Origin: Candidatus Saccharimonadota bacterium | GTDB taxonomy: Bacteria; Patescibacteriota; Saccharimonadia; Saccharimonadales; Saccharimonadaceae | Direction of reading: 5' to 3' | Assembly: GCA_017619315.1 (NCBI GenBank) | Contig: JAFZSN010000003.1 | Location: 1-64,000 of the forward strand | DNA length: 64,000 nt | In this document: positions 1 to 64,000 of the stretch, piece after piece | How the letters are laid out: each line of letters opens with the position of its first letter | How positions within the stretch are numbered: the first letter of the stretch is position 1 | Translations under genes and position numbers: made by a program | The notes under the pieces: generated by a model | The model's database searches: none | Told to the model about the DNA's origin: nothing | Seen by the model: only the letters and a program-made list of their open reading frames with translations

Positions 1-243
1 ACCGGGTGGGGTCGAACCCCGCACCGGAGGTTCGGTGGTTCCCAACAAAAAGTGACTCACTGGAGCCATCTGAATGGTGGTACCGGGTGGGGTCGAACCC
101 CGCACCGGAGGTTCGGTGGTTCCCAACAAAAAGTGACTCACTGGAGCCATCTGAATGGTGGTACCGGGTGGGGTCGAACCACGCACCGGAGGTTCGGTGG
201 TTCCCAACAAAAAGTGACTCACTGGAGCCATCTGAATGGTGGT
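1..243. repeat. Tandem 81-bp repeats carrying a tRNA 3' end
   Basis: Three consecutive 81-bp units start at 1, 82 and 163 and run into tRNA-Met at 237. Each unit contains, in tRNA sense (minus strand), a T-loop TTCGA, the acceptor 3' strand CGGTACC and an encoded ACCA tail, so each is a copy of the 3' end of the adjacent tRNA-Met joined to about 55 bp of other sequence. Units are almost identical; the third differs by one base in the T-arm, restoring a pair seen in the real tRNA. The array probably continues left of the window. Because 81 is a multiple of three, it creates a spurious repetitive open frame. The units could be duplications from integration or slippage at a tRNA, or tRNA-like decoys; the function is unknown. 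Confidence 0.9.
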
Positions 244-313
244 ACCGGGTGGGGTCGAACCACCGACCTTGGGCTTATGAGTCCCACGCTCTAACCAGCT
301 GAGCTACGGTACC
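237..313 (-). tRNA. tRNA-Met (CAT), elongator type
   Basis: The minus strand folds as a cloverleaf: acceptor GGTACCG/CGGTACC, anticodon loop CTCATAA (anticodon CAT), T-arm GGTGG-TTCGACC-CCACC with perfect pairing, discriminator A and an encoded CCA (237-239). The anticodon stem has one A-G mismatch at its loop end (31-39). The perfect acceptor pair at position 1-72 argues for elongator rather than initiator tRNA. Its 3' end is the source of the tandem copies to its left. Confidence 0.92.
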
Positions 314-359
314 GTGCTGATATTATAGCATATCTTTTAGATTTGGTACACCCTATCAG

Positions 360-434
360 TGGTACACCCGACCGGAATCGAACCGATATTGTTGGTTCCG
401 GAAACCAATGTTCTATCCGTTGAACTACGGGTGC
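360..434 (-). tRNA. tRNA-Arg (CCG)
   Basis: Cloverleaf on the minus strand with acceptor GCACCCG/CGGGTGT, anticodon arm TTGGT-TTCCGGA-ACCAA giving anticodon CCG, a T-loop starting TTCGA, discriminator A and encoded CCA at 360-362. It reads CGG codons. It lies between tRNA-Met and tRNA-Arg(TCT) on the same strand with about 50-60 bp between genes, so the three may be transcribed together. Confidence 0.93.
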
Positions 435-490
435 GAATACTTACTAAACCCCCAACGAGATTAACCGCACATATATACCAACCTAAAAAA

Positions 491-565
491 TGGTAGGGCC
501 GGATGGAATCGAACCATCATTGTATCCTTAGAGGGGATATGTCCTATCCGTTGAACGACGACCCC
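491..565 (-). tRNA. tRNA-Arg (TCT) with C at position 33
   Basis: Minus-strand cloverleaf with acceptor GGGGTCG/CGGCCCT (two wobble pairs), anticodon stem TATCC/GGATA and loop CCTCTAA, giving anticodon TCT for AGA codons. Encoded CCA at 491-493. The base before the anticodon is C instead of the almost universal U33. The gene's 5' sequence (GGGGTCGT) is repeated twice just upstream, at about 637 and 714, inside a palindromic element. Confidence 0.9.
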
Positions 566-720
566 AAGTGAGTTAATAAAACAAAACTTGTTTTGTTTTA
601 TTAACGAACGCAGGGAGGCGACGACCTTTGGTCGACGACCCCAAACGAGTTTAATAATTAAAACTTGTTTTAATTATTAAACGAGTGCAGGGAGACGAAG
701 GCTTTAGCCTACGACCCCAA
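561..720. repeat. Two-unit palindromic element beside tRNA-Arg(TCT)
   Basis: Two diverged units of about 77 bp. Each has a perfect 16-bp-stem, A/T-rich palindrome with TT in the middle (572-605 and 649-682), then a conserved GCAGGGAG core (610-617, 687-694), then a short hairpin with a TTT(A) loop (622-634, 699-710), and ends in CGACCCCAA, a copy of the tRNA 5' end. The palindromes differ in sequence but keep length and loop, so structure rather than sequence is conserved. No coding sequence is visible. The same order of parts recurs at 32124-32256 and partly at 39774-39848. Confidence 0.75.
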
Positions 721-735
721 CATTGATATTATACA

Positions 736-1485
736 CTATTTCTCTGGTTTTCTCAACTTGTAGTAGATTGAAGGCGCAAATCTAATCGGCGCAAGCAACT
801 TCTGCGCCTTATTTTCCATTTTCACCAAATTCTTTGTTCCAAACACCTTCTTTAGACCCTTGCTTCTAAAGTTAGATACCGACAACACTCTCTCGCGCTT
901 AAAACCAACCTTATCAAAAATCTCTTCCACATATTTCGGGTGATAATTGTAAAAGCCGTCCTTCGAAATCTCTTTATAATTGGCCACTTTTTTATCAAAT
1001 GGGTTGACTTTACTCCTTCTAGTAATAAAACGAACTATCTTCGGCAAAGTCCGCTTGTTAGCGACCTCAATAACTGCGACTCCACCTGGCTTCAGCACCC
1101 TATAGAGTTCCGCCACCGCCTTATCCAAATGCTTCAAATGATGAGTCACTCTCACCATCATTAGACCATCCAACTCACCATCCTTAAACGGCAACTTGTA
1201 GATATCCCCCGCCTTAGTATCAATTTTGTCACCATAGATTTCTTTCGCCTGTTTCAACTCGGACTTAGAATAATCAAAAATAACAACTTTCCGTGCTCTT
1301 TTAAGATACTCATTGGCGAGCCTTCCGTATCCACCGCCAATATCCGCGAATTTCTCCATTCGCTTCGGTAATAATTTCCGTATCGCCATGCGGTCTGCCT
1401 GGTCTTCATACTCACGGTCAGCATCTTCCCAGAAGATTTTTTTGTAGTCATATCCGTTATAGTCAGAAACAATTTTTTCACTCAT
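736..1485 (-). CDS. SAM-dependent class I methyltransferase
   Basis: A 249-residue protein with the Rossmann methyltransferase signature: motif I ADIGGGYGRL (residues 47-56), an acidic residue ending strand beta-2 (VVIFDYS), and LKPGGVAVIEV near residue 131, as in the Methyltransf_11/25 families. These enzymes use S-adenosylmethionine; the substrate cannot be told from sequence. No signal peptide or membrane segment, so cytoplasmic. The start is chosen because a TATAAT box (1493-1498, minus strand) sits 7 nt before this ATG, implying a leaderless mRNA. pilB follows upstream on the same strand with its own promoter, so this is probably a single-gene unit. Confidence 0.85.
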   Translation of the reverse strand: MSEKIVSDYNGYDYKKIFWEDADREYEDQADRMAIRKLLPKRMEKFADIGGGYGRLANEYLKRARKVVIFDYSKSELKQAKEIYGDKIDTKAGDIYKLPFKDGELDGLMMVRVTHHLKHLDKAVAELYRVLKPGGVAVIEVANKRTLPKIVRFITRRSKVNPFDKKVANYKEISKDGFYNYHPKYVEEIFDKVGFKRERVLSVSNFRSKGLKKVFGTKNLVKMENKAQKLLAPIRFAPSIYYKLRKPEK

Positions 1486-1503
1486 AATAGCAATTATATC
1501 ACA

Positions 1504-3126
1504 CTATATTACTCTAGAGATCTCTTCGAGCGTCGTATCGCCACGAAGTACCGCTAGCACCCCTTTCTGTTCCAGAGTCAACATTCCATTTTTCCTCGCT
1601 GTCTCTTCAATCGCATCAGTATTGATATCAGCCACATCGCCACGGATGTACGCCTGAATGTCGTCCGACACAATCAACTGCTCCATAATCATCGTTCGGC
1701 CTTGATAACCAAATGGATCTTCCTCAGTCTTCACCGGATCATAAAGTGTAATATTCTCCAAATTCGCTCCACCCAGCTTCTCCTGCGGCACGCCCTCGAG
1801 CACCTCACGAATATACTTTGCTTCCGCCTCGGTCGCTGGTCTCGCTTTCTTTGAATCGGCTAATTTTCTCACTAATCTCTGTGCCATAATCAAACGAATA
1901 GATGATGAAAAAATCGGATTCACACCAATAAGATCAATCATTCTCGAAAACGCCGCGCTGGTTGAATTCGCATGAAAAGATGACAACACCAAATGCCCCG
2001 TAATCGAAGCCTGGATCGCCGTTTTTGCCGTATCCGCATCACGAATCTCGCCCACCATCACCACGTCCGGATCCAAACGAAGTACCGATCGGAGTCCCTC
2101 TGCAAATGACCCACCATCAGTCGTATTGATCGGAATTTGCGAAATACCCGTAATCCCGTATTCGATCGGATCCTCAAGCGTAATAATCTTGCGGTCCGAA
2201 GTATTAAGAGCATTGATCATCGAGTACAAAGTCGTAGATTTACCCGAACCAGTCGGACCAACCATCAGGACCAAACCACGCGGATGCGAAATCACCTCAT
2301 TAATCTCACCACGCTCTTCATCAGAAAGCCCAAGAAGGTCCAGATTCAGCAAAGATTCGTCAAAATTAAACAACCTCAGCACAGCATCCTGTCCGTACAT
2401 CGTCGGAATCGTTTCCACACGAATATTTAACATGTGCGTAGCGCCATCTCGGTGGATTTCTTTTTGCATATGTCCAGATTGAGGCTTATTGGAAGCCGCA
2501 GACACATTTGCCCGCGACGACAATTCCCCCATAAAAATCCGGTATTTGTCCTTATCGATATTCGCCACTGGATGGAGTAAACCGTCCACTCTCATACGGA
2601 TCCGAATCTCAGTGCGCATATTTTCAATATGAATATCGCTCGCCCCCAACTTGTCCGCCTGATCAATCAGAAAATCGAATACTTTTTCTGTCGATACTTG
2701 CGCCAAAGTCTGTGACACGCTCGCAATCGTTTCCGAATCACCCTCACCCGCAATTTTAATATCGTCATAATGCACTACTCTAGGTGGATCATATCTCAGC
2801 ATAAACACTTTATAAGCCGATCCCGAAATCAAGAAAAAGTCCACCCTCTCACCTTCGTCGTTGTAAGTCCTAGTCATTTGCTCAAGCACTGTTCTCGGCG
2901 TCTGGCTCGTCACCATAAACTGATAGTGCTCCTCACCACCACCTTTTTGCAAAGGGATCATATAATTCTTGTGCATTTCCTCAACGGTCAACAAATCGGG
3001 GACCAACGGGATCTCATTTTCAAATCTTCGTGTATCAAGATAAGGTAGGCCAAGTATCCGCGCCCTACCCATCGTCGCTTGTTCTTCATTTTCGCGACGC
3101 TTCTGCTGAACTTCGCTTTCGTCCAT
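1504..3126 (-). CDS. pilB: Type IV pilus assembly ATPase PilB / GspE family
   Basis: A 540-residue secretion ATPase that powers pilin polymerisation at the inner face of the membrane. Residues 1-130 are a divergent N-terminal region; the N2 domain follows (GASDIHIE near 161), then the ATPase core with Walker A GPTGSGKST (about 290-298), Asp box ITLEDPIEY and Walker B/His-box region DPDVVMVGEIRD (352-363) followed by GHLVLSSFHAN. The four-cysteine zinc motif found in many GspE/PilB proteins is not seen. A -10 TATAAT at 3133-3138 lies 6 nt from the ATG (leaderless). A prepilin is encoded at 19290, supporting a pilus, though no PilC or PilT is in the window. Confidence 0.9.
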   Translation of the reverse strand: MDESEVQQKRRENEEQATMGRARILGLPYLDTRRFENEIPLVPDLLTVEEMHKNYMIPLQKGGGEEHYQFMVTSQTPRTVLEQMTRTYNDEGERVDFFLISGSAYKVFMLRYDPPRVVHYDDIKIAGEGDSETIASVSQTLAQVSTEKVFDFLIDQADKLGASDIHIENMRTEIRIRMRVDGLLHPVANIDKDKYRIFMGELSSRANVSAASNKPQSGHMQKEIHRDGATHMLNIRVETIPTMYGQDAVLRLFNFDESLLNLDLLGLSDEERGEINEVISHPRGLVLMVGPTGSGKSTTLYSMINALNTSDRKIITLEDPIEYGITGISQIPINTTDGGSFAEGLRSVLRLDPDVVMVGEIRDADTAKTAIQASITGHLVLSSFHANSTSAAFSRMIDLIGVNPIFSSSIRLIMAQRLVRKLADSKKARPATEAEAKYIREVLEGVPQEKLGGANLENITLYDPVKTEEDPFGYQGRTMIMEQLIVSDDIQAYIRGDVADINTDAIEETARKNGMLTLEQKGVLAVLRGDTTLEEISRVI

Positions 3127-3183
3127 GGCTAAATTATACCATAAACATTATGTTTCTTAAACGCAGTAAATACGCAAAACTAA

Positions 3184-4851
3184 TTATTTCATGCTCTTAA
3201 TGAATTCCATGAAAAGCGGATGCGGATTAAGCGGCCTGGATTTAAACTCCGGATGAGCCTGCGTTGCCGCAAAGAATTTACAACCCGGCGCTTCGATAAA
3301 TTCCACCAACTTTCCATTTGGCGAAGTCCCAACCACCTGAAGCCCGCCCTTCTCAATTTCTGGCAAAAACTTTTGATTCACTTCATAACGGTGACGGTGT
3401 CTTTCAATAACTTCCACGTTACCATCGTCCAAGATTTCTGTCCCATATGCATATTCACCTTTATCCATCGCCTTCTTATAACACTTCGCAACCTTCGATT
3501 TTGGCGCAAGTACTGCCGTATAATCACCAAGACGCATCGTCCCACCAGTAGATTCTTTACCTTTTTGCCCCTCCATAATATAAATCACATTATTCTTATC
3601 ATCTTCACTTGCGCCAAACTCTTCTGAATTTGCCCCCTTCACGCCACCTTTTCTGGCTGCTGCAATACAAGCTACCTGCATCCCAAGGCAAAGCCCAAGA
3701 TAGGGGACGTTGTGGCTTAAAGCATACTCAGCCGCTTTAATTTTTCCTTCTACACCCCTCGCACCGAAGCCGCCCGGCACTACGATCCCGTCACATTCTT
3801 TCAAAAGCTTCTTGGCTTCCGAATTCGGCTGCGACTTATCCTCAAGTTCCTCCGCATTAATCCATCTAAGATCCAAGTTCACTCCATTCCACGCCGAAGC
3901 CGCCTTAAGCGCCTCGGTCACGCACATATAAGTATCATCATTTCCAACATATTTTGCCACCAAGCCAACTTTCACCGTCTTCGTGCATTCCTTGGCACGT
4001 CTGCGCGAAAATTCTTTCCATCTCTTCATATCAGGCTCTTTATCATTGCCCACAAAATCATTCAAAATTTCAAGCACCCCAGACTTTAGCACATTAAACG
4101 GCACATCATATACGCTATTAATGTCCGGCAAATTCACCACGGCATCCGACGAAATCCCCGAAAAAGCCGCGATCTTTTCACAAATTGCTCTTGGCGCCGG
4201 ATTCTCCGTCCTGACACACACCACATCCGGAATGATCCCAAACCCACGCAGATCCTTCAAAGCATTCTGTGCCGGCTTAGTCTTTAGCTCATTTGAAGTG
4301 TGAATAAATGGCACGTACACCACACTGACATAAAGACAATTTCTTCGCCCAACTTTATTTGCAAACAAACGAATCGCCTCCACGAAAGGAAGCCCCTCAT
4401 AATCACCAATCGTCCCACCAATTTCCACAATATGGATATCGGAATCCGCCGAAGCTTTTTCAATTTTCTCGCAAACAAGTCCCGTGAAATGCGGCACCAG
4501 CTGCACCGTCTTACCATGAAAACCACCAGCGCGCTCGCGTTCGATTAATTCCTTATAAATCGAGCCCGAAAGCGTAATCGAATACTTGCTCGTCTCAAAA
4601 TCCAAAAATCTCTCATAATGACCAAGATCAAGATCTGTCTCTACACCATCATGCGTCACATAGCATTCACCATGTTCTACTGGATTAAGAAGACCCGCAT
4701 CCACGTTAAGGTATGGATCACATTTTTGCATTGTAACTTTATAACCCTTTGATTTTAAAATCGCACCGATCGACGCCGCCGTAATTCCCTTACCAACGCC
4801 CGACAACACACCACCAGTAACAAATATATATTTACACTTTTTATTTTTCAT
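3184..4851 (-). CDS. pyrG: CTP synthase (glutamine-hydrolysing)
   Basis: 555 residues, close to the usual 535-550. Converts UTP to CTP using glutamine-derived ammonia and ATP. The N-terminal synthase domain begins FVTGGVLSGVGKG (P-loop, residues 10-22). The C-terminal class I glutamine amidotransferase has the nucleophile Cys388 in GLCLGMQ and the His534/Glu536 pair in AHPEF, so both half-reactions look intact. Start supported by AAGGAGGTG about 10 nt before the ATG. No partner genes of pyrimidine synthesis are adjacent, in keeping with the scattered pathways of reduced genomes. Confidence 0.97.
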   Translation of the reverse strand: MKNKKCKYIFVTGGVLSGVGKGITAASIGAILKSKGYKVTMQKCDPYLNVDAGLLNPVEHGECYVTHDGVETDLDLGHYERFLDFETSKYSITLSGSIYKELIERERAGGFHGKTVQLVPHFTGLVCEKIEKASADSDIHIVEIGGTIGDYEGLPFVEAIRLFANKVGRRNCLYVSVVYVPFIHTSNELKTKPAQNALKDLRGFGIIPDVVCVRTENPAPRAICEKIAAFSGISSDAVVNLPDINSVYDVPFNVLKSGVLEILNDFVGNDKEPDMKRWKEFSRRRAKECTKTVKVGLVAKYVGNDDTYMCVTEALKAASAWNGVNLDLRWINAEELEDKSQPNSEAKKLLKECDGIVVPGGFGARGVEGKIKAAEYALSHNVPYLGLCLGMQVACIAAARKGGVKGANSEEFGASEDDKNNVIYIMEGQKGKESTGGTMRLGDYTAVLAPKSKVAKCYKKAMDKGEYAYGTEILDDGNVEVIERHRHRYEVNQKFLPEIEKGGLQVVGTSPNGKLVEFIEAPGCKFFAATQAHPEFKSRPLNPHPLFMEFIKSMK

Positions 4852-4944
4852 TCTATGGGCACCTCCTTACCCACCAAATTAAAATTGACCTTCTTTACTA
4901 CCATTTTAGCATAATTAATAATAAATCAAATAAAAAAATTAAAA

Positions 4945-5063
4945 AAGGACAGGATGAAGAATCCCGCGCTAAAGCGCGGGATGCGAACCTTGGGCTCGCA
5001 TCCTGTGTTCTTCTGACGAAGAAGATTTAAAAAATGACCTAAAGGCCATTTTTCAAATCTTCC
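4945..5063 (-). repeat. Overlapping hairpin array 3' of tRNA-Ser
   Basis: Directly after the tRNA-Ser CCA in its transcription direction come a long imperfect hairpin (5021-5062, arms GAAGATTT/AAATCTTC), a small TTC-TGAC-GAA hairpin (5009-5022), GGATGCGA/TCGCATCC (4979-5003) and a perfect 10-bp-stem hairpin (4961-4982), ending in a T-run. ACAGGATG (4949-4956) can also pair with CATCCTGT (4999-5006). The last three pairings share bases and are mutually exclusive. AAAGGACAGGAT from the tRNA 3' half is repeated at 4944-4954. It may be a tRNA terminator or processing region, or a mobile repeat. Confidence 0.65.
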
Positions 5064-5149
5064 TGGCGGAAAGGACAGGATTCGAACCTGCGGACGTTTC
5101 CGTCTCTGGTTTTCAAGACCAGTGCCTTCAACCACTCGGCCACCTTTCC
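5064..5149 (-). tRNA. tRNA-Ser (TGA)
   Basis: Class II tRNA on the minus strand: acceptor GGAAAGG/CCTTTCC, anticodon arm CTGGT-CTTGAAA-ACCAG (anticodon TGA), a long variable arm (GACGGAAACGTC), T-loop starting TTCGA and encoded CCA at 5064-5066. The long variable arm and anticodon identify serine. A small gene reads away from it on the plus strand. Confidence 0.95.
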
Positions 5150-5195
5150 ATCGCCTATTATAACATATTTTTCGAAAATGTGGTATAATACCTCT

Positions 5196-5300
5196 ATGGC
5201 AAGAAAAATCAAATTACGACCGATTTCTAAACAGAATCGCAATAATAATCACAAACACAGCGATAAGCGCAAACATCCGCGCCTTAAGAATGGTCTCTAA
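5196..5300 (+). CDS. 34-residue highly basic small protein
   Basis: A short frame encoding 34 residues, of which about 17 are Lys, Arg or His (begins MARKIKLRPISKQN), with no acidic residues apart from one Asp. A consensus TATAAT (5184-5189) lies exactly 6 nt before the ATG, the same leaderless layout as longer genes here, and a bidirectional terminator begins at its stop codon. Promoter and terminator fitting so tightly around 105 bp is the main evidence that it is a gene. The composition suggests nucleic-acid or ribosome binding. I do not recognise a family; it could be a short ribosomal or nucleoid-type peptide. Confidence 0.6.
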   Translation: MARKIKLRPISKQNRNNNHKHSDKRKHPRLKNGL

Positions 5301-5332
5301 AAAATAAACCCGCTCTCGCGGGATTATTTTTT
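5300..5332. terminator. Bidirectional intrinsic terminator
   Basis: Stem CCCGC-tctc-GCGGG flanked by A-run on the left and T-run on the right. It can end the plus-strand small gene (stop at 5300) and the minus-strand yebC gene (stop at 5346). Confidence 0.85.
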
Positions 5333-5345
5333 GCCATATCTAAAT

Positions 5346-6047
5346 TTACTCGGCATTCGTGTATACGTTAGTTACATCATCAAGATCATCAACTGCGCTA
5401 AGTAACTTTTCCAATTTCTCCGCACTCTCGCCTTCGACTGGCACATACGAAGTCGGCACGTATTGGAGTTCTGCCGATGTCACTGTAAGACCACCATCAA
5501 CCACGGCCTGCCTTACCTTCATCAAATCCGAAGCGTCTGTATAAATCACAGTTCCCTCATCTTCATCTACTACGTCCTCAGCGCCCGCATCAAGCGCGAC
5601 CATCATCGCGTCATCACCTTTTTCAGAAACTTCAATCACACCTTTACGCTTAAACTGAAACATCACGCTCCCAGACTCAGCCATGCGTCCGCCATTTTTA
5701 TCCAAAGTATGTCTTACTTCCGGCAAAGTCCTATTCTTATTATCTGTAGCAACTTCGATCACGATTCCTACGCCACCAGGCCCATAAGCTTCATAAACTT
5801 CTTCAATCAAAGCCGCTGCCGACTTATCTGCCACCCTCGCAATCGCACGTTCAATATTTGCCTTCGGCATGTTTGCAAGACGTGCCTTTTCAAGGACCAT
5901 TGCAAGACTCGGGTTCATTGCCGGATCAGTTCCCTGACGTGCCGCAATCGCAATCTGATTCCCAATTTTAGTAAAAAGCGCACCGCGTTTCGCGTCTACG
6001 ACCGCTTTTTGCCTTTTAGTCGTTGCCCATTTACTATGTCCAGACAT
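5346..6047 (-). CDS. yebC: YebC/PmpR (TACO1) family protein
   Basis: 233 residues, usual length about 240-250. Starts MSGHSKWATTKRQKAVVDAK, the family's N-terminal signature, followed by GPGGVGIVIEVATDNKNRT. YebC proteins have been described as DNA-binding regulators and more recently as translation factors that relieve ribosome stalling; sequence alone does not decide. GGGAG lies 8 nt upstream of the ATG. It starts 12 bp after the stop of comEC on the same strand, so the two are probably one operon. Confidence 0.92.
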   Translation of the reverse strand: MSGHSKWATTKRQKAVVDAKRGALFTKIGNQIAIAARQGTDPAMNPSLAMVLEKARLANMPKANIERAIARVADKSAAALIEEVYEAYGPGGVGIVIEVATDNKNRTLPEVRHTLDKNGGRMAESGSVMFQFKRKGVIEVSEKGDDAMMVALDAGAEDVVDEDEGTVIYTDASDLMKVRQAVVDGGLTVTSAELQYVPTSYVPVEGESAEKLEKLLSAVDDLDDVTNVYTNAE

Positions 6048-6059
6048 ATTTTTCTCCCA

Positions 6060-7523
6060 TCAAAATTTATAATCAACTTCCCTTAATTTTACCACCTTTC
6101 TCTTAATTAGTCCAATCAAAGGCACCATTAGGATCACAACATAAATCAAAAACACCTGCCATTTGTAAGTCGGAATCTCCACCAAAAACTGCCTCATCCC
6201 GCCAAACCAATTCACTACCGCGATATGAAAATCAAGCAGCATTTTAGCGCACCACGACACCACCACCTCTACGCCAGGGATACCGGCCACCACTCCCGTC
6301 ATAAAAACTAGCCCCATCGCATACGGCAAAGTCGGCAATATCAACAAATTCGCCACCACCGATATCAAAGACACCGCACCATAATAATACAAAGTCAGCG
6401 GCAACGTCATCAAAGTAGCAGAAGCGGTTACGATCACCATTTCGCCAACAAATCCCGGCTTCTTTAGACCATAAAATAACTTCCGCATTCTCGGCCCTAA
6501 CATCATTATTCCCGCATAACTCGCAAACGAAAGTAACCACGACAAATTCGTTAAATACATTGGTTCGATCACGAGTGTAAAAGCCATCGTAATTATAATC
6601 AGTCGCCACGGCGCCATTTTTCTACCAAAATACCAAGTCACAAGCGCGAGGCTCGTCATCACCCCAGCCCTGAGGATCGAAGGAGTCCACCCCACCATAC
6701 ACATAAAAAACGCCACAAATAGCACCGAAAACAAAAGGCCGACAAATCTCGATAATTTCCCAAAAATCTTCCTCGCCACCCCCACCAAAATCGCCAGATG
6801 CGCCCCGCTCGCCACCACAATATGTACAAGCCCCACCGTCCTTAAATTCTCATTTAATTCATCAGAAAGCCCCGTCCTCATACCAAGTAGATACGACAGC
6901 CCAAGCGAAGCTTCCGATTCCGGCAAAAGTTCTCGTATCCTCTCCGCAAACCAATTCCGAACCTTAAGCACCAAATCCCCCGGCTCCGGCCTCTCCCATT
7001 TAGTAAGCTTCGGCCGATACATATACCCAGCATACACACCAAACCCACTAGACATTTTTCCCGCAAGCTCCACTCTATCGCCTCGCCCCAACTCTTCATT
7101 TTTGTTTAGCGACACATACAAATTTCCCTTGAGCTCCACTTCTCCAATTCTTAATTCCCTGAGTTTGCATTTCGTCACCGTTTCATCCGTTTCCGGATCA
7201 CCGTCCACCACGCCCATGACCACCACATCTTTGTCGACAAGCCCTCTCATATAATTCTCGCCCATTAGCTCCCCCGCAATCCTAAAAAACACCAGAATCA
7301 TCCCAGCAATAAAAGCCACCACCACGAGCATCAACTTTGGCCTCAAATATACCAGCACCAGAAGCACCACTACCACACCAATCCACACCGGCGACGCAAA
7401 ATAATTAACCCGAAAAACTATCCCAATGATAGCGCCGACAATTACACCCACGGAAAAAGCCACCACCATATAAGACTGGTGCACACTGCGAAATAAAACC
7501 CCAAACTTTTTCATACCAGCCAT
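6060..7523 (-). CDS. comEC: ComEC/Rec2 competence channel protein, short form
   Basis: 487 residues, an integral membrane protein with roughly ten hydrophobic segments. It has the ComEC N-terminal soluble domain (DUF4131-like, about 70-170) and the Competence domain with GLVHIVVASGAHL, the most conserved motif. ComEC forms the inner-membrane pore through which single-stranded DNA enters. Many homologues (700+ aa) carry a C-terminal metallo-beta-lactamase-like nuclease; that domain is absent here and the frame ends shortly after the last membrane segment with a basic tail. With pilB and a prepilin it suggests natural DNA uptake. Start could be Met1 or Met4; no clear ribosome site. Confidence 0.9.
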   Translation of the reverse strand: MAGMKKFGVLFRSVHQSYMVVAFSVGVIVGAIIGIVFRVNYFASPVWIGVVVVLLVLVYLRPKLMLVVVAFIAGMILVFFRIAGELMGENYMRGLVDKDVVVMGVVDGDPETDETVTKCKLRELRIGEVELKGNLYVSLNKNEELGRGDRVELAGKMSSGFGVYAGYMYRPKLTKWERPEPGDLVLKVRNWFAERIRELLPESEASLGLSYLLGMRTGLSDELNENLRTVGLVHIVVASGAHLAILVGVARKIFGKLSRFVGLLFSVLFVAFFMCMVGWTPSILRAGVMTSLALVTWYFGRKMAPWRLIIITMAFTLVIEPMYLTNLSWLLSFASYAGIMMLGPRMRKLFYGLKKPGFVGEMVIVTASATLMTLPLTLYYYGAVSLISVVANLLILPTLPYAMGLVFMTGVVAGIPGVEVVVSWCAKMLLDFHIAVVNWFGGMRQFLVEIPTYKWQVFLIYVVILMVPLIGLIKRKVVKLREVDYKF

Positions 7524-7592
7524 TTATCACACGCAGCAAAATAATACAACCACCACAAATCGCTTACGGTTTTAACCAACCCCACAAAGTGT

Positions 7593-7598
7593 TATAAT
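7593..7598 (+). promoter_or_regulatory. -10 box of tRNA-Arg(TCG) and perhaps the ABC operon
   Basis: TATAAT ends 9 nt before the first base of the tRNA, leaving almost no 5' leader. No terminator is visible between the tRNA and the ABC transporter genes, so this promoter may serve both. Confidence 0.6.
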
Positions 7599-7607
7599 AT
7601 AAAAAGT

Positions 7608-7684
7608 GCACCGGTAGCTCAGTGGATTAGAGCATCTGTCTTCGGAACAGAGGGTCGTGGGTTCGAGTCCCTCCCGGTGTACCA
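7608..7684 (+). tRNA. tRNA-Arg (TCG)
   Basis: Plus-strand cloverleaf: acceptor GCACCGG/CCGGTGT, anticodon arm TCTGT-CTTCGGA-ACAGA (anticodon TCG), T-loop starting TTCGA, discriminator A and encoded CCA at 7682-7684. The Shine-Dalgarno site of the next gene begins only 11 nt after the CCA. Confidence 0.95.
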
Positions 7685-7708
7685 GAATAATTATTAAGGA
7701 GGAGTAGC

Positions 7709-8698
7709 ATGTCAGAACAATCCACCAAAAAAACAAACCTGCTCAAACCGTTCATCGCAGTTCTATTGGTTTTAGCAATTATCGCCGTTGGCGCTTTTTT
7801 TATAATCAATAAAAACAACAGCAAACGTAAACTAACTGCAATCTACGAATATTCACAAGCTTGTTCGGTTATTTCATTGGTCAAAGAAAACCATTTATTG
7901 GAAAAGTACCTGCCAGACAACGTAACCGTTGAATGGACAATGATGGACAGCGGTAGCGACAGGCGCGATGCAATCGCCACAGATCGAGCACAAATCGGAG
8001 TCGTTGAAAACCTTAAAGTAATAACCTCACTCGAAAACGATTATCCACTCAGAATTCTAGCCAACGGTCCAGCATCATACCGTGGCGTTTATACGGCAAA
8101 TAGCAGTATTAATTCCGCAGCAGATTTAGCAGACAAAAAAATTGCATATCAAGGGACCGGAGCCGGCCTAACACTCAAGAAAGATTTAGCCGAGAACTAC
8201 CAAATCAATCTTACAGACGACCAACTATTATCTTTAAACGAACAGCAATTAATCGATTTAATTACTCAAGATCAAGTTGATGCCGCCGTAATGACTAGAG
8301 TAATGGCCTCAAAAGCATTACAAGCACGTCCAGAGCTCAAGATGATTCATAGCCTAACCGAAGAAACTGCAAAAATCGGTGCAACATATTGGCTCCTCGG
8401 TAGCGTAAGTTATTTCGACCAAAATCCAGATTTGCTCGAACCAGTAATGAAAGCATACGCTGAAGCGATTGAAACAATCAACAATGATCCAAAAGCAGTA
8501 GCAGAACAATTGGCACCATTATTTGAAGTTGATGCAGAAATCATCGAACAAGAATTCTTGGATTTTGCGCCAATTGTTGAAATATATGGTTACGACGAAA
8601 TTGCCGAAATGCTTTACGAAAATGGTGAATTAGACAGAGCGCCAAAGAAATTCTCAGAAATACCTTACTATGAAAGTATCCCAAAGAAAGCAGAGTAA
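7709..8698 (+). CDS. ABC transporter substrate-binding protein, NMT1/TauA/SsuA-like
   Basis: 329 residues: an N-terminal membrane anchor (about 16-33, no lipobox cysteine) then a periplasmic-binding fold of the NMT1/SsuA type, with IGVVENLKVI and AADLADKKIAYQGTG typical of the family. It captures a small organic molecule (nitrate, taurine, sulfonate and thiamine-precursor binders all look like this) and hands it to the permease; the ligand cannot be assigned. AAGGAGGAG lies 5 nt before the ATG. First gene of a four-gene operon with overlapping ends, placed 24 nt after tRNA-Arg(TCG). Use of a membrane anchor fits a single-membrane cell. Confidence 0.85.
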   Translation: MSEQSTKKTNLLKPFIAVLLVLAIIAVGAFFIINKNNSKRKLTAIYEYSQACSVISLVKENHLLEKYLPDNVTVEWTMMDSGSDRRDAIATDRAQIGVVENLKVITSLENDYPLRILANGPASYRGVYTANSSINSAADLADKKIAYQGTGAGLTLKKDLAENYQINLTDDQLLSLNEQQLIDLITQDQVDAAVMTRVMASKALQARPELKMIHSLTEETAKIGATYWLLGSVSYFDQNPDLLEPVMKAYAEAIETINNDPKAVAEQLAPLFEVDAEIIEQEFLDFAPIVEIYGYDEIAEMLYENGELDRAPKKFSEIPYYESIPKKAE

Positions 8699-9470
8699 TA
8701 GATTTGTAAGAATCCTAAAACGTCTCGCACCATTCCTGGTCATAATAGCGTTCTGGGAATGTGCATCTAGGCTGGGCTGGGTGCCAAAATTTATCCTACC
8801 CAGCCCATCGACAATTATAGCAACTTTGTTTTATGAAATATTCGCCGGAACATTGTTTTCCAACATAATGCGTTCACTTTTAATTCTCGTTCTGAGTCTA
8901 ATCGTTGACTTAATTGTGTCGCTTGTTATTATTCTGGCCTGTATAAAATTTCAGAGTTTTAAACAATTTTACAAAACAATCGCCACGATGATGAACTCCA
9001 TTCCAAGCATGGCCCTTCTGCCGCTCATTATCATGTGGTTTGGTATTGGTGATTCTGCGATAGTTGCACTAGTCACTCACAGCGTGGTTTGGACATTCAC
9101 AATCTACATCCTAGATGGTATCAATTCGTTGCCAAAGATCTATCAAGAATTTGCAGATAATATTAATTTAGATTTAAAAAGCCGAATAAAGGACATCTAT
9201 ATCCCGGCACTATTGCCCAACATAACAGCCGGACTTAAAGTAGTATGGGGTAGAGCCTGGCGCTCACTAATCGGCGCAGAAGTAGCTTTTGGTGCAATAG
9301 GCGCAGCCGGCGGTTTAGGCTACTATATCAATATTAATAGGTATAATGGTGATATGCCAAAAGTTTTTGCAGGGATCATCATTATTGCAACAATAGGATT
9401 ATTGGTAGATCTAGCTATCTTTAGTAATATTGAAAAGAAAATGAGAAAATGGGGGACACTCCATGAATAA
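8670..9470 (+). CDS. ABC transporter permease, TauC/SsuC type
   Basis: 266 residues with about six hydrophobic segments and the BPD_transp_1 fold; the EAA-like loop is visible around NINLDLKSRIKDIYIPALLPNI... (about residues 164-188), where the ATPase docks. It forms the membrane channel of the importer. The start lies inside the end of the binding-protein gene (29-bp overlap), and the stop overlaps the ATPase start by 8 bp, showing translational coupling. The early residues MKVSQRKQSNRF are basic, in line with a cytoplasmic N-terminus. Confidence 0.87.
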   Translation: MKVSQRKQSNRFVRILKRLAPFLVIIAFWECASRLGWVPKFILPSPSTIIATLFYEIFAGTLFSNIMRSLLILVLSLIVDLIVSLVIILACIKFQSFKQFYKTIATMMNSIPSMALLPLIIMWFGIGDSAIVALVTHSVVWTFTIYILDGINSLPKIYQEFADNINLDLKSRIKDIYIPALLPNITAGLKVVWGRAWRSLIGAEVAFGAIGAAGGLGYYININRYNGDMPKVFAGIIIIATIGLLVDLAIFSNIEKKMRKWGTLHE

Positions 9471-10152
9471 AACAGTCTTTGAAGCAGTCAGCATCTACAA
9501 AAGCTTTGACAAACGGCAGATTTTAAAAAATATTTCATTTAGTCTACACGAAAGCGAAGTAATGGCTATTGTAGGCAAGTCCGGCTGCGGAAAAACAACT
9601 CTACTAAGAATTCTAGCCAATCTAGAAATCCCAGATAGCGGCGAAGTTCTATTCAATAAACAGACGCAAAAAAACCCAACACCTGATATTATTTTTATTC
9701 AACAAGACTACAACCAGCTATTACCATGGAAAAACGTAATTAACAATGTCGCCTATCCAGCCATCGCGACGAGAAAGCATTCCAAAACAGTCGCCACAAA
9801 ACATGCCAAAGAATTACTTGAAAAAATGGATTTGGCAGAATTTGCATCTTTCTTTCCGCGCGAACTCTCTGGCGGCATGAAACAACGCGTAGCAATTGCG
9901 CGAGCGTTAATAATGGAGCCGAAAATCTTACTCCTGGATGAACCGTTCGGCGCAGTAGATCGAGAATCAAGAGAAAAAGCATACGACATTATAAAAAAGT
10001 TATGTCGCGAATACGGAACAGCAGTACTTCTTATAACACATAACCTCCAAGAAGCTAAAACTGTAGCCAAAAGAATAATCCATTTTGAAGAAAAAGGTGT
10101 AAGAATAATAACAAACAAAGAACTAACTGAATTAATAGGAGACGATACATGA
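9463..10152 (+). CDS. ABC transporter ATPase, TauB/SsuB type
   Basis: 229 residues with complete nucleotide-binding motifs: Walker A GKSGCGKTT (38-46), Q-loop near IQQDYNQLLPW, signature LSGGMKQRVAIARAL, Walker B ILLLDEPFGAVD and the switch histidine in LLITHNLQEA. It energises the preceding permease. The stop overlaps the next start as ATGA. LPW after the Q-loop and the compact length match the nitrate/sulfonate/taurine subfamily. Confidence 0.92.
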   Translation: MNKTVFEAVSIYKSFDKRQILKNISFSLHESEVMAIVGKSGCGKTTLLRILANLEIPDSGEVLFNKQTQKNPTPDIIFIQQDYNQLLPWKNVINNVAYPAIATRKHSKTVATKHAKELLEKMDLAEFASFFPRELSGGMKQRVAIARALIMEPKILLLDEPFGAVDRESREKAYDIIKKLCREYGTAVLLITHNLQEAKTVAKRIIHFEEKGVRIITNKELTELIGDDT

Positions 10153-10898
10153 AAATCATTACGCTAAATCTAGCCAGAAAAGACGATCTCGGTGAAGACT
10201 ACAACGCTCGCATCGAAAGAATTGCCAAATTCCTAGACCAAGAGCATGCTGATATTGTCTGTTTTCAGGAAGTATCCTTCTCTGATACACAAAGCCTCGC
10301 CGACGACATCAATCAATTAATGAATACGCCCTACAAAAATGTCTGGTCTGAGCTCAGCCGTAGATGCAAAATCTCAAACATAGCACCAACAAAACGCGCG
10401 ACTAGCATGAGAAAAATGTACGCCAAGGACAAAAACGCAATCTTTACCGATGGCGAAGCCATCATGTCAAATCTTACACTAACCAAACGAGTTGTCACTC
10501 ATTTACATAAAGTCCCAAACGACGAACGAGGTCGTCGCGACCCACATCCACGCATCATACAAAGCATAGACTTTGACAATATCAAAATATCCAATATACA
10601 TTTCGCCGCCAATAACAATGCTTACTTACAATTAAAAGAAACTCTAGACAAAACCAAACACGATCGCATCATCATCGGTGATTTCAATATGACAAGCGAA
10701 CAAATAATAAAGCACCGCACAATGTGGCAAAGCGACTACAGCGAAGCCTCTGAAACATACAATTATATATCCTTCCCGGCAGATGGAGTAGCATATGACC
10801 ATGTTTTAGTTCCAAAACAGCTCAAATTAAAATCACTAAAAACTAAAGACAATTTATCAGATCATAACGCCGTCATTATCGAAATAACACACTTGTAA
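10149..10898 (+). CDS. Endonuclease/exonuclease/phosphatase family protein
   Basis: 249 residues with the metal-dependent EEP fold: N-terminal Asn in ITLNLA, DIVCFQEVS (Glu of the metal site, about residue 41), IIGDFNMT and C-terminal LSDHNAVIIEI. Family members cleave DNA, RNA, phosphoinositides or small phosphoesters. Being the last gene of the ABC operon (4-bp ATGA overlap) suggests it could act on the imported compound or a derivative, such as removing phosphate; this is inference. No signal peptide, so cytoplasmic. Confidence 0.82.
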   Translation: MKIITLNLARKDDLGEDYNARIERIAKFLDQEHADIVCFQEVSFSDTQSLADDINQLMNTPYKNVWSELSRRCKISNIAPTKRATSMRKMYAKDKNAIFTDGEAIMSNLTLTKRVVTHLHKVPNDERGRRDPHPRIIQSIDFDNIKISNIHFAANNNAYLQLKETLDKTKHDRIIIGDFNMTSEQIIKHRTMWQSDYSEASETYNYISFPADGVAYDHVLVPKQLKLKSLKTKDNLSDHNAVIIEITHL

Positions 10899-10957
10899 AA
10901 ATCACAGTTTTATTATATAATTTAATGAAATCGTACATTGAAAGGTGGTGACATGTC

Positions 10958-11683
10958 GTGTTCACAAGCAATTTAAAAATAAAGGATTTTTCCAACTACC
11001 TAATACCAGATAAGTATCGAACTATTGCTAAAAACTACTTGTCAGAAGCACAGGCTATATTCGGAGACGATTTATTGTTGTTTGCGATAACTAGTAGCTG
11101 TGCCCTAGATTTATGTATTGATGGTTGGTCAGACATTGACGTTTTGATCGTGACAAAAGGTTTCGATGTAGCCAAAAACAAGTTAATCCACAAAGTTGGC
11201 AACAGTTATGAAATCCGCATAGCTCTAATGCTGCTCACTCAATATGAATTCGAGCACAATTTACTAGACGACAAGACCAGAGTAGCAATTTGGCAGCTAA
11301 GAACAACCATAACTTACCCAAACTACGTACACGGAAACATGATAGTCCCAGATATCAAATTCAAGAACATCAAAGAAGATGATAAAACAATGATGCCTAC
11401 ATATCTTCATAAGCTAAGGCGACTGTTTTGGGAAGACACCAAAAACAGCAAAAGGCCTATCATAAAAATGCTGTACATAGTCATCAAAATGGAATTGCGC
11501 AAACGAGATGTTATTGTGTATTCATACACTAGCGCTATCCATAAATTTGCCATATTGTATGGCGAGCAAGAATTTGATATTTCCAAAGAAATTTCATCTG
11601 AGTCAAAAGACCCTTCACCGGAATTCTTAACTTATGCTCAACGCGTAGTCGGAAGAATCTGCAGAGGTGTATATGACACCTAA
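10958..11683 (+). CDS. Nucleotidyltransferase-like protein (pol beta fold)
   Basis: 241 residues. Residues 45-65 contain SSCALDLCIDGWSDIDVLIV, resembling the G-S...SDxDL active site of minimal nucleotidyltransferases; both aspartates of SDID are present but the usual Gly-Ser is replaced by Ser-Ser. The C-terminal half is helical, as in aminoglycoside or kanamycin nucleotidyltransferase-like proteins. GTG start chosen because AAAGGTGGTG lies 7 nt before it; the nearby ATG at 10953 opens a seven-codon frame only. TATAAT at about 10915 gives it its own promoter. Target unknown. Confidence 0.65.
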   Translation: MFTSNLKIKDFSNYLIPDKYRTIAKNYLSEAQAIFGDDLLLFAITSSCALDLCIDGWSDIDVLIVTKGFDVAKNKLIHKVGNSYEIRIALMLLTQYEFEHNLLDDKTRVAIWQLRTTITYPNYVHGNMIVPDIKFKNIKEDDKTMMPTYLHKLRRLFWEDTKNSKRPIIKMLYIVIKMELRKRDVIVYSYTSAIHKFAILYGEQEFDISKEISSESKDPSPEFLTYAQRVVGRICRGVYDT

Positions 11684-11710
11684 AAAAACGAGCCTCCGGG
11701 CTCGTTTTTC
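11684..11710. terminator. Bidirectional intrinsic terminator
   Basis: AACGAGCC-tccg-GGCTCGTT with A-run before and T-run after, between convergent genes. Confidence 0.92.
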
Positions 11711-12427
11711 CTATTTAGCGCTAAAGAAACTCGAAATATCAAATCCTGTCGGCATCGGTAGCGTCAGCATATATATTATTGCAAAAACCAAAATACACAC
11801 CGAAAAGATAAGTATCATCTTGCGACTATGATAATCTTTAATCACCCCCACGATACCAAGAAGGAACAATACGAGCGAATAAAACACCGAAACCAATCTA
11901 TACGAATCGCCACGCAGGTTGTCTTGCTTCCCTTCCTCCATAGTCCGCTGTGATTCTTCTGACAACTCTTTAGCTCTCGCAAAATAGCTGCTCGCAAATT
12001 CTTCATTCTCAAACGGAGAAGCCCCAGCCTTCCCTCCGCCATTATCAATAGCCTCCAAAAGTTTCGACGAGCAACCATTATGTTTAATTTTATCAATCTT
12101 AGTTTCAATTACCTTCGCCTCCTCCAGGTCACCTTTTTCCTTAGCAACTTCCATATCAATTTGCAAATCCAAAATCGTATTCCAAGTAAACAAGTCCGAT
12201 ATATACACCTGCGTCGCTACACTATACTCAGCATTTGCTTCGGCCGCCAAATTATTACTCTTAGTAAAATTTATCGCCTGGATCCCACTGTACAGTGACC
12301 CAATCCAACCAGCCCATGCCACAAGAAGCGTCGTCACGCCAAGAAGTACCGCAACCGCAACTTCCATTTTCTTTTCCTTAAGAAATTCTTTTACTTTTCC
12401 TAACTTCTCTTTAATCTTAATTCCCAT
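11711..12427 (-). CDS. Hypothetical membrane protein with coiled coil (DUF4337-like layout)
   Basis: 238 residues. A basic, helical N-terminus (MGIKIKEKLGKVKEFLKEKK) is followed by a membrane segment (about 21-42), a long soluble helical region rich in Glu/Lys/Ala (50-170) and two more membrane segments (about 175-195 and 203-222). One helix before and two after a coiled coil resembles DUF4337 proteins, but I am not certain of the family. Upstream is TATAAT followed by purine-rich sequence. It stands alone between a terminator and the divergent protease operon. Confidence 0.6.
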   Translation of the reverse strand: MGIKIKEKLGKVKEFLKEKKMEVAVAVLLGVTTLLVAWAGWIGSLYSGIQAINFTKSNNLAAEANAEYSVATQVYISDLFTWNTILDLQIDMEVAKEKGDLEEAKVIETKIDKIKHNGCSSKLLEAIDNGGGKAGASPFENEEFASSYFARAKELSEESQRTMEEGKQDNLRGDSYRLVSVFYSLVLFLLGIVGVIKDYHSRKMILIFSVCILVFAIIYMLTLPMPTGFDISSFFSAK

Positions 12428-12515
12428 CTCTTTTTACCTCTACCTTTATTATAACAAATCAAAAACACCCGCGTCAAAATTCTTATGTTTTTATTCACAA
12501 AATTATTGAAAACTC

Positions 12516-12543
12516 TTGCGCTAATTCAATTTTTATGTATAAT
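12516..12543 (+). promoter_or_regulatory. Promoter of the surface protease operon
   Basis: TTGCGC, 16-bp spacer, TATAAT (12538-12543), about 45 nt before the initiation codon of the protease. Confidence 0.55.
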
Positions 12544-12593
12544 AGCGATTAGAGTAAAGAGTCAGCTGGCTAATATAAACACAATAAATAAAA

Positions 12594-15500
12594 ATGAAAA
12601 GATATCAAAGACCAGCTATACTCACAATTCTTGTATTAATAATAGCAGCGTTTTTTGCCTGCAATTTATTTTTCTTCGGTAGAAAAACCGAGGACCCAAA
12701 TGAGCTAATCAACATTTCAGAACTTTCCGAAGATTACATGGAAAACTATTTGAATTCCTTCTCGGAAATTAACCGAAACATAGATGCAGATAGCACTATC
12801 ATTGTCACAAGCACTGAGAGACTCGAAAACACTTATGGTGCTGTCCACGAAATCGAAGCACCAAATAATCAATACTTCCTATATTATAATTCCCCATCCG
12901 AGAAAGAAACAGCAAAAGAAAAAATAAAAAACGAGCCAGGAGTTCTCTACGTAGAAAACGATTCCCTTTTTGAAATCACCGATTATAATTCTTGGGGAAT
13001 CGAGGCGATGGGGCTTGACCAGGCGATAAGCGACTACAGCGTCCAAGGATCAGCTCCAGTCACAGTAGCCATTATCGACACCGGTTGCGATATGGAATTG
13101 TTTAATCAAAGCTATGAAGGTAAAATCCAAGAAACCTACAACTTGTACGACAATAGGATGCACGACGGTCACGGGCACGGCACCCATATCGCAGGTACCA
13201 TAGCGGAAGGCACACCCGACAACGTCAAAATACTCCCCGTCAAGATAGCAAATAGCGCGCAAATGTCAATGACTACCATTGTTACCGCCATAAACTATAT
13301 CACTTACTACCACAAGGCAGACGTCATCAACATGAGTTTTGGTAGAGTAGCCGAAGAAGACGATACCGCCTACTCGCAATATGTAGCCATCCAAGCCGCT
13401 ATGAATAACAACATCATAAGCGTAGCCGCAGCCGGCAATGAATCATCGTCAAACGTTGGCTACCCTGCTTCATTTGACAATACAATCACTGTGTCGGCAG
13501 TCGATCCCAACAAACAGCTTGCAGAATTCTCAAACTTTGGCCCCGACATTACCTTTACCGCTCCGGGTGTCGATATTGTAAGTATTAACGGAACAAAAAG
13601 TGGGACCTCAATGGCAACACCACACGTAGTCAGCGCCATAGCAATTCTAAAAGGCACTAACAAATCCTTATCAAAAGAACAAGCAGTCGAAATCCTAAAG
13701 CATGCCACCATCGATTTAGGCGACCCAGGTCGAGACGATCAATACGGCTACGGCCTAATTGACATGTCTAACTACTTAAATATAAAGTCAATGACCGAAG
13801 ATACTTCATTTGTTGATTTTGAGGTCACCAACACCTCAGCCATTAACGCAAGTTTTGGCAACATTTCAAATCTAATGGATATTGGCGTCCAGCTCATCGA
13901 CGAAGCCAACAACCGCTATGATAGATTCTTGGGCGACCTGGAAGGTTTAGAAATTACCGGCTACGACGCCTTCCTAGCAGGTGACCAAGAAATTACCCTA
14001 ACCTACAAAGGAATTAGTAAAAACGTCATAGTAAACAATGGTTCTTCCGGCGGCAACGATTATGCATATTTTGTCCAAAGGTTAAATAGCGAAGAGGCTA
14101 CCATCCTCGAAATCAGTCACGCCCCCAGAAAGCTTTATATACCAGAATATATAAATGGCTACAAAATAGTAGCGCTCGGCGACAATTCTTCCACCAAAAA
14201 TATCTTCGTCGGTAAAGACAACTCAGAACATATTATCCTCCCAGGCTCCGTAAGAGAAATTAGAAACCGTGCCTTCCAGGGCAAAGAAAACCTAAAATCC
14301 GTCAAAGGCGGCGCAGAATTCGTATCCGTAGGTAAATACGCTTTCGACAAAGCATACAGATTAGCCGAATTCGAACCAACACTTTCCGAAATTGACGATG
14401 CCGCATTCCGCAGTAATCACTCTTTAAAGAGCATCACGCTTTCCGACGACTTGGATTATATACCCAACCACGCCTTTTCGGGATGTACCAGCTTAGAAAG
14501 CATTAATATGCCAAGCAATTTAGAAGATATCGGATCATACGCCTTGTCAAATACCAATATCAAAAACCTAAACATACCAGCCGGCCTCACATCTATAGAC
14601 GAGACCTCCTTTAGAAATATGCCCAACCTAGAAACGATTACCGTTGACCCCGAAAACCCCGTCTATGACAGTAGAGACAACAGCAATGCCCTCATTTTAA
14701 CTGCTGAAAACAAAATCATCCTAGGTTCAGGAAGCACCATCATACCATCCAGCGTTGTCGCGATCAACTCTAACGCCTTTTTAGGAAACCAAAAAATCCA
14801 AGAAATCCATACAAATAATGTTGAAAGAATACAAGAATCAGCATTTGCCGGATGCGTAAACCTAAAGAAGTTTTATATCGAAAACGACAACATAATCGAA
14901 AACTGGTCTGACTTTACTTTCTATAATTCTGCATTAGACTACGAACGGCTACCAAATCTAATGGTCTTTGCCGAAATAGAGTCAAACGAAGTAGACACGT
15001 TAAATATAAAAAACAGCTTATTGAGCCAAGGAGTAAGAGCCTTCATTATAACTACATCATTAAAAATAACTGCATCCGCCGACCAAGAATACAAAGCCTT
15101 CCAAAAAGCCAGCAACATCAGTGTCACAGCCAGCTATTCCGGCTACGCTGATCTCTCGCATACCCTAAGTGAAGAAATCACAAACTATACAGTAGAATAT
15201 CAAAACGGCGACTCGTTCAAAGCCGGTGATACATCGTTCAGGGTAAGCGGCATCACCCAATATGGCGACATTTTCAAGGTATCTATCGCTGTATCAGTTG
15301 CAAAAGCCACACCTACATATGAAGTTCCAACAAATCTCACGGCCAAACTCGGAGAAAAACTATCAGACATCGAGCTAACTGGTGGGTTCGAATGGATGAA
15401 CGGCGACCAGACTATCACCGAGCTCGGAGAACAAACTTTCAAAGCCAGATTCGTCCCAACCGACGCAGACAACTACGAGACTATAGACAATATCGATATC

Positions 15501-16667
15501 ACCCTCGTAGCAGAAAGCGGCAAGACCGTCGTCCAGCCAGAAATCACAGTCGCAAACAAAACATATGACGGCCTAGACACCATCTCCAGTGACCTCATAA
15601 CAGTTTCCGGCCTAGAGTCTTCCGAATACACCATCATAAGCGCTACTTCATTATATACGAATGTTGGAACGAGCACGGCCTCCGTTAAGTTAAAACTTAC
15701 CGACGACAAATTCAAAGACTTCGCGTTTGAAGGCAACCAACAAGAACATACTTTCACAGTCCAATTCAATATAGTACCAAAGAAAATCGCAAAACCAACG
15801 AAACCAGATGGTTATTACAACTTTAACTCAAATGAAATCACCTTCTATGTTTCGGGCTATGATGAAGAAACGATGACCATCTCGAACAACAAAGGCACCA
15901 ATGCGGGAACATATGACACCACCATCTCACTTAAAAACGCTAACTACATTTGGGATGACAACACTACAGAAGATGTCGTCTTGCAATACGAGATTAAAAA
16001 AGCCAACTTATCAGTAACCGACAACTCTAGCGACAGGACAATTATATTCGACAATTCATCCCACACTATCAGTATTAGCCTAGAATACCCTTCCGGCACA
16101 ACATTAAGATACAAAGACGCAAACGGCGAATACACTTTAAGCCAAATTCCAGAATACACTGAACCGGGAGAATATATTACAGCATACAAATTATATCTAG
16201 ACGACAACCACACCGAATATTACGGAGAACATAAACTCACAATACTAGCAAACTTCATTATCGATCTCGACGAAGACGTCAACATCAAAGATGACAATCT
16301 CATAGTGAACCTAGAGGATCGTTTCTCGGTCGTTGCAGGCAAAATCCACACCACTCCAAGCGACAACACGATCGAACATCACGACAAAGACGGCAACCTA
16401 GTGGATTCCGACGTCATGAAGACCGGCGATAAAGTCAAAATCACGGTCGAAGGCCACGACCAAGAATACGTCATTTCCGTCCAAAGCGACACCGACGGTA
16501 ATGGCCTAATCGAGGAAGCAGATTATCTCAGCATCAGAAACGATATCATGGGTATAGCAAAACTTTCCGGCGCCTTCAAGAGGGCCGCAGATATGAACAA
16601 CAACAACGAGGTCGACATCATCGATTACATCAGAATTAAGAAGAAAGTAATGGGAGTAAATTCATGA
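12594..16667 (+). CDS. Secreted S8 subtilase with LRR, MBG-like and dockerin-like domains
   Basis: 1357 residues. N-terminal membrane/signal segment (8-28), prodomain (to about 120), then a subtilisin domain with intact residues Asp162 (VAIIDTG), His195 (HGTHIAG), Asn282 (AAAGNES) and Ser339 (SGTSMATPHV). Next come BspA-type leucine-rich repeats (about 530-770, e.g. IPNHAFSGCTSLESI), MBG-like/Ig-like modules (about 840-1230) and a C-terminal pair of EF-hand-like repeats: DTDGNGLIEEADYLSIRNDI and DMNNNNEVDIIDYIRIKKKV (about 1300-1352), which is the dockerin type I layout. Probably cell-surface, degrading host or environmental proteins. It overlaps the next gene by 4 bp. Confidence 0.88.
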   Translation: MKRYQRPAILTILVLIIAAFFACNLFFFGRKTEDPNELINISELSEDYMENYLNSFSEINRNIDADSTIIVTSTERLENTYGAVHEIEAPNNQYFLYYNSPSEKETAKEKIKNEPGVLYVENDSLFEITDYNSWGIEAMGLDQAISDYSVQGSAPVTVAIIDTGCDMELFNQSYEGKIQETYNLYDNRMHDGHGHGTHIAGTIAEGTPDNVKILPVKIANSAQMSMTTIVTAINYITYYHKADVINMSFGRVAEEDDTAYSQYVAIQAAMNNNIISVAAAGNESSSNVGYPASFDNTITVSAVDPNKQLAEFSNFGPDITFTAPGVDIVSINGTKSGTSMATPHVVSAIAILKGTNKSLSKEQAVEILKHATIDLGDPGRDDQYGYGLIDMSNYLNIKSMTEDTSFVDFEVTNTSAINASFGNISNLMDIGVQLIDEANNRYDRFLGDLEGLEITGYDAFLAGDQEITLTYKGISKNVIVNNGSSGGNDYAYFVQRLNSEEATILEISHAPRKLYIPEYINGYKIVALGDNSSTKNIFVGKDNSEHIILPGSVREIRNRAFQGKENLKSVKGGAEFVSVGKYAFDKAYRLAEFEPTLSEIDDAAFRSNHSLKSITLSDDLDYIPNHAFSGCTSLESINMPSNLEDIGSYALSNTNIKNLNIPAGLTSIDETSFRNMPNLETITVDPENPVYDSRDNSNALILTAENKIILGSGSTIIPSSVVAINSNAFLGNQKIQEIHTNNVERIQESAFAGCVNLKKFYIENDNIIENWSDFTFYNSALDYERLPNLMVFAEIESNEVDTLNIKNSLLSQGVRAFIITTSLKITASADQEYKAFQKASNISVTASYSGYADLSHTLSEEITNYTVEYQNGDSFKAGDTSFRVSGITQYGDIFKVSIAVSVAKATPTYEVPTNLTAKLGEKLSDIELTGGFEWMNGDQTITELGEQTFKARFVPTDADNYETIDNIDITLVAESGKTVVQPEITVANKTYDGLDTISSDLITVSGLESSEYTIISATSLYTNVGTSTASVKLKLTDDKFKDFAFEGNQQEHTFTVQFNIVPKKIAKPTKPDGYYNFNSNEITFYVSGYDEETMTISNNKGTNAGTYDTTISLKNANYIWDDNTTEDVVLQYEIKKANLSVTDNSSDRTIIFDNSSHTISISLEYPSGTTLRYKDANGEYTLSQIPEYTEPGEYITAYKLYLDDNHTEYYGEHKLTILANFIIDLDEDVNIKDDNLIVNLEDRFSVVAGKIHTTPSDNTIEHHDKDGNLVDSDVMKTGDKVKITVEGHDQEYVISVQSDTDGNGLIEEADYLSIRNDIMGIAKLSGAFKRAADMNNNNEVDIIDYIRIKKKVMGVNS

Positions 16668-17284
16668 AAAAAACAGTCCTAGGAATAATAATCCTTTTCG
16701 CAGTAGCATTACTGACGCCAATTAAAACTTTCGCAGCAGGCGGTTTTAGCGTATCAACCGAAGAAATAAATCTACACCCAGGCGAAACAGCATCCTTCAC
16801 TGTCACCGCTTCTAATTCCGTTGGAAAAATCGACTTATCATCCGGCGATACGAATATCGCATCCATTAGTGCCGACACCATCTTTCTTGATCAAAACTCA
16901 GAAGAAATCACAGTAACTGCCGCCGGCGTAGGATCTACATCGATTTCAGTCACCGCCACCGCCAACTTCGCAACTTACGACGAAGAAATTTTGGAAGGCC
17001 AATCCTACCAAATCTCAGTCAACGTAGCCGAAACACCACAACCAAGTGATGACCCTGGGGGCAACGAAACAATCACTGACCAGGACAATCAAGACGACCA
17101 AAACGACCAGAATAATACCACCCCAAATGCAATAGCGAACACCCCAGACACCGGCAGCAACTCCCAAACCGGCGGCGGCGCCACCCAAATCATCATTTTC
17201 AGCGTTGTCGGAGTTTCCCTCATCACCGCATTGTTCGTAACGTTCTACTTGCATAAGCGCGCGAAAGAGCGACACAACCAATAA
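16664..17284 (+). CDS. Surface-anchored Ig-like/cohesin-like protein with PDTG motif
   Basis: 206 residues: signal peptide (1-25, cleavage after FAAG region), one all-beta domain (26-125, with LHPGETASFTVTASN), an Asp/Asn/Gln-rich linker, then TPDTGSN followed by a hydrophobic segment and the basic tail HKRAKERHNQ. This is the order of a sortase-anchoring signal, with PDTG in place of LPxTG. The single beta domain could be Big-like or a divergent cohesin. Translation is coupled (ATGA) to the dockerin-bearing protease, which suggests it tethers the protease to the cell. No sortase gene lies in the window. Confidence 0.8.
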   Translation: MKKTVLGIIILFAVALLTPIKTFAAGGFSVSTEEINLHPGETASFTVTASNSVGKIDLSSGDTNIASISADTIFLDQNSEEITVTAAGVGSTSISVTATANFATYDEEILEGQSYQISVNVAETPQPSDDPGGNETITDQDNQDDQNDQNNTTPNAIANTPDTGSNSQTGGGATQIIIFSVVGVSLITALFVTFYLHKRAKERHNQ

Positions 17285-17301
17285 ATTTTACAAACAACAA
17301 A

Positions 17302-17328
17302 AAGCCGCGACTGGTTTGCCGCGGACTT
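17302..17328 (+). terminator. Probable terminator hairpin after the protease operon
   Basis: AAGCCGCG paired with CGCGG-a-CTT across an 10-nt loop. The following T-run is poor, so it may be weak or only stabilise the 3' end. Confidence 0.45.
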
Positions 17329-17348
17329 CTTAAGAGCAGGAGATTTTG

Positions 17349-17888
17349 TCATCTCACACCCTCCTTAGATTTTTCCATAATTAAACTACAAAACGCCTCA
17401 TCGCTAACTAAAGATTTACATATCGAGAGGCACTCTTCCTCGCTAATAGGTCGAAACTCATCGCCGTAGGAGAGATAGTATCTGTACACTAACCTTACCT
17501 CGAGAACAAAGCTGTGGTCAATATACTCATACCAACAAGAGTTTTCAACCGGCCCCTCGATCTCCACGCGTTTTTCAAGGAAACATTTTATCCAGCCATC
17601 ATCATCGCATTGAGCCCAACCCTCATAACTCTCGGCCACAAGACTTTCCTTATTCTTATAGTCAAGGTTGCAAGACACGGTCTCAGCATAATCGGCAAGA
17701 TAAATCGTCACCTCATCCTCATTAAAGTCCTCGCAGCTAATCCTTAACAAAAAATAAGAATCATCATCAAGCTTCTCCTTTCCTGCTGCTATTTTCTTTC
17801 GGCATTCCATCAACTCCGAAAAGAATTCTTCAATCTCCTTACCAGCCGCATACTTATTCCTAACTGTCACTTCTGTCATAATTCCCAT
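17349..17888 (-). CDS. Hypothetical acidic small protein of the leader-RNA island
   Basis: 179 residues from the chosen ATG (MGIMTEVTVRNKY). The frame is open 30 codons further, but AAAGGAG lies 7 nt before this ATG, and the upstream part overlaps a conserved RNA leader, so the shorter start is preferred. The protein is soluble, acidic and Tyr/Cys-rich in the second half; SYFLLRISCEDFNEDEVTIYL and SFVLEVRLVYRYYLSYGDEF suggest beta strands. I do not recognise a family. Its leader (17940-18023) matches that of the gene at 18761 although the proteins are unrelated by eye. Confidence 0.6.
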   Translation of the reverse strand: MGIMTEVTVRNKYAAGKEIEEFFSELMECRKKIAAGKEKLDDDSYFLLRISCEDFNEDEVTIYLADYAETVSCNLDYKNKESLVAESYEGWAQCDDDGWIKCFLEKRVEIEGPVENSCWYEYIDHSFVLEVRLVYRYYLSYGDEFRPISEEECLSICKSLVSDEAFCSLIMEKSKEGVR

Positions 17889-17939
17889 ATCATTCTCCTT
17901 TACAATAATCTTCCTTTTAATTTGATGTCGCGTCGAAAA

Positions 17940-18023
17940 TAGCAGAGGCTGCGGACGTTTTAAGAGGACGCGCTCCAAAACGTTTTAATGCAAAGTTCTC
18001 TGCTAGGGCTCATCACCCAATAT
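17940..18023 (-). ncRNA. Conserved structured leader RNA, copy A
   Basis: Lies 52 nt upstream of the 179-aa gene. Compared with copy B it keeps three blocks: ATATTGGGTGATGAGCCC, CTTTGCATTAAA and CCGCAGCCT. The last two bracket a 29-nt hairpin (17955-17983) of the same length in both copies; its outer pairs here are ACGTTTT/AAAACGT. The first block can form GGGT-GATGA-GCCC. In copy A, TAGCAGA (17999-18005) can also pair with TCTGCTA (17940-17946). Probably a cis-regulatory element or riboswitch-like RNA; no known class is recognised. Confidence 0.65.
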
Positions 18024-18043
18024 TCAGTTAAAGCCTAGCCTAC

Positions 18044-18286
18044 CTAGAAGAAATCAAAGTTGTCGCCATCATCGTCACAGTAGACTCCATTCCCCACGTG
18101 GTTCATTTTAAACGGCGAACCGCAACAATCACCACGGTCATCGCGAGGTCCGGATTCGTCACAACCGCTGTGTTCCGGATGAAAAACAACAATGAGCTTC
18201 TTTTTCTTTTTCGGTTTATTATTGTCCATACTTTCTCTCCTTTTCGTACTCCTATCAACTCTACAAATAGTATTCTCCTTAATCAT
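18044..18286 (-). CDS. Small Cys/Asp-rich hypothetical protein
   Basis: 80 residues from ATG at 18286, which has AGAAGGAGG 5 nt upstream, or 61 residues from ATG at 18229, which has AAAGGAG; the two starts are in frame and both have good ribosome sites. From the inner start: a lysine run (KPKKKKK), a beta-like stretch LIVVFHPEH, then four cysteines (SGC, GDCCG, GVYCDDD) and an acidic Phe-rich tail (DNFDFF). It may bind metal. Leader A begins 20 bp after its stop, so it could share a transcript with the 179-aa gene. No family recognised. Confidence 0.5.
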   Translation of the reverse strand: MIKENTICRVDRSTKRRESMDNNKPKKKKKLIVVFHPEHSGCDESGPRDDRGDCCGSPFKMNHVGNGVYCDDDGDNFDFF

Positions 18287-18482
18287 ATTTCCTCCTTCTA
18301 AAACCAAAAACAGCTTCGCATTACATTGCGCATTCTTAACTTTTTTAAAGATCCATACTTTAACCCCCAAAGCATCTACCCAATTTATAATTATAACACA
18401 CAGACCATTACAAGTCAATAGTAATACAATAATACTAAACATAAACTATTTTAGCAGATTGGGACAAAATCCAAAAACCCTA

Positions 18483-18511
18483 TTGACACAAATATAACAC
18501 AATGGTATAAT
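18483..18511 (+). promoter_or_regulatory. Consensus promoter of the leader-B transcript
   Basis: TTGACA, exactly 17 bp, TATAAT. Transcription would begin near 18518, giving a 5' UTR of about 240 nt before the ATG at 18761. The first part of that UTR holds an A/T hairpin (TATCAAA/TTTGATA) and a nested hairpin ATAAC-agt-GTTAT near 18562. Confidence 0.85.
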
Positions 18512-18633
18512 ATCAAAGTTTGATATTATTATTAAAAGCATCTTAAAAACTGGAATAACAGTGTTATGAGAATGTTTTTAATATCTTTCAAATATCCCCA
18601 AAAATAAGTGGGAGCCCCTAGCGGGTCTAAGAC

Positions 18634-18712
18634 ATATTGGGTGATGAGCCCCTCTGAATGAGCTTTGCATTAAAGTGTTTCAGGGGTACGTCCCCCTGTT
18701 CACCCGCAGCCT
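18634..18712 (+). ncRNA. Conserved structured leader RNA, copy B
   Basis: Second copy of the leader described at 17940, in opposite orientation, 49 nt before the 137-aa gene. The three conserved blocks are identical to copy A with one 1-nt length difference. The 29-nt hairpin (18675-18703) pairs through GTG/CAC and CAGGGG/CCCCTG, different bases from copy A but the same position and length, which is the pattern of compensatory change. A related GAGCCCCTAGCGGG string lies just upstream at 18612. Confidence 0.7.
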
Positions 18713-18760
18713 TCACCGTATCTTGACGAACATGTAAATTCACAAAAAAGGAGAGAAAGA

Positions 18761-19174
18761 ATGAGATATAAAATAATTTCAGACTATTATGACGGCAGGG
18801 ACTCAGACCATGAATTTAAGGGCTTCGTGAGAGCTGAGGACCTGAATGCATTCGTAGTTTACCTCAAAGCATGTGGGTTCGTCGGAAGGTTCAAAAAGAA
18901 TAAAGGATGTTATTGTCGGGAGTTGGATCCTGGTTGGCTCGACCATCATGGAAACCACATCCATACGATAAAAATCATCCCATACAAAGAACCGAAGACA
19001 TTAACCCCGAACGACTGGAATAATATGATCGAGTCGTTCAACGAGTCAAACTACTACGAGCAAATCAGTCCAGGATACTACAGATGGAAAGACATTGAAT
19101 CAGAGGACGACGAAGAAGATATAGAAGAATATTTAAGAAAGGAGCTTGGGCAATCACTAATAGACTATATTTGA
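18761..19174 (+). CDS. Hypothetical protein downstream of leader B
   Basis: 137 residues, start supported by AAAGGAG 6-7 nt upstream. Soluble, Tyr/Asp/His-rich: YYDGRDSDHEFKGFVRAEDL, a cysteine pair (GCYC, about 47-50), DHHGNHIHTIKIIPYKEP, then an acidic helical tail (SEDDEEDIEEYLRKEL). The HxH-rich stretch could bind metal. No known family is recognised. It belongs to the transcript from the promoter at 18483 and is followed by a 22-codon frame and a terminator. Confidence 0.65.
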   Translation: MRYKIISDYYDGRDSDHEFKGFVRAEDLNAFVVYLKACGFVGRFKKNKGCYCRELDPGWLDHHGNHIHTIKIIPYKEPKTLTPNDWNNMIESFNESNYYEQISPGYYRWKDIESEDDEEDIEEYLRKELGQSLIDYI

Positions 19175-19187
19175 AAGGAGATAAAAA

Positions 19188-19256
19188 ATGTATAATATTC
19201 ACTGTTATCCAGTAACCAAAAGGGTCCTGGCTAGCCAGGGTCCCTTTTTGTTGTAA
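19188..19256 (+). CDS. 22-residue frame overlapping a terminator
   Basis: GAAAGGAG lies 7 nt before an ATG that opens 22 codons, starting MYNIHCYPVTKRV and ending after the stem-loop at 19221-19250. The strong ribosome site argues that it is translated, but translating through the hairpin would affect termination, so this may be a regulatory mini-gene or a decayed gene start. No family can be assigned. Confidence 0.35.
   Translation: MYNIHCYPVTKRVLASQGPFLL
19221..19250 (+). terminator. Strong intrinsic terminator
   Basis: GGG-T-CCTGGCTAGCCAGG-GT-CCC stem followed by TTTTT, ending the leader-B transcript. Confidence 0.85.
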
Positions 19257-19289
19257 AACCATCTTTCGCAATATGTTATAATATACTTT

Positions 19290-19679
19290 ATGAACAGCAA
19301 AAAAGGCTTTACAGTTCTAGAACTCATCATCGTGGCAATCTTTGCTTCCCTACTTTTGATTCTGTTCTTCGTCCAAAAGTCCAACATCGACGCTATGGAG
19401 CGTGACGAAGACCGCAAGACCGCCATCAACGCCATGTACTACGCTATCGAGGAAGGCTTCTACAAAGAACACGGCTATTACCCAGATACCATCTCCGAGG
19501 ACAATATCAAAGTCATTGACCCAGCTCTCTGGACTGATCCTACCGGCATCAATCTCGGCACCGGCGGCAGCTCCTACTCATACGAAGCCGCTAACTGCAA
19601 AGAGGGCAAATGTAAAGAATACACTTTGAAGGCCACTCTCGAAAAAGAAGACGACTACATCAAACACAACCGCAACTAA
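19290..19679 (+). CDS. Type IV prepilin-like protein
   Basis: 129 residues with a class III signal: KKG|FTVLELIIVAIF, cleavage expected after Gly6, Phe1 and Glu5 of the mature form present, followed by a hydrophobic helix. The C-terminal globular part includes GYYPDTISEDNI and TGINLGTGGSSYSYEA, as in T2SS/T4P pseudopilins. After cleavage by a prepilin peptidase (not in the window) it would be assembled by PilB. TATAAT at 19277-19282 lies 7 nt before the ATG, implying leaderless mRNA. Confidence 0.88.
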   Translation: MNSKKGFTVLELIIVAIFASLLLILFFVQKSNIDAMERDEDRKTAINAMYYAIEEGFYKEHGYYPDTISEDNIKVIDPALWTDPTGINLGTGGSSYSYEAANCKEGKCKEYTLKATLEKEDDYIKHNRN

Positions 19680-19690
19680 AGAATCATCTT

Positions 19691-19717
19691 AAAAGCCCGA
19701 ATTACTTTCGGGCTTTT
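19691..19717. terminator. Bidirectional intrinsic terminator
   Basis: AAAAGCCCGAA paired with TTCGGGCTTTT between convergent genes. Confidence 0.92.
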
Positions 19718-20286
19718 CTCACTACGGTCTTTTCTTTTGCATCCGAAATTAGATCAGTCACCGCCCTAAGCTCAGCTGGCTTAATGTCAGAATATTTAAA
19801 AGTATACGTGGTTTCCTCACCCACCGTCGCGAGACGCAGCGTCCCATAGCGGAACAACTTCTGCCAAAGGTTTTCCTGCCTAAAGCTCGCATCTTCCACC
19901 GAGAACAAATCAATCACATTAATCGATGTCGACACCGGCGAGTTCATCACCATCTGAATCGCTCGTTTATTTGTAATATATAGCTTATTACCATAATAAA
20001 TCTTGAGCGCCAAAAGCAAAAATAGAAAATTCGCTGCAAGCAAAGAAAACAAAATAATCGACAAGAAATTCCTACCCATATCATCAAGCTGCGATTGCCC
20101 TATGAGAACAAGCAAAAACCCTAGCAAGATAAAAATCAGCCCCGCAACGGCTACCACCCATATCATCGTAAATGCTATTTTTGCCCGCCTAAAGAAAAAT
20201 TCAACGTATTCATCCTCTTCTAATTTCAACCCCGGAAAGTCCTTCTGGCTCCTACTGTGTCTAATTTTCACCAAAGATTCATCCAT
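19702..20286 (-). CDS. PH-domain (bPH2/YdbS-like) membrane protein
   Basis: 194 residues. Two hydrophobic segments (about 35-60 and 69-92) are followed by a bacterial pleckstrin-homology domain: LYITNKRAIQMV and FGTLRLATVG-like RYGTLRLATVGEETTYTF are hallmarks. Such proteins sit in the cytoplasmic membrane; the function is mostly unknown. AAAGGAG is 7 nt before the ATG, with TATAAT just upstream. It shares the strand with ruvB but has its own promoter between them. Confidence 0.82.
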   Translation of the reverse strand: MDESLVKIRHSRSQKDFPGLKLEEDEYVEFFFRRAKIAFTMIWVVAVAGLIFILLGFLLVLIGQSQLDDMGRNFLSIILFSLLAANFLFLLLALKIYYGNKLYITNKRAIQMVMNSPVSTSINVIDLFSVEDASFRQENLWQKLFRYGTLRLATVGEETTYTFKYSDIKPAELRAVTDLISDAKEKTVVRKARK

Positions 20287-20304
20287 ATAGACTCCTTTTT
20301 CCTA

Positions 20305-21324
20305 TTATAACTTAATCTGGGGGTTTTGTAAATATTTCTTCCCCTTTTCAGTCACCACTCTCCCCTTAGGAGTCCTCATGATAAGCCCCATTTGCATCAA
20401 ATATGGCTCATAAAAATCTTCAATCGTCGCGGCTTCATCACCAGTAAGGGCCGCTATGGTTGTAAGCCCCACCGGCCGATCGCCATAATTCTCGTACATC
20501 AGCCTCAACATATTCCTATCCGCCGGATCAAGCCCAAGCGAATCTATCTCCATTAGTCCAAGCGCGTCAGTCGCCACTTTCTTATCAATAATCCCGTCGC
20601 CATTCACATCCGCATAGTCTCTCACTCGCTTAAACAAACGGTTTGCAATTCTAGGCGTAAGGCGCGACCGCGTCGCGAGAAGTTCCGTTGCTTCTGGTTC
20701 AATTTTCGTCTTCAAAATCCCCGATGTCCTCTTAATAATCTGCTCAATTTCCGGCTCTTTATAGTATTCAAGCCGATGAATAATTCCAAACCTATCCCTA
20801 AGCGGCCCCGCCAGAGACCCAGTCCTCGTCGTCGCACCAATCACTGTAAACTTCGGTAAATCAAGTCTCACCGAACGCGCCGCCGGCCCCTTTCCGATCA
20901 CGATGTCCAATTTATAATCTTCCATCGCCGAGTAAAGCACCTCTTCCACTGTCCGACGCAAACGATGAATCTCATCTATAAATAGCACGTCGCCATCTTT
21001 CAAATTGGTCAAAATCGACGCTAGATCCCCCGCCCGCTCAATCGCCGGCCCCGAAGTTACCCTAAGAGACGCCGACAGTTCATGCGCGATCACTCCCGCC
21101 ATCGTAGTCTTACCAAGCCCCGGTGGCCCATACAATAATACGTGGTCAAGCGTCGAGCCATCAGCCCGCTTCTTCACCGCTTCAATAGCCAGTTTCAAAT
21201 TATTCTTGAGGTGTTCCTGCCCGATATACTCATCAAAAGTCACCGGCCGAAGACTGATTTCAATCTTCTCCTCTTCCGCATCATCACGAGCCGCCGTCGG
21301 CTCCACTAACCTCTCTATTGCCAT
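20305..21324 (-). CDS. ruvB: Holliday junction branch migration helicase RuvB
   Basis: 339 residues, normal length. AAA+ motor with Walker [10 protein letters not shown] (about 66-74), Walker [12 protein letters not shown], sensor GATTRTG, arginine-finger region GPLRDRFG and the C-terminal winged helix ([16 protein letters not shown]). It drives RuvA-bound junctions during recombination. RuvA and RuvC are not adjacent. TATAAT at 21331-21336 lies 6 nt before the ATG (leaderless). Confidence 0.97.
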
Positions 21325-21398
21325 ACATACATTATACTACACCTATAGGTGGTTACAAACTTTTTAAAAAGTTTATAACCACCTCTGTTTTAGCACTC

Positions 21399-21427
21399 TT
21401 GCATTATGACTGCCAGTATGCTACAAT
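21399..21427 (+). promoter_or_regulatory. dnaK promoter
   Basis: TTGCAT, 17-bp spacer, TACAAT, ending 10 bp before the CIRCE operator. A lone CIRCE half-site TTAGCACTC overlaps its left end (21390-21398). Confidence 0.75.
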
Positions 21428-21436
21428 AGATAGTAA

Positions 21437-21463
21437 TTAGCACTCACACACTCCGAGTGCCAA
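21437..21463 (+). promoter_or_regulatory. CIRCE operator (HrcA site) of dnaK
   Basis: TTAGCACTC-N9-GAGTGCCAA, eight of nine arm positions matching the consensus inverted repeat. HrcA bound here at normal temperature blocks dnaK transcription. hrcA itself is not in the window. Confidence 0.92.
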
Positions 21464-21489
21464 CACAATTTAAAAGAAAGTGAGGATAA

Positions 21490-23385
21490 ATGAGTAAAAT
21501 AATCGGTATTGACCTCGGTACTACTAACAGTGCCTTTGCCTACATGGTTGCAGGCAAGCCCGAAGTTATCACAAACGCCGAAGGCGATCGCACTACTCCA
21601 TCAGTAGTTGCCGTCACCAAAAAAGGCGAAAGATTAGTGGGTAAGGTCGCTCAGCGCCAACGCGTCACTAATCCAAAGAACACTATTTATGGTATTAAGC
21701 GCCTCATCGGTCGTAAATTCACCGACAAAGAAGTCGAACGCGACAAAGAAATCAGCCCATACAAAATCGTAAAGAAAGGCAACGGCGTCGCTGTTGAAAT
21801 GGACGGTAAAGAATACACTCCAGAAGAAATCAGCGCCATGGTCCTTTCCAAGATCAAAGCTGACGCCGAAGCTTTCCTTGGCGAGCCAGTCACCGAAGCT
21901 ATCATTACTGTCCCAGCTTATTTCGACGACTCTCAGCGCCAAGCTACCAAAGATGCTGGTAAAATCGCCGGTCTCGAAGTAAAAAGAATTATCAACGAGC
22001 CAACCGCCGCAGCTCTCGCTTACGGCCTCGAATCTAAGAAAGACGAAAAAATCGTTGTCTTCGACCTCGGTGGTGGTACATTTGATGTTTCCATCCTTGA
22101 GCTCGGTGACGGCGTCTTCGAAGTAATGTCCACCAACGGTGATACCCACCTCGGTGGTGAAGATTTCGACAACGTTATCGTTAACTTCCTAGTCGACGAA
22201 TTCAAGAAAGAATCCGGTATCGACATCAAAAAAGACGCTGCCGCTATGCAACGCGTCAAGGACGAAGCCGAGAAAGCCAAGAAGGAACTGTCGAGCTCAA
22301 CTTCAACCGACATCAACCTTCCTTTCCTTTCCGCCGACGAAGATGGTCCAAAGCATTTTGAATACACTTTGACCCGTGCCAAGCTCGAAGAATTGGTAAA
22401 TGATCTCTTGGAGCGCCTCGAAGAGCCAGTCAAGAAAGCTTTGAAAGACGCCAAGCTCGACACCAAAGATATCGACGAAGTCGTCATGGTCGGTGGTATG
22501 ACTCGTATGCCAGCCGTCATCGAAAAGGTCAAGAAAATCTTCGGCAAAGACCCGATGCAGGGCGTCAACCCTGACGAAGTCGTAGCCGTAGGTGCTGCCA
22601 TCCAAGGCGGTGTCCTCCAGGGCGACGTCAAGGATATCCTTCTTCTCGATGTCACTCCGCTAACTCTCGGTATCGAGACCATGGGCGGCGTCCGCACCCC
22701 ATTGATTGATCGTAACACCACTATTCCGACTTCCAAATCCGAAGTCTTCTCTACCGCTTCCGACAACCAGCCACAGGTCGAAATCCACGTCCTCCAAGGC
22801 GAACGCGAATTTGCCGCCGACAACAAATCGCTCGGCCGCTTCATCTTGGACGGTATCGCTCCGGCCCCACGTGGTGTCCCACAAATCGAAGTCACCTTTA
22901 ACCTCGATGCAAACGGTATCTTGAACGTTACCGCCAAGGATAAAGGCACCGGCAAAGAGCAGTCCATCACCATCCAAAACTCTGGCAACATGAGCAAAGA
23001 TGATATCGAAGAAGCTCGCAAAGAAGCCGAAGCCCACGCCGACGAGGACAAGAAAAAGCGCGATTCTATCGACGCCAAGAACCACCTAGAAAATGCCATC
23101 TATCAAGCCGAAAAAATGCCGACTGAGTACAAGGACAAGATATCAGACGACGACAAAGAAACTATCAAGAAAGCCGTCGAAGAAGCAAAGAAAGTCCTAG
23201 AAGATGCCGACGCCGACAAGGATAAATACGAAGAAGCTGCCAAAGAATTAGGCGACAAGATCATGCCAATCGGCGCTAAGCTCTATCAGGCAGCATCGGA
23301 TGACGACAAAAAAGATGACGACAAAGACAAAAAATCATCAAAGTCTGACGACGAACCAGTCGAAGGCGAAGTAGTCGACAAATAA
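21490..23385 (+). CDS. dnaK: Molecular chaperone DnaK (Hsp70)
   Basis: 631 residues. N-terminal ATPase begins [15 protein letters not shown], with phosphate motif [16 protein letters not shown] and linker [18 protein letters not shown]; the substrate-binding and lid domains follow. The tail is a Lys/Asp-rich run ([14 protein letters not shown]) ending EGEVVDK. It folds proteins with DnaJ and GrpE. Controlled by the CIRCE site 27 bp upstream; GAAAGTGAGGA provides the ribosome site. grpE and dnaJ are not adjacent; dnaJ is 33 kb away with its own CIRCE. Confidence 0.98.
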
Positions 23386-23404
23386 TCGACTAAGTCCACA
23401 TAAA

Positions 23405-23432
23405 GCAAGGCCCCAAAAAGGCCTTGTTTTTT
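23405..23432 (+). terminator. dnaK terminator
   Basis: CAAGGCC-ccaaaaa-GGCCTTG followed by TTTTTT. Confidence 0.93.
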
Positions 23433-23478
23433 GCTTCCACCCCTCACGTTCTACTCTATTCCGTGGTATAATTAACCT

Positions 23479-24234
23479 ATGAAAATCATCTTCCCAGAAA
23501 TCACTAGTAACGCTTTTGCAAAAAAAGCCACCGAATCATTCCCCGACATCGAATTTATCCCGGCCGACAATCTCGACCAAGCCACCGAACTGCTCACGAA
23601 GGGCGAAGCCGATTCCATGATCTCCGGCCTCGACTATTCTTCCCGCGACGTCGTCCTAGCTTGTAAAGCCAAAATCCCTCTAAAATCCAAATACTTCTCT
23701 AGCTGCTTCATCTGCGAAAAAGACGGCCAAACTCTCGCTATCGCCGACGGCGGCATCAATAAGATCCCTACCGAAGAACAGCTCTATACAATCGTCGAAG
23801 ACACCGCCACTACTTACGAAAACTTCACCAGCAACACTCCAAAAATCGCCATGCTTTCCTATTCTACCTACGGCTCTGGCGGCAAAAACCCAGACTTAGA
23901 CAAAATAAAATCAGTTATCGTGAGAATCCGTGAGAATCACCCAGACTGGCTCATCGATGGCGAAATGCAGCTCGACGCCGCCGTGAACCCTCGCGTCGCC
24001 GACAAGAAGACCCCAGACGGCCCACTCGAAGGCGCAGCCAACATCCTCATCACCCCAGATCTTAATTCCGGCAATATCCTCTATAAATCCCTCGAACAGT
24101 TTGGCGGATTCACCATCGCCGGCCCTATCATCCAAGGTTTCGAAATTCCTCTCGCCGATCTTTCACGAGGTAGCACGATCGAAGACACCATTTTGACAAT
24201 CAAAGTTATTAGTAAACAGTTAAAGGAGGACTAA
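23479..24234 (+). CDS. Phosphate acetyltransferase-like (PTA/PTB family), short
   Basis: 251 residues against about 320 for a full Pta catalytic domain. The C-terminal half is well conserved: AMLSYSTYGSG, DGEMQLDAAVNPRVA, ANILITPDLNSGNILYKSLEQFGG, GPIIQGFEIPLADLSRGST. The N-terminal half is shorter and more divergent. The family interconverts acyl-CoA and acyl-phosphate; without an acetate kinase nearby its role is unclear. TATAAT lies 6 nt before the ATG. The stop abuts the glmM start with no gap, so the two are one operon. Confidence 0.82.
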   Translation: MKIIFPEITSNAFAKKATESFPDIEFIPADNLDQATELLTKGEADSMISGLDYSSRDVVLACKAKIPLKSKYFSSCFICEKDGQTLAIADGGINKIPTEEQLYTIVEDTATTYENFTSNTPKIAMLSYSTYGSGGKNPDLDKIKSVIVRIRENHPDWLIDGEMQLDAAVNPRVADKKTPDGPLEGAANILITPDLNSGNILYKSLEQFGGFTIAGPIIQGFEIPLADLSRGSTIEDTILTIKVISKQLKED

Positions 24235-25551
24235 ATGGACCATTTTGGCACCGACGGCATTCGTGGTAAAGCCGACCAATTCGATTTAACATTCATCGTG
24301 TCAATCATAGAAGGCCTCGTCGACTACGCCGGCGATAACATCAAAGTACTAATCGGTGGTGATACCCGCGAATCCAGCGAATGGATTTTGCGCGACCTAG
24401 AAATCGCCCTCGAAACCTTCGGCATCGAATACTCCAGCGTCAACGTCCTTTCCACTCCCGCTATCAACTACTGTTTCTACGAAATGGGCTACGATTTCGC
24501 TATCGACGTCACCGCCAGCCACAATCCATACACCGACAACGGCATCAAAGTCTTCGAACGCGGCGACGGCCAAGGTATCAAACTCTGCGAAAAAGGCCGC
24601 AAAGCCATCGAGAAATCCTTAAAAGAACCCAAAGAATACAACATTATTTCCCCTAGCCCCCGCGAAGACCTCCAAACCGAGGCAATCGATATTTACAAAA
24701 AACACCTATTAGATTACGTCCAACCGGCAGATTTCACGGGCCTTCATCTTGGCCTCGACTGCGCCAACGGCGCCACTAGCGTCATCAGCAGTTCTCTTTT
24801 CGAACAACTCGGCGCCAAGGTCAAACGCATCCACGCCGACCCTCATTACGGCACCAAAATCAACAAAAACTGCGGTAGCACTCATCTCGAATCACTGAGG
24901 AAAACTGTCCTAGACAACCATCTCGATTTCGGTATCGCCTTCGACGGCGACGGCGATCGCTGTATGTTCATTGACGAAAAAGGTGGCGTTGTCGATGGCG
25001 ACCAAGTCATCGCCATTCTAGCTGAATATCTCAAATTAGATACTGTAGCCACCACCGTCATGGTCAACCAAGGCTTCATCAGCTGGGCCAAAAAGAACGG
25101 CATCAATATCGAAATCACCGCCGTTGGCGACACTAATGTCAAAATCGCCATGGACGAAAAGCACATCAAGCTCGGCGGCGAACAATCCGGCCACATCATC
25201 CTCCCAGGCGAAGCCACCGGCGACGGCATGCTAACTGCTCTCGTCCTCACTAAAATCATCTCCGAATCCAAGAAGACCCTAAGCGAACTAGCAAGCTCGT
25301 TCGTCAAATTCCCGCAAATCGTCGTCAACATGCCAGCAACCCCTGAGCAAAAAGCCAACCTCAAAGAAAAAGAGCCAGCGAAAAAGCTTCTCCTCGAATA
25401 CAGCGAAAAGCTAAAACCCATCGACGGCCGCCTTCTCGTCCGCCCATCCGGCACCGAATCTCTAATTCGTATCACTCTATGGGGCGACGATGAATCCACC
25501 ATCACCACTATGGCAAACGAACTTAAAGATAAACTAACGGAGATCCTATGA
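24235..25551 (+). CDS. glmM: Phosphoglucosamine mutase / phosphohexomutase
   Basis: 438 residues, typical length. Alpha-D-phosphohexomutase fold with the phosphoserine loop TASHNP (Ser95), metal loop DGDGDR (237-242), sugar-binding GEQSGH and phosphate-binding RPSGTES near the C-terminus. MDHFGTDGIRG at the start fits GlmM, which converts glucosamine-6-P to glucosamine-1-P for peptidoglycan; some relatives use mannose. GlmS is encoded at 30066 in the same window, supporting the GlmM call. GGAGG lies just before the ATG inside the preceding gene. Confidence 0.9.
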   Translation: MDHFGTDGIRGKADQFDLTFIVSIIEGLVDYAGDNIKVLIGGDTRESSEWILRDLEIALETFGIEYSSVNVLSTPAINYCFYEMGYDFAIDVTASHNPYTDNGIKVFERGDGQGIKLCEKGRKAIEKSLKEPKEYNIISPSPREDLQTEAIDIYKKHLLDYVQPADFTGLHLGLDCANGATSVISSSLFEQLGAKVKRIHADPHYGTKINKNCGSTHLESLRKTVLDNHLDFGIAFDGDGDRCMFIDEKGGVVDGDQVIAILAEYLKLDTVATTVMVNQGFISWAKKNGINIEITAVGDTNVKIAMDEKHIKLGGEQSGHIILPGEATGDGMLTALVLTKIISESKKTLSELASSFVKFPQIVVNMPATPEQKANLKEKEPAKKLLLEYSEKLKPIDGRLLVRPSGTESLIRITLWGDDESTITTMANELKDKLTEIL

Positions 25552-25991
25552 GAATTGAAACGCTAACAAAATACGACCAACAAACCGCCAACAGAGTCAG
25601 GGAACTCCTCATTCAATTATCCCGCAGCGGCAAAGATCGCGGCGAAATCCCAAAAGAATGGTTTGACGACCTTATCAACTCAAACAGCCACGACATGCTT
25701 CTCGCCCTCGACGACACTGACCGCATCGTCGGCATCGCCACCCTCTCCATCATCATAGGCCCCATCGTCAGAAAAGCCGCCTACCTCGAAGACTTCGTCA
25801 CCGATTCATCAGTCCGTGGCCAAGGCATCGGCAGCAAACTCTGGGAAGCTATGCTAACCTGGGCCAAAGAAAAAGGCTGCACCGAACTCTGCTTCACCTC
25901 AGGTCACGGCCGCGAAGCCGCCCAAGAGTTCTACAAGAAAAAAGGCGCCGAAATCTACGACACCAACTACTTCCGAAAAACTATCGATTAG
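25548..25991 (+). CDS. GNAT N-acetyltransferase
   Basis: 147 residues with a GNAT core: YLEDFVTDSSVRGQGIGSKLWEAM (acetyl-CoA loop RGQGIG, about 92-97) and the C-terminal FYKKKGAEIYDTNYFRK. It overlaps glmM by 4 bp (ATGA), so it is translated with it. The layout resembles GNA1-type glucosamine-phosphate acetyltransferases, and the neighbourhood makes an amino-sugar substrate plausible, but the family is too broad to be sure. It overlaps the convergent gene at 25981 by 11 bp. Confidence 0.8.
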   Translation: MRIETLTKYDQQTANRVRELLIQLSRSGKDRGEIPKEWFDDLINSNSHDMLLALDDTDRIVGIATLSIIIGPIVRKAAYLEDFVTDSSVRGQGIGSKLWEAMLTWAKEKGCTELCFTSGHGREAAQEFYKKKGAEIYDTNYFRKTID

Positions 25992-27441
25992 CCTTATCAA
26001 ACACCGCCCACAACAATACCGGCATCAGATAAATTTGAATTGCATTTGGCAGTCCTGCAAAGAACAACAAACTCACAACATAACAAACCGAGAGAGAAAG
26101 GAGAAGTCCACTCTCTCTGTTTTTTATTAACATCCTAACAACTAGCACGCCAGCCAATGCTAATAGCAAAGCACCTATCACCCCCGTTTCAAGCAGTAAC
26201 GACACGAATTGATTTTGCACAATCTCTTTCGGTGACCCAGTCAAACCGTTGTCGTACATCGCCTGTCCAGCGCCACCAAGTCCCACCCCGAACATCACCG
26301 TACCAAAATCACGAGACCATGTTTGGAGCGCAAATCTATTCATTTCCACTCTAATATCCGTAGAAGCTGCCACATACCCATTAAACACTGCCTCATCCGT
26401 GTCATCCAGCTCATTTTTACCCCCGTTCTCATCCAAGTTTTCCACAATGTTTTCCTCAGACTTTTCCACAGAGTTTTCCACAGTTCCACCCCTGATATCA
26501 ATAATTCCAAGAGATAGATGGTTAATCACCTTAGCTATCCCTGTTTCATATGCATCATTTGTTGGACCAACCGCCGCCATCACCCCTTGAATATTAAGAG
26601 CCACCACAAACGAAAGCACCGTGGCCACCCACACTACACCAATTCTTTTCCCTATAATCCCCCGTTCCTTCTTCTTCGCCCTCATCAGTACGAACCCAGT
26701 CATAAATAAAAGCCCCACGATAAATGCATAAATCGCTCCCCTAGAGAATGTCAAAAATAGCGTCATAGATATAAGTATTAGTAGCACCATCCCTCGAGCT
26801 CTAGAAAAACCACAGTCCCACTTATCCTTCAGGAGTAGCCAAATCGCCACAAACAAAGGTGCAAGTAGCAAATTCCCCATAAACTGTGGCTCAATCGCGA
26901 ACCCATTCGGATGCGGAAACCCAAACATCTGAGTAGTACATCCTTCGCAAATCAGCGAATACTCCCTCGACACCCCCGTAAGATCCAGCACGCACTGCAC
27001 CACACACCAAAGGCAGGCAACTAAAGTACTAATAAACAGCCACCGGAAAAATGTCTTTTTAAATCCAACGTCGAACACTCCCCTCAGATTCCAAACCGCA
27101 TACCCAGCAAAGAATATCAGCCACAAAATCCCCGCCGTAAGCATCCCTCGTAAACTATTCGCCGACCATATCACCGACAAACTCGCCCATACCGGCAAAG
27201 TCAACCACAACCAACCAAATCGCTTCTTAAACAGGTTGAGTAGCGTCCCCCGCTCTATCATCATCACGACCGACACCGCGAAAAACACCACCAACCATAT
27301 CAGAGGTAGCGATAGTTCGAAATTCATCGCTTCGCTCCCACCAAGCGAAATTACCGGAAAATACGAGAAAAACAACACCGCCGGCAATATATACAATAGA
27401 TACCGGAAACATTTACAAATGAAATTACTTTGTTTTTTCAC
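25981..27441 (-). CDS. O-antigen ligase/polymerase-like membrane protein (Wzy/WaaL family)
   Basis: 486 residues with about eleven hydrophobic segments and a large extracytoplasmic loop (about 285-385) containing an acidic, Asn-rich insertion. LFLTFSRGAIYAFIVG is a typical Wzy_C/WaaL helix, and FGVGLGGAGQAMYDNGL lies in the big loop. Such proteins polymerise or transfer lipid-linked glycans outside the membrane. Last gene of a three-gene glycan operon; its start overlaps the glycosyltransferase end by 17 bp. Confidence 0.8.
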   Translation of the reverse strand: MKKQSNFICKCFRYLLYILPAVLFFSYFPVISLGGSEAMNFELSLPLIWLVVFFAVSVVMMIERGTLLNLFKKRFGWLWLTLPVWASLSVIWSANSLRGMLTAGILWLIFFAGYAVWNLRGVFDVGFKKTFFRWLFISTLVACLWCVVQCVLDLTGVSREYSLICEGCTTQMFGFPHPNGFAIEPQFMGNLLLAPLFVAIWLLLKDKWDCGFSRARGMVLLILISMTLFLTFSRGAIYAFIVGLLFMTGFVLMRAKKKERGIIGKRIGVVWVATVLSFVVALNIQGVMAAVGPTNDAYETGIAKVINHLSLGIIDIRGGTVENSVEKSEENIVENLDENGGKNELDDTDEAVFNGYVAASTDIRVEMNRFALQTWSRDFGTVMFGVGLGGAGQAMYDNGLTGSPKEIVQNQFVSLLLETGVIGALLLALAGVLVVRMLIKNRESGLLLSLSVCYVVSLLFFAGLPNAIQIYLMPVLLWAVFDKANR

Positions 27442-28579
27442 TAATAAATCCCTTTATTTCTTTATCGAACCGCGAGACGCCATAATCTTTCACCGACTTC
27501 GACACTTTCGTGCGGTCAAACTTCATCTTTTCAAATTTCAAAATCGCTTCCGCCATAGATTTCGCCGTTTGTTTCTCAAACAAGAGCCCATTCTCTCCAT
27601 CAACCACATAATCACGAGCCCCACCTTCGCCATATGCAATTACTGGGCAACCAGCCGCAAGTGCCTCCACCGGTGCAATCCCAAACGGCTCCATGCTCGG
27701 GAACAAATACCCGCGAGCCCCCTTAAGGTAAGAGGCCAATTTCGTCTTACCCATCAGCGGCAAAAACTCCACCAGCCGAGTCCCCTTCCCCATTTTCACC
27801 AATTTCTCATGCTCAGGCCCCTCGCCAATCACTACTAGTTTACGCTGCGTCATAAGGGACGCTTTCACCGCAAGGTCTAACCTCTTCCAGTTCACCTGCC
27901 TTGAAGTTACAATATAATAATCTCGCGAAGAAGCTTCCTTGCCCGACTTCTTGCCAGACTTTCCACCCATAAAATCTTCCACTTCCACCGGCGGATGAAT
28001 TACGGTCGCTTCCCGCCCGTAATACTTCTTCATCGCTTCCTTTGCATACTCCGAAATCGTAATATAATAGTCTGGCCTCTGCGCCGCCTTAAAATCTGCG
28101 GACCTAAGCGGCCTCACGAATAATTTAAAGAAAAATCTCACAAACGGATTCAGCACCCCAAACCCCGGATTTTTCACATAATCATCATACATCTGCCAAT
28201 AATATTGTGTCGGCACATGGCAAAACGACACATGAATCCCATTCGGATTCTTTGATTTCTTTCCGTGCTCGTGAAGCCACTTTCCTGACTTCACGGACTT
28301 CGCCTCCGCCCCTGTTACCGAGATGATCAAATCATATTCCGATAAATCAAGATGCGAAAAATAAAGCTGCCTAAACATGCCGAGTATCCGCCTCATCCCA
28401 GTAGGAAAATGCTGCATCCATCCCGTCCTCACATCCGCGTCAGAAAACCAATCAATTCCCTTCGGGTTATACTTCGAAGTATAAATTGGCGCCTCCGGAT
28501 AAAGCTTGTGTACCCGAAGTAGCACCTTTTCTGCACCCCCCACATTCGTCAGCCAATCGCAAACAATCGCAACCTTCAT
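27425..28579 (-). CDS. Glycosyltransferase family 4 (GT-B)
   Basis: 384 residues. N-terminal acceptor domain starts VAIVCDWLTNVGGAEKVLL; the C-terminal GT4 domain has RQVNWKRLDLAVKAS and the EX7E motif in EPFGIAPVEALAAGCPVIAY, with GGARDYVVDG following. It adds a sugar from a nucleotide donor to a growing lipid-linked glycan on the cytoplasmic side. It starts 3 bp after the stop of the initiating transferase, so the two are co-translated. Confidence 0.9.
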   Translation of the reverse strand: MKVAIVCDWLTNVGGAEKVLLRVHKLYPEAPIYTSKYNPKGIDWFSDADVRTGWMQHFPTGMRRILGMFRQLYFSHLDLSEYDLIISVTGAEAKSVKSGKWLHEHGKKSKNPNGIHVSFCHVPTQYYWQMYDDYVKNPGFGVLNPFVRFFFKLFVRPLRSADFKAAQRPDYYITISEYAKEAMKKYYGREATVIHPPVEVEDFMGGKSGKKSGKEASSRDYYIVTSRQVNWKRLDLAVKASLMTQRKLVVIGEGPEHEKLVKMGKGTRLVEFLPLMGKTKLASYLKGARGYLFPSMEPFGIAPVEALAAGCPVIAYGEGGARDYVVDGENGLLFEKQTAKSMAEAILKFEKMKFDRTKVSKSVKDYGVSRFDKEIKGFISEKTK

Positions 28580-28582
28580 GCT

Positions 28583-30007
28583 TTATTTTGCTCCTTCGCC
28601 TCGAAGCACTACACCAATCGTCCTAAAGAAAATTGCACAATCCAGCATCAAAGACCAGTTCCTCACGTAATAAATATCTAGCGCCCTGCGTTCTTCAAAC
28701 GGAATATCCCGCCTTCCACTCACCTGCGCAAAACCAGTCAACCCAGACTTCACCGTAAGAATAAGTGACCTGTCACCATAATCACGCAGCTCACCAGGAA
28801 GCAGGGCCCTCGGCCCAATTAGCGAAATGTCGCCCTTCAAAATATTAAATAGCTGCGGCAATTCATCGAGAGATGTTTTCCTAAGAAACTTTCCAATCTT
28901 CGTGATCCTCGGATCGTTCTTCATATAATCACCATCTTTACGATACTTTTTAATAAGCTGCGGCTTCCCCATTTTCGTAAACGCTTCCTCAGCCGTCATG
29001 CCACTATATTCCGGCCTCATCGTCCGGAATTTATAGCATTTAAATTTCCGGTTGTATCTCGTGAGCCTCTCATCCGCATAAAACGCTGAGTGTTTAAAAT
29101 CCGAAAACTTAATCACCAGCCAAATAATCAGCATCGGAATCGCCGCAAGAATAATCCCAACCAGCGAGAACAAAATGTCAAACGCCCGCTTCACAAACGC
29201 TGCCCCGCCCGACAGAGGCGTTGCCATCACTAGTACCGCCGGAGTGTTACCGATTAATTCCATCTCACCAAAATGCGACGAAAGCGCCGTCTCGCTCGGC
29301 ACGAAATAATACAAAAGATGCCTATTCACCGCCTGCTTGTAAACATACTCTGTAGACTTCTCATCCGTCTGAATAATTACATCCGCACGTGCTTTTCTAA
29401 GCGCATCCTTGAGAGATGAATATTGGTGAGTTTTCAAATCATGCGGCACGTATTTTCGGCCTGCCACAATCCCAGCCAGCCGAAGTCCCGACTCAGGATG
29501 TGACGAAATATAATCCGCCAAATACTCAGTACTTTTCGCATTACCAATAATAATCGCTCGCTTCGTACCATAATCGCTTCTAAAGATCGCCCTTATAATC
29601 AGTCTCACGATCAAACGTTCTATAAGCAAAAACACAAACGAAAGAGCCATCGCCGTCACTGCCATCACTCTCACCGGGAACAATTCTCTACCCATAAAGA
29701 AATCATACACAATTAGCGCCGCCACCGACAAAATCGCCGCGAGCACCAACCGCCCATTTTCCGGCAGCCTCGTCTTACCTAAAATAATCGACTTCTTGTA
29801 AAGCCCCAGTGCCGCAATGATAATCAGCATCACCGGAATCACCACAAGCGTAGTCAGCGTAAAATCAAAAAGCTGCGCTTCAAACTCATACGGCCTCGGA
29901 TCCACATGTACGCGAATAAAATACGCCGAAGCAAATGACAGTATCAATGCCAACGCATCCCCAATAATCAAACACAGTCGTAGAATAAAACCGGACTTTT
30001 TCTGCAT
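28583..30007 (-). CDS. Undecaprenyl-phosphate sugar phosphotransferase (WcaJ/PglC-type)
   Basis: 474 residues: four N-terminal membrane helices, a CoA-binding-like Rossmann domain (about 130-230), a further helix and the bacterial sugar transferase domain with KCYKFRTM, DELPQLFNILKGDISLIGPR and GLTGFAQVSGR. It starts glycan assembly by moving a sugar-phosphate to the lipid carrier. The frame opens six codons earlier, but those codons contain the promoter -10 box (TATAAT, 30014-30019), so the ATG at 30007, 6 nt after it, is the real leaderless start. Confidence 0.9.
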   Translation of the reverse strand: MQKKSGFILRLCLIIGDALALILSFASAYFIRVHVDPRPYEFEAQLFDFTLTTLVVIPVMLIIIAALGLYKKSIILGKTRLPENGRLVLAAILSVAALIVYDFFMGRELFPVRVMAVTAMALSFVFLLIERLIVRLIIRAIFRSDYGTKRAIIIGNAKSTEYLADYISSHPESGLRLAGIVAGRKYVPHDLKTHQYSSLKDALRKARADVIIQTDEKSTEYVYKQAVNRHLLYYFVPSETALSSHFGEMELIGNTPAVLVMATPLSGGAAFVKRAFDILFSLVGIILAAIPMLIIWLVIKFSDFKHSAFYADERLTRYNRKFKCYKFRTMRPEYSGMTAEEAFTKMGKPQLIKKYRKDGDYMKNDPRITKIGKFLRKTSLDELPQLFNILKGDISLIGPRALLPGELRDYGDRSLILTVKSGLTGFAQVSGRRDIPFEERRALDIYYVRNWSLMLDCAIFFRTIGVVLRGEGAK

Positions 30008-30013
30008 AACCAA

Positions 30014-30019
30014 ATTATA
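30014..30019 (-). promoter_or_regulatory. -10 box that fixes the start of the sugar transferase
   Basis: TATAAT preceded by TGTGG on the minus strand, 6 nt before the ATG at 30007. It lies inside the longer predicted frame and so excludes the upstream ATG. Confidence 0.75.
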
Positions 30020-30065
30020 CCACATTACCGCTAGAATTTCACCTAGCGCCCACCTGTCAAAGCCC

Positions 30066-31892
30066 TTATTCTACCGTCACCGATTTCGCCAAATTCCTTG
30101 GCTGATCCACGTCATAACCCTTCGCAATGGTCATATAGTATGCAAATAATTGTGATACCAAGTTCATGAGAAGCGGCATAAATAGCTCGATATCGCTGCT
30201 AATCTTAATCACGCTCTCCACCGCTAAATCAAATTTCTCAACATTTGTCACAGCGATAATGTGACCACCACGCGCCAACACTTCCTGCACGTTAGAGACA
30301 GCCTTGTCGTAAAGCTCACCCTTATTAAGAAGAGCAAATTCAAAGAATCTGTCGTCGATCAAAGCTAGCGGCCCGTGTTTCAATTCCCCAAATGCATATG
30401 CATTGGCGTCAACGTACGCAATTTCCTTCAACTTCAAAGCACCTTCCATCGCCGTCGGGTAAGCCGTATCACGACCAAGATAAATCCCGTGCTCGTAATC
30501 TGCATACTTTTTTACGATGTCCTTGACTGCCTTTTCGCTCTCTTTCAAAGTCTTACCAATCTCTTCCGGTAGTCTCGCAATTTCCGTCACATATGGTTTC
30601 AAAATCGAATGCTTCACGCCCTTCGCCTGCGCGATCGTTAGCCCAAACATCACCATCGCAATCACCTGCGAAGTAAAGGCTTTCGTAGAAGCCACCGAAA
30701 TTTCCGGCCCCACGTGCACATAAGTACCACCGTCCACTTCACGCGCAATTGTCGATCCAATCGCATTTACAATCCCAACTGTCCTCACGCCACGCTTCTT
30801 GATCTCACGAAGACACGCCAAAGTATCCGCCGTTTCACCAGATTGCGAGACAATGAGAGCCACCGAATCTTCCGGCACATAAGCCTGCCTATATCTATAC
30901 TCCGACGCAATCACTGTTTCAATCGTAATTCCCGGCGTAAACTTCTCAATGTAATACGACGCCAGAAGCCCAGCATGATAAGCCGTACCACAGCCCACAA
31001 TCACAAGATGCTTTATTTTCCTAAGCTCTGCTTCTGGGATCCCAGGACCACCAAGATGCACAATTCCCTCTTCCAAATTAACCCGTCCACGCAAAGTCTC
31101 CGTCAAAGAATCCGGCTGCTCCATAATTTCTTTTAGCAAGAAATGCTCGTATCCACCCTTCTGAATCGCCGCAAGATTCGTCTCGATCTTCTCCACCTTC
31201 GCCGACACCGGCTCGGCATTCAAGGTCTTAATATCTACACTATTTGCAGTCACTGTCGCGACCTCACCATCATTCAGATAAATCGCTTGCTTCGTATGCC
31301 CAAGCAACGCCGACGCATCAGACGCGATCAAAGTCTCATCATGCCCCACACCAATCACGAGCGGCGAACCACTTCTCGCTACCACTACTTCATTTGGATT
31401 CTTTTTTGATACCACCGCAATTCCATAAGTACCCTTCACTAGCTTCAAGGCCTGCACCACCGCGTTCACCAAAGGATATTTCCCATCCTCATAGAACGAA
31501 TTAATTAAAGCTGCCAAGACTTCCGAATCAGTCTCAGACTCAAACTTATGATCCGAAAGTTCTTTCTTAAGTTCCTTGTAATTTTCAATAATACCATTGT
31601 GGACCAAAAACAAATCCCCAGCCCTATGCGGATGTGCATTTTTCTCGCTCGGTTCACCATGTGTTGCCCACCTCGTGTGTCCAATTCCAACTCTATCCGC
31701 AGTTTTATTATGCTTTAATTTGTCTTCCAAATTTACAATCTTACCCTTCGCGCGAACCAAAGTATCCTTGCCATCTTCTCCGAGTGTCACAATACCAGCT
31801 GAATCATATCCTCTGTATTCAAGTCGTTTAAGTCCAGAAATCAAAAAATCCTGCGCCTTCTCTTTACCAACATAACCAACAATTCCACACAT
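30066..31892 (-). CDS. glmS: Glutamine-fructose-6-phosphate aminotransferase
   Basis: 608 residues, full length. The N-terminal nucleophile is Cys2 (MCGIVGYVG), with GIGHTRWATHG and the glutaminase domain to about 230; two SIS domains follow with VSQSGETADTL and STKAFTSQV, and it ends PRNLAKSVTVE. It makes glucosamine-6-P, feeding GlmM (24235). AGGAGGAG lies 7 nt before the ATG. The 5' region is only about 40 nt long, so there is no room for a glmS ribozyme. Confidence 0.98.
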   Translation of the reverse strand: MCGIVGYVGKEKAQDFLISGLKRLEYRGYDSAGIVTLGEDGKDTLVRAKGKIVNLEDKLKHNKTADRVGIGHTRWATHGEPSEKNAHPHRAGDLFLVHNGIIENYKELKKELSDHKFESETDSEVLAALINSFYEDGKYPLVNAVVQALKLVKGTYGIAVVSKKNPNEVVVARSGSPLVIGVGHDETLIASDASALLGHTKQAIYLNDGEVATVTANSVDIKTLNAEPVSAKVEKIETNLAAIQKGGYEHFLLKEIMEQPDSLTETLRGRVNLEEGIVHLGGPGIPEAELRKIKHLVIVGCGTAYHAGLLASYYIEKFTPGITIETVIASEYRYRQAYVPEDSVALIVSQSGETADTLACLREIKKRGVRTVGIVNAIGSTIAREVDGGTYVHVGPEISVASTKAFTSQVIAMVMFGLTIAQAKGVKHSILKPYVTEIARLPEEIGKTLKESEKAVKDIVKKYADYEHGIYLGRDTAYPTAMEGALKLKEIAYVDANAYAFGELKHGPLALIDDRFFEFALLNKGELYDKAVSNVQEVLARGGHIIAVTNVEKFDLAVESVIKISSDIELFMPLLMNLVSQLFAYYMTIAKGYDVDQPRNLAKSVTVE

Positions 31893-31965
31893 CTAATCTC
31901 CTCCAGTTATTTCTTCTAATTATATCATATCGCTCTTACCTCTTCCATTTTTTCCCGATAAGTGG

Positions 31966-31971
31966 TATAAT
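31966..31971 (+). promoter_or_regulatory. -10 box of tRNA-Lys
   Basis: TATAAT in an AGTGGTATAAT context, 23 nt before the tRNA, leaving a short leader. Confidence 0.6.
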
Positions 31972-31994
31972 ATATACCACACAGATTAATACCT

Positions 31995-32071
31995 GGTCCG
32001 GTAGCTCAGTTGGTTAGAGCACGAGCCTCTTAAGCTTGGTGTCGTGGGTTCGAGCCCCACCCGGATCACCA
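31995..32071 (+). tRNA. tRNA-Lys (CTT)
   Basis: Plus-strand cloverleaf: acceptor GGTCCGG/CCGGATC, anticodon arm CGAGC-CTCTTAA-GCTTG (anticodon CTT), T-loop starting TTCGA, discriminator A and encoded CCA at 32069-32071. Its 3' end (CCCCACCC-GATCAC) is repeated at 32242-32256, bracketing a hairpin element. Confidence 0.95.
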
Positions 32072-32111
32072 ATTATAAAAAGAAATCCCTTTAGGGATTT
32101 ATTTTTATAAT
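32072..32111 (+). terminator. Terminator/palindrome after tRNA-Lys
   Basis: AAATCCC-TTTA-GGGATTT nested in ATTATAAAAA/TTTTTATAAT, a near-perfect 40-bp palindrome beginning one base after the CCA. It would stop tRNA transcription. Confidence 0.8.
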
Positions 32112-32123
32112 TACTGCTTTCGT

Positions 32124-32256
32124 GGTGGGGGCGCGAACCCGAAGGGTTCGTCTCGCAAGGAGACGAGCGAAAAAGAAAGATTCATTTTTCTTTTTCCGAG
32201 ATAACGCAGCGAGAGAAGGTTTTGCAAAGCAAAACCTGACGCCCCACCCAGATCAC
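32124..32256. repeat. Multi-hairpin element bracketed by a tRNA-Lys 3'-end copy
   Basis: Outer arms GGTGGGGGCG (32124) and CGCCCCACC (32240) can pair. Inside are CGAACCC-gaa-GGGTTCG (32134-32150), TCGTCTC-gcaag-GAGACGA (32148-32166), an A/T palindrome (32169-32196), an ACGCAGCGAG core (32204-32213) and AGGTTTTGC-aaa-GCAAAACCT (32217-32237). It ends in CCCCACCC-GATCAC, a copy of the tRNA-Lys 3' end. The order palindrome, ACGCAG core, short hairpin, tRNA-like sequence matches 561-720. No protein frame fits. The rest of the gap to 32380 holds only a weak hairpin (GCCCCTGCAGGGC, 32352) that could end the restriction operon. Confidence 0.75.
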
Positions 32257-32380
32257 AATAGGCCCATTTGAAGCATATCGGCCGCCCTTCTGTTTGTTAG
32301 CAAAACATTATACCAATCAAGGAAATAAAAGCCAGCATTAAAACGTAAATGCCCTGCAGGGGCTTAGGAATTATTAAGAT

Positions 32381-32839
32381 TCATAGGCTATGTAGTTCTA
32401 TTCTTGTCTGTTGGATATATGAATCAATTTCCTTGAAAGCTAAGTTAGTTGTACCGATTCTTATGCCAGAATCAGTAACTTGTAATTCAAAAATCAGTTT
32501 TGGATTTTTACCTAAGTGTTCGCTTCGTTTTTTACATTCTTCGTCAAAACGTCCAGTGTGCCTGATTTCGTTCCGGAAATCATTTATCTTTTGTTCTAGG
32601 CTAGTCCTTGTTAGATTGGCATTTGAGCGGTAGTTAGTTATCATGCTTAAATGTTCTAATAGACTTGAAAGTTCATATGTGAATATGTGATGTTGGATTA
32701 CAGTATATCTGTTTGAGTCTTTTACACATGTGTGGATAGTTAGAACTCGACTGAGTTGTTTTTCGGCGCCCATAATATATGGCTCCATTAGACCAATTAG
32801 AAAATGCTGGTTCTCGGACAAATCTTTATTAGCGGCCAT
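32381..32839 (-). CDS. HEPN-like alpha-helical protein
   Basis: 152 residues, mostly helical. Residues 89-94 read RNEIRH, matching the R-N-x3-H catalytic motif of HEPN ribonucleases, here at the end of a predicted helix (LEQKINDFRNEIRHTGRF). HEPN proteins often cleave RNA as toxins or abortive-infection effectors. It overlaps the preceding membrane-protein gene by 11 bp and is the last gene of the type I restriction operon. The motif is short, so the assignment rests on motif plus context. It could instead be a purely structural helical protein. Confidence 0.5.
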   Translation of the reverse strand: MAANKDLSENQHFLIGLMEPYIMGAEKQLSRVLTIHTCVKDSNRYTVIQHHIFTYELSSLLEHLSMITNYRSNANLTRTSLEQKINDFRNEIRHTGRFDEECKKRSEHLGKNPKLIFELQVTDSGIRIGTTNLAFKEIDSYIQQTRIELHSL

Positions 32840-33542
32840 TTTTAAAACGTCTCTCCCAATGTTCTAGGTTTTTCTGTACGCTTACATGTTCACGCCATTC
32901 TTTTTGGTTAACTAATGATGGCTCATATATTTTTCTTTGTTCCGGAAAGAAAGGCTGACGGCAGATATTATGTAGCGAATCGCGATAATAGATTTCTAGC
33001 GACGAGCTCAAGGCGCTTAGGATCGGATCATTTTCCAAGAAATGAACAACAAGCTCCAAAGCCTCGCCTTTTCTGATTTTTTGATCTAATGAGACGCTAT
33101 AGCTAATAGCGCCGTCTTTTACGAAAGATTTTTTGTTACCTTCAAGAATGAGAGCTGTGGTCTTTGGGTTGGAAACGGCAACTTCTAGTTCATTTATATC
33201 CGACCCTCCAATATTTTCGAAATAGAAATATTCTGTCTTAATCTTAGATTTATCCAAAAGATTCTTAGGATAAGATATGTCTATTGTGCCATTTCTATCT
33301 ATGGATGGTTGATAGGTGCAAAATACTGTTTCTAATCTTTTGACATTATCGCCGTCGTCTCTAAACCACTGGTTATAGATAAATTCCGCTTTATGTTTAA
33401 AGCGTTCTTTGATATCTTTTTCTTCGTCGTCCTTTTTCTGTCTTCGATACAAAATCAGGCTTGTTGCGGAAGATAATACCCAACCAACAATAACGCCCAG
33501 TATCGCTACAAATCCAGCGTTATTATTCAAGAAGTCTAGCAT
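32829..33542 (-). CDS. Membrane-anchored protein of the restriction operon
   Basis: 237 residues. One N-terminal membrane segment (about 10-33, ending LILYRRQKKDDEEKD, so the bulk is probably cytoplasmic) followed by a helix and a predicted beta-rich domain (about 85-200: FYFENIGGSDINELEVAVSNP, EALELVVHFLEND), resembling an immunoglobulin-like fold. Start overlaps the hsdS stop by one base. The HEPN-like gene overlaps its end. No known family is recognised; a sensor or anchor partner for the HEPN-like protein is a hypothesis. Confidence 0.6.
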   Translation of the reverse strand: MLDFLNNNAGFVAILGVIVGWVLSSATSLILYRRQKKDDEEKDIKERFKHKAEFIYNQWFRDDGDNVKRLETVFCTYQPSIDRNGTIDISYPKNLLDKSKIKTEYFYFENIGGSDINELEVAVSNPKTTALILEGNKKSFVKDGAISYSVSLDQKIRKGEALELVVHFLENDPILSALSSSLEIYYRDSLHNICRQPFFPEQRKIYEPSLVNQKEWREHVSVQKNLEHWERRFKNGR

Positions 33543-34951
33543 TATTCACTCGCGATTAATTCTCCCACCGCGTTAATGTTCCGTATCGTGTTTTTTAGGC
33601 GCTCAACAATACGCTTCTGCTCGGCTAAAGGAGGAATGGCTATCGGGCATTTTTCTAATTGATTTAAATAGAATCCTTTTTGAGCGGTACCGGTGGCCTC
33701 TTTATAAACTTTGTTTTGAATAAAAGGCGAATCCAAGAATAGTTTTAAGTACTCGTTATAAATTAGTGTCGTTAATACGGATATGCTTCGCTGAAAGCAT
33801 GCATTGATATCTCCGCGGAAGATACAGCTTCTTCCTAACGAGCCAACGGAGGTGAAAAGAATATCTTCTTTTTGCAGATTTGTTCTTTCATTAACTTTTT
33901 CAAAAGTGCTTTTGTCTAGATATCTGACCTTCGACATGTTAACTAATGCGTCGTTATTAATATTTTGCGAAGATAACATCAGGTATTCGCTTTCGCGAGA
34001 TAACCCTTTTGGCGGATTATGGTCGCCATCGGCGATCTTGGTACAGATATCGCGTAATCGTACCCATTTCCAATTCTCCGGAATACTAAATGGAATCTCG
34101 TCGTCTGTTATTGGTGCAAGTGGCTTTTGTTTTTTGATCTTGCCCTCGGCGATTAGCTTTTCTTTCTCGGCTTTGATTTTTTCTAGTAAATCTTCAGCAT
34201 TGCCATCTTCTGGTAGTTGCTTAGTGAGTTTGCCTTGCATAGCATATTGTAATAAAGAAGCCTTGATGTCGTCAGGAAAAGCCTTCTTCAGTGACGTAAG
34301 AGTGTCAGCCGATTGTTCTAAATCAGCTACGCGAGCCATGAGCTCGTCGACTTTTTCTACGATGCGTTTTTGCTCAGCAAGCGACGGAATAGGAAATATG
34401 AAATTGAAAAACAATTTTTTATCAAGATGCGGAATTGCTGCTCCTCGTTTATTGTCACGAAGTATCTTTCTATTCATTTCTAGAAAATATAGAGCAAAGT
34501 CTCTATTGATACATTTTGGAATAAACAGACCCTTAAAAGTGCTGCCCATATATCCCGATTCGGTGCAAAGAAAGGTTTCACCAGAGTTCTCTCCGTCTAC
34601 CAAAATCAATACGTCGCCCTTATTTGCAAGGTTTCCTTTATTTGTTTTAGAGAATTGTTTTCCTCTAAAATATTTAGCATCCAAAAGTGGCAAATTGTCT
34701 CCATTTGTAACTTTCTCGCCAATAATAAGCTCAAAAACTTCGCCAGATTTTAATGAGCGCCATTCGTCTGGAATTGTTATATCATCGTTCTGCTTTTCGA
34801 CAAACTTATTTGGTTTATATGCAGAACGTTCTTTTACTATTTTATTGCACAATTCTTCTACATTATCATCGCTTGCGTTGCACTGGGTTAGTTTGCCCTG
34901 CATCGCAGCTTGCAGAATTGCCGCACGTAAATCATCGCAAATATTGGACAT
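33542..34951 (-). CDS. hsdS: Type I restriction-modification specificity subunit HsdS
   Basis: 469 residues with two target-recognition domains and the usual internal repeat: AILQAAMQGKLTQ near the start and SLLQYAMQGKLTK near residue 240, and LAEQKRIVEKVDEL / LAEQKRIVERLKNT after each recognition domain. It binds the two half-sites of the DNA target and holds HsdM and HsdR. Start and hsdM stop share one base (translational coupling). Both recognition domains look intact. Confidence 0.93.
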   Translation of the reverse strand: MSNICDDLRAAILQAAMQGKLTQCNASDDNVEELCNKIVKERSAYKPNKFVEKQNDDITIPDEWRSLKSGEVFELIIGEKVTNGDNLPLLDAKYFRGKQFSKTNKGNLANKGDVLILVDGENSGETFLCTESGYMGSTFKGLFIPKCINRDFALYFLEMNRKILRDNKRGAAIPHLDKKLFFNFIFPIPSLAEQKRIVEKVDELMARVADLEQSADTLTSLKKAFPDDIKASLLQYAMQGKLTKQLPEDGNAEDLLEKIKAEKEKLIAEGKIKKQKPLAPITDDEIPFSIPENWKWVRLRDICTKIADGDHNPPKGLSRESEYLMLSSQNINNDALVNMSKVRYLDKSTFEKVNERTNLQKEDILFTSVGSLGRSCIFRGDINACFQRSISVLTTLIYNEYLKLFLDSPFIQNKVYKEATGTAQKGFYLNQLEKCPIAIPPLAEQKRIVERLKNTIRNINAVGELIASE

Positions 34952-36444
34952 TATTTCATCTCCAATAGTTGCTTTAACTCTTCTAGTTTTGCATCGATTT
35001 CTTTTTCTAGTGATTCACGTTTTTCAATAAAGTTTTTGATTGTTTCTTCTGGACTAAGAATTACTTTTTCTTCCTGAGGAAAACCGCATAGATCTAAGTT
35101 ATAGTTATGATCTACAATTTCTTCGGCAGAATAGTTCTTAGCTTTGTATGTAGTAGCGCTATCGTCACTCTTCTTCTCATCTTCAATAACCCTGCGGTCG
35201 TTCCACCATTCCTTTACCGGGTTTAGATCTTTTAGGGCAATAGGATTCGTTTTGTTAAATGCTTTGCGGCCTTTTGGCATATCCATACGATAGAACCAGG
35301 TCTCTTTTGTTGGACCAGTGTTGTCGAAGAATAGCAAATTTGTTGCAATTGATGTATATGGTGCAAAAACACTGCCCGGAAGACGAATAATTGTATGAAG
35401 ATTAAATTCGTTTAGTAACTTTTTCTTTAATGCAACCTTTGCCTTATCGCTGCTGCCGAATAGGAAACCGTCTGGTAACACTACAGCCGCGCGGCCATTC
35501 TTCTTTAGGCGATACATGATAACTGCCATAAATAGGTCGGCCGTATCGCTGGATGCGATATCTTTAGGGAAGTGGTTTTTAACGTCTGCCTTTTCTTTAC
35601 CGCCGTATGGTGGATTCATTAAAATTACATCGAATTTATCTTCCTCGGTATAGTCAAGCACGTTCTTCGTAAGTGAGTTGTCGTGATAAATTTGTGGTAC
35701 GTCTACACCATGAAGAAGCATGTTCGTAATGCAGAGCATGTATGGGAACTGTTTCTTTTCGATGCCATAGATTGATGTCCCAAGTTCTTCGCGATCTGCA
35801 GTGCTTTTAACTTTCTTTTCTAACTGATGAATCCAGCTTGTTAAGAAACCACCTGTACCACAAGCAAAGTCCGCCATCTTTTCGCCGACTTTTGGATCTA
35901 CCACTTCAGCCATAAATTCTGTAATTGCGCGGGGAGTGTAAAATTCACCAGAAGAACCAGCGCTTTGGAGCTCCAGTAAAATTGATTCGTAGATTTCTCC
36001 AAATGCATGAGACTGCTCGTAATCACCAAAGTCAATTCCGTCAATTATGTTTAATATTTGACGAAGAAGCACGCCGTCTTTCATGTAGTTGTTTGCATCT
36101 TCAAAGGTTGTCTTTACGATTGATTTTTTGACTGGCGTATCATTTGTAATTTCAAGTTTTCTTAGGGTTGGGAAAAGGGTGTTGTTTACAAAATCAAGTA
36201 ATTTATCGCCAGTAATGGCTTTGCCAGAAAAATCGTCGTGAGCCCAGTTTTGCCACTGACACTCTTCTGGAATAATTGATGTCCAGCTAGGATCTTCAAA
36301 TTTCCATTCTTTTTCTTTTTCTGAATAAACCTTTAGGAAAAGCATCCAAGTAAGTTGCTCGATACGTTGCGCATCGCCGTTAACACCAGAGTCGTTCCAC
36401 ATTATTTGCCTAACTGATTTTACAAATGTTGATATGCTTGCCAT
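34951..36444 (-). CDS. hsdM: Type I restriction-modification DNA methyltransferase HsdM
   Basis: 497 residues. N-terminal helical HsdM_N domain, then an N6-adenine methyltransferase with motif I FACGTGGFL (193-201) and catalytic motif IV NPPY (277-280), and a C-terminal coiled helix (EKRESLEKEIDAKLEEL) for assembly with HsdS. It methylates host DNA at the HsdS target. It begins 5 bp after the GIY-YIG gene's stop. Confidence 0.96.
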   Translation of the reverse strand: MASISTFVKSVRQIMWNDSGVNGDAQRIEQLTWMLFLKVYSEKEKEWKFEDPSWTSIIPEECQWQNWAHDDFSGKAITGDKLLDFVNNTLFPTLRKLEITNDTPVKKSIVKTTFEDANNYMKDGVLLRQILNIIDGIDFGDYEQSHAFGEIYESILLELQSAGSSGEFYTPRAITEFMAEVVDPKVGEKMADFACGTGGFLTSWIHQLEKKVKSTADREELGTSIYGIEKKQFPYMLCITNMLLHGVDVPQIYHDNSLTKNVLDYTEEDKFDVILMNPPYGGKEKADVKNHFPKDIASSDTADLFMAVIMYRLKKNGRAAVVLPDGFLFGSSDKAKVALKKKLLNEFNLHTIIRLPGSVFAPYTSIATNLLFFDNTGPTKETWFYRMDMPKGRKAFNKTNPIALKDLNPVKEWWNDRRVIEDEKKSDDSATTYKAKNYSAEEIVDHNYNLDLCGFPQEEKVILSPEETIKNFIEKRESLEKEIDAKLEELKQLLEMK

Positions 36445-36449
36445 CTTTT

Positions 36450-37139
36450 CTATTCCTCCTCATCTTTATTTCTATAAATATCAATCGACTCTCCATCATC
36501 GTTTTTCCAAATAACCCAACCATTGTTAGCAGCCCCCAGCGGTATCCAGCCAGCAGTTGAAGGAGAATTACATTCAATATCTTCTTGAAGAATATTATCT
36601 TCAATAATAGCGTTTTTTCTTACTTCAGGCATCCAGCCACCTTTTACCGGGGCACAAATACTCCCTTTTTCGACGACAAAAAGACCATCTTCTACACGCA
36701 TAGTTGCTTCGACCGCACCAAAGCCTTTTTTAATTTCGCTTAAATGGTATATACCATCTGGAATTTTTTCCCAATTTGCTTTGACTACGCGTTCTCTAGT
36801 AGCCTTCTTGAATACTTCTTCTTTAGATTCGTTTCTAGGATCTGGATATATTTGCTTTCCATCAAAAGATGACAATAACTGGACGACAAGATCAATGTCT
36901 AGCGCAAATAGCTCAGTATTTGGGACTCTCGATTTACCAAAAATATCATCAAGTAAAGTTTCTTTTTCGTCATAATTGCCAACTTCAATAGCAAAGTGTC
37001 TTTTAAGTCCAACTACGTTAGAATATCCATTACGTTCAAGGTTATACATACGAGACTCGAATTTGTCCTCTCCGCACTTGCCTATTTTTACGAGACCTGG
37101 TACAACCGTAGTCATGCAATACAAAATACCTTTCGCCAT
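36450..37139 (-). CDS. GIY-YIG (T5orf172/MUG113-like) protein with DUF4357-like domain
   Basis: 229 residues. Residues 4-22 (GILYCMTTVVPGLVKIGKC) match the GIY-YIG nuclease core of the T5orf172/MUG113 type, followed by RMYNLERNGYSNV and an acidic residue in YDEKETLLDDIFG. The C-terminal part (about 125-222) with GAVEATMRVEDGLFVVEKGS and NSPSTAGWIPLGAANNGWVIW resembles DUF4357, often fused to or near restriction systems. Located between hsdR and hsdM with gaps of 10 and 5 bp, so it is co-transcribed. It may nick or bind modified DNA; the exact role is unknown. Confidence 0.75.
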   Translation of the reverse strand: MAKGILYCMTTVVPGLVKIGKCGEDKFESRMYNLERNGYSNVVGLKRHFAIEVGNYDEKETLLDDIFGKSRVPNTELFALDIDLVVQLLSSFDGKQIYPDPRNESKEEVFKKATRERVVKANWEKIPDGIYHLSEIKKGFGAVEATMRVEDGLFVVEKGSICAPVKGGWMPEVRKNAIIEDNILQEDIECNSPSTAGWIPLGAANNGWVIWKNDDGESIDIYRNKDEEE

Positions 37140-37149
37140 ATTATCTCCT

Positions 37150-39570
37150 TTACTTATATAATTCTTTGATTAAATCTTTCGTCATTCTGTCGTAGGCTTC
37201 TGTGCCGCCAAATCGTTCTGCAATTCTGATTGGGCTCCCGTATTGTTCGAATTCTTCTAGTTTTAGTACAGATGTCTTTTCGATTTCATCTAGGCCAAAT
37301 TCAGTATATTTATCTAGAAGCAAATTTATAATAATCTTTTGGAATTCATCTGGATATCTCTCCAAAAAGCTACCTTCTCTGACCGCTTTAGCGCGCTCAT
37401 ATCGCGATTTAGCTGGCTGATTATATACCAACTCACGTATAAGATCGTAATCATCTACATCGCTAGAATCCGTCTCGTTCTTAAATGCTTCCAAGTCGAT
37501 ACCCTTCGCGGCGATATCATGCTCCGTCATTCTCCTTGAACCACGGCTCAGCCATATTTCATCAAAATCATCAATCGTCGGGAACATTTCAACAAATGTC
37601 CGTTTAATATAATCCGAAATGCTTTCAGTTCTTATTAACTTACCACTCTCGAAATCATATATTTTTACTTCTTCATTAACAACTTTAACTCTACAACCAT
37701 CAGCATCAACAATCGGCGTTTCATTATCGACAAAAGTAATTCCGCCACCAGTTAACTTTGGTCTTGTGTAGCCACCGTTGCCGGGTGTATAACCAGAGCT
37801 AACCTCAACTGGACCGTCCCACTTTTGATCAGCAAATTGTTTTGTATTGCCGCGAAAGTCCATAACTGTAAAATGTGTTTTGCCTTCATTGACGCGTAAA
37901 CGAGTGCCGCGGCCAATAATCTGTTTGAATTCTGTCATAGAGCCAATCACTTCATCCAATACGATAAGTTTAACCATCTTACAATCAACGCCAGTAGACA
38001 AAAGCTTAGATGTCGTTGCAATTACCGGGTATTTTTCACTAACTGAAATGAAATAATCTAGCTTTTCTTTACCAAACTTATCACCACCAGTAATACGTAC
38101 GATATAATCAGGATTCTCTTTCATCATATCATCATTAAAATTAACGAGCTCCATACGCATTCTATCCGCCGCAGCTTCGGTCGGACAAAACACAATCGTC
38201 TTCTGCATACGATCCGTCTGTTTTAAATAATCAGTAATTTTAGCGGCCACCTCGCGAGTACGATCACGGAGCACAATAGTTGTATCAAAATCAGAATTTG
38301 TATAGATACGATCCGGAATTTCGTTTCCGTTTTCATCCAACTGACCGGCCATAGGACGCCAACCGTCGGTAATATTGGTAGTTTCTTCAATAACGTTAAA
38401 AGGTGCCAAGAAACCGTCTTCAATACCTTCTTTCAGACTATAAGTATAAACCGGCTCACCAAAGTAGCTAATATTCGAAACGTCATTGGTTTCTTTTGGT
38501 GTTGCGGTCATACCAATTTGTGTTGCAACGCTAAAATATTCTAGAATCTTATGCCAGTTACTTGCTTCTTTTGCACTACCACGATGGCACTCGTCTACTA
38601 TTACTAAATCGAAAAAGTCGCGAGAGAAAAGTTGCTCAAGACGGCTAGAAACGTCAGTGTTTTCAATCACACCATCTCCATCTTCATCGTATTCCTCTTC
38701 TTCATTATCTAAGACATTTTCATCTCTATCTGCAAGCTGTTGATACAACGAAAAATAAACATCATATGCACCAATGGTTTCGCGCGTATCTTTGCGAAAG
38801 TTGATCTTATGAATTTGTCTTTCCAGTGGCTTAAAGTCTTGTTCAATAGATTGATCTACGAGAATATTGCGATCCGCAAGATATAAAATCTTGCGCTTCA
38901 TACCACTCTGCAATAGACGATATATAATCTGGAATGCAGTATAAGTTTTGCCGGTGCCTGTTGCCATTACGAGCAAAATACGATTTTGACCATTCGCTAC
39001 GGCATTAATGGTACGGTTAATTGCAATACGTTGGTAATAACGCGGCGTGTTAGTGTTTTGGCCAGAGTAATACGGCTGTTTAATAATATCTTGTCCTGGC
39101 ATAAAGTATGAAACGCTAGGCGTTTCGCTCTTAGCCTGCGCTAAGCGAACAAGCAGTTCTTGCCTCCTGGGAAATTCTGTTAATGGAATATCACGTTCAC
39201 GCCCAGTGAGAAAATCATGCTCAACAAAATAATCGCCATTTGAACTATAGGCGAAAGGAATATCCAGCTTCCTTGCATATTCGATAGCTTGCTGCAAACC
39301 AAAAATAGCGGTATGATTATTGTCTTTTGCTTCTACTACGGCAATTGGGTAATTAGTTTCAGTATAGAGAACGTAATCGGCAAACTTTGGCTTTTCGCGA
39401 TGAGCAAGATTGCCGCTAAGGCTAATTTTCCCGTCTGTGAATTTAGTTTTTATTTTAAGTTCCATGCGGAATTCGTCATTTTTCCATCCGGCAGCATTCA
39501 GCGCTGGCGTAATATAACGATTCTTGATATCTTCTTCGCTGAGCTCCTTTTTATTCGTATAATTATCCAT
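37150..39570 (-). CDS. hsdR: Type I restriction endonuclease subunit HsdR (EcoEI-like)
   Basis: 806 residues. An N-terminal PD-(D/E)xK nuclease (Asp65, Glu80-x-Lys82 in PIAVVEAK), then an SF2 translocase with MATGTGKTYTAFQ, the DECH box (VDECHRGS), motif III GMTATP and motif VI QIIGRGTRLR, and a C-terminal helical domain. It translocates and cuts DNA lacking the methyl mark. First gene of a six-gene operon; a GTGGTATAAT-type -10 box lies at 39609-39614. The region looks more A/T-rich in codon use than its neighbours, suggesting acquisition. Confidence 0.95.
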   Translation of the reverse strand: MDNYTNKKELSEEDIKNRYITPALNAAGWKNDEFRMELKIKTKFTDGKISLSGNLAHREKPKFADYVLYTETNYPIAVVEAKDNNHTAIFGLQQAIEYARKLDIPFAYSSNGDYFVEHDFLTGRERDIPLTEFPRRQELLVRLAQAKSETPSVSYFMPGQDIIKQPYYSGQNTNTPRYYQRIAINRTINAVANGQNRILLVMATGTGKTYTAFQIIYRLLQSGMKRKILYLADRNILVDQSIEQDFKPLERQIHKINFRKDTRETIGAYDVYFSLYQQLADRDENVLDNEEEEYDEDGDGVIENTDVSSRLEQLFSRDFFDLVIVDECHRGSAKEASNWHKILEYFSVATQIGMTATPKETNDVSNISYFGEPVYTYSLKEGIEDGFLAPFNVIEETTNITDGWRPMAGQLDENGNEIPDRIYTNSDFDTTIVLRDRTREVAAKITDYLKQTDRMQKTIVFCPTEAAADRMRMELVNFNDDMMKENPDYIVRITGGDKFGKEKLDYFISVSEKYPVIATTSKLLSTGVDCKMVKLIVLDEVIGSMTEFKQIIGRGTRLRVNEGKTHFTVMDFRGNTKQFADQKWDGPVEVSSGYTPGNGGYTRPKLTGGGITFVDNETPIVDADGCRVKVVNEEVKIYDFESGKLIRTESISDYIKRTFVEMFPTIDDFDEIWLSRGSRRMTEHDIAAKGIDLEAFKNETDSSDVDDYDLIRELVYNQPAKSRYERAKAVREGSFLERYPDEFQKIIINLLLDKYTEFGLDEIEKTSVLKLEEFEQYGSPIRIAERFGGTEAYDRMTKDLIKELYK

Positions 39571-39742
39571 ATTATTTGCCGCAATTAGTTATTAATAACC
39601 CTATTATAATTATACCACAATAACACCTTAAAACGACCGCCAAGGCATCCATCTTCATCCCAAAATTTTTCCATCTTTTTACATTATTCTTTCTATTTTA
39701 TCTTATTTTTCCACAACCCCACCCCTGTTTACCATTTGCATT

Positions 39743-39784
39743 TTGACAAAACTATTGACATATTGCATAATATCGTGATATAAT
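39743..39784 (+). promoter_or_regulatory. Two overlapping consensus promoters, plus strand
   Basis: TTGACA (39743-39748)-N17-CATAAT (39766-39771), and TTGACA (39755-39760)-N18-TATAAT (39779-39784). Both point to the short RNA at 39791. Two perfect -35 boxes 12 bp apart are the strongest promoter signal in the window, yet no protein gene follows on this strand. Confidence 0.8.
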
Positions 39785-39798
39785 AAGAATATATCACG
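39774..39798. promoter_or_regulatory. Operator-like perfect inverted repeat over the -10 box
   Basis: CGTGATATA-N7-TATATCACG spans the second -10 box and the expected start site. Repressor binding here would block the promoter. It also resembles the palindrome part of the tRNA-associated elements, being followed immediately by ACGCAGGGA. Confidence 0.65.
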
Positions 39799-39848
39799 AC
39801 GCAGGGATGCACCGAACGGAGAAATACCTAAGGCGAACCTGCTTTTTT
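39791..39848 (+). ncRNA. Candidate short structured RNA with intrinsic terminator
   Basis: From the expected start near 39791 the RNA reaches GCAGG (39801-39805), which pairs with CCTGC (39838-39842), followed by TTTTTT (39843-39848). Between the arms are GGGATGC, GGAGAAATACC and GCGAACCTG, which recall parts of the TPP riboswitch (GGGGTGC, CTGAGAAATACC, GAACCTGA), but the second arm of that riboswitch is missing. The terminator overlaps the 3' end of the NYN gene on the other strand. It could be a small regulatory or antisense RNA. Confidence 0.5.
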
Positions 39849-40367
39849 GATTGTTTTCCTTTTCCTTTTGAGTTCAATCTTTTTTCTTACTGCGGGATCA
39901 TCTAAATAAACCCTATAAGTATCAGCCATCTTACGTTTATAAAGTGAAGATAGATTCTTGCGACTTGGCGCCAATAGTTTTCCGAATTTACCTTTTTTGA
40001 TTAGGTAGTCAACCATGCGCCAATAGTCACCATCACCAGACACAAGCACTACTTTGTCAAACTTCTCTTTCTCGATCAGACTTTTCATAACCGCAAACAC
40101 AATATCTGTGTCTACGTTGCCTTTCTTTTTACTGAGCGCACTTTCTGCATGTTCGCGAAACACTACATTATATCCAAATTCCTGAAGAGCATTATATAAT
40201 TCCTGGTTCTTTGAATCATAAGCACCTATAAAATAGTAGGCTTCGCTTACGTCATATTTCTGATTAAGATAAATACGAAATCTATTCAAATCAACATTCC
40301 AAGACGGTTTAGTCTTGTATGTACCAAGCTTTAGATTTTGCCCATCTATAAATGCCTGATTACTCAT
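39828..40367 (-). CDS. NYN-domain (LabA/PIN-like) nuclease
   Basis: 179 residues from the ATG at 40367; a TTG two codons earlier is less likely because a TATCAT box ends 7 nt before this ATG. Acidic active-site motifs of the NYN/PIN fold are visible: AFIDGQNLK (Asp8-region), NVDTDIVFAVMKSL and VLVSGDGDYWRMVDYL. The C-terminus is very basic (KKIELKRKRKTIKKAG), for RNA binding. NYN proteins are predicted ribonucleases. It stands just upstream of the restriction operon on the same strand, separated by the promoter-operator-RNA region. Confidence 0.85.
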   Translation of the reverse strand: MSNQAFIDGQNLKLGTYKTKPSWNVDLNRFRIYLNQKYDVSEAYYFIGAYDSKNQELYNALQEFGYNVVFREHAESALSKKKGNVDTDIVFAVMKSLIEKEKFDKVVLVSGDGDYWRMVDYLIKKGKFGKLLAPSRKNLSSLYKRKMADTYRVYLDDPAVRKKIELKRKRKTIKKAGSP

Positions 40368-40466
40368 ACCCAATATGATATCACTATTCTCTAAATATTT
40401 TCAACCGTGTGCATTTTCATAATAATATAATTAAATCATAAGGTATAATTCGAAGACCGTTTTTTG

Positions 40467-40907
40467 CTATTTACACTCTACTGTTTTTGAAATCGCATTA
40501 AAACACAAATTCTGTATTTCCCTATTCCACTTGAGCCGATCATATTTCGGCGGCACACTGCCCCTATCACCATCCGCAACAATTCTCTCAAGCAGCTCCC
40601 CTAGTTCCCCTTCCGACACAGCCCCAGACACTTCAGCCATCCAAAATATCAACTCACCACAAACAATACTTTTGCTAAACACCTTATCTTCCGAAACACT
40701 CGGAATATACTCTTCAATCAAATGCCAATACTGCGTCGGCTCTGCCTTCGTATAATCCACAGTTAGCCCGCGCCTCTTCGCTATATCTATATATCCACCG
40801 CCAGTTTGCTGATACCCAGCCTTAATAAGCCTCTCGGTCAGCGGACAAGGAACATCCTTTTTGTCTTCGAAAAACTCTTTTACTTGGCGAATATTCATAT
40901 TATTCAT
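40467..40907 (-). CDS. Hypothetical protein of a three-gene cassette
   Basis: 146 residues, soluble, mixed helix and strand: IRQVKEFFEDKKDVPCPLTERLIKAGYQQTGGGYIDIAKRRGL, then PTQYWHLIEEYIPSVSED and a conserved-looking end VPPKYDRLKWNREIQNLCFN. Cys residues do not form an obvious metal site. No family recognised. It overlaps the upstream gene by 8 bp, so it is the last gene of a coupled operon 41945 to 40467. Confidence 0.6.
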   Translation of the reverse strand: MNNMNIRQVKEFFEDKKDVPCPLTERLIKAGYQQTGGGYIDIAKRRGLTVDYTKAEPTQYWHLIEEYIPSVSEDKVFSKSIVCGELIFWMAEVSGAVSEGELGELLERIVADGDRGSVPPKYDRLKWNREIQNLCFNAISKTVECK

Positions 40908-41643
40908 TCCCTCCTAAATTAATCATCCCATTCCTCCCCTCCACAAACCTAACTTCCTTCTCCAAAAACTCCAAATACCCCTCCACGCTTCTCGGCATTG
41001 GATCGTCCCCAAATTCCCGCCAACCATCCCAAAATCTCACTGCACCATAATCATCAGAAACCAAATCATTCAGCAAAAAGAAATCCACATACCCCCTAAA
41101 ATCCACGAACAAATCAAAAAAATCTTTATCCGCCACGAGCACCTCGTAAAGCGGACTCCGCTCACCTAGATAATATCTCCTAATACATTCCAGGGTAATA
41201 TCAAACCGATCGCATATCAACGGATTCGTCGCACGGTTTTGATTAATACTATTCCTGTGTTTCGGAAAAATAATTTCTCCACCAATCGTATACGTCTTAT
41301 GCAAGAATTCCTCCACGAACCCCCGATAATCCGCCACCGACGCCTCAACCTTTTCAAGTAATTCCCGGTTCTTCTGCCACCGAAAACTCGCGATAATCGA
41401 GTCACTTCCAAACCTCATCCCCTTCCACGTAAGATAATCCGTAGGGCTAACCGCGAGCTCAAACAACTCGCCATTCGGCAACTTCTTACTCCACGCTTTC
41501 TGCTGATCTAGCTGCATCGCTTTGCAATTCGTATCCGGATCAGAATTTCCCCCACCAAACCCACCATTATTCTCCCAAAAATTATCCCAATAGTGTGGCG
41601 TCTCGTTAGTGTAATCATTTATCTCCATATCAACATCCATCAT
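40900..41643 (-). CDS. Hypothetical protein of a three-gene cassette (DUF6994-like?)
   Basis: 247 residues, soluble. Trp/Tyr/Phe-rich with NETPHYWDNFWENNGGFGGGNSDPD near the start is over-long to quote further; notable parts are AWSKKLPNGELFEL, GMRFGSDSIIASFRWQKN and IIFPKHRNSINQNR, then CIRRYYLGERSPLY. These recall a family annotated DUF6994 found in many Firmicutes, but I hold this loosely. No enzyme motif is evident. Its ATG overlaps the upstream stop as TAATG. Confidence 0.6.
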   Translation of the reverse strand: MMDVDMEINDYTNETPHYWDNFWENNGGFGGGNSDPDTNCKAMQLDQQKAWSKKLPNGELFELAVSPTDYLTWKGMRFGSDSIIASFRWQKNRELLEKVEASVADYRGFVEEFLHKTYTIGGEIIFPKHRNSINQNRATNPLICDRFDITLECIRRYYLGERSPLYEVLVADKDFFDLFVDFRGYVDFFLLNDLVSDDYGAVRFWDGWREFGDDPMPRSVEGYLEFLEKEVRFVEGRNGMINLGGNE

Positions 41644-41945
41644 TACCCAGTGTACTCAAACAACACAGTCCCGCTAATCTTCCCCCCAGAATCCTTGTCC
41701 CGAATAGAAATTTCACGCTGCAAAACAAATTCAAATCTTCTATCATCAAATTTCAACAAATGCGGAAAGACATCAAAGATATAATCACCCAAATAGTCAG
41801 TCACAATCAAAAGATATTTTTTCCCGTCATTCTCATAAAGATAAACCCAAGTATCAGAGCCAACCTCATAATGATTCTCTTCCACAAAATCCCCGCAACC
41901 ATACGCAGCCATCACTTCTTTTCGTTCAGATTTCGTCAAATACAT
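41643..41945 (-). CDS. Hypothetical small protein heading the three-gene cassette
   Basis: 100 residues from the ATG at 41945 (MYLTKSERKEVMAAYGCGD). The frame opens eight codons earlier, but those codons contain TATAAT (41952-41957), 6 nt before this ATG, so the shorter leaderless start is preferred. Alternating beta strands (SDTWVYLYENDGKKYLLIVTDYLG, FEFVLQREISIRD) suggest a small beta-sandwich. Function unknown. Confidence 0.6.
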   Translation of the reverse strand: MYLTKSERKEVMAAYGCGDFVEENHYEVGSDTWVYLYENDGKKYLLIVTDYLGDYIFDVFPHLLKFDDRRFEFVLQREISIRDKDSGGKISGTVLFEYTG

Positions 41946-41966
41946 ACCTATATTATAATACGTAAA

Positions 41967-41996
41967 CAAAAAAGCTGACGAATACGCCAGCTTTTA
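41967..41996 (-). terminator. Terminator of the transglutaminase gene
   Basis: On the minus strand AAAAGCTGGCG-tatt-CGTCAGCTTTTTT, between the transglutaminase stop (42031) and the next promoter. Confidence 0.88.
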
Positions 41997-42030
41997 TGTA
42001 GGTTGGTGATTTTTTAATTCTTGGGCACAA

Positions 42031-43392
42031 TTAAACGATCTTGAACTTAATCTTGATCTTCCCACTGTAGCCCCCTTTCAGGGTAATTACAGCAGTCCCC
42101 CAACCTTTTTTCTTGTTATGACTATAGCTCACGCTATAGTCCAGGCCTCGTTTCAGTGCCAAACCCTTCACCATTTGCACGTTCGTAGATATTGTGTAGT
42201 ATCTATAAACTTTCGCGAAAGGTTTAAACGTCTTATCAAATGGCCTCGCCGATTTAGCCTTGCCAAGTTTATACTTCTTGGTAGACTTGACCATACCGGA
42301 GATCTCGCTCCGATACAGGCTAATGAAAGGCCATTCCATGCCCTCGTACCGAGAGTCCGCAGCTCTCTCAGGATAATACGTATAATACCCCGGTGCTTTT
42401 TTGCCCGGATGCCCCGGCAAAAGTCCATTATCGCTCACAAGAAAATACGCAGTGTGCCCCGTAGAAGGACCACCGAGTGGATCATCCCACGTCGCATCCA
42501 CATGGTACCACTGATTCCCTAGTTTAACACGATTCCATACGTGTAGATAAAGTGTATCGTAAACAAACTCGCACTTTATCTTCGCATTCGTCTGTCTAAC
42601 CAGCTCATCGACCAATACCTTAAAAGCCAAGGCATATCCTTTGCAGACCGCCTTGCGATTCACGAGGGCCCCGTACTCATTAAAGAGCACCTTATATCTC
42701 TTGTCTCCTTTGTGAAAAGCGTCAATCCCAACAGTATCATATTCCACGTTAAAAACTAGCCAGTCATGAATCGCCTTCAGGCGCTGAACAGCATTTAGCG
42801 GTTTCCCATTATACCGAGCAGCTATAACTTTTGATACCACATCCTTCACAACTTTCTCGTATTTCCCATAGCAAGCAACAGCCTTACTCCTCGAGCACTC
42901 TCGCTCATCCGGACCACGCCACCGAGTTACGGAAATCGAAGTAATTACACTACGATAATTGTCTTCTCCAACTTTCCGAGTCTGGATAGTGTAATCCATC
43001 CCACTGATGAGCCACATTCCTTGTGGGTCTTTGTTCAGTGAGAATAGCATTTCCCCGCCCTGCTGCGTGTAGAAGTACGCAAAATAATTCATGCGACTTT
43101 CAGCGGATATCTCATAATCATTTTCAACGTAAAACGGAGACTTTTTGAAACTCCAGGTAATTTTATCACCAGGAACTCTTCCGGACTCCAACTTCTTATA
43201 CAAAGGCAGCAGATAATCTCGCATTGCCCTCTCCATATTCCCGCCATAAAGCGTTGTATGAACATCAAACTCCTCATACTTCTTCACGACTTTAATGGCT
43301 TCAGGCGTCGCTGCCGCCTTTGCCGAAGGCGCAAATACCACCAAAAATCCCAAAAACAACAGCGTAGCTACTACAATAAGACCTTTTTTCAA
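42031..43392 (-). CDS. Secreted transglutaminase-like protein
   Basis: 453 residues with a signal peptide (1-27, AKA-A cleavage). A transglutaminase/protease core contains Cys250 in NRKAVCKGYA, His284 in LHVWNRV and Asp299 in YHVDATWDDP, in the right order for a catalytic triad. It ends with a small beta domain (about 395-453, SYSHNKKKGWGTAVITLKGG) like a C-terminal module of surface proteins. Probably a surface or secreted cysteine protease or cross-linking enzyme. GGTGG lies 12 nt before the ATG. Confidence 0.87.
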   Translation of the reverse strand: MKKGLIVVATLLFLGFLVVFAPSAKAAATPEAIKVVKKYEEFDVHTTLYGGNMERAMRDYLLPLYKKLESGRVPGDKITWSFKKSPFYVENDYEISAESRMNYFAYFYTQQGGEMLFSLNKDPQGMWLISGMDYTIQTRKVGEDNYRSVITSISVTRWRGPDERECSRSKAVACYGKYEKVVKDVVSKVIAARYNGKPLNAVQRLKAIHDWLVFNVEYDTVGIDAFHKGDKRYKVLFNEYGALVNRKAVCKGYALAFKVLVDELVRQTNAKIKCEFVYDTLYLHVWNRVKLGNQWYHVDATWDDPLGGPSTGHTAYFLVSDNGLLPGHPGKKAPGYYTYYPERAADSRYEGMEWPFISLYRSEISGMVKSTKKYKLGKAKSARPFDKTFKPFAKVYRYYTISTNVQMVKGLALKRGLDYSVSYSHNKKKGWGTAVITLKGGYSGKIKIKFKIV

Positions 43393-43599
43393 AAAATCAC
43401 CACCTTTAAAAGACCCTAGGTCAAAATACTTACAATTTCAAATAACCTACTCTATTATTATATAATAATTCCACTATTATTTCAAGAGAGAACCTTCATG
43501 CATTACTGCAACATCTTATTTGCAATAAAAAGATATTTATGTTATAATATACGTAGTATTTGGTTACAAACGATCTTTAAAAATTAAGGGGGTATTTAA

Positions 43600-44487
43600 A
43601 TGATAAATAAGATTGAATTTGATAAATTAAAGGCTGAGGAAGAAAAAGCATACTTAGCGCAAAAGAAAGTCTATCATGAATACAAGCGAGCTCGAGACTG
43701 CGCTAACGACCTGTATGACGAACGTGGAGAGACGATAAAAGCACGGAATTCCACAAGGGAGATAATGTTAGAAGAATATGACAAGCTCGATAGTCGCAAC
43801 GAGCATTATCGAACAGTTTGGAGCGATTATGAACGTCTTCAAGCCGAGAAAAAAGCCCAGATCGATGAACTCGTAAAAAAAGCGCAGGATGAGAATCGAA
43901 TGATGCAAGACTGCTTCGATATGGTTGTATTAGACAAACGAAGCAGGAACAGCAGCAGATCTCAAAAGTATTCTAGAGAAGGGGCCCGGCACAAGGACAA
44001 AAGAAACTCGCTCAACAAAAAAGTCAAAAAACTCCGCCAGGAGATCGACAGAGCTAGAGAGCGAGCCAAGCAAAGTGCTCCAAAAACCGACTCTTCCGAT
44101 TACCAAAGGGCAAAAGCCGCATTTCAGCGCGCGAAGGCCCGTGACGAAGCCGCCAAAGCAGAGTTTGATAAAGCAGTAGTTGAGAGAAATCTGTTAAAAG
44201 CCGAACATGAAACACTCAAAGCAAAATATCTCCGCTTAAAAGAAGAGATCCAGAACGAGCTCAATGCATATTATCAAGAACTCACCTCCGATAAGGCGCT
44301 CAAATTGCTCTCTAGGGAAGACGGATCGGGCAAAACCGATGTGTATTTCGGCGGTTTCAGAAATACCGGCGATGGATTAGGACATGGGCATGCCGTCATC
44401 GAATCCGACGGAAACGTCTCGTTTATCAGAGACGCCAAATCTGGAGTAATTTTGTCAATCACGAATTATGAAGAAGAGGATGAATAA
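43600..44487 (+). CDS. Coiled-coil protein with C-terminal GHGH motif
   Basis: 295 residues. Residues 1-230 are almost entirely charged helix (Lys/Glu/Arg/Ala) predicted to form long coiled coils. The last 65 residues form a compact domain with VYFGGFRNTGDGLGHGHAVI and ESDGNVSFIRD. GGGGG lies 9 nt before the ATG, with TATAAT about 55 nt upstream. The transcription unit is flanked by a 12-bp inverted repeat (43556, 44512). No signal peptide; role unknown, perhaps structural. Confidence 0.7.
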   Translation: MINKIEFDKLKAEEEKAYLAQKKVYHEYKRARDCANDLYDERGETIKARNSTREIMLEEYDKLDSRNEHYRTVWSDYERLQAEKKAQIDELVKKAQDENRMMQDCFDMVVLDKRSRNSSRSQKYSREGARHKDKRNSLNKKVKKLRQEIDRARERAKQSAPKTDSSDYQRAKAAFQRAKARDEAAKAEFDKAVVERNLLKAEHETLKAKYLRLKEEIQNELNAYYQELTSDKALKLLSREDGSGKTDVYFGGFRNTGDGLGHGHAVIESDGNVSFIRDAKSGVILSITNYEEEDE

Positions 44488-44527
44488 CCTATCATTCGAC
44501 ACCATTATAACGTAACCAAATACTCTT

Positions 44528-44556
44528 AAAGGCCGGCTCATTTGCCGGCCTTTTTC
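44528..44556. terminator. Bidirectional intrinsic terminator
   Basis: AAAGGCCGGC-tcattt-GCCGGCCTTT followed by TT, between convergent coiled-coil genes. Confidence 0.92.
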
Positions 44557-44567
44557 ATGTCGTATTA

Positions 44568-45956
44568 TTAAAAGCCGTTTGAATTCCTCAAACTAGTAAC
44601 GAGTTGTTGGACTCCAAGAATCCTTTCTTCTACGCCTCTAACCGCTCGAGCTATTTCGGTGACCCTTTCGTCGTTTCGAGAAACATACGATCTCTCCTCG
44701 TTAAATCTTTCCCTTGGAAGATTTTTCGATCCGTTCACAAGATCAAGATCATAGTTCGAATTGTTTAATGCAAATTTCCTTGCAATCGCTTCCAATTCCT
44801 CGTGGGCTCGTTTAAGCTCGATCAGCTTCCGCTCAAGCATTTCAATGTCTTTCACAGCTTCTCCGCTTTGGATCAATTCATCTACATCAGAAAATGCCTT
44901 ATCGAAATAATAATAATTCTCGTCAAGCCTTGATCTCAGGATTTCAAGATCTGCCTTCGCAGCGCCAAGCTGCTGCTCAACCTCAACCCTCTGTGCTTCA
45001 TTCAGTTCTTGTTCATTTTTCTGCTCGCTTTCCTGCTCCAGATCCTCCTCCGGCAAATCATCCGGCCCATTATACCTTTCTCGCATCATTCTGAGAGCAT
45101 CGCCATCCAACTTCTTAAAACATTCGTTAATCGCCTGTTTATTCTCAGCAGAAGTATTCGGGTCCTTTAGCATAGTCACAAGCGTACCATAATCTTTCAA
45201 TAATTTTTCCGCCTGCTCCGTACCCGTACCCGTTAGATTCTTACCTCGCATTGCATCCACCAATGCCAGACTAGTCGCGAGCCCATTCATCGCCGAACTT
45301 AGTTCAAGATTCTGCTCGACACCCGGATAAGCCCGGATCAACCTATCAACATCATCATAGTAATCACTCTTCACCTGCGTAGTTGTTTTACCATCTGATT
45401 TTTCAATCTGATAAATAGAAGAGGCTTCGCCTTCGGCAACTTTCGTGTCTCCAGATTCCTTCTCTACGGTCTTCTCAATTCCCTCTACAGTTGCCTTAAT
45501 CTGCTTGTCTTTTTCTGGATCTTGGTAGAGCTGCAGCTGTTCGGGCTGTTCCGGCATTTCGTCTTCACCCATTTTGCGCCAATCTTTCGCCATTGTCATA
45601 AACTCACCTTGGTTTTCCGAATCGGCAATTTTTTCTGTCGTTTCACCGAGCAAGAAAGGATATTGTTCCATGATTATTTTTTCCTGCTCCGGCGTAATTT
45701 TGTCACGATTCTCCGCAATAACCATAAGCATATCATTTTTGATTCTTTCGATTTCAACCGCATCGCCATTATACTCAGCCTGCTCCAATTCTTTCTGCAA
45801 AGCAGCCAGCTCCTCCGCTCCCGGAAAATCTAATTCTTCAGATTCATCACTATCTTGCTCCCCCGCAAAAGGAGTATCCTCCAAAGTATCCCACTTAGTG
45901 GGCCCCGTAACAACTTCATTCGAAGTCTTCAACTTCTCGAAATTATTATCATCCAT
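44568..45956 (-). CDS. Acidic Glu/Gln-rich coiled-coil hypothetical protein
   Basis: 462 residues, no signal or membrane segment. Very acidic N-terminal half (EEQDSDESEELDFPG-like composition, many Glu/Gln/Asp), a middle helical region with LELSSAMNGLATSLALVDAM and a C-terminal coiled coil (QQLGAAKADLEILRSRLDEN). TATAAT at 45963-45968 is 6 nt before the ATG (leaderless). No family recognised. It is convergent with another coiled-coil gene, but the two do not look homologous. Confidence 0.65.
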   Translation of the reverse strand: MDDNNFEKLKTSNEVVTGPTKWDTLEDTPFAGEQDSDESEELDFPGAEELAALQKELEQAEYNGDAVEIERIKNDMLMVIAENRDKITPEQEKIIMEQYPFLLGETTEKIADSENQGEFMTMAKDWRKMGEDEMPEQPEQLQLYQDPEKDKQIKATVEGIEKTVEKESGDTKVAEGEASSIYQIEKSDGKTTTQVKSDYYDDVDRLIRAYPGVEQNLELSSAMNGLATSLALVDAMRGKNLTGTGTEQAEKLLKDYGTLVTMLKDPNTSAENKQAINECFKKLDGDALRMMRERYNGPDDLPEEDLEQESEQKNEQELNEAQRVEVEQQLGAAKADLEILRSRLDENYYYFDKAFSDVDELIQSGEAVKDIEMLERKLIELKRAHEELEAIARKFALNNSNYDLDLVNGSKNLPRERFNEERSYVSRNDERVTEIARAVRGVEERILGVQQLVTSLRNSNGF

Positions 45957-46065
45957 ACACCAATTATATCACGGTAAAGCTTCTCGCCGATAAAGGGTGG
46001 AAACCCTCCAAATTACAATAATCACCCCAATATGCTATAATCACAAATGTAAAAAGGTTTAAAAA

Positions 46066-46704
46066 ATGAAAAAGATATTAATTGCAACTACAAATCCTGC
46101 CAAAATCATCACAATCAAAAAGATTTTGGAAAAACTAGGCTACGAAGGTCTATCCTTTGCTGACCTGGATCTTCATCTCGAAGAGCCCGAAGAGACTAAA
46201 CTCACAGCCGAAGAAATCGCCGCCGAAAAAGCCCTAGCCTACGCCGAGCAATATAAAGATCTCCCCGTCCTCGCAAGAGACGACACTAACCAGCTAGTAG
46301 GTGTAGACGAAGAAGATGATCCCAAAAACCACAACAAAGAATTCATCGCTCGCAGAATGGGCGAATACACCGACGAAAACGGCGAAAAGCTATTATCCGA
46401 AATTGCACACAAATACGGCGGCGAAATCCCACTTCGTTTTGACTGGGGCTACGCCCTCGCTTGGCATAAAGACGGCGAGATCAAAGTCGTTTCTTCCCTT
46501 GCCACTACCGGCACTAAAATCACCAAACTGGTCGACAAAATCTCAGACCACAAAGTTCCTGGTTTCTGTTACGGTCCAGTCACCAAAGTTTTAGTCGACG
46601 GCGAATGGAAATACGACTCCGAATGCACCGACAAAGACTGCTGGAAATCATACTGGGGCATCCAAAAAGACAAAATCAAAGAATTGCTAGATCAACTAGA
46701 CTAA
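46066..46704 (+). CDS. Non-canonical purine NTP pyrophosphatase (RdgB/HAM1 family)
   Basis: 212 residues. Starts KILIATTNPAKIITIKKIL, close to the family's substrate-binding start TxNxxK, with LARDDTNQLVGVD in place of the usual ADDSGLEVD loop and an acidic EEIAAEKALAYAEQY helix. HAM1 enzymes hydrolyse ITP/XTP to monophosphates to keep them out of DNA. The catalytic Asp pair is kept, but other conserved positions differ, so it may be a divergent member. It overlaps the convergent deaminase gene by 4 bp. Confidence 0.75.
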   Translation: MKKILIATTNPAKIITIKKILEKLGYEGLSFADLDLHLEEPEETKLTAEEIAAEKALAYAEQYKDLPVLARDDTNQLVGVDEEDDPKNHNKEFIARRMGEYTDENGEKLLSEIAHKYGGEIPLRFDWGYALAWHKDGEIKVVSSLATTGTKITKLVDKISDHKVPGFCYGPVTKVLVDGEWKYDSECTDKDCWKSYWGIQKDKIKELLDQLD

Positions 46705-47168
46705 TAAAGCGTCTTGTCCATCTTGGCGTATTCATCAAATAATTCTAAGCATAATTCCCGGTCATGCTCTTCCATAAAGCTTTCCGGAAGATGCGAACGC
46801 TCACCAATCAAATGCTCCATCCTCGCATCGCGAAACCCAATCTTAGCATTGTCCTCCAAATTGCAACCATAATACACCTTCCCGATGTTCGCCCAAAGAA
46901 TCGCCGCAAGACACATCGGACAAGGTTCACCCGTAGTATAAAGCTCACATCCAGCTAAGCTATGAGTGTCAAGTGCCTGTTCAGCCTTACGAATGGCAGC
47001 AATTTCACCGTGACAAGTCGAATCATTATTTGAAAGCACCTGGTTATGACTAGCCGCCACCACTTCGCCATCCTTCACAATCACGGCACCAAATGGCCCG
47101 CCATCACCATTTTCTATTCCAGCTTTCGCCTCAGCGATCGCCATTTTCATATATTCAGGATTATACAT
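46701..47168 (-). CDS. Guanine deaminase-like cytidine-deaminase fold protein
   Basis: 155 residues with the zinc site of the deaminase family: His53-x-Glu55 (CHGEIAAI) and Cys83-x2-Cys86 (GEPCPMCLAAI). The order GGPFGAVIVKDGEVVA near the start and ILWANIGKVYYG after the zinc site resemble Bacillus-type guanine deaminase rather than TadA, which also lacks the C-terminal EHDRELCLELFDEY part. Starts 6 bp after the stop of the surface-protein gene on the same strand. Confidence 0.82.
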   Translation of the reverse strand: MYNPEYMKMAIAEAKAGIENGDGGPFGAVIVKDGEVVAASHNQVLSNNDSTCHGEIAAIRKAEQALDTHSLAGCELYTTGEPCPMCLAAILWANIGKVYYGCNLEDNAKIGFRDARMEHLIGERSHLPESFMEEHDRELCLELFDEYAKMDKTLY

Positions 47169-47174
47169 AAAGAA

Positions 47175-48494
47175 TTATTGTTCTTTTTGATGTTTGCGCG
47201 AGACTGCATAGGTCGCAGTGATAGTTCCAAGTACGACAATTGTTGCGGCAATAACGCCATCGCTAAGACCATTGGTTTCAGAAGTCAAAACACCAGTATC
47301 CGGAGATTTCACGGTACGATATGCAATCGCATAATTTGAGAAGCTATCCGTAGCAAAGCTCACAGTTCTCGAAGCTGTGTCATATGTACCAGAAATTAGC
47401 TCATAAGTACCGTCATGTTTTTCGTGAACAATAGCAACATCATTACCATCCACGCCCTCAGCTAACTGCAAGCTAATATTTGCATCAGCAGCCAGTTGCG
47501 AAAGATCATTACTCCACACATTCGTGTCATCATTTGAGCCTTTATAGAAAATCTGTTGCATATTTAAATCAAAGTAATCAGCAATTTGGTACCCAGCAGC
47601 AGTATCTGCAAAACTTGCAATCTGCGCTGCCGACGGAGCAAAATCAGCTACCGAAAGGCGACCAGTACCAGCATTAATCGCACCAGATAAATCTAGGCTA
47701 CCGCCCGAAACCGCGTTCGAGCTTGACTTCACCGCATCACTCACTTTTGAAAACACCGCGCTAAAATGCCCGTTTCCAGTAGCAGCGGCAGTATCTAGCA
47801 CGTATTGGTTAGTGGCATTCTGGGCAGTAAGTGGCGTGCCGTTCATATTCACACTCGTCAGCTGATAACCATACTGTGGGACGAATTCGAATACAATCAC
47901 ATTTCCCTTTTCGAAATGGATAAACCCTTCCTTAGTAACATCGTCAACACAGCCAGTTGCGATACAAGCAAAAGTATTCGATATGTCATTCATATTTGTA
48001 GCATCATCATACACCTTAACGACCTTCGCAGCACCATTAATAATCTTCACGTCTTCCGGTGTCTGTGGGTCAGTGTAACCAGGATTGCTCCAGTTAATGT
48101 TATATGTTACCGAAGGAGCGCCAGTGATATCAATCGTATAGCTGCTAGCCGAAGGCAAAGTATAAACATTCCTACCAATCGGCGAAGAGATGGTCTGCGG
48201 AACATTATTTATCTTCACCGAAGTAAGCTTCATATTAGCAAAGAAATCAGGCTCTACGCTAGCATAAACCAGCAAATTCTCATCAAGACTATCGCTAGCC
48301 CCAGTAGAGTCAACCATATATTCAGTGCCAATCACTTCGCCACTCTCATCGATCTGATCGCCAAACACCACGCGAGCGCTAATATTAGAATTAATTTGTA
48401 TATTTTTGTTAGCCGCTGAAGCCACACCAGTAAGCGACAAGAAAGGTGTTACCAATGTAACTAAAGCAACGATAATATTTGAAATTTTTTTCAT
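47175..48494 (-). CDS. Surface protein with PDTG-type anchor
   Basis: 439 residues. Signal peptide (1-28, GVASA-A), extracellular region with internal beta-rich modules (about 30-250: VYASVEPDFFANMKLTSVKI; VIVFEFVPQYGYQLTSVNM), and a C-terminal anchor: KSPDTGVLT, hydrophobic segment and basic tail SRKHQKEQ. The anchor matches that of the 206-aa protein at 16664. AAGGAG lies 11 nt before the ATG. It precedes the deaminase and lies just downstream of the two-component genes. Confidence 0.75.
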   Translation of the reverse strand: MKKISNIIVALVTLVTPFLSLTGVASAANKNIQINSNISARVVFGDQIDESGEVIGTEYMVDSTGASDSLDENLLVYASVEPDFFANMKLTSVKINNVPQTISSPIGRNVYTLPSASSYTIDITGAPSVTYNINWSNPGYTDPQTPEDVKIINGAAKVVKVYDDATNMNDISNTFACIATGCVDDVTKEGFIHFEKGNVIVFEFVPQYGYQLTSVNMNGTPLTAQNATNQYVLDTAAATGNGHFSAVFSKVSDAVKSSSNAVSGGSLDLSGAINAGTGRLSVADFAPSAAQIASFADTAAGYQIADYFDLNMQQIFYKGSNDDTNVWSNDLSQLAADANISLQLAEGVDGNDVAIVHEKHDGTYELISGTYDTASRTVSFATDSFSNYAIAYRTVKSPDTGVLTSETNGLSDGVIAATIVVLGTITATYAVSRKHQKEQ

Positions 48495-48518
48495 AATTAT
48501 GTTAACTCCTTGGCCTAA

Positions 48519-49478
48519 TTATACCACAAGTTTCACGGCAAAAATCGTGGTACGCTTGCTACTCTCACAGCTAATTATCCAGCCATTCCGCTCACAAAGC
48601 GCCTTTGCAATCGCAAGCCCGAGCCCCGACCCATCCTTCGTCTTATCAGTCTGATAAAACCGATCAAATACTTTTTCCTGATCTTCTTTGGAAATCGTCG
48701 CACCATCATTCGATATTGTAAATCCAGCTTTAGAAAGTACAATCGAGATTTTTTTCTCCCCATACTTCGTAGCATTATCGAGCAAAATATCCATCACTTG
48801 AAGCACATCTTGCTTCGGCAACGTAACAGTACTAACTTCACCATCAGTTTTAAAAGAAATCCCGCCAGCAAATTTCGGCTTAAACATCTCAACCCGCTTC
48901 CCTATTTCGTCCTTCAAGTCAACTTCTTCAAGCGCTTCTTTCTCATTATTCCCCGCATCCATCCTCGCAAGCGTCAATAAATCCAGCACCAACTTATTTG
49001 CATGAGTAATTTCATTCTCAATGTTATCTTTCCATTTTTCATTTTTCTTGTCCACGTCAAGCGCTTCCATGTTGGCCTGTATAATCGCAAGTGGAGTTTT
49101 GAGCTCATGCGATGCGTTTGCAATGAATAATTTCTGCTTTTCATACGAATCCTTCACCGGCTCCACCATTTTTTGCGAGGCAAAATAAATTGTCAAAAAC
49201 ACCGCAACTTCGATAACAACACCCACCGCAAGCAGAGTAAACAGCAATCGTTCACTTCCCTCCCGGCGATCATTTTTGATGAAGACTTCCAAATCTTGAT
49301 TGCTAAACGATGTCGGGTCCGGCATATTTATGTCGAGCTCCAAGTACGGCTTCGGCTCCGGTCGCATTGTCGACGAAAATGTCATAATAAGCACACCCGA
49401 CAGCACCAAGACCACCGTAGTAACGGCCATCGTAATTATTATAATTCTGTTTCTTAATTTCCTAAACATTTTATTCAC
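48519..49478 (-). CDS. Sensor histidine kinase
   Basis: 319 residues: membrane segments at about 12-34 and 78-98 flanking a short extracytoplasmic domain, HisKA with the phosphorylated His in ANASHELKTPLAII, and HATPase_c with LLDNATKYGEKKI (N box) and DGSGLGLAIAKAL (G box). It would sense an envelope signal and phosphorylate the response regulator, whose gene it overlaps by 8 bp. Confidence 0.93.
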   Translation of the reverse strand: MNKMFRKLRNRIIIITMAVTTVVLVLSGVLIMTFSSTMRPEPKPYLELDINMPDPTSFSNQDLEVFIKNDRREGSERLLFTLLAVGVVIEVAVFLTIYFASQKMVEPVKDSYEKQKLFIANASHELKTPLAIIQANMEALDVDKKNEKWKDNIENEITHANKLVLDLLTLARMDAGNNEKEALEEVDLKDEIGKRVEMFKPKFAGGISFKTDGEVSTVTLPKQDVLQVMDILLDNATKYGEKKISIVLSKAGFTISNDGATISKEDQEKVFDRFYQTDKTKDGSGLGLAIAKALCERNGWIISCESSKRTTIFAVKLVV

Positions 49479-50130
49479 TCGTTAATTTATATCCTAGCCC
49501 ACGAATCGTTACAATCCGTGCCTTGCTATTTACCTTCTTCAAAAGTCTCCGAATTCTAGACATATAAGCCTCTACGTAATTATCTTCGCCAAGCCCATCT
49601 TCTCCCCAAACTTTCGCCAGGAAATGCTCCTTACTAATCAAGGCATCCGGAGTCTTCATAAATTCATCGATAATCTTAGCTTCCTTAGCCGTAAGCTGCT
49701 CACCATTCAAAGTCGCATTTGTCTTATCGAGCACCAAGTCACCATATTTAACATCCGTGTCTTCAATGTTTCTCGGACGACGAAGTAGCGCCTTAATCCT
49801 CGCGACTAGTTCCGCAGTCTTAAATGGCTTCGCGAGATAATCGTCAGCACCATGATCAAGATGACTAATCTTCGTCTCAACCTCCGAAAGCGCCGAAAGC
49901 ATAATCACTGGCGTTTGCACCTTTTTCTCGCGCATGCGCTTCAAAATATCCGTCCCTGACATTTTCGGGAGCATTATATCAAGCACCACGCAATCATAAA
50001 TATCGCTCAGAGCATTTTCCAAACCATCCCCACCATTGTCCGCAAGGTCAACTGTAATCCCCTGCTTCTCCAAATTATATTTCACTGCTTCCGCCAGGAA
50101 GGTTGCGTCTTCGACATAGAGTACTCTCAT
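49471..50130 (-). CDS. OmpR/PhoB-family response regulator
   Basis: 219 residues. Receiver domain with the phospho-acceptor Asp in CVVLDIMLPKMSG (about residue 51) and Lys in DYLAKPF; C-terminal winged-helix DNA-binding domain ends in ARIVTIRGLGYKL. AAGGAG and TATAAT precede the start. Divergent from the surface-protein pair at 50274, with only 143 bp between them, so those genes are likely targets. Confidence 0.95.
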   Translation of the reverse strand: MRVLYVEDATFLAEAVKYNLEKQGITVDLADNGGDGLENALSDIYDCVVLDIMLPKMSGTDILKRMREKKVQTPVIMLSALSEVETKISHLDHGADDYLAKPFKTAELVARIKALLRRPRNIEDTDVKYGDLVLDKTNATLNGEQLTAKEAKIIDEFMKTPDALISKEHFLAKVWGEDGLGEDNYVEAYMSRIRRLLKKVNSKARIVTIRGLGYKLTSE

Positions 50131-50273
50131 AGTATTCTCCTTATTTAATTATAATATAATTTTGCTCCCTCTAACTAAAACAAAACTGAAATCATCCCTT
50201 GAGCAACTTTTAAGCTTTCTTTCAGTAAGCTAAACCATAATAATAGTATAATAATAAAAAAGGAGCCATCATC

Positions 50274-50567
50274 ATGGAAAACGATAATAACAAAATCAAT
50301 AACGATACTGGCAGAAAAGATCCTGCCAAAGAAAAAATCATTCTATTCATAATCGGCGTACTCGTTGGCGCAGTCATTTCAACCGGCGCATTTTTCGCAT
50401 ATATTAAATTAGCTGGCGTCGGAACTAGCAGCAATGGCCAACCAGCCGAAATGCAAGGCGGTACCCCACCAGAAATGCCTAGTGGCGAAGACGGACAAAG
50501 TGGTCAAGGTGGCACCCCGCCAGAAAAACCAGGCACCAGCACCAGCACCGAAAGTACCAATAACTAA
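50274..50567 (+). CDS. Small membrane protein with Gly/Pro-rich tail
   Basis: 97 residues: short charged cytoplasmic N-terminus, one membrane helix (about 22-45, IILFIIGVLVGAVISTGAFF) and an extracellular low-complexity tail with two GGTPPE repeats. AAGGAG lies 8 nt before the ATG. Co-transcribed with the following surface protein (14-bp gap). Similar short proteins accompany beta-helix surface proteins in other bacteria, but the role is unknown. Confidence 0.7.
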   Translation: MENDNNKINNDTGRKDPAKEKIILFIIGVLVGAVISTGAFFAYIKLAGVGTSSNGQPAEMQGGTPPEMPSGEDGQSGQGGTPPEKPGTSTSTESTNN

Positions 50568-50581
50568 AAAGGAGAAAAGCG

Positions 50582-51916
50582 GTGAACAAAAAACAAGCTA
50601 TTACATATGTGTCCATCATCGCCGCCCTGGTTATAACCCTGGGTGTGCTATGGTTCTTCATCATTGACACAGTTAATAATACAAACTCGAATAGCACGCC
50701 CGCTATGAACGGTGGTGGGTCAACCTCATCAGCATCCTACTCAGCGGTCACAGAAATAACGTCCGACACCGACATCACAAGCGGCAATTTTTCATCGACC
50801 AACGCTGATGAGAATGCCATTTCCGCTTCGGGCAATATCGAAGTCAATCTATCAAATATTACCGTAACAAAAACCGGCGATTCGGATGGTGGCGACAACA
50901 CTAGTTTCTATGGCACCAATTCAGCCATCATTGCAAAAAGCGGCGCCACGTTAAATATCAAAAACGCCACCATCACCACCGATGCCACCGGCGCCAACGG
51001 CGTATTCAGTTATGGCGGCCAAGCCACAACCAACAACTCCGCATCAGACGGCACCACGATCAACATTTCCGATTCCACTATCAATACCAAAAAAGACAAC
51101 TCCGGTGGTATCATGACTACTGGCGGCGGCACCATGAACGCCGAAAATCTCACCATCAATACAGCCGGCACTTCCAGCGCAGCGATCCGTTCAGATCGCG
51201 GCGGAGGCACCGTCACTGTTAATAAAGGTACTTACAAAACAACCGGCAAAGGTTCTCCAGCCATTTACTCCACAGCCGACATTACCGTAAAGAATGCCAC
51301 GCTCATCGCCGAAGCAAGCGAAGGCGCCATCATTGAAGGCAAAAACAGTATCACCCTCGAAAACGTCACCCTAACTGATACAAATAACGCCCTAAATGGC
51401 CAGTCAACTACCTACAAGAACATTTTCTTATACCAATCCATGAGTGGTGACGCAGCGACCGGCGAAGCTGTCTTCACGGCCAAAGATTCCACGATCACGA
51501 CAAATAAAGGCGATAGTTTCTACGTTACAAACACAACTGCCGAGATCAATCTCGAAAACAACGAGATCATCAACAACGATTCAACCGGCAACTTCCTCAG
51601 AATCCAAAAAGATTCTTGGGGCAACTCCGGCAGTAACGGCGGCACTGTTACCCTAAATATGACTAATCAAGCCTCCACTGGCAACATCGTCGTTGATTCC
51701 ATCTCCACCCTCACCATGAACCTCGCCAACGGTTCTGCGTTCAAGGGCGCCATCAACAGCGAGAACGCCGGCGAAGTCGAACTCACCCTCGATCAGTCAA
51801 GCACCCTCACCTTGACCGGTGACACTTACGTGAAATCACTCACGAATGAGGACAAGGAAAACAGCAACATCAACCTAAACGGCTACAAGCTCTATGTAAA
51901 TGGTGTTGCACTCTAA
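50582..51916 (+). CDS. Surface beta-helix protein (Thr/Asn/Ser-rich)
   Basis: 444 residues from a GTG start with AAGGAG 7 nt upstream. One N-terminal membrane helix (about 8-28), then a repetitive extracellular region made of short strands (INISDSTINTKKDNSGGIMT, VTVNKGTYKTTGKGSPAIYS) typical of right-handed parallel beta-helices and polymorphic adhesins. It is anchored by its N-terminus. Probably regulated by the divergent two-component system. Confidence 0.78.
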   Translation: MNKKQAITYVSIIAALVITLGVLWFFIIDTVNNTNSNSTPAMNGGGSTSSASYSAVTEITSDTDITSGNFSSTNADENAISASGNIEVNLSNITVTKTGDSDGGDNTSFYGTNSAIIAKSGATLNIKNATITTDATGANGVFSYGGQATTNNSASDGTTINISDSTINTKKDNSGGIMTTGGGTMNAENLTINTAGTSSAAIRSDRGGGTVTVNKGTYKTTGKGSPAIYSTADITVKNATLIAEASEGAIIEGKNSITLENVTLTDTNNALNGQSTTYKNIFLYQSMSGDAATGEAVFTAKDSTITTNKGDSFYVTNTTAEINLENNEIINNDSTGNFLRIQKDSWGNSGSNGGTVTLNMTNQASTGNIVVDSISTLTMNLANGSAFKGAINSENAGEVELTLDQSSTLTLTGDTYVKSLTNEDKENSNINLNGYKLYVNGVAL

Positions 51917-51917
51917 T

Positions 51918-51951
51918 CAAAAAGCCGACCGGTTCTTCCAGTCGGCTTTTT
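51918..51951. terminator. Bidirectional intrinsic terminator
   Basis: AAAAAGCCGAC paired with GTCGGCTTTTT across a 12-nt loop. Confidence 0.92.
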
Positions 51952-51963
51952 GTTACCACTTCT

Positions 51964-52521
51964 TTATTTACGTTTCTTTTTCTTAAACGGATTAAACTTT
52001 TCGCTATGCGCCTTGAACCCATATTTCCGCGTAATCGGATCCCTGAATAAGGACAATTCAAGCGGCATTAATGTTAGCACCGCGTACGCTCCAAATACGA
52101 TAAACACCCCAATCGTCGAGAAGTACTGCGCAGAATGCGAAATCGGATCACAATTAATGATTCCATAAAACGCCAACTGACTTAAGAAAACCGCAACGTA
52201 AAAGATAATGATACTAAGCACCATGACATCTTTTTTCAAAATCAACTTATACCCATAAAACAAACACGGAATCACCACGATCGGAATCACAAGCGACACG
52301 AATTTTGCCAAGAAATAATTTGGATTTTGCCCATACATATATCCATCATACAGCCCGCAAAATAGTATCGGCGTCAAAGCAATCTTAATATGCTCCCAAG
52401 TACTTTCATTTACCGCCGCAAACAAACCGATAAATTTGTTATGCCCAGATAAATCATAGAAGAAGTGCGCTAGAGTCCCTACTAATGATATAACGATAGT
52501 AGTTATTATTACCTCCAGCAT
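51964..52521 (-). CDS. Membrane protein of the DUF6512 type
   Basis: 185 residues with about five hydrophobic helices and a strongly basic tail (FNPFKKKKRK). AHFFYDLSGHNKFIGLFAAVNESTWEHIKI near the N-terminus matches what I recall of DUF6512, a family of unknown function found in Firmicutes. ATG at 52521 chosen because AAGGAGGA precedes it by 7 nt; the GTG two codons earlier would be too close. Confidence 0.7.
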   Translation of the reverse strand: MLEVIITTIVISLVGTLAHFFYDLSGHNKFIGLFAAVNESTWEHIKIALTPILFCGLYDGYMYGQNPNYFLAKFVSLVIPIVVIPCLFYGYKLILKKDVMVLSIIIFYVAVFLSQLAFYGIINCDPISHSAQYFSTIGVFIVFGAYAVLTLMPLELSLFRDPITRKYGFKAHSEKFNPFKKKKRK

Positions 52522-52540
52522 ACCCACTCCTCCTTATATA

Positions 52541-54058
52541 TTATTTTGCGTATTCAACCGCGCGTGTCTCGCGGATTACATTAACCTTAATCACGCCCGG
52601 ATAGCTCATGGTTGCTTCAATCTTGTTTGCGATATCACGTGCAAGTTTCAAAGCCGACAAATCATCGATCTGCTTCGGTTCTACCACCACGCGAATTTCA
52701 CGACCAGCCGAAATTGCATAAGCCTTGTCGATACCAGTAAACGAAGTTGCAATGTTTTCGAGATCACGCATTCTCTCAGCAAAGTTCTCTGCCGAAATGT
52801 TACGTGCACCTGGCCTTGCCGCCGAAATCGCATCCACAATTTTCACAATGATAGCTTCCGGCGTCGTTGGCTCAATATCATCATGATGCGCCGCCATCGC
52901 GTGCACCACTTCATCCGGCATGCCATATTTCTTTGCAAGCTCCGCACCAATCTCTGCGTGCTTACCTTCAATTTTGTGAGTTACTGCCTTACCAATATCA
53001 TGGAGAAGCGTTGCAGTCTTCGTGATTCTTTTGTCGGCACCAATTTCTTCTGCAATCATGCCGGCCATGTGCGCCATCTCGATCGAGTGTAGTAGCACGT
53101 TCTGACCATACGAGGTTCTAAACTTTAGCTCACCCAAGAGATGCAAAATCTCGCGCGGAATGCCTACCACGCCAACTTCGCGTGCTGCATCCTCACCTGC
53201 TCTTACCACTTCCTTTTCAATCTCGCGCTCTGCCTTAGCTACCGATTCTTCGATCGAAGCCGGATTAATACGACCGTCCTTCATCAATCTCTCCAAAGCA
53301 TATCTAGCGACCTGTCTTCTAATCGGATCAAACGATGACAAAACGATCATGCCAGGAGTATCATCGACAAGCACATCTACACCCGTCGCTCTTTGCAAAG
53401 CCTGAATGTTACGCCCTTCCTTACCAATGATTCTACCTTTCATGTCATCATCAGGCAACTTTAACGCCGTCACGGTTCTGTCAGCCGTCACTTCAGAAGA
53501 CATTCTTTCCATCGCCGTAAGCAGCACTGCCTGTGCAGTTTCATCGATTTCATGCTTGATTTCTTTTTGCTCTTTCGCCACCAAACCAGCCAAATCTTGC
53601 TTGATGTCGTTTTCTGTCATCTTCATCAACTTGTCTCTCGCGTCTTGCTTCGAAAGTCCCGCGATCTTTTCGAGCTTCTCGTGCTGTTTGGTTCTAATGT
53701 TGCGAACTTCTGTTTTTAGCTCTTCGAGCTCTTTCTCTTCCTTACTTAATTTCTCTGTCTTTTTCTCAAGCTGATCGAGTTTCGCATCAAGCGTAGTCTC
53801 TCTTTCCGCTAAACGATTCTCTGTTCGTTTCCATTCCTTGCGTCGTTCATTTTCCTCGCTTTGATTCTTCTCGGTTACTTTTGCAGCTTCCTTCTTTGCA
53901 GCAAGTACGATGTCCGATGCTTCACGCTTTGCCTTCCGCACTAAATCGTCGGCCTTTTCCTTCCCCCCATTCTCATTGCGCTTGTTGTACGCAAAAATAC
54001 CACCAGCACCCACCGCCAAACCAGCGACCGCCGCGATAATCGGAATTACAATTTCCAT
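52541..54058 (-). CDS. rny: Ribonuclease Y
   Basis: 505 residues, full length. N-terminal membrane anchor (3-24), a long coiled coil (about 30-190), a KH domain with GRIIGKEGRNIQALQRATGV, and an HD phosphohydrolase domain with LLHDIGKAVTHKIEG (metal-binding HD). RNase Y starts mRNA decay at the membrane. AAAGGGA lies 7 nt before the ATG. Confidence 0.97.
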   Translation of the reverse strand: MEIVIPIIAAVAGLAVGAGGIFAYNKRNENGGKEKADDLVRKAKREASDIVLAAKKEAAKVTEKNQSEENERRKEWKRTENRLAERETTLDAKLDQLEKKTEKLSKEEKELEELKTEVRNIRTKQHEKLEKIAGLSKQDARDKLMKMTENDIKQDLAGLVAKEQKEIKHEIDETAQAVLLTAMERMSSEVTADRTVTALKLPDDDMKGRIIGKEGRNIQALQRATGVDVLVDDTPGMIVLSSFDPIRRQVARYALERLMKDGRINPASIEESVAKAEREIEKEVVRAGEDAAREVGVVGIPREILHLLGELKFRTSYGQNVLLHSIEMAHMAGMIAEEIGADKRITKTATLLHDIGKAVTHKIEGKHAEIGAELAKKYGMPDEVVHAMAAHHDDIEPTTPEAIIVKIVDAISAARPGARNISAENFAERMRDLENIATSFTGIDKAYAISAGREIRVVVEPKQIDDLSALKLARDIANKIEATMSYPGVIKVNVIRETRAVEYAK

Positions 54059-54186
54059 AAATTCCCTTTCTAATTGTTTTTGTCGATATTTTTCTCTATA
54101 TCAACGGGTTAACAAATAACATCAAATAATAATATTCCAAGTCTAATTATACCACAAATGCCAAAATTTTTCTTTTACCAAAAATA

Positions 54187-54405
54187 TTACGCAGCAATTC
54201 TCATCACTACCGCACCAGTAGAACTGCTTCGCACCACCAAGTCCACGCCATTACTAGCGCGTTCTACTCTATGAGTTACGAATCCTGCAGAATTCCTCAC
54301 GACCAATGAATTAGATAATATGCTCCCCTCAATATATGATCTGCTGCCGTCCGGTGCATGATAAATCAGCCCATTCCTGAGCAGCATTTCTTCTAAATAA
54401 CCCAT
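54187..54405 (-). CDS. Hypothetical 72-residue protein
   Basis: Two similar beta-rich stretches (SYIEGSILSNSLVVRNSAG and VERASNGVDLVVRSSSTG) suggest a small repeat fold. A GTGGAG site lies 9 nt before the ATG. There is no membrane segment and no recognised family. Flanks of 130-180 bp hold no other feature I can see. Confidence 0.45.
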   Translation of the reverse strand: MGYLEEMLLRNGLIYHAPDGSRSYIEGSILSNSLVVRNSAGFVTHRVERASNGVDLVVRSSSTGAVVMRIAA

Positions 54406-54582
54406 TTGTTAAACTCCACTTATCACTTATCACCCTCAGTCTACTACGCCATTCTCAAAAAAGCAAGCATAAACCCTAACAACCTAAAGAATGCTAAGCT
54501 AATCCTTCGAGCAAATCCAAAACCTTTTCAAAAAACCATAATCATTATAAAATAATATCAAACCATAAAAAGGATACTTAAT

Positions 54583-55596
54583 ATGAATAATGACCCTCTA
54601 GAACCAAATAACACGCCAAACAATGCACCGTCCGGTGCGCCAGCCACGCCGCCGACTCCCGCCCCAGCCGCATCGCCGGCCGCATCGCCAGCCGCATCGC
54701 TGGCCGCATCTCCAGCACCATCCCCAGCTACGTCTCCGACGGCTTCTCCGGCGGCTTCTCCAACCGCATCCCCAACCGAAGCCCCAGCTGAAACCCCAAC
54801 CGCAGCTCCAACCGAAGCCCCAACCGAAGCCCCAGCCAACGCACCCACAAATAATCCTCCCGAAGCTCACAAAAAACCCATTGCCCTTATCTGCATCATC
54901 GCCACTCTTTGTGCTGCACTCATTGCAACTGTTGTGGTTTTAGTTATTAGTCTCAACCCTGGCGACAATAACGCCAATAAACAATCGGCCGAAACAACCC
55001 AAAACGATGACTATAAAGACAAACAAGATTATGATATCGACGATGATTATAACGATATAAACGACGGGTCAGGCACAGCGGGTTCAGGCGGCAATGCCAA
55101 CCTCACTAACAATTGGCAAGATTACAGTTTCTCTGTCAATGGCCAAACACTTTCGCTGCCTCTTTCGTATCAAAGCCTATCTACCGCTTCTGGCTTTACC
55201 ATGAAAGAAGCTGACGCGGGTTCAACCATCGCTTCGAACTACTACACTTTGGCTAATTTATTCCAAGATGGCAAACTCGCACTATACACCGAAGTCGCCA
55301 ACAATTCAAACGATTATCTAAAACTATCTGACTGCGAAGTCACTAGGGTTTCCCAGACATCATACATGGTACAAAACGGTGCAGCTACCGTCACCTTCCC
55401 GGGAAATCTCTATGTAGGCATGGCTATGGATGAAAGCACTCTTACTGGTATCCTCGGCGCACCTAACGAATCCAAAGATTACAGCGGAACCAAAGAAATC
55501 AGATACTTCGCCGATCCGTCCTGGACAACCGCAAACTACTATCGAATCACCATAAAAGATGGCGTAATTGACGAGATAGCCCTAGACAACCGCTAA
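54583..55596 (+). CDS. Membrane protein with Ala/Pro repeats and BamE-like C-terminal domain
   Basis: 337 residues. Residues 10-95 are low-complexity Ala/Pro/Ser/Thr repeats (AASPA, EAPAE, EAPTE), then a membrane helix (about 104-128), an acidic Asp-rich linker and an extracellular domain (about 175-337) whose end, ESTLTGILGAPNESKDY, then WTTANYYRITIKDGVIDEIAL, resembles the SmpA/BamE fold. The repeats are cytoplasmic, which is unusual for such a Pro/Ala stalk. AAAGGATAC is a weak ribosome site. Confidence 0.72.
   Translation: MNNDPLEPNNTPNNAPSGAPATPPTPAPAASPAASPAASLAASPAPSPATSPTASPAASPTASPTEAPAETPTAAPTEAPTEAPANAPTNNPPEAHKKPIALICIIATLCAALIATVVVLVISLNPGDNNANKQSAETTQNDDYKDKQDYDIDDDYNDINDGSGTAGSGGNANLTNNWQDYSFSVNGQTLSLPLSYQSLSTASGFTMKEADAGSTIASNYYTLANLFQDGKLALYTEVANNSNDYLKLSDCEVTRVSQTSYMVQNGAATVTFPGNLYVGMAMDESTLTGILGAPNESKDYSGTKEIRYFADPSWTTANYYRITIKDGVIDEIALDNR
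54640..54845 (+). repeat. Low-complexity Ala/Pro-coding DNA repeats
   Basis: Imperfect 12- to 18-bp repeats (GCCGCATCGCC, GAAGCCCCA types) within the N-terminal coding region of the preceding gene; likely to vary in copy number. Confidence 0.7.
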
Positions 55597-55602
55597 ATAA
55601 TT

Positions 55603-55637
55603 AAAAATAACCGGCCTTACATAGACCGGTTATTTTT
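55603..55637. terminator. Bidirectional intrinsic terminator
   Basis: AAAAATAACCGG paired with CCGGTTATTTTT across an 11-nt loop, between convergent genes. Confidence 0.92.
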
Positions 55638-56550
55638 ATCCCCAAAATCCGCGCTTTTTTGTCTTCTTAAATTCTTCTAAAAGATCTTTTTGCTTGCGCG
55701 ACAAATTCTTCGGTGTCTCCACAATTACCGTCACAATATGAGGACCGCGATCCCCATCAGAACGAAACGGCACACCATGTCCAGAAAGCTTAAATGGTGT
55801 TCCGCTTTGCGTACCTGCCGGAACCTTCATCGTCACTACACCATCCACTGTCTCAACTTCAATCTCACACCCAAGCGCCGCATCCACCATACTAATTCTC
55901 TGTTCGGACAGGATAATCGCACCTTCTCTCGTCAAATGCTTGTGTGGCTTCACCCGAATTCTCACATACAAATCACCAGGCCCCGAACCACCTTCCGGTG
56001 CCGGACCACCTTTACCACTGAGCCTAATAGACATTCCGTCATCAATCCCTGCCGGGATTTTCACTTTCAAATCTTCGCCATTCACAGACACGGTCTTAGT
56101 CGTACCAAAAATCGCTTCTTCAAATGTAAGAGTTACACTAGTCTGAAGATCTGGACCTTTACGCGGTCGCCTTGCGCCCGCAGCGCCAAATCCAAATAAG
56201 CTCCCCAGGATATCATCAAAAGCTCCCCCGCCACCAAAGTCAAAGTTAAACGTCTGACCATTATAGTTAAATCCACCACCAAACGGATTACCACCACCCG
56301 AGAATGGATTTCCACCAGCACCCCCAACACCAGCATGGCCAAATTGATCGTAACGAGCCCGCTTCTGCTTATCCGAAAGCACATCATGCGCCTCGTTGAT
56401 CTCTTTAAACTTAGCCTCAGCCTCTTTATCGCCGGGGTTCTTATCGGGGTGGTATTTTACAGCCAATTTCCGATAAGCCTTTTTAATTTCGTCATCAGAT
56501 GCGTTCTTCGAAACACCCAAAACTTCGTAGTAATCTTTTTTACCTGTCAT
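55636..56550 (-). CDS. dnaJ: DnaJ-family co-chaperone without zinc finger
   Basis: 304 residues. J domain with the HPD motif (His34-Pro-Asp), a Gly/Phe-rich region (about 70-130) and the DnaJ C-terminal substrate domains ([37 protein letters not shown]). The four CxxCxGxG zinc repeats are absent, so this is the type II/CbpA-like layout. It stimulates DnaK. The frame opens with GTG nine codons earlier, but TATAAT (56560-56565) lies within that stretch, so the ATG at 56550 is the start. A CIRCE site overlaps the promoter. Confidence 0.92.
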
Positions 56551-56570
56551 AGTAATCCTATTATAACCCA

Positions 56571-56597
56571 CTAGCACTCAAAACGCAAGAGTGCTAA
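56571..56597 (-). promoter_or_regulatory. CIRCE operator (HrcA site) of dnaJ
   Basis: On the minus strand TTAGCACTC-N9-GAGTGCTAG, 6 bp upstream of the dnaJ -10 box. It pairs dnaJ with dnaK in one heat-shock regulon. Confidence 0.92.
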
Positions 56598-56605
56598 TTA
56601 ACTCC

Positions 56606-58459
56606 CTATTGAACCTGTTGTATCTGCTGCGTCGCCTGCTGAGCCTGCTGACCAGGCGTGGTCGTAATCAAAGCTTCTTCTGTCTCCGAAGCAATAATTT
56701 GAATATGCACGTGATTCTGCCCAGCAAAGAACAACCCTTGTCCCACCGGGAAATTTGCCAGCCTTCTCTTCTCTTCCTCAGTCAGTTTAAACACATCCGA
56801 AAGCACATCCACTGCCGATGCCGATTGCTTAAGGAGTAACTGCATCGACGAGTTTGCCACAATCGCACGGCCCATCTTGGATCCCATGAAATCTTCCACG
56901 TCCTGCGTAATTGTCGTGAGACCAAGATAGTACTTCCTCGCCCTCTTCGCAAGTGAGAACAAGAAGTTTGACGAATCCTCGTGCTGCATCAATTGCCAAG
57001 CCTCATCCACGATTAGAAGACGCTTCTTCTGCTCGGCGCGCACCACATTCCAAATATGCGACAACACGATATACATCGCAACCGGACGAAGTTCTTCTTC
57101 GAGATCCCGAATATTAAACACCACCATTTGGTTATTAATATCCACATTAGACTGCTGTGAGAAAATACCTGCGAACGTACCGCTCGTATACTTACGAAGC
57201 CTCTGCGCAAGCTGCGGACCAGACCCCTCCATATGTAGCAAAGTATCATACAAATTCGCAATCGTCGGCGGAGTAGATTGGTGCGTCAAAGGATCAGACG
57301 TAATCCCAGCCCTAGCATAAGTGTCAATCAAAGCTTGGTCAAGATCTGCTTCCTCATTTGCTGTTAGTGCCGGCACCATTTGCCCAGAGCTTGTCACTTG
57401 GTTACCACCCAGCATCAATCTAAACAAACCGTGTAAAGTCACCAAGTTCGCCCTAAGTGCATCATTCGAATCTTCCGAATCAACCACCTTTGGCAAATCA
57501 AACGGATTGATTCTCGCATCAGAGTTAAGCGATAACCTAATATGCGATCCACCTACCGCGTCACAAAGCTTCTGATACTCATTCTCAGGATCGATAATAA
57601 TAATATCCGCACCTATCATCATCGAACGAAGCGCCTCAAGCTTCACAGTAAACGACTTACCTGCACCAGACTTCGCAAACACTACCATGTTGGCATTCTC
57701 AAGACTAAACCTATCAAAAATCACCAAACCATTATTGTGCATATTCACACCATAAAGAATCCCTTTATCCTGCGTCAAATCTGCCGAAGTAAATGGGAAA
57801 GATGTCGATATCGCGCCAGTATTCATATTACGTCGAATCTGTAACTGGTCAGTACATTGTGGCATTGACGAATTAAGTCCTTGCTCTTGCTGCGAATTTG
57901 CCACTTTCGAGAACACCATTTGCTGCCCAAAGATCGTCTCGATCTTCTGCTGCACAAATTTTAACTCATCCAAAGAATCCGCCCAAATTGTCACATAAAG
58001 CCCAAAGCGGAAAAACTTTTCGGCGCCTAGCTGCAATTGATCACGTAGCTCCTCAGTATCAGCGAGTGCCGCCTCAAGCTCAGGGTCACGCACCTTGCCT
58101 TTTTCAACATTTAAGTTCATTGACGCCTCAAGCTGAGTCGCTTTCGTACGCAAATTCTTCATCACTACTGCCGACTCCACCGGATAAATATACATAGAAA
58201 CATCGACTACTTCGTCGATATTAATAATCGGCGAAAGCCACCCAGTGTATAGGGACCTCGGATAACCATATATATATAATGTACGCCCATACTTATTTCC
58301 TAATCTAAAATAATCCGAATGAATCTCAATCGCAGATGGAGAAATCAAATCTCTTAGCGTGTTCGTACCCTGTTCAAACGCTCTCTGTATTTCCGCCGCT
58401 TCCATCGCCTCAGCTTGCGCTGCGATTTCTGCTGGAGTTAATTGTTTCTTCTTAGCCAT
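56606..58459 (-). CDS. virB4: VirB4/TraC-like type IV secretion ATPase
   Basis: 617 residues, shorter than typical VirB4 (about 800). N-terminal domain of the CagE/TrbE type (1-230), then a RecA-like ATPase with Walker A KSGAGKS (263-269), IDPENEYQKL, Walker B RLLIVDEAWQLM and the GLTTITQDVEDF motif. Gln-rich C-terminus. It powers a type IV-like transport system; Saccharibacteria often carry such a module. Overlaps the upstream gene by 8 bp. Confidence 0.92.
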   Translation of the reverse strand: MAKKKQLTPAEIAAQAEAMEAAEIQRAFEQGTNTLRDLISPSAIEIHSDYFRLGNKYGRTLYIYGYPRSLYTGWLSPIINIDEVVDVSMYIYPVESAVVMKNLRTKATQLEASMNLNVEKGKVRDPELEAALADTEELRDQLQLGAEKFFRFGLYVTIWADSLDELKFVQQKIETIFGQQMVFSKVANSQQEQGLNSSMPQCTDQLQIRRNMNTGAISTSFPFTSADLTQDKGILYGVNMHNNGLVIFDRFSLENANMVVFAKSGAGKSFTVKLEALRSMMIGADIIIIDPENEYQKLCDAVGGSHIRLSLNSDARINPFDLPKVVDSEDSNDALRANLVTLHGLFRLMLGGNQVTSSGQMVPALTANEEADLDQALIDTYARAGITSDPLTHQSTPPTIANLYDTLLHMEGSGPQLAQRLRKYTSGTFAGIFSQQSNVDINNQMVVFNIRDLEEELRPVAMYIVLSHIWNVVRAEQKKRLLIVDEAWQLMQHEDSSNFLFSLAKRARKYYLGLTTITQDVEDFMGSKMGRAIVANSSMQLLLKQSASAVDVLSDVFKLTEEEKRRLANFPVGQGLFFAGQNHVHIQIIASETEEALITTTPGQQAQQATQQIQQVQ

Positions 58460-59450
58460 TTACCTCTCCCTTTGCTTCCTCATTTGGGTTACCCTTTTTA
58501 ACATACATTGTTGCGACCTTAGAGAAATCCACTAACGGCTCCCTCACTGCAGTATCCGGATTATTATAATTATAATAAAGCTCAGCTAGCTCTTTAGTGT
58601 TAAGCCTCACGGAATGAATACCAATCTGAAATAACCCAGACACCACCGCATCAACCCTGTTGTTAATCTCGGTCATTGCTTTATCATAAGTAGGCCTGTC
58701 TATCTTAATTGCGTTTGGAGTCCTATTTTTCGAAAACGCTTTGAAGAAACTCTTTGTCTGCTGCACCAATTTCTCAGCATCAAGCGACGTATAATACGGG
58801 ATCACCACAAAGAAAGACTTATCCATAATATTTGCTTCCTGAGACAAGACATCGATAAAGTTGATGTAGTCATCCATTAATACGCCAAGTAACATATTGT
58901 CATTGTTGCGACGAATGTCATTCAATCTATCAATGTACGGACCAATATCAACTCTTTGTGACCTTACTAATATCTGAGTAGTAAATTTCAAAGAGTTTAA
59001 GAAGTTCTGATACGAATACTCCACCCCTTCTCTTTCCACGTCAGACATAAGATCAAAGTTGATTGATTTACATGCTACCACAGCCCTGAAGGAACCATCC
59101 TTCATGATCACCACATTATCGCGAAGTTCCGAAATCATTAAAGTAGATTGAGTAGCGGTTGGCGATTCCTTATTCGGTGAAACCGGATTAGCTTGTGCCG
59201 CATTTACCGCCGCCGCACCAAGATTCGCCGCACCAAGATTTTGCATCATACCTTGCCCAGGCATCATCGTCTGAGGACCAGTCTGCACTGCAGCCTGACC
59301 TGGCATCATAATTTGTGGGCCAGCTGGCGCTGCACCCTGATTCGGCATGATCATTTGCGGACCATCTGGCACCGCAGCCTGACCACCAGCCATCGGCTGT
59401 GGCATCTGCTGCATGTTCGCATTATTTTGATTTATTTGTTGTGGATCCAT
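58452..59450 (-). CDS. TraC/VirB4 N-terminal-like protein of the secretion module
   Basis: 332 residues. The first 110 are Met/Gln/Pro/Ala-rich low complexity (PQMIMPNQGAAPAGPQIM); the rest (ISELRDNVVIMKDGSFRAVV through LNTKELAELYYNYNNPDT) resembles the N-terminal non-ATPase half of VirB4/TraC. It looks as if a VirB4-type protein is split into this piece and the next ATPase gene, or as if a paralogue lost its ATPase domain. No membrane segment. It starts 3 bp after the PrgI gene's stop. Confidence 0.72.
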   Translation of the reverse strand: MDPQQINQNNANMQQMPQPMAGGQAAVPDGPQMIMPNQGAAPAGPQIMMPGQAAVQTGPQTMMPGQGMMQNLGAANLGAAAVNAAQANPVSPNKESPTATQSTLMISELRDNVVIMKDGSFRAVVACKSINFDLMSDVEREGVEYSYQNFLNSLKFTTQILVRSQRVDIGPYIDRLNDIRRNNDNMLLGVLMDDYINFIDVLSQEANIMDKSFFVVIPYYTSLDAEKLVQQTKSFFKAFSKNRTPNAIKIDRPTYDKAMTEINNRVDAVVSGLFQIGIHSVRLNTKELAELYYNYNNPDTAVREPLVDFSKVATMYVKKGNPNEEAKGEVNG

Positions 59451-59453
59451 AAT

Positions 59454-60377
59454 TTAGTGTAACGATATAAAAACTTCGCCCTCTTCTTTATTGTTTATAC
59501 GATTAGCCTCCTTTGCAATTGTTGCAACAGAATAACTTGGATTGTTTGATAATTCTATTATACTAGATTTTGGCTGATTTTCATTTATTTCATTAGCATT
59601 TTCCACAAGCTTAGTAAAGCTATCTGGTTGCACCACTACGTCACTTTCGGATTTACTAATACCATCGAACTTCGCCAGCGGATCAAATGATTCTTTCGGT
59701 TCTTCGCGATCGCTGGCCCCAACCGGCTCAGTTACATCATTCCCCATTCCATTCTGCTCATTCGTATCAATTTTTCCATAGAGCAACTCATTCTTATCAA
59801 TCGCTTCCCGCATTTCCCTCATCACCTCTGCATGCCGATCGTTTTCATCCCTCATAATCGAATCGGCCAAATCGTCAAAATGATTTGTTTCAAACATGTC
59901 TTTCACAGTCTCTGCCTCAGCCCGTAGATCCTCCTGCATCGAATTAGCCGCTACTCCCTTAATTGCATACCCTTCAGTGTCAACAATGTCCGCAAGGAAT
60001 GATAATCTGTGTGTCGCTTCCTCACCAGTAATTTGTCTACCTCTATCATCATTTTCGATCTTTGGAGCCAAAATATTTATATTTGAACCAGTATGCCCCG
60101 GCTCCCATTTTCTCGTATGCGGTTTTAGATAATAAGAAACAAGAGCTGCAAGATACGTCTCCATTGGCTGGTCTTTCTTAATTGGGAGTGCCAAAGCCGC
60201 AAATAACAGTATCGGCGGTACCGGGATAATCGCAAGCAACGGAAAGATTTGAAAGAGCCCCACCGCAAGCGCAATCAGCCCACCGCACACCAAAAGATAC
60301 ACGAACTGCCGAAAACTAAACGGCCCGAGAAGTTTATCATCCGCCTCAACATCTTGAGGCACCTTATACTGCGCCAT
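59454..60377 (-). CDS. PrgI-family membrane protein
   Basis: 307 residues. PrgI domain in the first 100: KVPQDVEADDKLLGPFSFRQ, two close membrane helices (about 26-44 and 48-66), then PMETYLAALVSYYLKPHTRKW. A long acidic cytoplasmic tail follows. PrgI proteins are VirB3-like partners of VirB4 in Gram-positive conjugation systems. First gene of the three-gene module; TATAAT lies 9 nt before the ATG. Confidence 0.85.
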   Translation of the reverse strand: MAQYKVPQDVEADDKLLGPFSFRQFVYLLVCGGLIALAVGLFQIFPLLAIIPVPPILLFAALALPIKKDQPMETYLAALVSYYLKPHTRKWEPGHTGSNINILAPKIENDDRGRQITGEEATHRLSFLADIVDTEGYAIKGVAANSMQEDLRAEAETVKDMFETNHFDDLADSIMRDENDRHAEVMREMREAIDKNELLYGKIDTNEQNGMGNDVTEPVGASDREEPKESFDPLAKFDGISKSESDVVVQPDSFTKLVENANEINENQPKSSIIELSNNPSYSVATIAKEANRINNKEEGEVFISLH

Positions 60378-60430
60378 ATACTATACATTATACCACAAAC
60401 GTTTTAACGTTGCGCATATACACACTCAAC

Positions 60431-60457
60431 AATCTCGCGCCTATTGGACGCGAGATT
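60431..60457 (-). terminator. Hairpin after the FISUMP gene
   Basis: AATCTCGCG paired with CGCGAGATT, 31 bp after the stop codon in the minus direction. No T-run follows, so it may act as a 3'-end stabiliser. Confidence 0.5.
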
Positions 60458-60488
60458 CGTGTAAACGGAAGCTGAAAAACTTACAAGC

Positions 60489-63400
60489 CTAAGACGTCTT
60501 AAAACACCTAACATACAATCCGTTGCCCCGGTTACTCTGACCAATGGAATATAAATAACTCTCCGGAGGCAAGTACAGGTTGTGACGATCCGTAGCATCA
60601 AACGCAGTAGCAGACCACAAATAATCGTATCCAGCATCAACGAGCATACCATTATTGTAATAACCACCAAATTGAGAATGGAGAACATGATCCCTATAAA
60701 ACGAAAGACTGCTCAATTCACTTTGCGTAGGCAGTCGCCAACCAGCCGGGCAAATATCATAAGTTGCGTCCGTATTATTAGAAGAACCAGTCACAGTCAT
60801 CGCCGAAGCTGCTGCAAAGTTATACCAGACAGCAGGGTCACCATTGTCATCTACTCCAGTATGTATTCTAGCCTCATCATAGCTATCTCCCGATGTCAAA
60901 TCACCGTAGGTAATCGTAGTAGCCGAAGCCACATTTGAAGTAGCAGGATCCAAATTAGTACCAGTAAAGCGAAGGTTCTGCGTCATCCAGTAAACGCCAT
61001 TCCGCCCGGCGACTTCGTACTTATTGCCATCACGACTATCACTAAAAATTGCAGTGTAGCCTCCCGATGGTATAACAGTAGCAAGAGATGAAACTGTCTG
61101 TTCCTGCATAGTAGGCGTAATGTCTTTAACACACCTAACATAAAACCCATAGAGTCGAGTGTCACGGTAAACAGTGAGGTTCTGATCATCGGTATACCAC
61201 TCCAACCAGTACCCTTGCTCAGGATCAGCCCCAGTACCACCAGCCCCAGTAGAAGCCCACCAACCACCGGAGTATTCAGGCGCTTCGAGATCAGAATAGA
61301 AGTAGCCACCAGCAACAGGTTTAAACGCATCCACATAAGACGTAATGTCGCTCATCTCATTCCGGTATGGCAATCTCCAACCAGCTGGGCAAATATCGTA
61401 CATCGCATTCTTACTCTCAATCTCGCCGCCATCACTAGTCACAGTCATGGCCGAAGCTGCCGCAAAGTTATACCAGACAGTAGGATCGCCGTTATCGTCC
61501 ACACCTTCATGAATCCTGGCCTCATCAAATACAATTAATTCATGGCCCGCGAGCTCTCCATAAGTAATCGTAGTATTAGAAGCCACATTCGAAGTAGCAG
61601 GGTCCAAATTAGTGCCAGTGAAGCGAAGGTTCTGCGTCATCCAGTACTGATTACCGATCTTAGTGACCTCGTACTCTTTATTATCACGAGCATCTCTATA
61701 TACTGCGCTGTCGCCCTCATTTGGCATGTCGGCAGCAAGTGATAAAGCGGTTTGTGCCTGCATGAATGGAGTGCTCTTTACACACCTAACATAGAATCCG
61801 CTGAGCCGGCTGGCGCCATAGCCGGTATTAAGAATACTGCCATTCCAGTTCAGGATATTACGACCTGTAGCACTAGGCGCAAAAGAAGACCACCAGTGAC
61901 CTTCGTCGAGGTTGGAGAGCCCACTGTAGTAGTAGCCGCCGGCGACAGGATTAAAGGCATTTACATAGGAAGTAGCGCGACTAATCTCGCCGGCTGTAGG
62001 AAGCCTCCACCCAGCCGGGCAAATATCGTAAATTGCATCTGTATCATTAGAATCACCAGTAATAGTACCAGCCGAAGCTGCTGCATAGTTATACCAGACT
62101 GTAGGATCACCATTGCTATCTACGCCTTCATGAATTCTTGGATCACTGTAGCTACTTCCAGAAGTAAGATCACCATAAGCGATCGTAGTATTAGAAGCCA
62201 CATTCGAAGTAGCAGGGTCCAAATTAGTGCCAGTGAAGCGTAGATTTTGCGTCATCCAGTACTGATTATCAATCTTAGTGACCTCGTACTCTTTGTTATC
62301 ACGAGCATCTCTGTACACTGCGCTATCGCCCTCATTTGGCAACGCGGCAGCAAGGGATGAAGCAGTTTGGCTTTGCATGGTCGGAACATTCTTAATACAC
62401 CTAACATAGAATCCAAAGCCACGGCTTTCATAGTTAGCCCAAAGATCACTGCCGTTCCAGTTCAGGCCATAACGACTCGTAACATTGGGTGAAGTAGTAG
62501 ACAACCACCAGCTACCTAAGTTTGGGTATTTGAGCGTACCATCGTAGTAGCCGCCGGTGACAGGGTTAAAAACACTTGCATAAGACCTAAGACCACTAGT
62601 TTCTCTAGTTGTTGGTAATCTCCAACCAGCTGGGCAAATGTCGTAAGCTGCATACGCATCGTTAAAGGTCCCAGTCACAGTCATGGCCGAAGCTGCTGCA
62701 TAGTTATACCAGACTGTAGGATCACCATTATCATCCACCCCGGTATGAATCCTAGCCTCATCATAACTAACACCGGAAGTAAGATTCCCATAAGTAATCG
62801 TAGTAGCAGAAGCAACATTCGAAGTAGAAGGATCGAGCGAGGTGCCAGTAAAGCGTAGATTCTGCGTCATCCAATAATCCCCATTAATTTTGGTAATTTC
62901 ATACTTCTTATTATCGCGATCGTCTTTAAATGTTGCCTTATCACCCTCATTCGGCATAGCGGCAGCAAGAGACGAAACCGTCTGATCTTGCATCGTAGGC
63001 GTTATATCTTTTATACAACGAATAGCCTGCCCTCTTGCCTTAGAATAATCAACTACACTGCCCTGTTGTTGATCTTCTACAAAAGATAGAGTATCAGCGG
63101 TGCTACCACCATGAGGAAAAGCTGTCCACAAATACCCCTCAACCCCCCCATCAACAAATGAATCACCACTATAATAGCCAGAAAGGGCACCATTGAAGTA
63201 TTCTGGCCAATCCAAGCTTATTCCTTGCTCATGAAGCACGCTTCCCAAATGATTAGACTCAACCAAAGACGGTAGCCTCCACCCCCTAGGGCAAATATCA
63301 CTTGTGGCTCTTTCGGTAGAAGGATTGGTCCCAGCCGTAGCAGCAGCAAATGAATAATAACCACCGCAAGGCTGGGCACTCGAACATGGCCCCTTACCTG

Positions 63401-63681
63401 CATTATAAACTTTCTGAGCAGTTTCAGACGAGAATCCAGTATTAGAAGATGCAGGAAGTGCATAGTGCACTAACCCATCATTCAAGTTAGTGTCTTCCTC
63501 CGTTAGAAGCATCGCATTTTCTCCTCCCAAGGACAAGTTTTCCGCCATCCAATACCGACCGCCTATTTTTATAACACGATATCTATTCCCATCCCTACTA
63601 TCATTTAACGTCGCAACATCCAATTCATCTGGCATCATACTATCAAGATCAGAAGTTGCTATATTCTGCATATTTTTATAA
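60489..63681. repeat. Five DNA-level repeats encoding FISUMP domains
   Basis: Repeat boundaries fall near 61107, 61770, 62385 and 63000, with period about 610-660 bp. Long near-identical blocks (for example TTCTGCGTCATCCAGTA near 60976, 61629 and, diverged, 62249) show recent duplication. Copies 2-4 counted from the low-coordinate end are most alike. Confidence 0.85.
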
Positions 63682-64000
63682 CAAGCACCTTGAAGCGCAA
63701 GATTATCACCTGGCACCACTGTTGCACCAGACTCATAAACCACGCTTGCATCATTCACCTTTTGCCACTCACAAACATACCCACTTTTTGTGATCGTTGG
63801 TAGAGTTACTTGCGAAAATGCTCCAGTACTTATCGTCCACCCAGCATGTAAAGCAGCATCAGAGTCCCTAATCCAACGGCTTGATGAATCCGTGTAGCCT
63901 GACACACTTGGCTGCAATTGTGGGGTCGTGCCAGTTGACGCGACCAGCGTCCCAGTGTCAGAAGTCTCATGCCAACCATTAAAAGTAAATGTGGTAGTCC
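60489..64000 (-). CDS. Large surface protein with five FISUMP repeats (5' end outside window)
   Basis: The frame is open to the right edge (at least 1170 residues), so the start lies outside. The upstream visible part (FTFNGWHETSDTGTLV) looks like an InlB/Listeria-Bacteroides repeat. Then come five FISUMP domains of about 205 residues, each with YEVTKIGNQYWMTQNLRF, WYNYAAASA, YDICPAGWRLPT and GFYVRCVK signatures. FISUMP domains occur on surfaces of Fibrobacter, Bacteroidetes and Saccharibacteria and are thought to bind substrates or hosts. It ends just after the last repeat without an anchor; anchoring must lie at the N-terminus or be absent. Confidence 0.88.
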   Translation of the reverse strand, partial: TTTFTFNGWHETSDTGTLVASTGTTPQLQPSVSGYTDSSSRWIRDSDAALHAGWTISTGAFSQVTLPTITKSGYVCEWQKVNDASVVYESGATVVPGDNLALQGACYKNMQNIATSDLDSMMPDELDVATLNDSRDGNRYRVIKIGGRYWMAENLSLGGENAMLLTEEDTNLNDGLVHYALPASSNTGFSSETAQKVYNAGKGPCSSAQPCGGYYSFAAATAGTNPSTERATSDICPRGWRLPSLVESNHLGSVLHEQGISLDWPEYFNGALSGYYSGDSFVDGGVEGYLWTAFPHGGSTADTLSFVEDQQQGSVVDYSKARGQAIRCIKDITPTMQDQTVSSLAAAMPNEGDKATFKDDRDNKKYEITKINGDYWMTQNLRFTGTSLDPSTSNVASATTITYGNLTSGVSYDEARIHTGVDDNGDPTVWYNYAAASAMTVTGTFNDAYAAYDICPAGWRLPTTRETSGLRSYASVFNPVTGGYYDGTLKYPNLGSWWLSTTSPNVTSRYGLNWNGSDLWANYESRGFGFYVRCIKNVPTMQSQTASSLAAALPNEGDSAVYRDARDNKEYEVTKIDNQYWMTQNLRFTGTNLDPATSNVASNTTIAYGDLTSGSSYSDPRIHEGVDSNGDPTVWYNYAAASAGTITGDSNDTDAIYDICPAGWRLPTAGEISRATSYVNAFNPVAGGYYYSGLSNLDEGHWWSSFAPSATGRNILNWNGSILNTGYGASRLSGFYVRCVKSTPFMQAQTALSLAADMPNEGDSAVYRDARDNKEYEVTKIGNQYWMTQNLRFTGTNLDPATSNVASNTTITYGELAGHELIVFDEARIHEGVDDNGDPTVWYNFAAASAMTVTSDGGEIESKNAMYDICPAGWRLPYRNEMSDITSYVDAFKPVAGGYFYSDLEAPEYSGGWWASTGAGGTGADPEQGYWLEWYTDDQNLTVYRDTRLYGFYVRCVKDITPTMQEQTVSSLATVIPSGGYTAIFSDSRDGNKYEVAGRNGVYWMTQNLRFTGTNLDPATSNVASATTITYGDLTSGDSYDEARIHTGVDDNGDPAVWYNFAAASAMTVTGSSNNTDATYDICPAGWRLPTQSELSSLSFYRDHVLHSQFGGYYNNGMLVDAGYDYLWSATAFDATDRHNLYLPPESYLYSIGQSNRGNGLYVRCFKTS

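What the first reader, a model, noticed from the sequence alone, without database searches (positions are those of the whole stretch)
17940..18712. A duplicated, covarying leader RNA heads two unrelated small genes
Two 78-79-nt segments in opposite orientation share three invariant blocks (18, 12 and 9 nt) while the DNA between is different. Between blocks two and three both have a hairpin of exactly 29 nt whose paired bases differ but still pair: ACG/CGT in one, GTG/CAC in the other, with different inner helices. Each lies about 50 nt before a ribosome site. Conserved single-stranded blocks plus covarying stems are what a riboswitch or other cis-regulatory RNA looks like, and I do not recognise a known class. 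The controlled proteins (179 and 137 aa) are not alike, which argues against simple gene duplication.
Basis: partly seen in the sequence, partly recalled or inferred. Interest (0 to 1): 0.88.

Follow-up and report, generated by a model that had tools for sequence, protein, structure and literature searches.

The report
Pseudoknotted RNA between Saccharibacteria accessory genes
A roughly 95-base element, present twice in this genome and twelve more times in nine related Saccharibacteria, shows matched base changes that preserve a predicted knotted RNA fold beside small accessory genes, where it likely acts as a built-in switch; it matched no family in the Rfam library.

Summary
The two segments (A, minus strand, 17929-18023; B, plus strand, 18634-18728; 95 nt each) belong to an RNA family with no Rfam match. 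I kept 14 copies in 10 Saccharibacteria genomes of two genera of one family; the searches outside that family gave only weak hits, which I rejected. The '18-nt block' is mostly a small hairpin (P0, GAUGA loop). The P3 arm is nearly constant in length, so the RNA probably folds back compactly.
It is not simply a 5' leader. Eleven of 14 copies start 12-60 nt after a stop codon, 7 run into a nearby terminator-like hairpin, and 7 precede a gene (3 of them past that hairpin). All 14 are co-oriented with the adjacent cistron. Best guess: a cis-acting tertiary-folded switch between neighbouring cistrons. A ribozyme or processing element, or a put-like antiterminator, remains open. Ligand and function are untested.

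The parts
17929..18023 (-). RNA copy A, whole element (P0, P1, P2, P3, pseudoknot tail), 95 nt
18006..18018 (-). A: P0 hairpin GGGU-GAUGA-GCCC
   Evidence: GGGU/GCCC here, GGAC/GUCC in three related copies
17998..18005 (-). A: P1 5' strand (pairs with 17940-17947)
   Evidence: all 7 counted P1 pairs have double changes; coordinates checked
17940..17947 (-). A: P1 3' strand
17990..17993 (-). A: P2 5' strand UUGC (pairs with 17949-17952 GCAG); followed by conserved AUURAA internal loop
17955..17983 (-). A: P3 hairpin, 29 nt, apical loop CGCGUC at 17967-17972
17929..17934 (-). A: pseudoknot tail GACGCG, complementary to the P3 loop CGCGUC
18634..18728 (+). RNA copy B, whole element, 95 nt
18639..18651 (+). 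B: P0 hairpin GGGU-GAUGA-GCCC
18655..18660 (+). B: P1 5' strand UGAAUG (U bulged), pairs with 18711-18715 CUUCA
18665..18668 (+). B: P2 5' strand UUGC (pairs with 18706-18709 GCAG)
18675..18703 (+). B: P3 hairpin, 29 nt, loop CGUC at 18689-18692
18725..18728 (+). B: pseudoknot tail GACG
18390..18418 (-). predicted promoter for the A transcript (TTGACT-17-TATAAT, TG before -10)
   Evidence: 11 of 12 consensus positions
18483..18511 (+). predicted promoter for the B transcript (TTGACA-17-TATAAT, TG before -10)
   Evidence: 12 of 12 consensus positions
18044..18286 (-). 80-aa ORF (62 aa from the inner ATG at 18232) upstream of A, same strand
   Evidence: Pfam only a weak sub-cutoff match
17349..17888 (-). 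179-aa gene after A; one relative found (P0003, 64%)
18761..19174 (+). 137-aa gene after B; no relative found
17305..17324 (-). terminator-like site after the 179-aa gene
19222..19243 (+). terminator-like site after the 137-aa gene

Best explanation
The two segments are copies of an RNA family absent from Rfam whose matched base changes preserve predicted stems and a predicted loop-to-tail pseudoknot, and it likely works in cis as a folded switch between neighbouring accessory genes. Shown by the calls: the family (14 copies, 10 genomes), the covarying stems, the loop-tail complementarity in all copies, the co-orientation with the adjacent cistron, and the position after stop codons and before genes or terminator-like hairpins. 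Inferred: P3 folds back at the conserved AUURAA/CC internal loop so that its apical loop pairs with the tail next to P1, giving a compact fold. Inferred: docking of the tail, perhaps governed by a ligand or a protein reading the conserved unpaired bases, changes how readily RNA polymerase (copies with a terminator) or the ribosome (copies about 40 nt before a start codon) goes on into what follows.
For: Covariation on 14 copies: 12 of 18 pairs with double changes, covariation score 0.405 against 0.173 shuffled, 0 of 500 shuffles as high; slid controls pair 33-47% of cells against 90.4%. Pseudoknot: at least 4 Watson-Crick loop-tail pairs in 14 of 14, all four loop types matched by their own tails; 0 of 5000 tail shuffles and 388 of 100,000 loop-tail permutations among 10 representatives reach the score. 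The insert between the P2 strands is 33-37 nt and the P1-to-tail linker 3-9 nt in all 14 copies. Three related loci have [Csx3-like gene]-RNA-terminator-like hairpin-RBS-[radical SAM gene]; in the one scanned, the only strong promoter lies upstream of the Csx3-like gene. Four copies have a start codon 37-48 nt after the model end. In A's predicted minimum-energy fold P0 opens and pairs with the first codons of the 179-aa gene, and in G193 the first four bases of the modelled segment pair with the RBS: possible, copy-specific platforms. Window promoters.
Against: No competing pairing is shared by the 7 copies with a gene: those in A, G193 and G574 differ from each other, B, G101b and G438 have almost none, and G582 pairs only the bases before P0 and at the element's end. 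RBS windows are half open in prediction (mean unpaired 0.40-0.64). Four copies end at a terminator-like hairpin with no promoterless gene behind it, and in G168 the next genes have promoter-like sites of their own. In the scan of L055 the number of terminator-like sites (2) equals the shuffled mean (2.0). Neighbouring genes share no theme that points to one ligand. Copy B's minimum-energy fold (-26.0 kcal/mol) is not the consensus fold (-18.6 when forced, pseudoknot not counted). Outer P3 pairs hold in only 64% of cells, and the number of pair types does not exceed shuffles (19 against 19.4). Some wrong loop-tail pairings score higher than the true ones (maximum 147 against 130). The family is small, and four of the 14 copies look orthologous.
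Confidence: 0.4

Rival explanations
1. An intercistronic processing or self-cleaving element: the fold (a new ribozyme, or a site for a specific RNase or RNA-binding protein) cuts or protects the message between cistrons, so its downstream partner does not matter.
For: 11 of 14 copies start 12-60 nt after a stop codon whatever follows, with different genes on both sides; conserved unpaired bases cluster in one internal loop and one apical loop; the P1-P3 domain stands alone without P0 in 3 copies.
Against: No Rfam ribozyme matches even at E 10 in the four stretches tested; two copies (B, G101b) have no gene just before them; no cleavage data.
Confidence: 0.22
2. A put-like processive antiterminator: the RNA stays on RNA polymerase and lets it pass terminators or untranslated stretches of cargo operons, without a ligand.
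For: Two adjacent hairpins, about 85-95 nt; nearby terminator-like hairpin downstream in 7 of 14; in three loci a gene behind that hairpin with no room for a promoter between. HK022 put RNAs are about 70 nt, two stem-loops, and pass intrinsic terminators without dedicated proteins (PMC9378689, passages seen).
Against: Window copies have no terminator-like site on their strand between RNA and gene; in G168 readthrough would enter a SpoU gene that has its own promoter-like site; P0 is absent from 3 copies; no comparison of sequence with put was made.
Confidence: 0.15
3. A metabolite riboswitch in the ordinary sense, controlling the gene after it.
For: Conserved unpaired bases plus covarying stems and a pseudoknot; 7 of 14 copies precede a gene with an RBS.
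Against: The other 7 have no such gene close by; the following genes share no known function; no shared expression platform.
Confidence: 0.12
4. A small RNA excised from 3' UTRs, acting in trans through exposed bases.
For: Gene-RNA-terminator order in G168 (both copies), G565 and G560.
Against: The conserved loop has a complementary tail of its own in every copy; other copies sit directly before genes.
Confidence: 0.06
5. A mobile DNA repeat or recombination site without RNA function.
For: Patchy presence (5 of 175 genomes of the genus); surroundings variable where read; a breakpoint exactly at the element's 5' edge in L063 and clean loss of P0 in G560.
Against: Covariation and a covarying pseudoknot; all 14 co-oriented with the adjacent cistron; no recombinase family among the ORFs scanned and no direct repeats bounding the window stretch. 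Wobble pairs lean to the sense strand (23 G-U against 2 A-C in P0-P2), but 21 of the 23 come from two fixed columns, so this counts for little.
Confidence: 0.05

Closest known systems
HK022 put RNA (processive antiterminator)
   Same: Two neighbouring stem-loops of similar total size in accessory (phage) transcripts, linked to terminators (PMC9378689, passages seen)
   Different: Here there is a loop-to-tail pseudoknot and a strongly conserved internal loop; copies also directly precede genes with no terminator; sequence relation not tested
THF-I riboswitch
   Same: A P3 apical loop docks by long-range pseudoknot onto an internal-loop strand (L3 with J2/1; PMC9881143, passage seen)
   Different: THF-I is a three-way junction with the partner strand inside the aptamer; here there is a single arm and the partner lies outside P1; no Rfam match
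preQ1-III and guanidine-IV riboswitches
   Same: Regulation through docking of a downstream strand or terminator loop (PMC10907184, passages seen)
   Different: Here the tail carries neither the RBS nor a terminator loop
Integron attC sites (recalled, no call)
   Same: Structured element on the 3' side of small orphan genes, same orientation as the genes
   Different: Conserved ends of attC are outermost; here the outermost stem P1 is the variable, covarying one; no integrase family among the proteins scanned

Membership tests
Riboswitch (any class) | Conserved unpaired core within covarying helices | tested here: met
Riboswitch (any class) | Lies in the 5' UTR of the gene it controls | tested here: inconclusive
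   7 of 14 copies precede a gene with an RBS (4 directly, 3 past a terminator-like hairpin); 7 do not; 11 of 14 follow a stop codon closely
Riboswitch (any class) | Expression platform with an alternative structure | tested here: inconclusive
   terminator-like hairpins next to 7 copies; competing pairings predicted only singly (A with its start-codon region, G193 with its RBS, G574), none shared
Riboswitch (any class) | Binds a small ligand | not testable with these tools
   needs in-line probing
Any of 4227 Rfam families (incl. THF, preQ1 and known ribozymes) | Reaches the family's gathering score | tested here: not met
   window and L020-L023, no hit on the element; at E up to 10 only scattered low-scoring hits in four stretches. 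The five second-genus copies were tested only through G438
HK022 put-like antiterminator | RNA upstream of terminators that guard promoterless genes | tested here: inconclusive
   layout seen in 3 related loci, one of them scanned; not in the window, G193, G101b or G168
HK022 put-like antiterminator | Suppresses termination in cis without a dedicated protein | not testable with these tools
   needs in vitro transcription
Integron cassette attC | Neighbouring integron integrase and conserved outer core sites | tested here: not met
   outer stem variable; no integrase family among the island proteins scanned, though not every ORF was scanned; attC features recalled
Self-cleaving ribozyme | Site-specific self-cleavage | not testable with these tools
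   no Rfam ribozyme match; activity untested

The most novel reading that the evidence does not exclude
The RNA is the sensor of a new riboswitch class that reads a nucleotide second messenger, for example a cyclic oligoadenylate, so that exchangeable cargo operons of Saccharibacteria are switched by anti-phage signalling. Seven of the 14 copies follow genes with weak similarity to ring nucleases: three STIV B116-like (best E 0.015, below the Pfam cut-off; one of the three has no hit of its own) and four Csx3-like by their look (the one scanned matched PADLOC Csx3 at 6.9e-6; Pfam Csx3 only 0.082). That these families are ring nucleases is recalled.
Probability: 0.05. Interest if true: 0.92.

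Novelty: new variant of a known kind. Interest (0 to 1): 0.62.

Why it matters
My paper searches showed no native regulatory RNA described for Saccharibacteria or other Patescibacteria, although for I saw only the top of long lists; a 2024 perspective names riboswitches only as promising tools for these bacteria (PMC11665869, passages seen). A pseudoknotted RNA family with clear covariation, kept while the genes around it differ, would give a handle on how these ultrasmall symbionts control imported genes. At about 95 nt it is small enough for probing, ligand screens or crystallography straight from sequence.

Tried and rejected
Kissing between the P0 loop (GAUGA) and the P3 loop (UCGUC): rejected, because the three copies without P0 keep the P3 loop and the second genus changes it without changing GAUGA; the tail explains the loop instead.

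Distant copies: the weak model hits were rejected. L031, L032, L036 and L037 align as tRNA-Val-like 5' ends (tRNA identity recalled from the sequence). L038 lies antisense inside a long ORF. L017 (E 0.88) looked like coding sequence. For L024-L027, L033-L035 and L039-L050 I saw alignments only for the best of them; the rest were judged by a motif script, in which only L044 had the core letters, with no P1 that I could see. L196-L199 match only parts. Of 19 genome contigs pattern hits, 7 are Saccharibacteria with the element (5 already known) and the other 12 were not supported by the model (best 12.9 bits).

Viral collections: two strict pattern scans and one protein scan found nothing.

The 179-aa protein: its only relative, P0003, was not found in the 174 other genus genomes or in viral contigs, so whether it carries the RNA is unknown. 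Structure models gave no lead (137 aa: pLDDT 47; 179 aa: pLDDT 78, no Foldseek match at E 0.001 or better).

16S-rRNA or tRNA mimicry was considered only in thought and not tested.

Full report
Observation. The two segments are as described. A model built from them alone (R1) found further strong matches in four other genomes of the same genus out of 175, so this is a family and not a coincidence. Rebuilt models (R2, R3) and a pattern scan of named genomes brought the total to 14 copies in 10 genomes: two in the window; two each in G168 (JAFWMK010000015, sheep jejunum), G101 (DFGN01000014) and G201 (CAMYWN010000011); one in G193 (CAMNPZ010000026); and one each in five genomes of a second genus of the same family: G574 (JAFYAV010000002, sheep rumen), G438 (JAIKZA010000057), G582 (CAMZJD010000006), G565 and G560. 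Hit counts: genus 9 of 175 genomes at E 0.1, of which 5 are kept; order 26 of 393 at E 0.1, 4 kept; family 12 of 395 at E 0.01, 10 kept; phylum 5 of 379 at E 0.01, 1 kept, the own genome. The samples overlap, and searches over 40 genomes use stricter filters. The rejected hits are told under Tried and rejected.

Anatomy. From 5' to 3': P0, a 4-bp hairpin with a GAUGA loop (GGGU/GCCC in eight copies, GGAC/GUCC in three, absent in three); P1, about 8 bp and freely covarying; P2 (UYGC/GCRG in most); an asymmetric internal loop AUURAA/CC in most copies; P3, whose paired bases and inner helix vary; and a tail 3-9 nt after P1. On the 14-row alignment 12 of 18 pairs show changes on both sides, 36 cells against 11.8 expected from shuffles, and 0 of 500 shuffles reach the covariation score; the number of pair types does not exceed shuffles. 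The shuffle control ignores relatedness, but sliding the partners by 1-3 columns drops pairing from 90.4% to 33-47%. P3 is paired in only 64% of cells in the fixed columns; by eye its register slips by one base between copies.

Pseudoknot. The apical loop of P3 carries CGUC, UGUC, UGCC or CGCC, and the tail carries the exact complement GACG, GACA, GGCA or GGCG in 14 of 14 copies; window A extends this to CGCGUC/GACGCG. Among 10 representatives the summed score (130) is reached by 388 of 100,000 permutations of tails (mean 107.7, maximum 147) and by 0 of 5000 tail shuffles (mean 74.9, maximum 104). I saw the complementarity by eye before testing, and I chose the loop windows by hand. The insert between the P2 strands (33-37 nt) and the linker (3-9 nt) hardly vary. 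A straight helix of about 20 pairs could not be spanned by so short a linker, so the arm must bend back at the AUURAA/CC loop; this is inference.

Context. All 14 copies lie on the same strand as the adjacent cistron, although several copies look orthologous. Eleven start 12-60 nt after a stop codon; one (G582) is entered by a reading frame whose end was lost at the element's 5' edge; B and G101b have no gene just before them. Downstream: four copies have a start codon 37-48 nt after the model's end with no terminator-like hairpin seen between (A 48, B 39, G193 44, G101b 37); three (G574, G438, G582) have a terminator-like hairpin and then a radical SAM gene at 71-74 nt; four (G168a, G168b, G565, G560) have such a hairpin and no such gene; three (G101a, G201a, G201b) are followed by other sequence with further hairpins. 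The scan tool listed the terminators of G168 (6 sites against 1.9 in shuffles) and G438 (2 against 2.0); the others were read by eye. Upstream genes include three copies of an STIV B116-like gene (Pfam E 0.015 for one and 0.12 for another, none for the third; 81% and 71% identical to the first) and four Csx3-like genes (PADLOC E 6.9e-6 for the one scanned). Most of the other flanking proteins scanned have no family.

Genome position. In G193, G168 and G101 the element sits between a 16S rRNA end and SpoU/MazG/tRNA genes, beside a TrmB-like regulator (which of these genes lie on each contig varies); in G201 and the second genus a similar regulator gene is nearby by eye. In the window the element sits between tRNA-Arg (7608-7684) and a pilin-like gene (19290). 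Of 8 relatives whose stretches I fetched, these two lie within about 0.3 kb in 3 (G003, G004, G015; the G004 stretch holds a run of N), 3.8-5.5 kb apart in 3 (G001, G018, G006), and in 2 the tRNA side did not match (G010, G016); none of the 80-, 137- or 179-aa proteins matched there. So 7.7-19.27 kb is a variable stretch; no direct repeat of the tRNA end was seen at its other side.

How it most likely works. Conserved unpaired bases, a compact pseudoknotted fold, a tail near a terminator-like hairpin or some 40 nt before a start codon, and genes behind a terminator with no room for a promoter in three loci together favour a cis-acting switch. Against this, the 7 copies with a gene show no shared competing helix: in the predicted fold of A, P0 opens to pair with the first codons of the gene; in G193 four bases before P0 pair with the RBS; G574 opens P0 differently; the other four show almost none or pair only bases outside P0-P3. 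RBS windows are half open (0.40-0.64), and half the copies have no gene to control. I therefore give this 0.4 and keep processing/ribozyme (0.22) and put-like antitermination (0.15) open.

Known kinds. Rfam: no gathering-level match on the element in the window or in L020-L023, and only scattered low-scoring hits up to E 10 in four tested stretches. Topologically it recalls loop docking in THF-I (PMC9881143, passages) and, in size and terminator linkage, HK022 put (PMC9378689, passages); membership is not claimed in either. Paper searches on Saccharibacteria or Patescibacteria with structured RNA, riboswitch, pseudoknot or antitermination showed no description; for 73, 74 and 118 I saw 15 of 1,464, 15 of 96 and 6 of 192 listed papers, and the library lacks most subscription journals.

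Noticed in passing
L020:3715 (+); L022:6507 (-); L023:12147, 10995, 10460, 7976, 7254 (-): A second recurring structured element in the same islands: an H-type pseudoknot, GGCAG-loop-CTGCC-TCATCAAAA-tail, in which loop and tail covary (GAGAG/CTCTC, GCGAG/CTCGC, GGG/CCC); seven places found by a motif script, none in the window.
   Followed up: partly
L020:3102, L055:4202, L192:1476 (+); L023:12315, L052:2400, L193:1594 (-): A hairpin CCCAGGTAAAAGCTGGG (CTCAG/CTGAG in L193) stands just before P0/P1 in 6 of the 14 copies; its stem changes on both sides in L193.
   Followed up: partly
L023:5775-11934: A run of orphan genes that share the same 5' leader, RBS and first codons (MANS...) but mostly differ afterwards, as if coding regions were swapped behind a fixed start.
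   Followed up: no
L022:7239-7594 and 14129-14479; L023:8440-8740 and 12980-13280: A long structured leader with its own consensus-like promoter heads several operons of these islands, repeated within and between genomes.
   Followed up: no
window:7685-19272: Variable stretch between tRNA-Arg and a pilin-like gene (within 0.3 kb of each other in 3 of 8 relatives); it carries an NMT1-like ABC transporter set, an Exo_endo_phos protein and a subtilase with BspA repeats and a C-terminal dockerin domain (Pfam E 4.1e-6).
   Followed up: partly
L063:3458-3850: The Csx3-like gene has lost its end at the 5' edge of the RNA and its reading frame runs through the element.
   Followed up: no
L197:1501-1569 (-), L199:1501-1545 (-): Two genomes of other families show AUAUUG followed by a P0-like hairpin with the GAUGA loop and a compensated stem (GAGU/GCUC, GAGC/GCUC), without P1-P3; at E 0.003-0.008 over 379 genomes this may be chance.
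   Followed up: no
window:15251-15264: A 14-nt exact match to the 5' part of the element lies inside the subtilase gene (model score 12.0, E 0.76); probably chance.
   Followed up: yes
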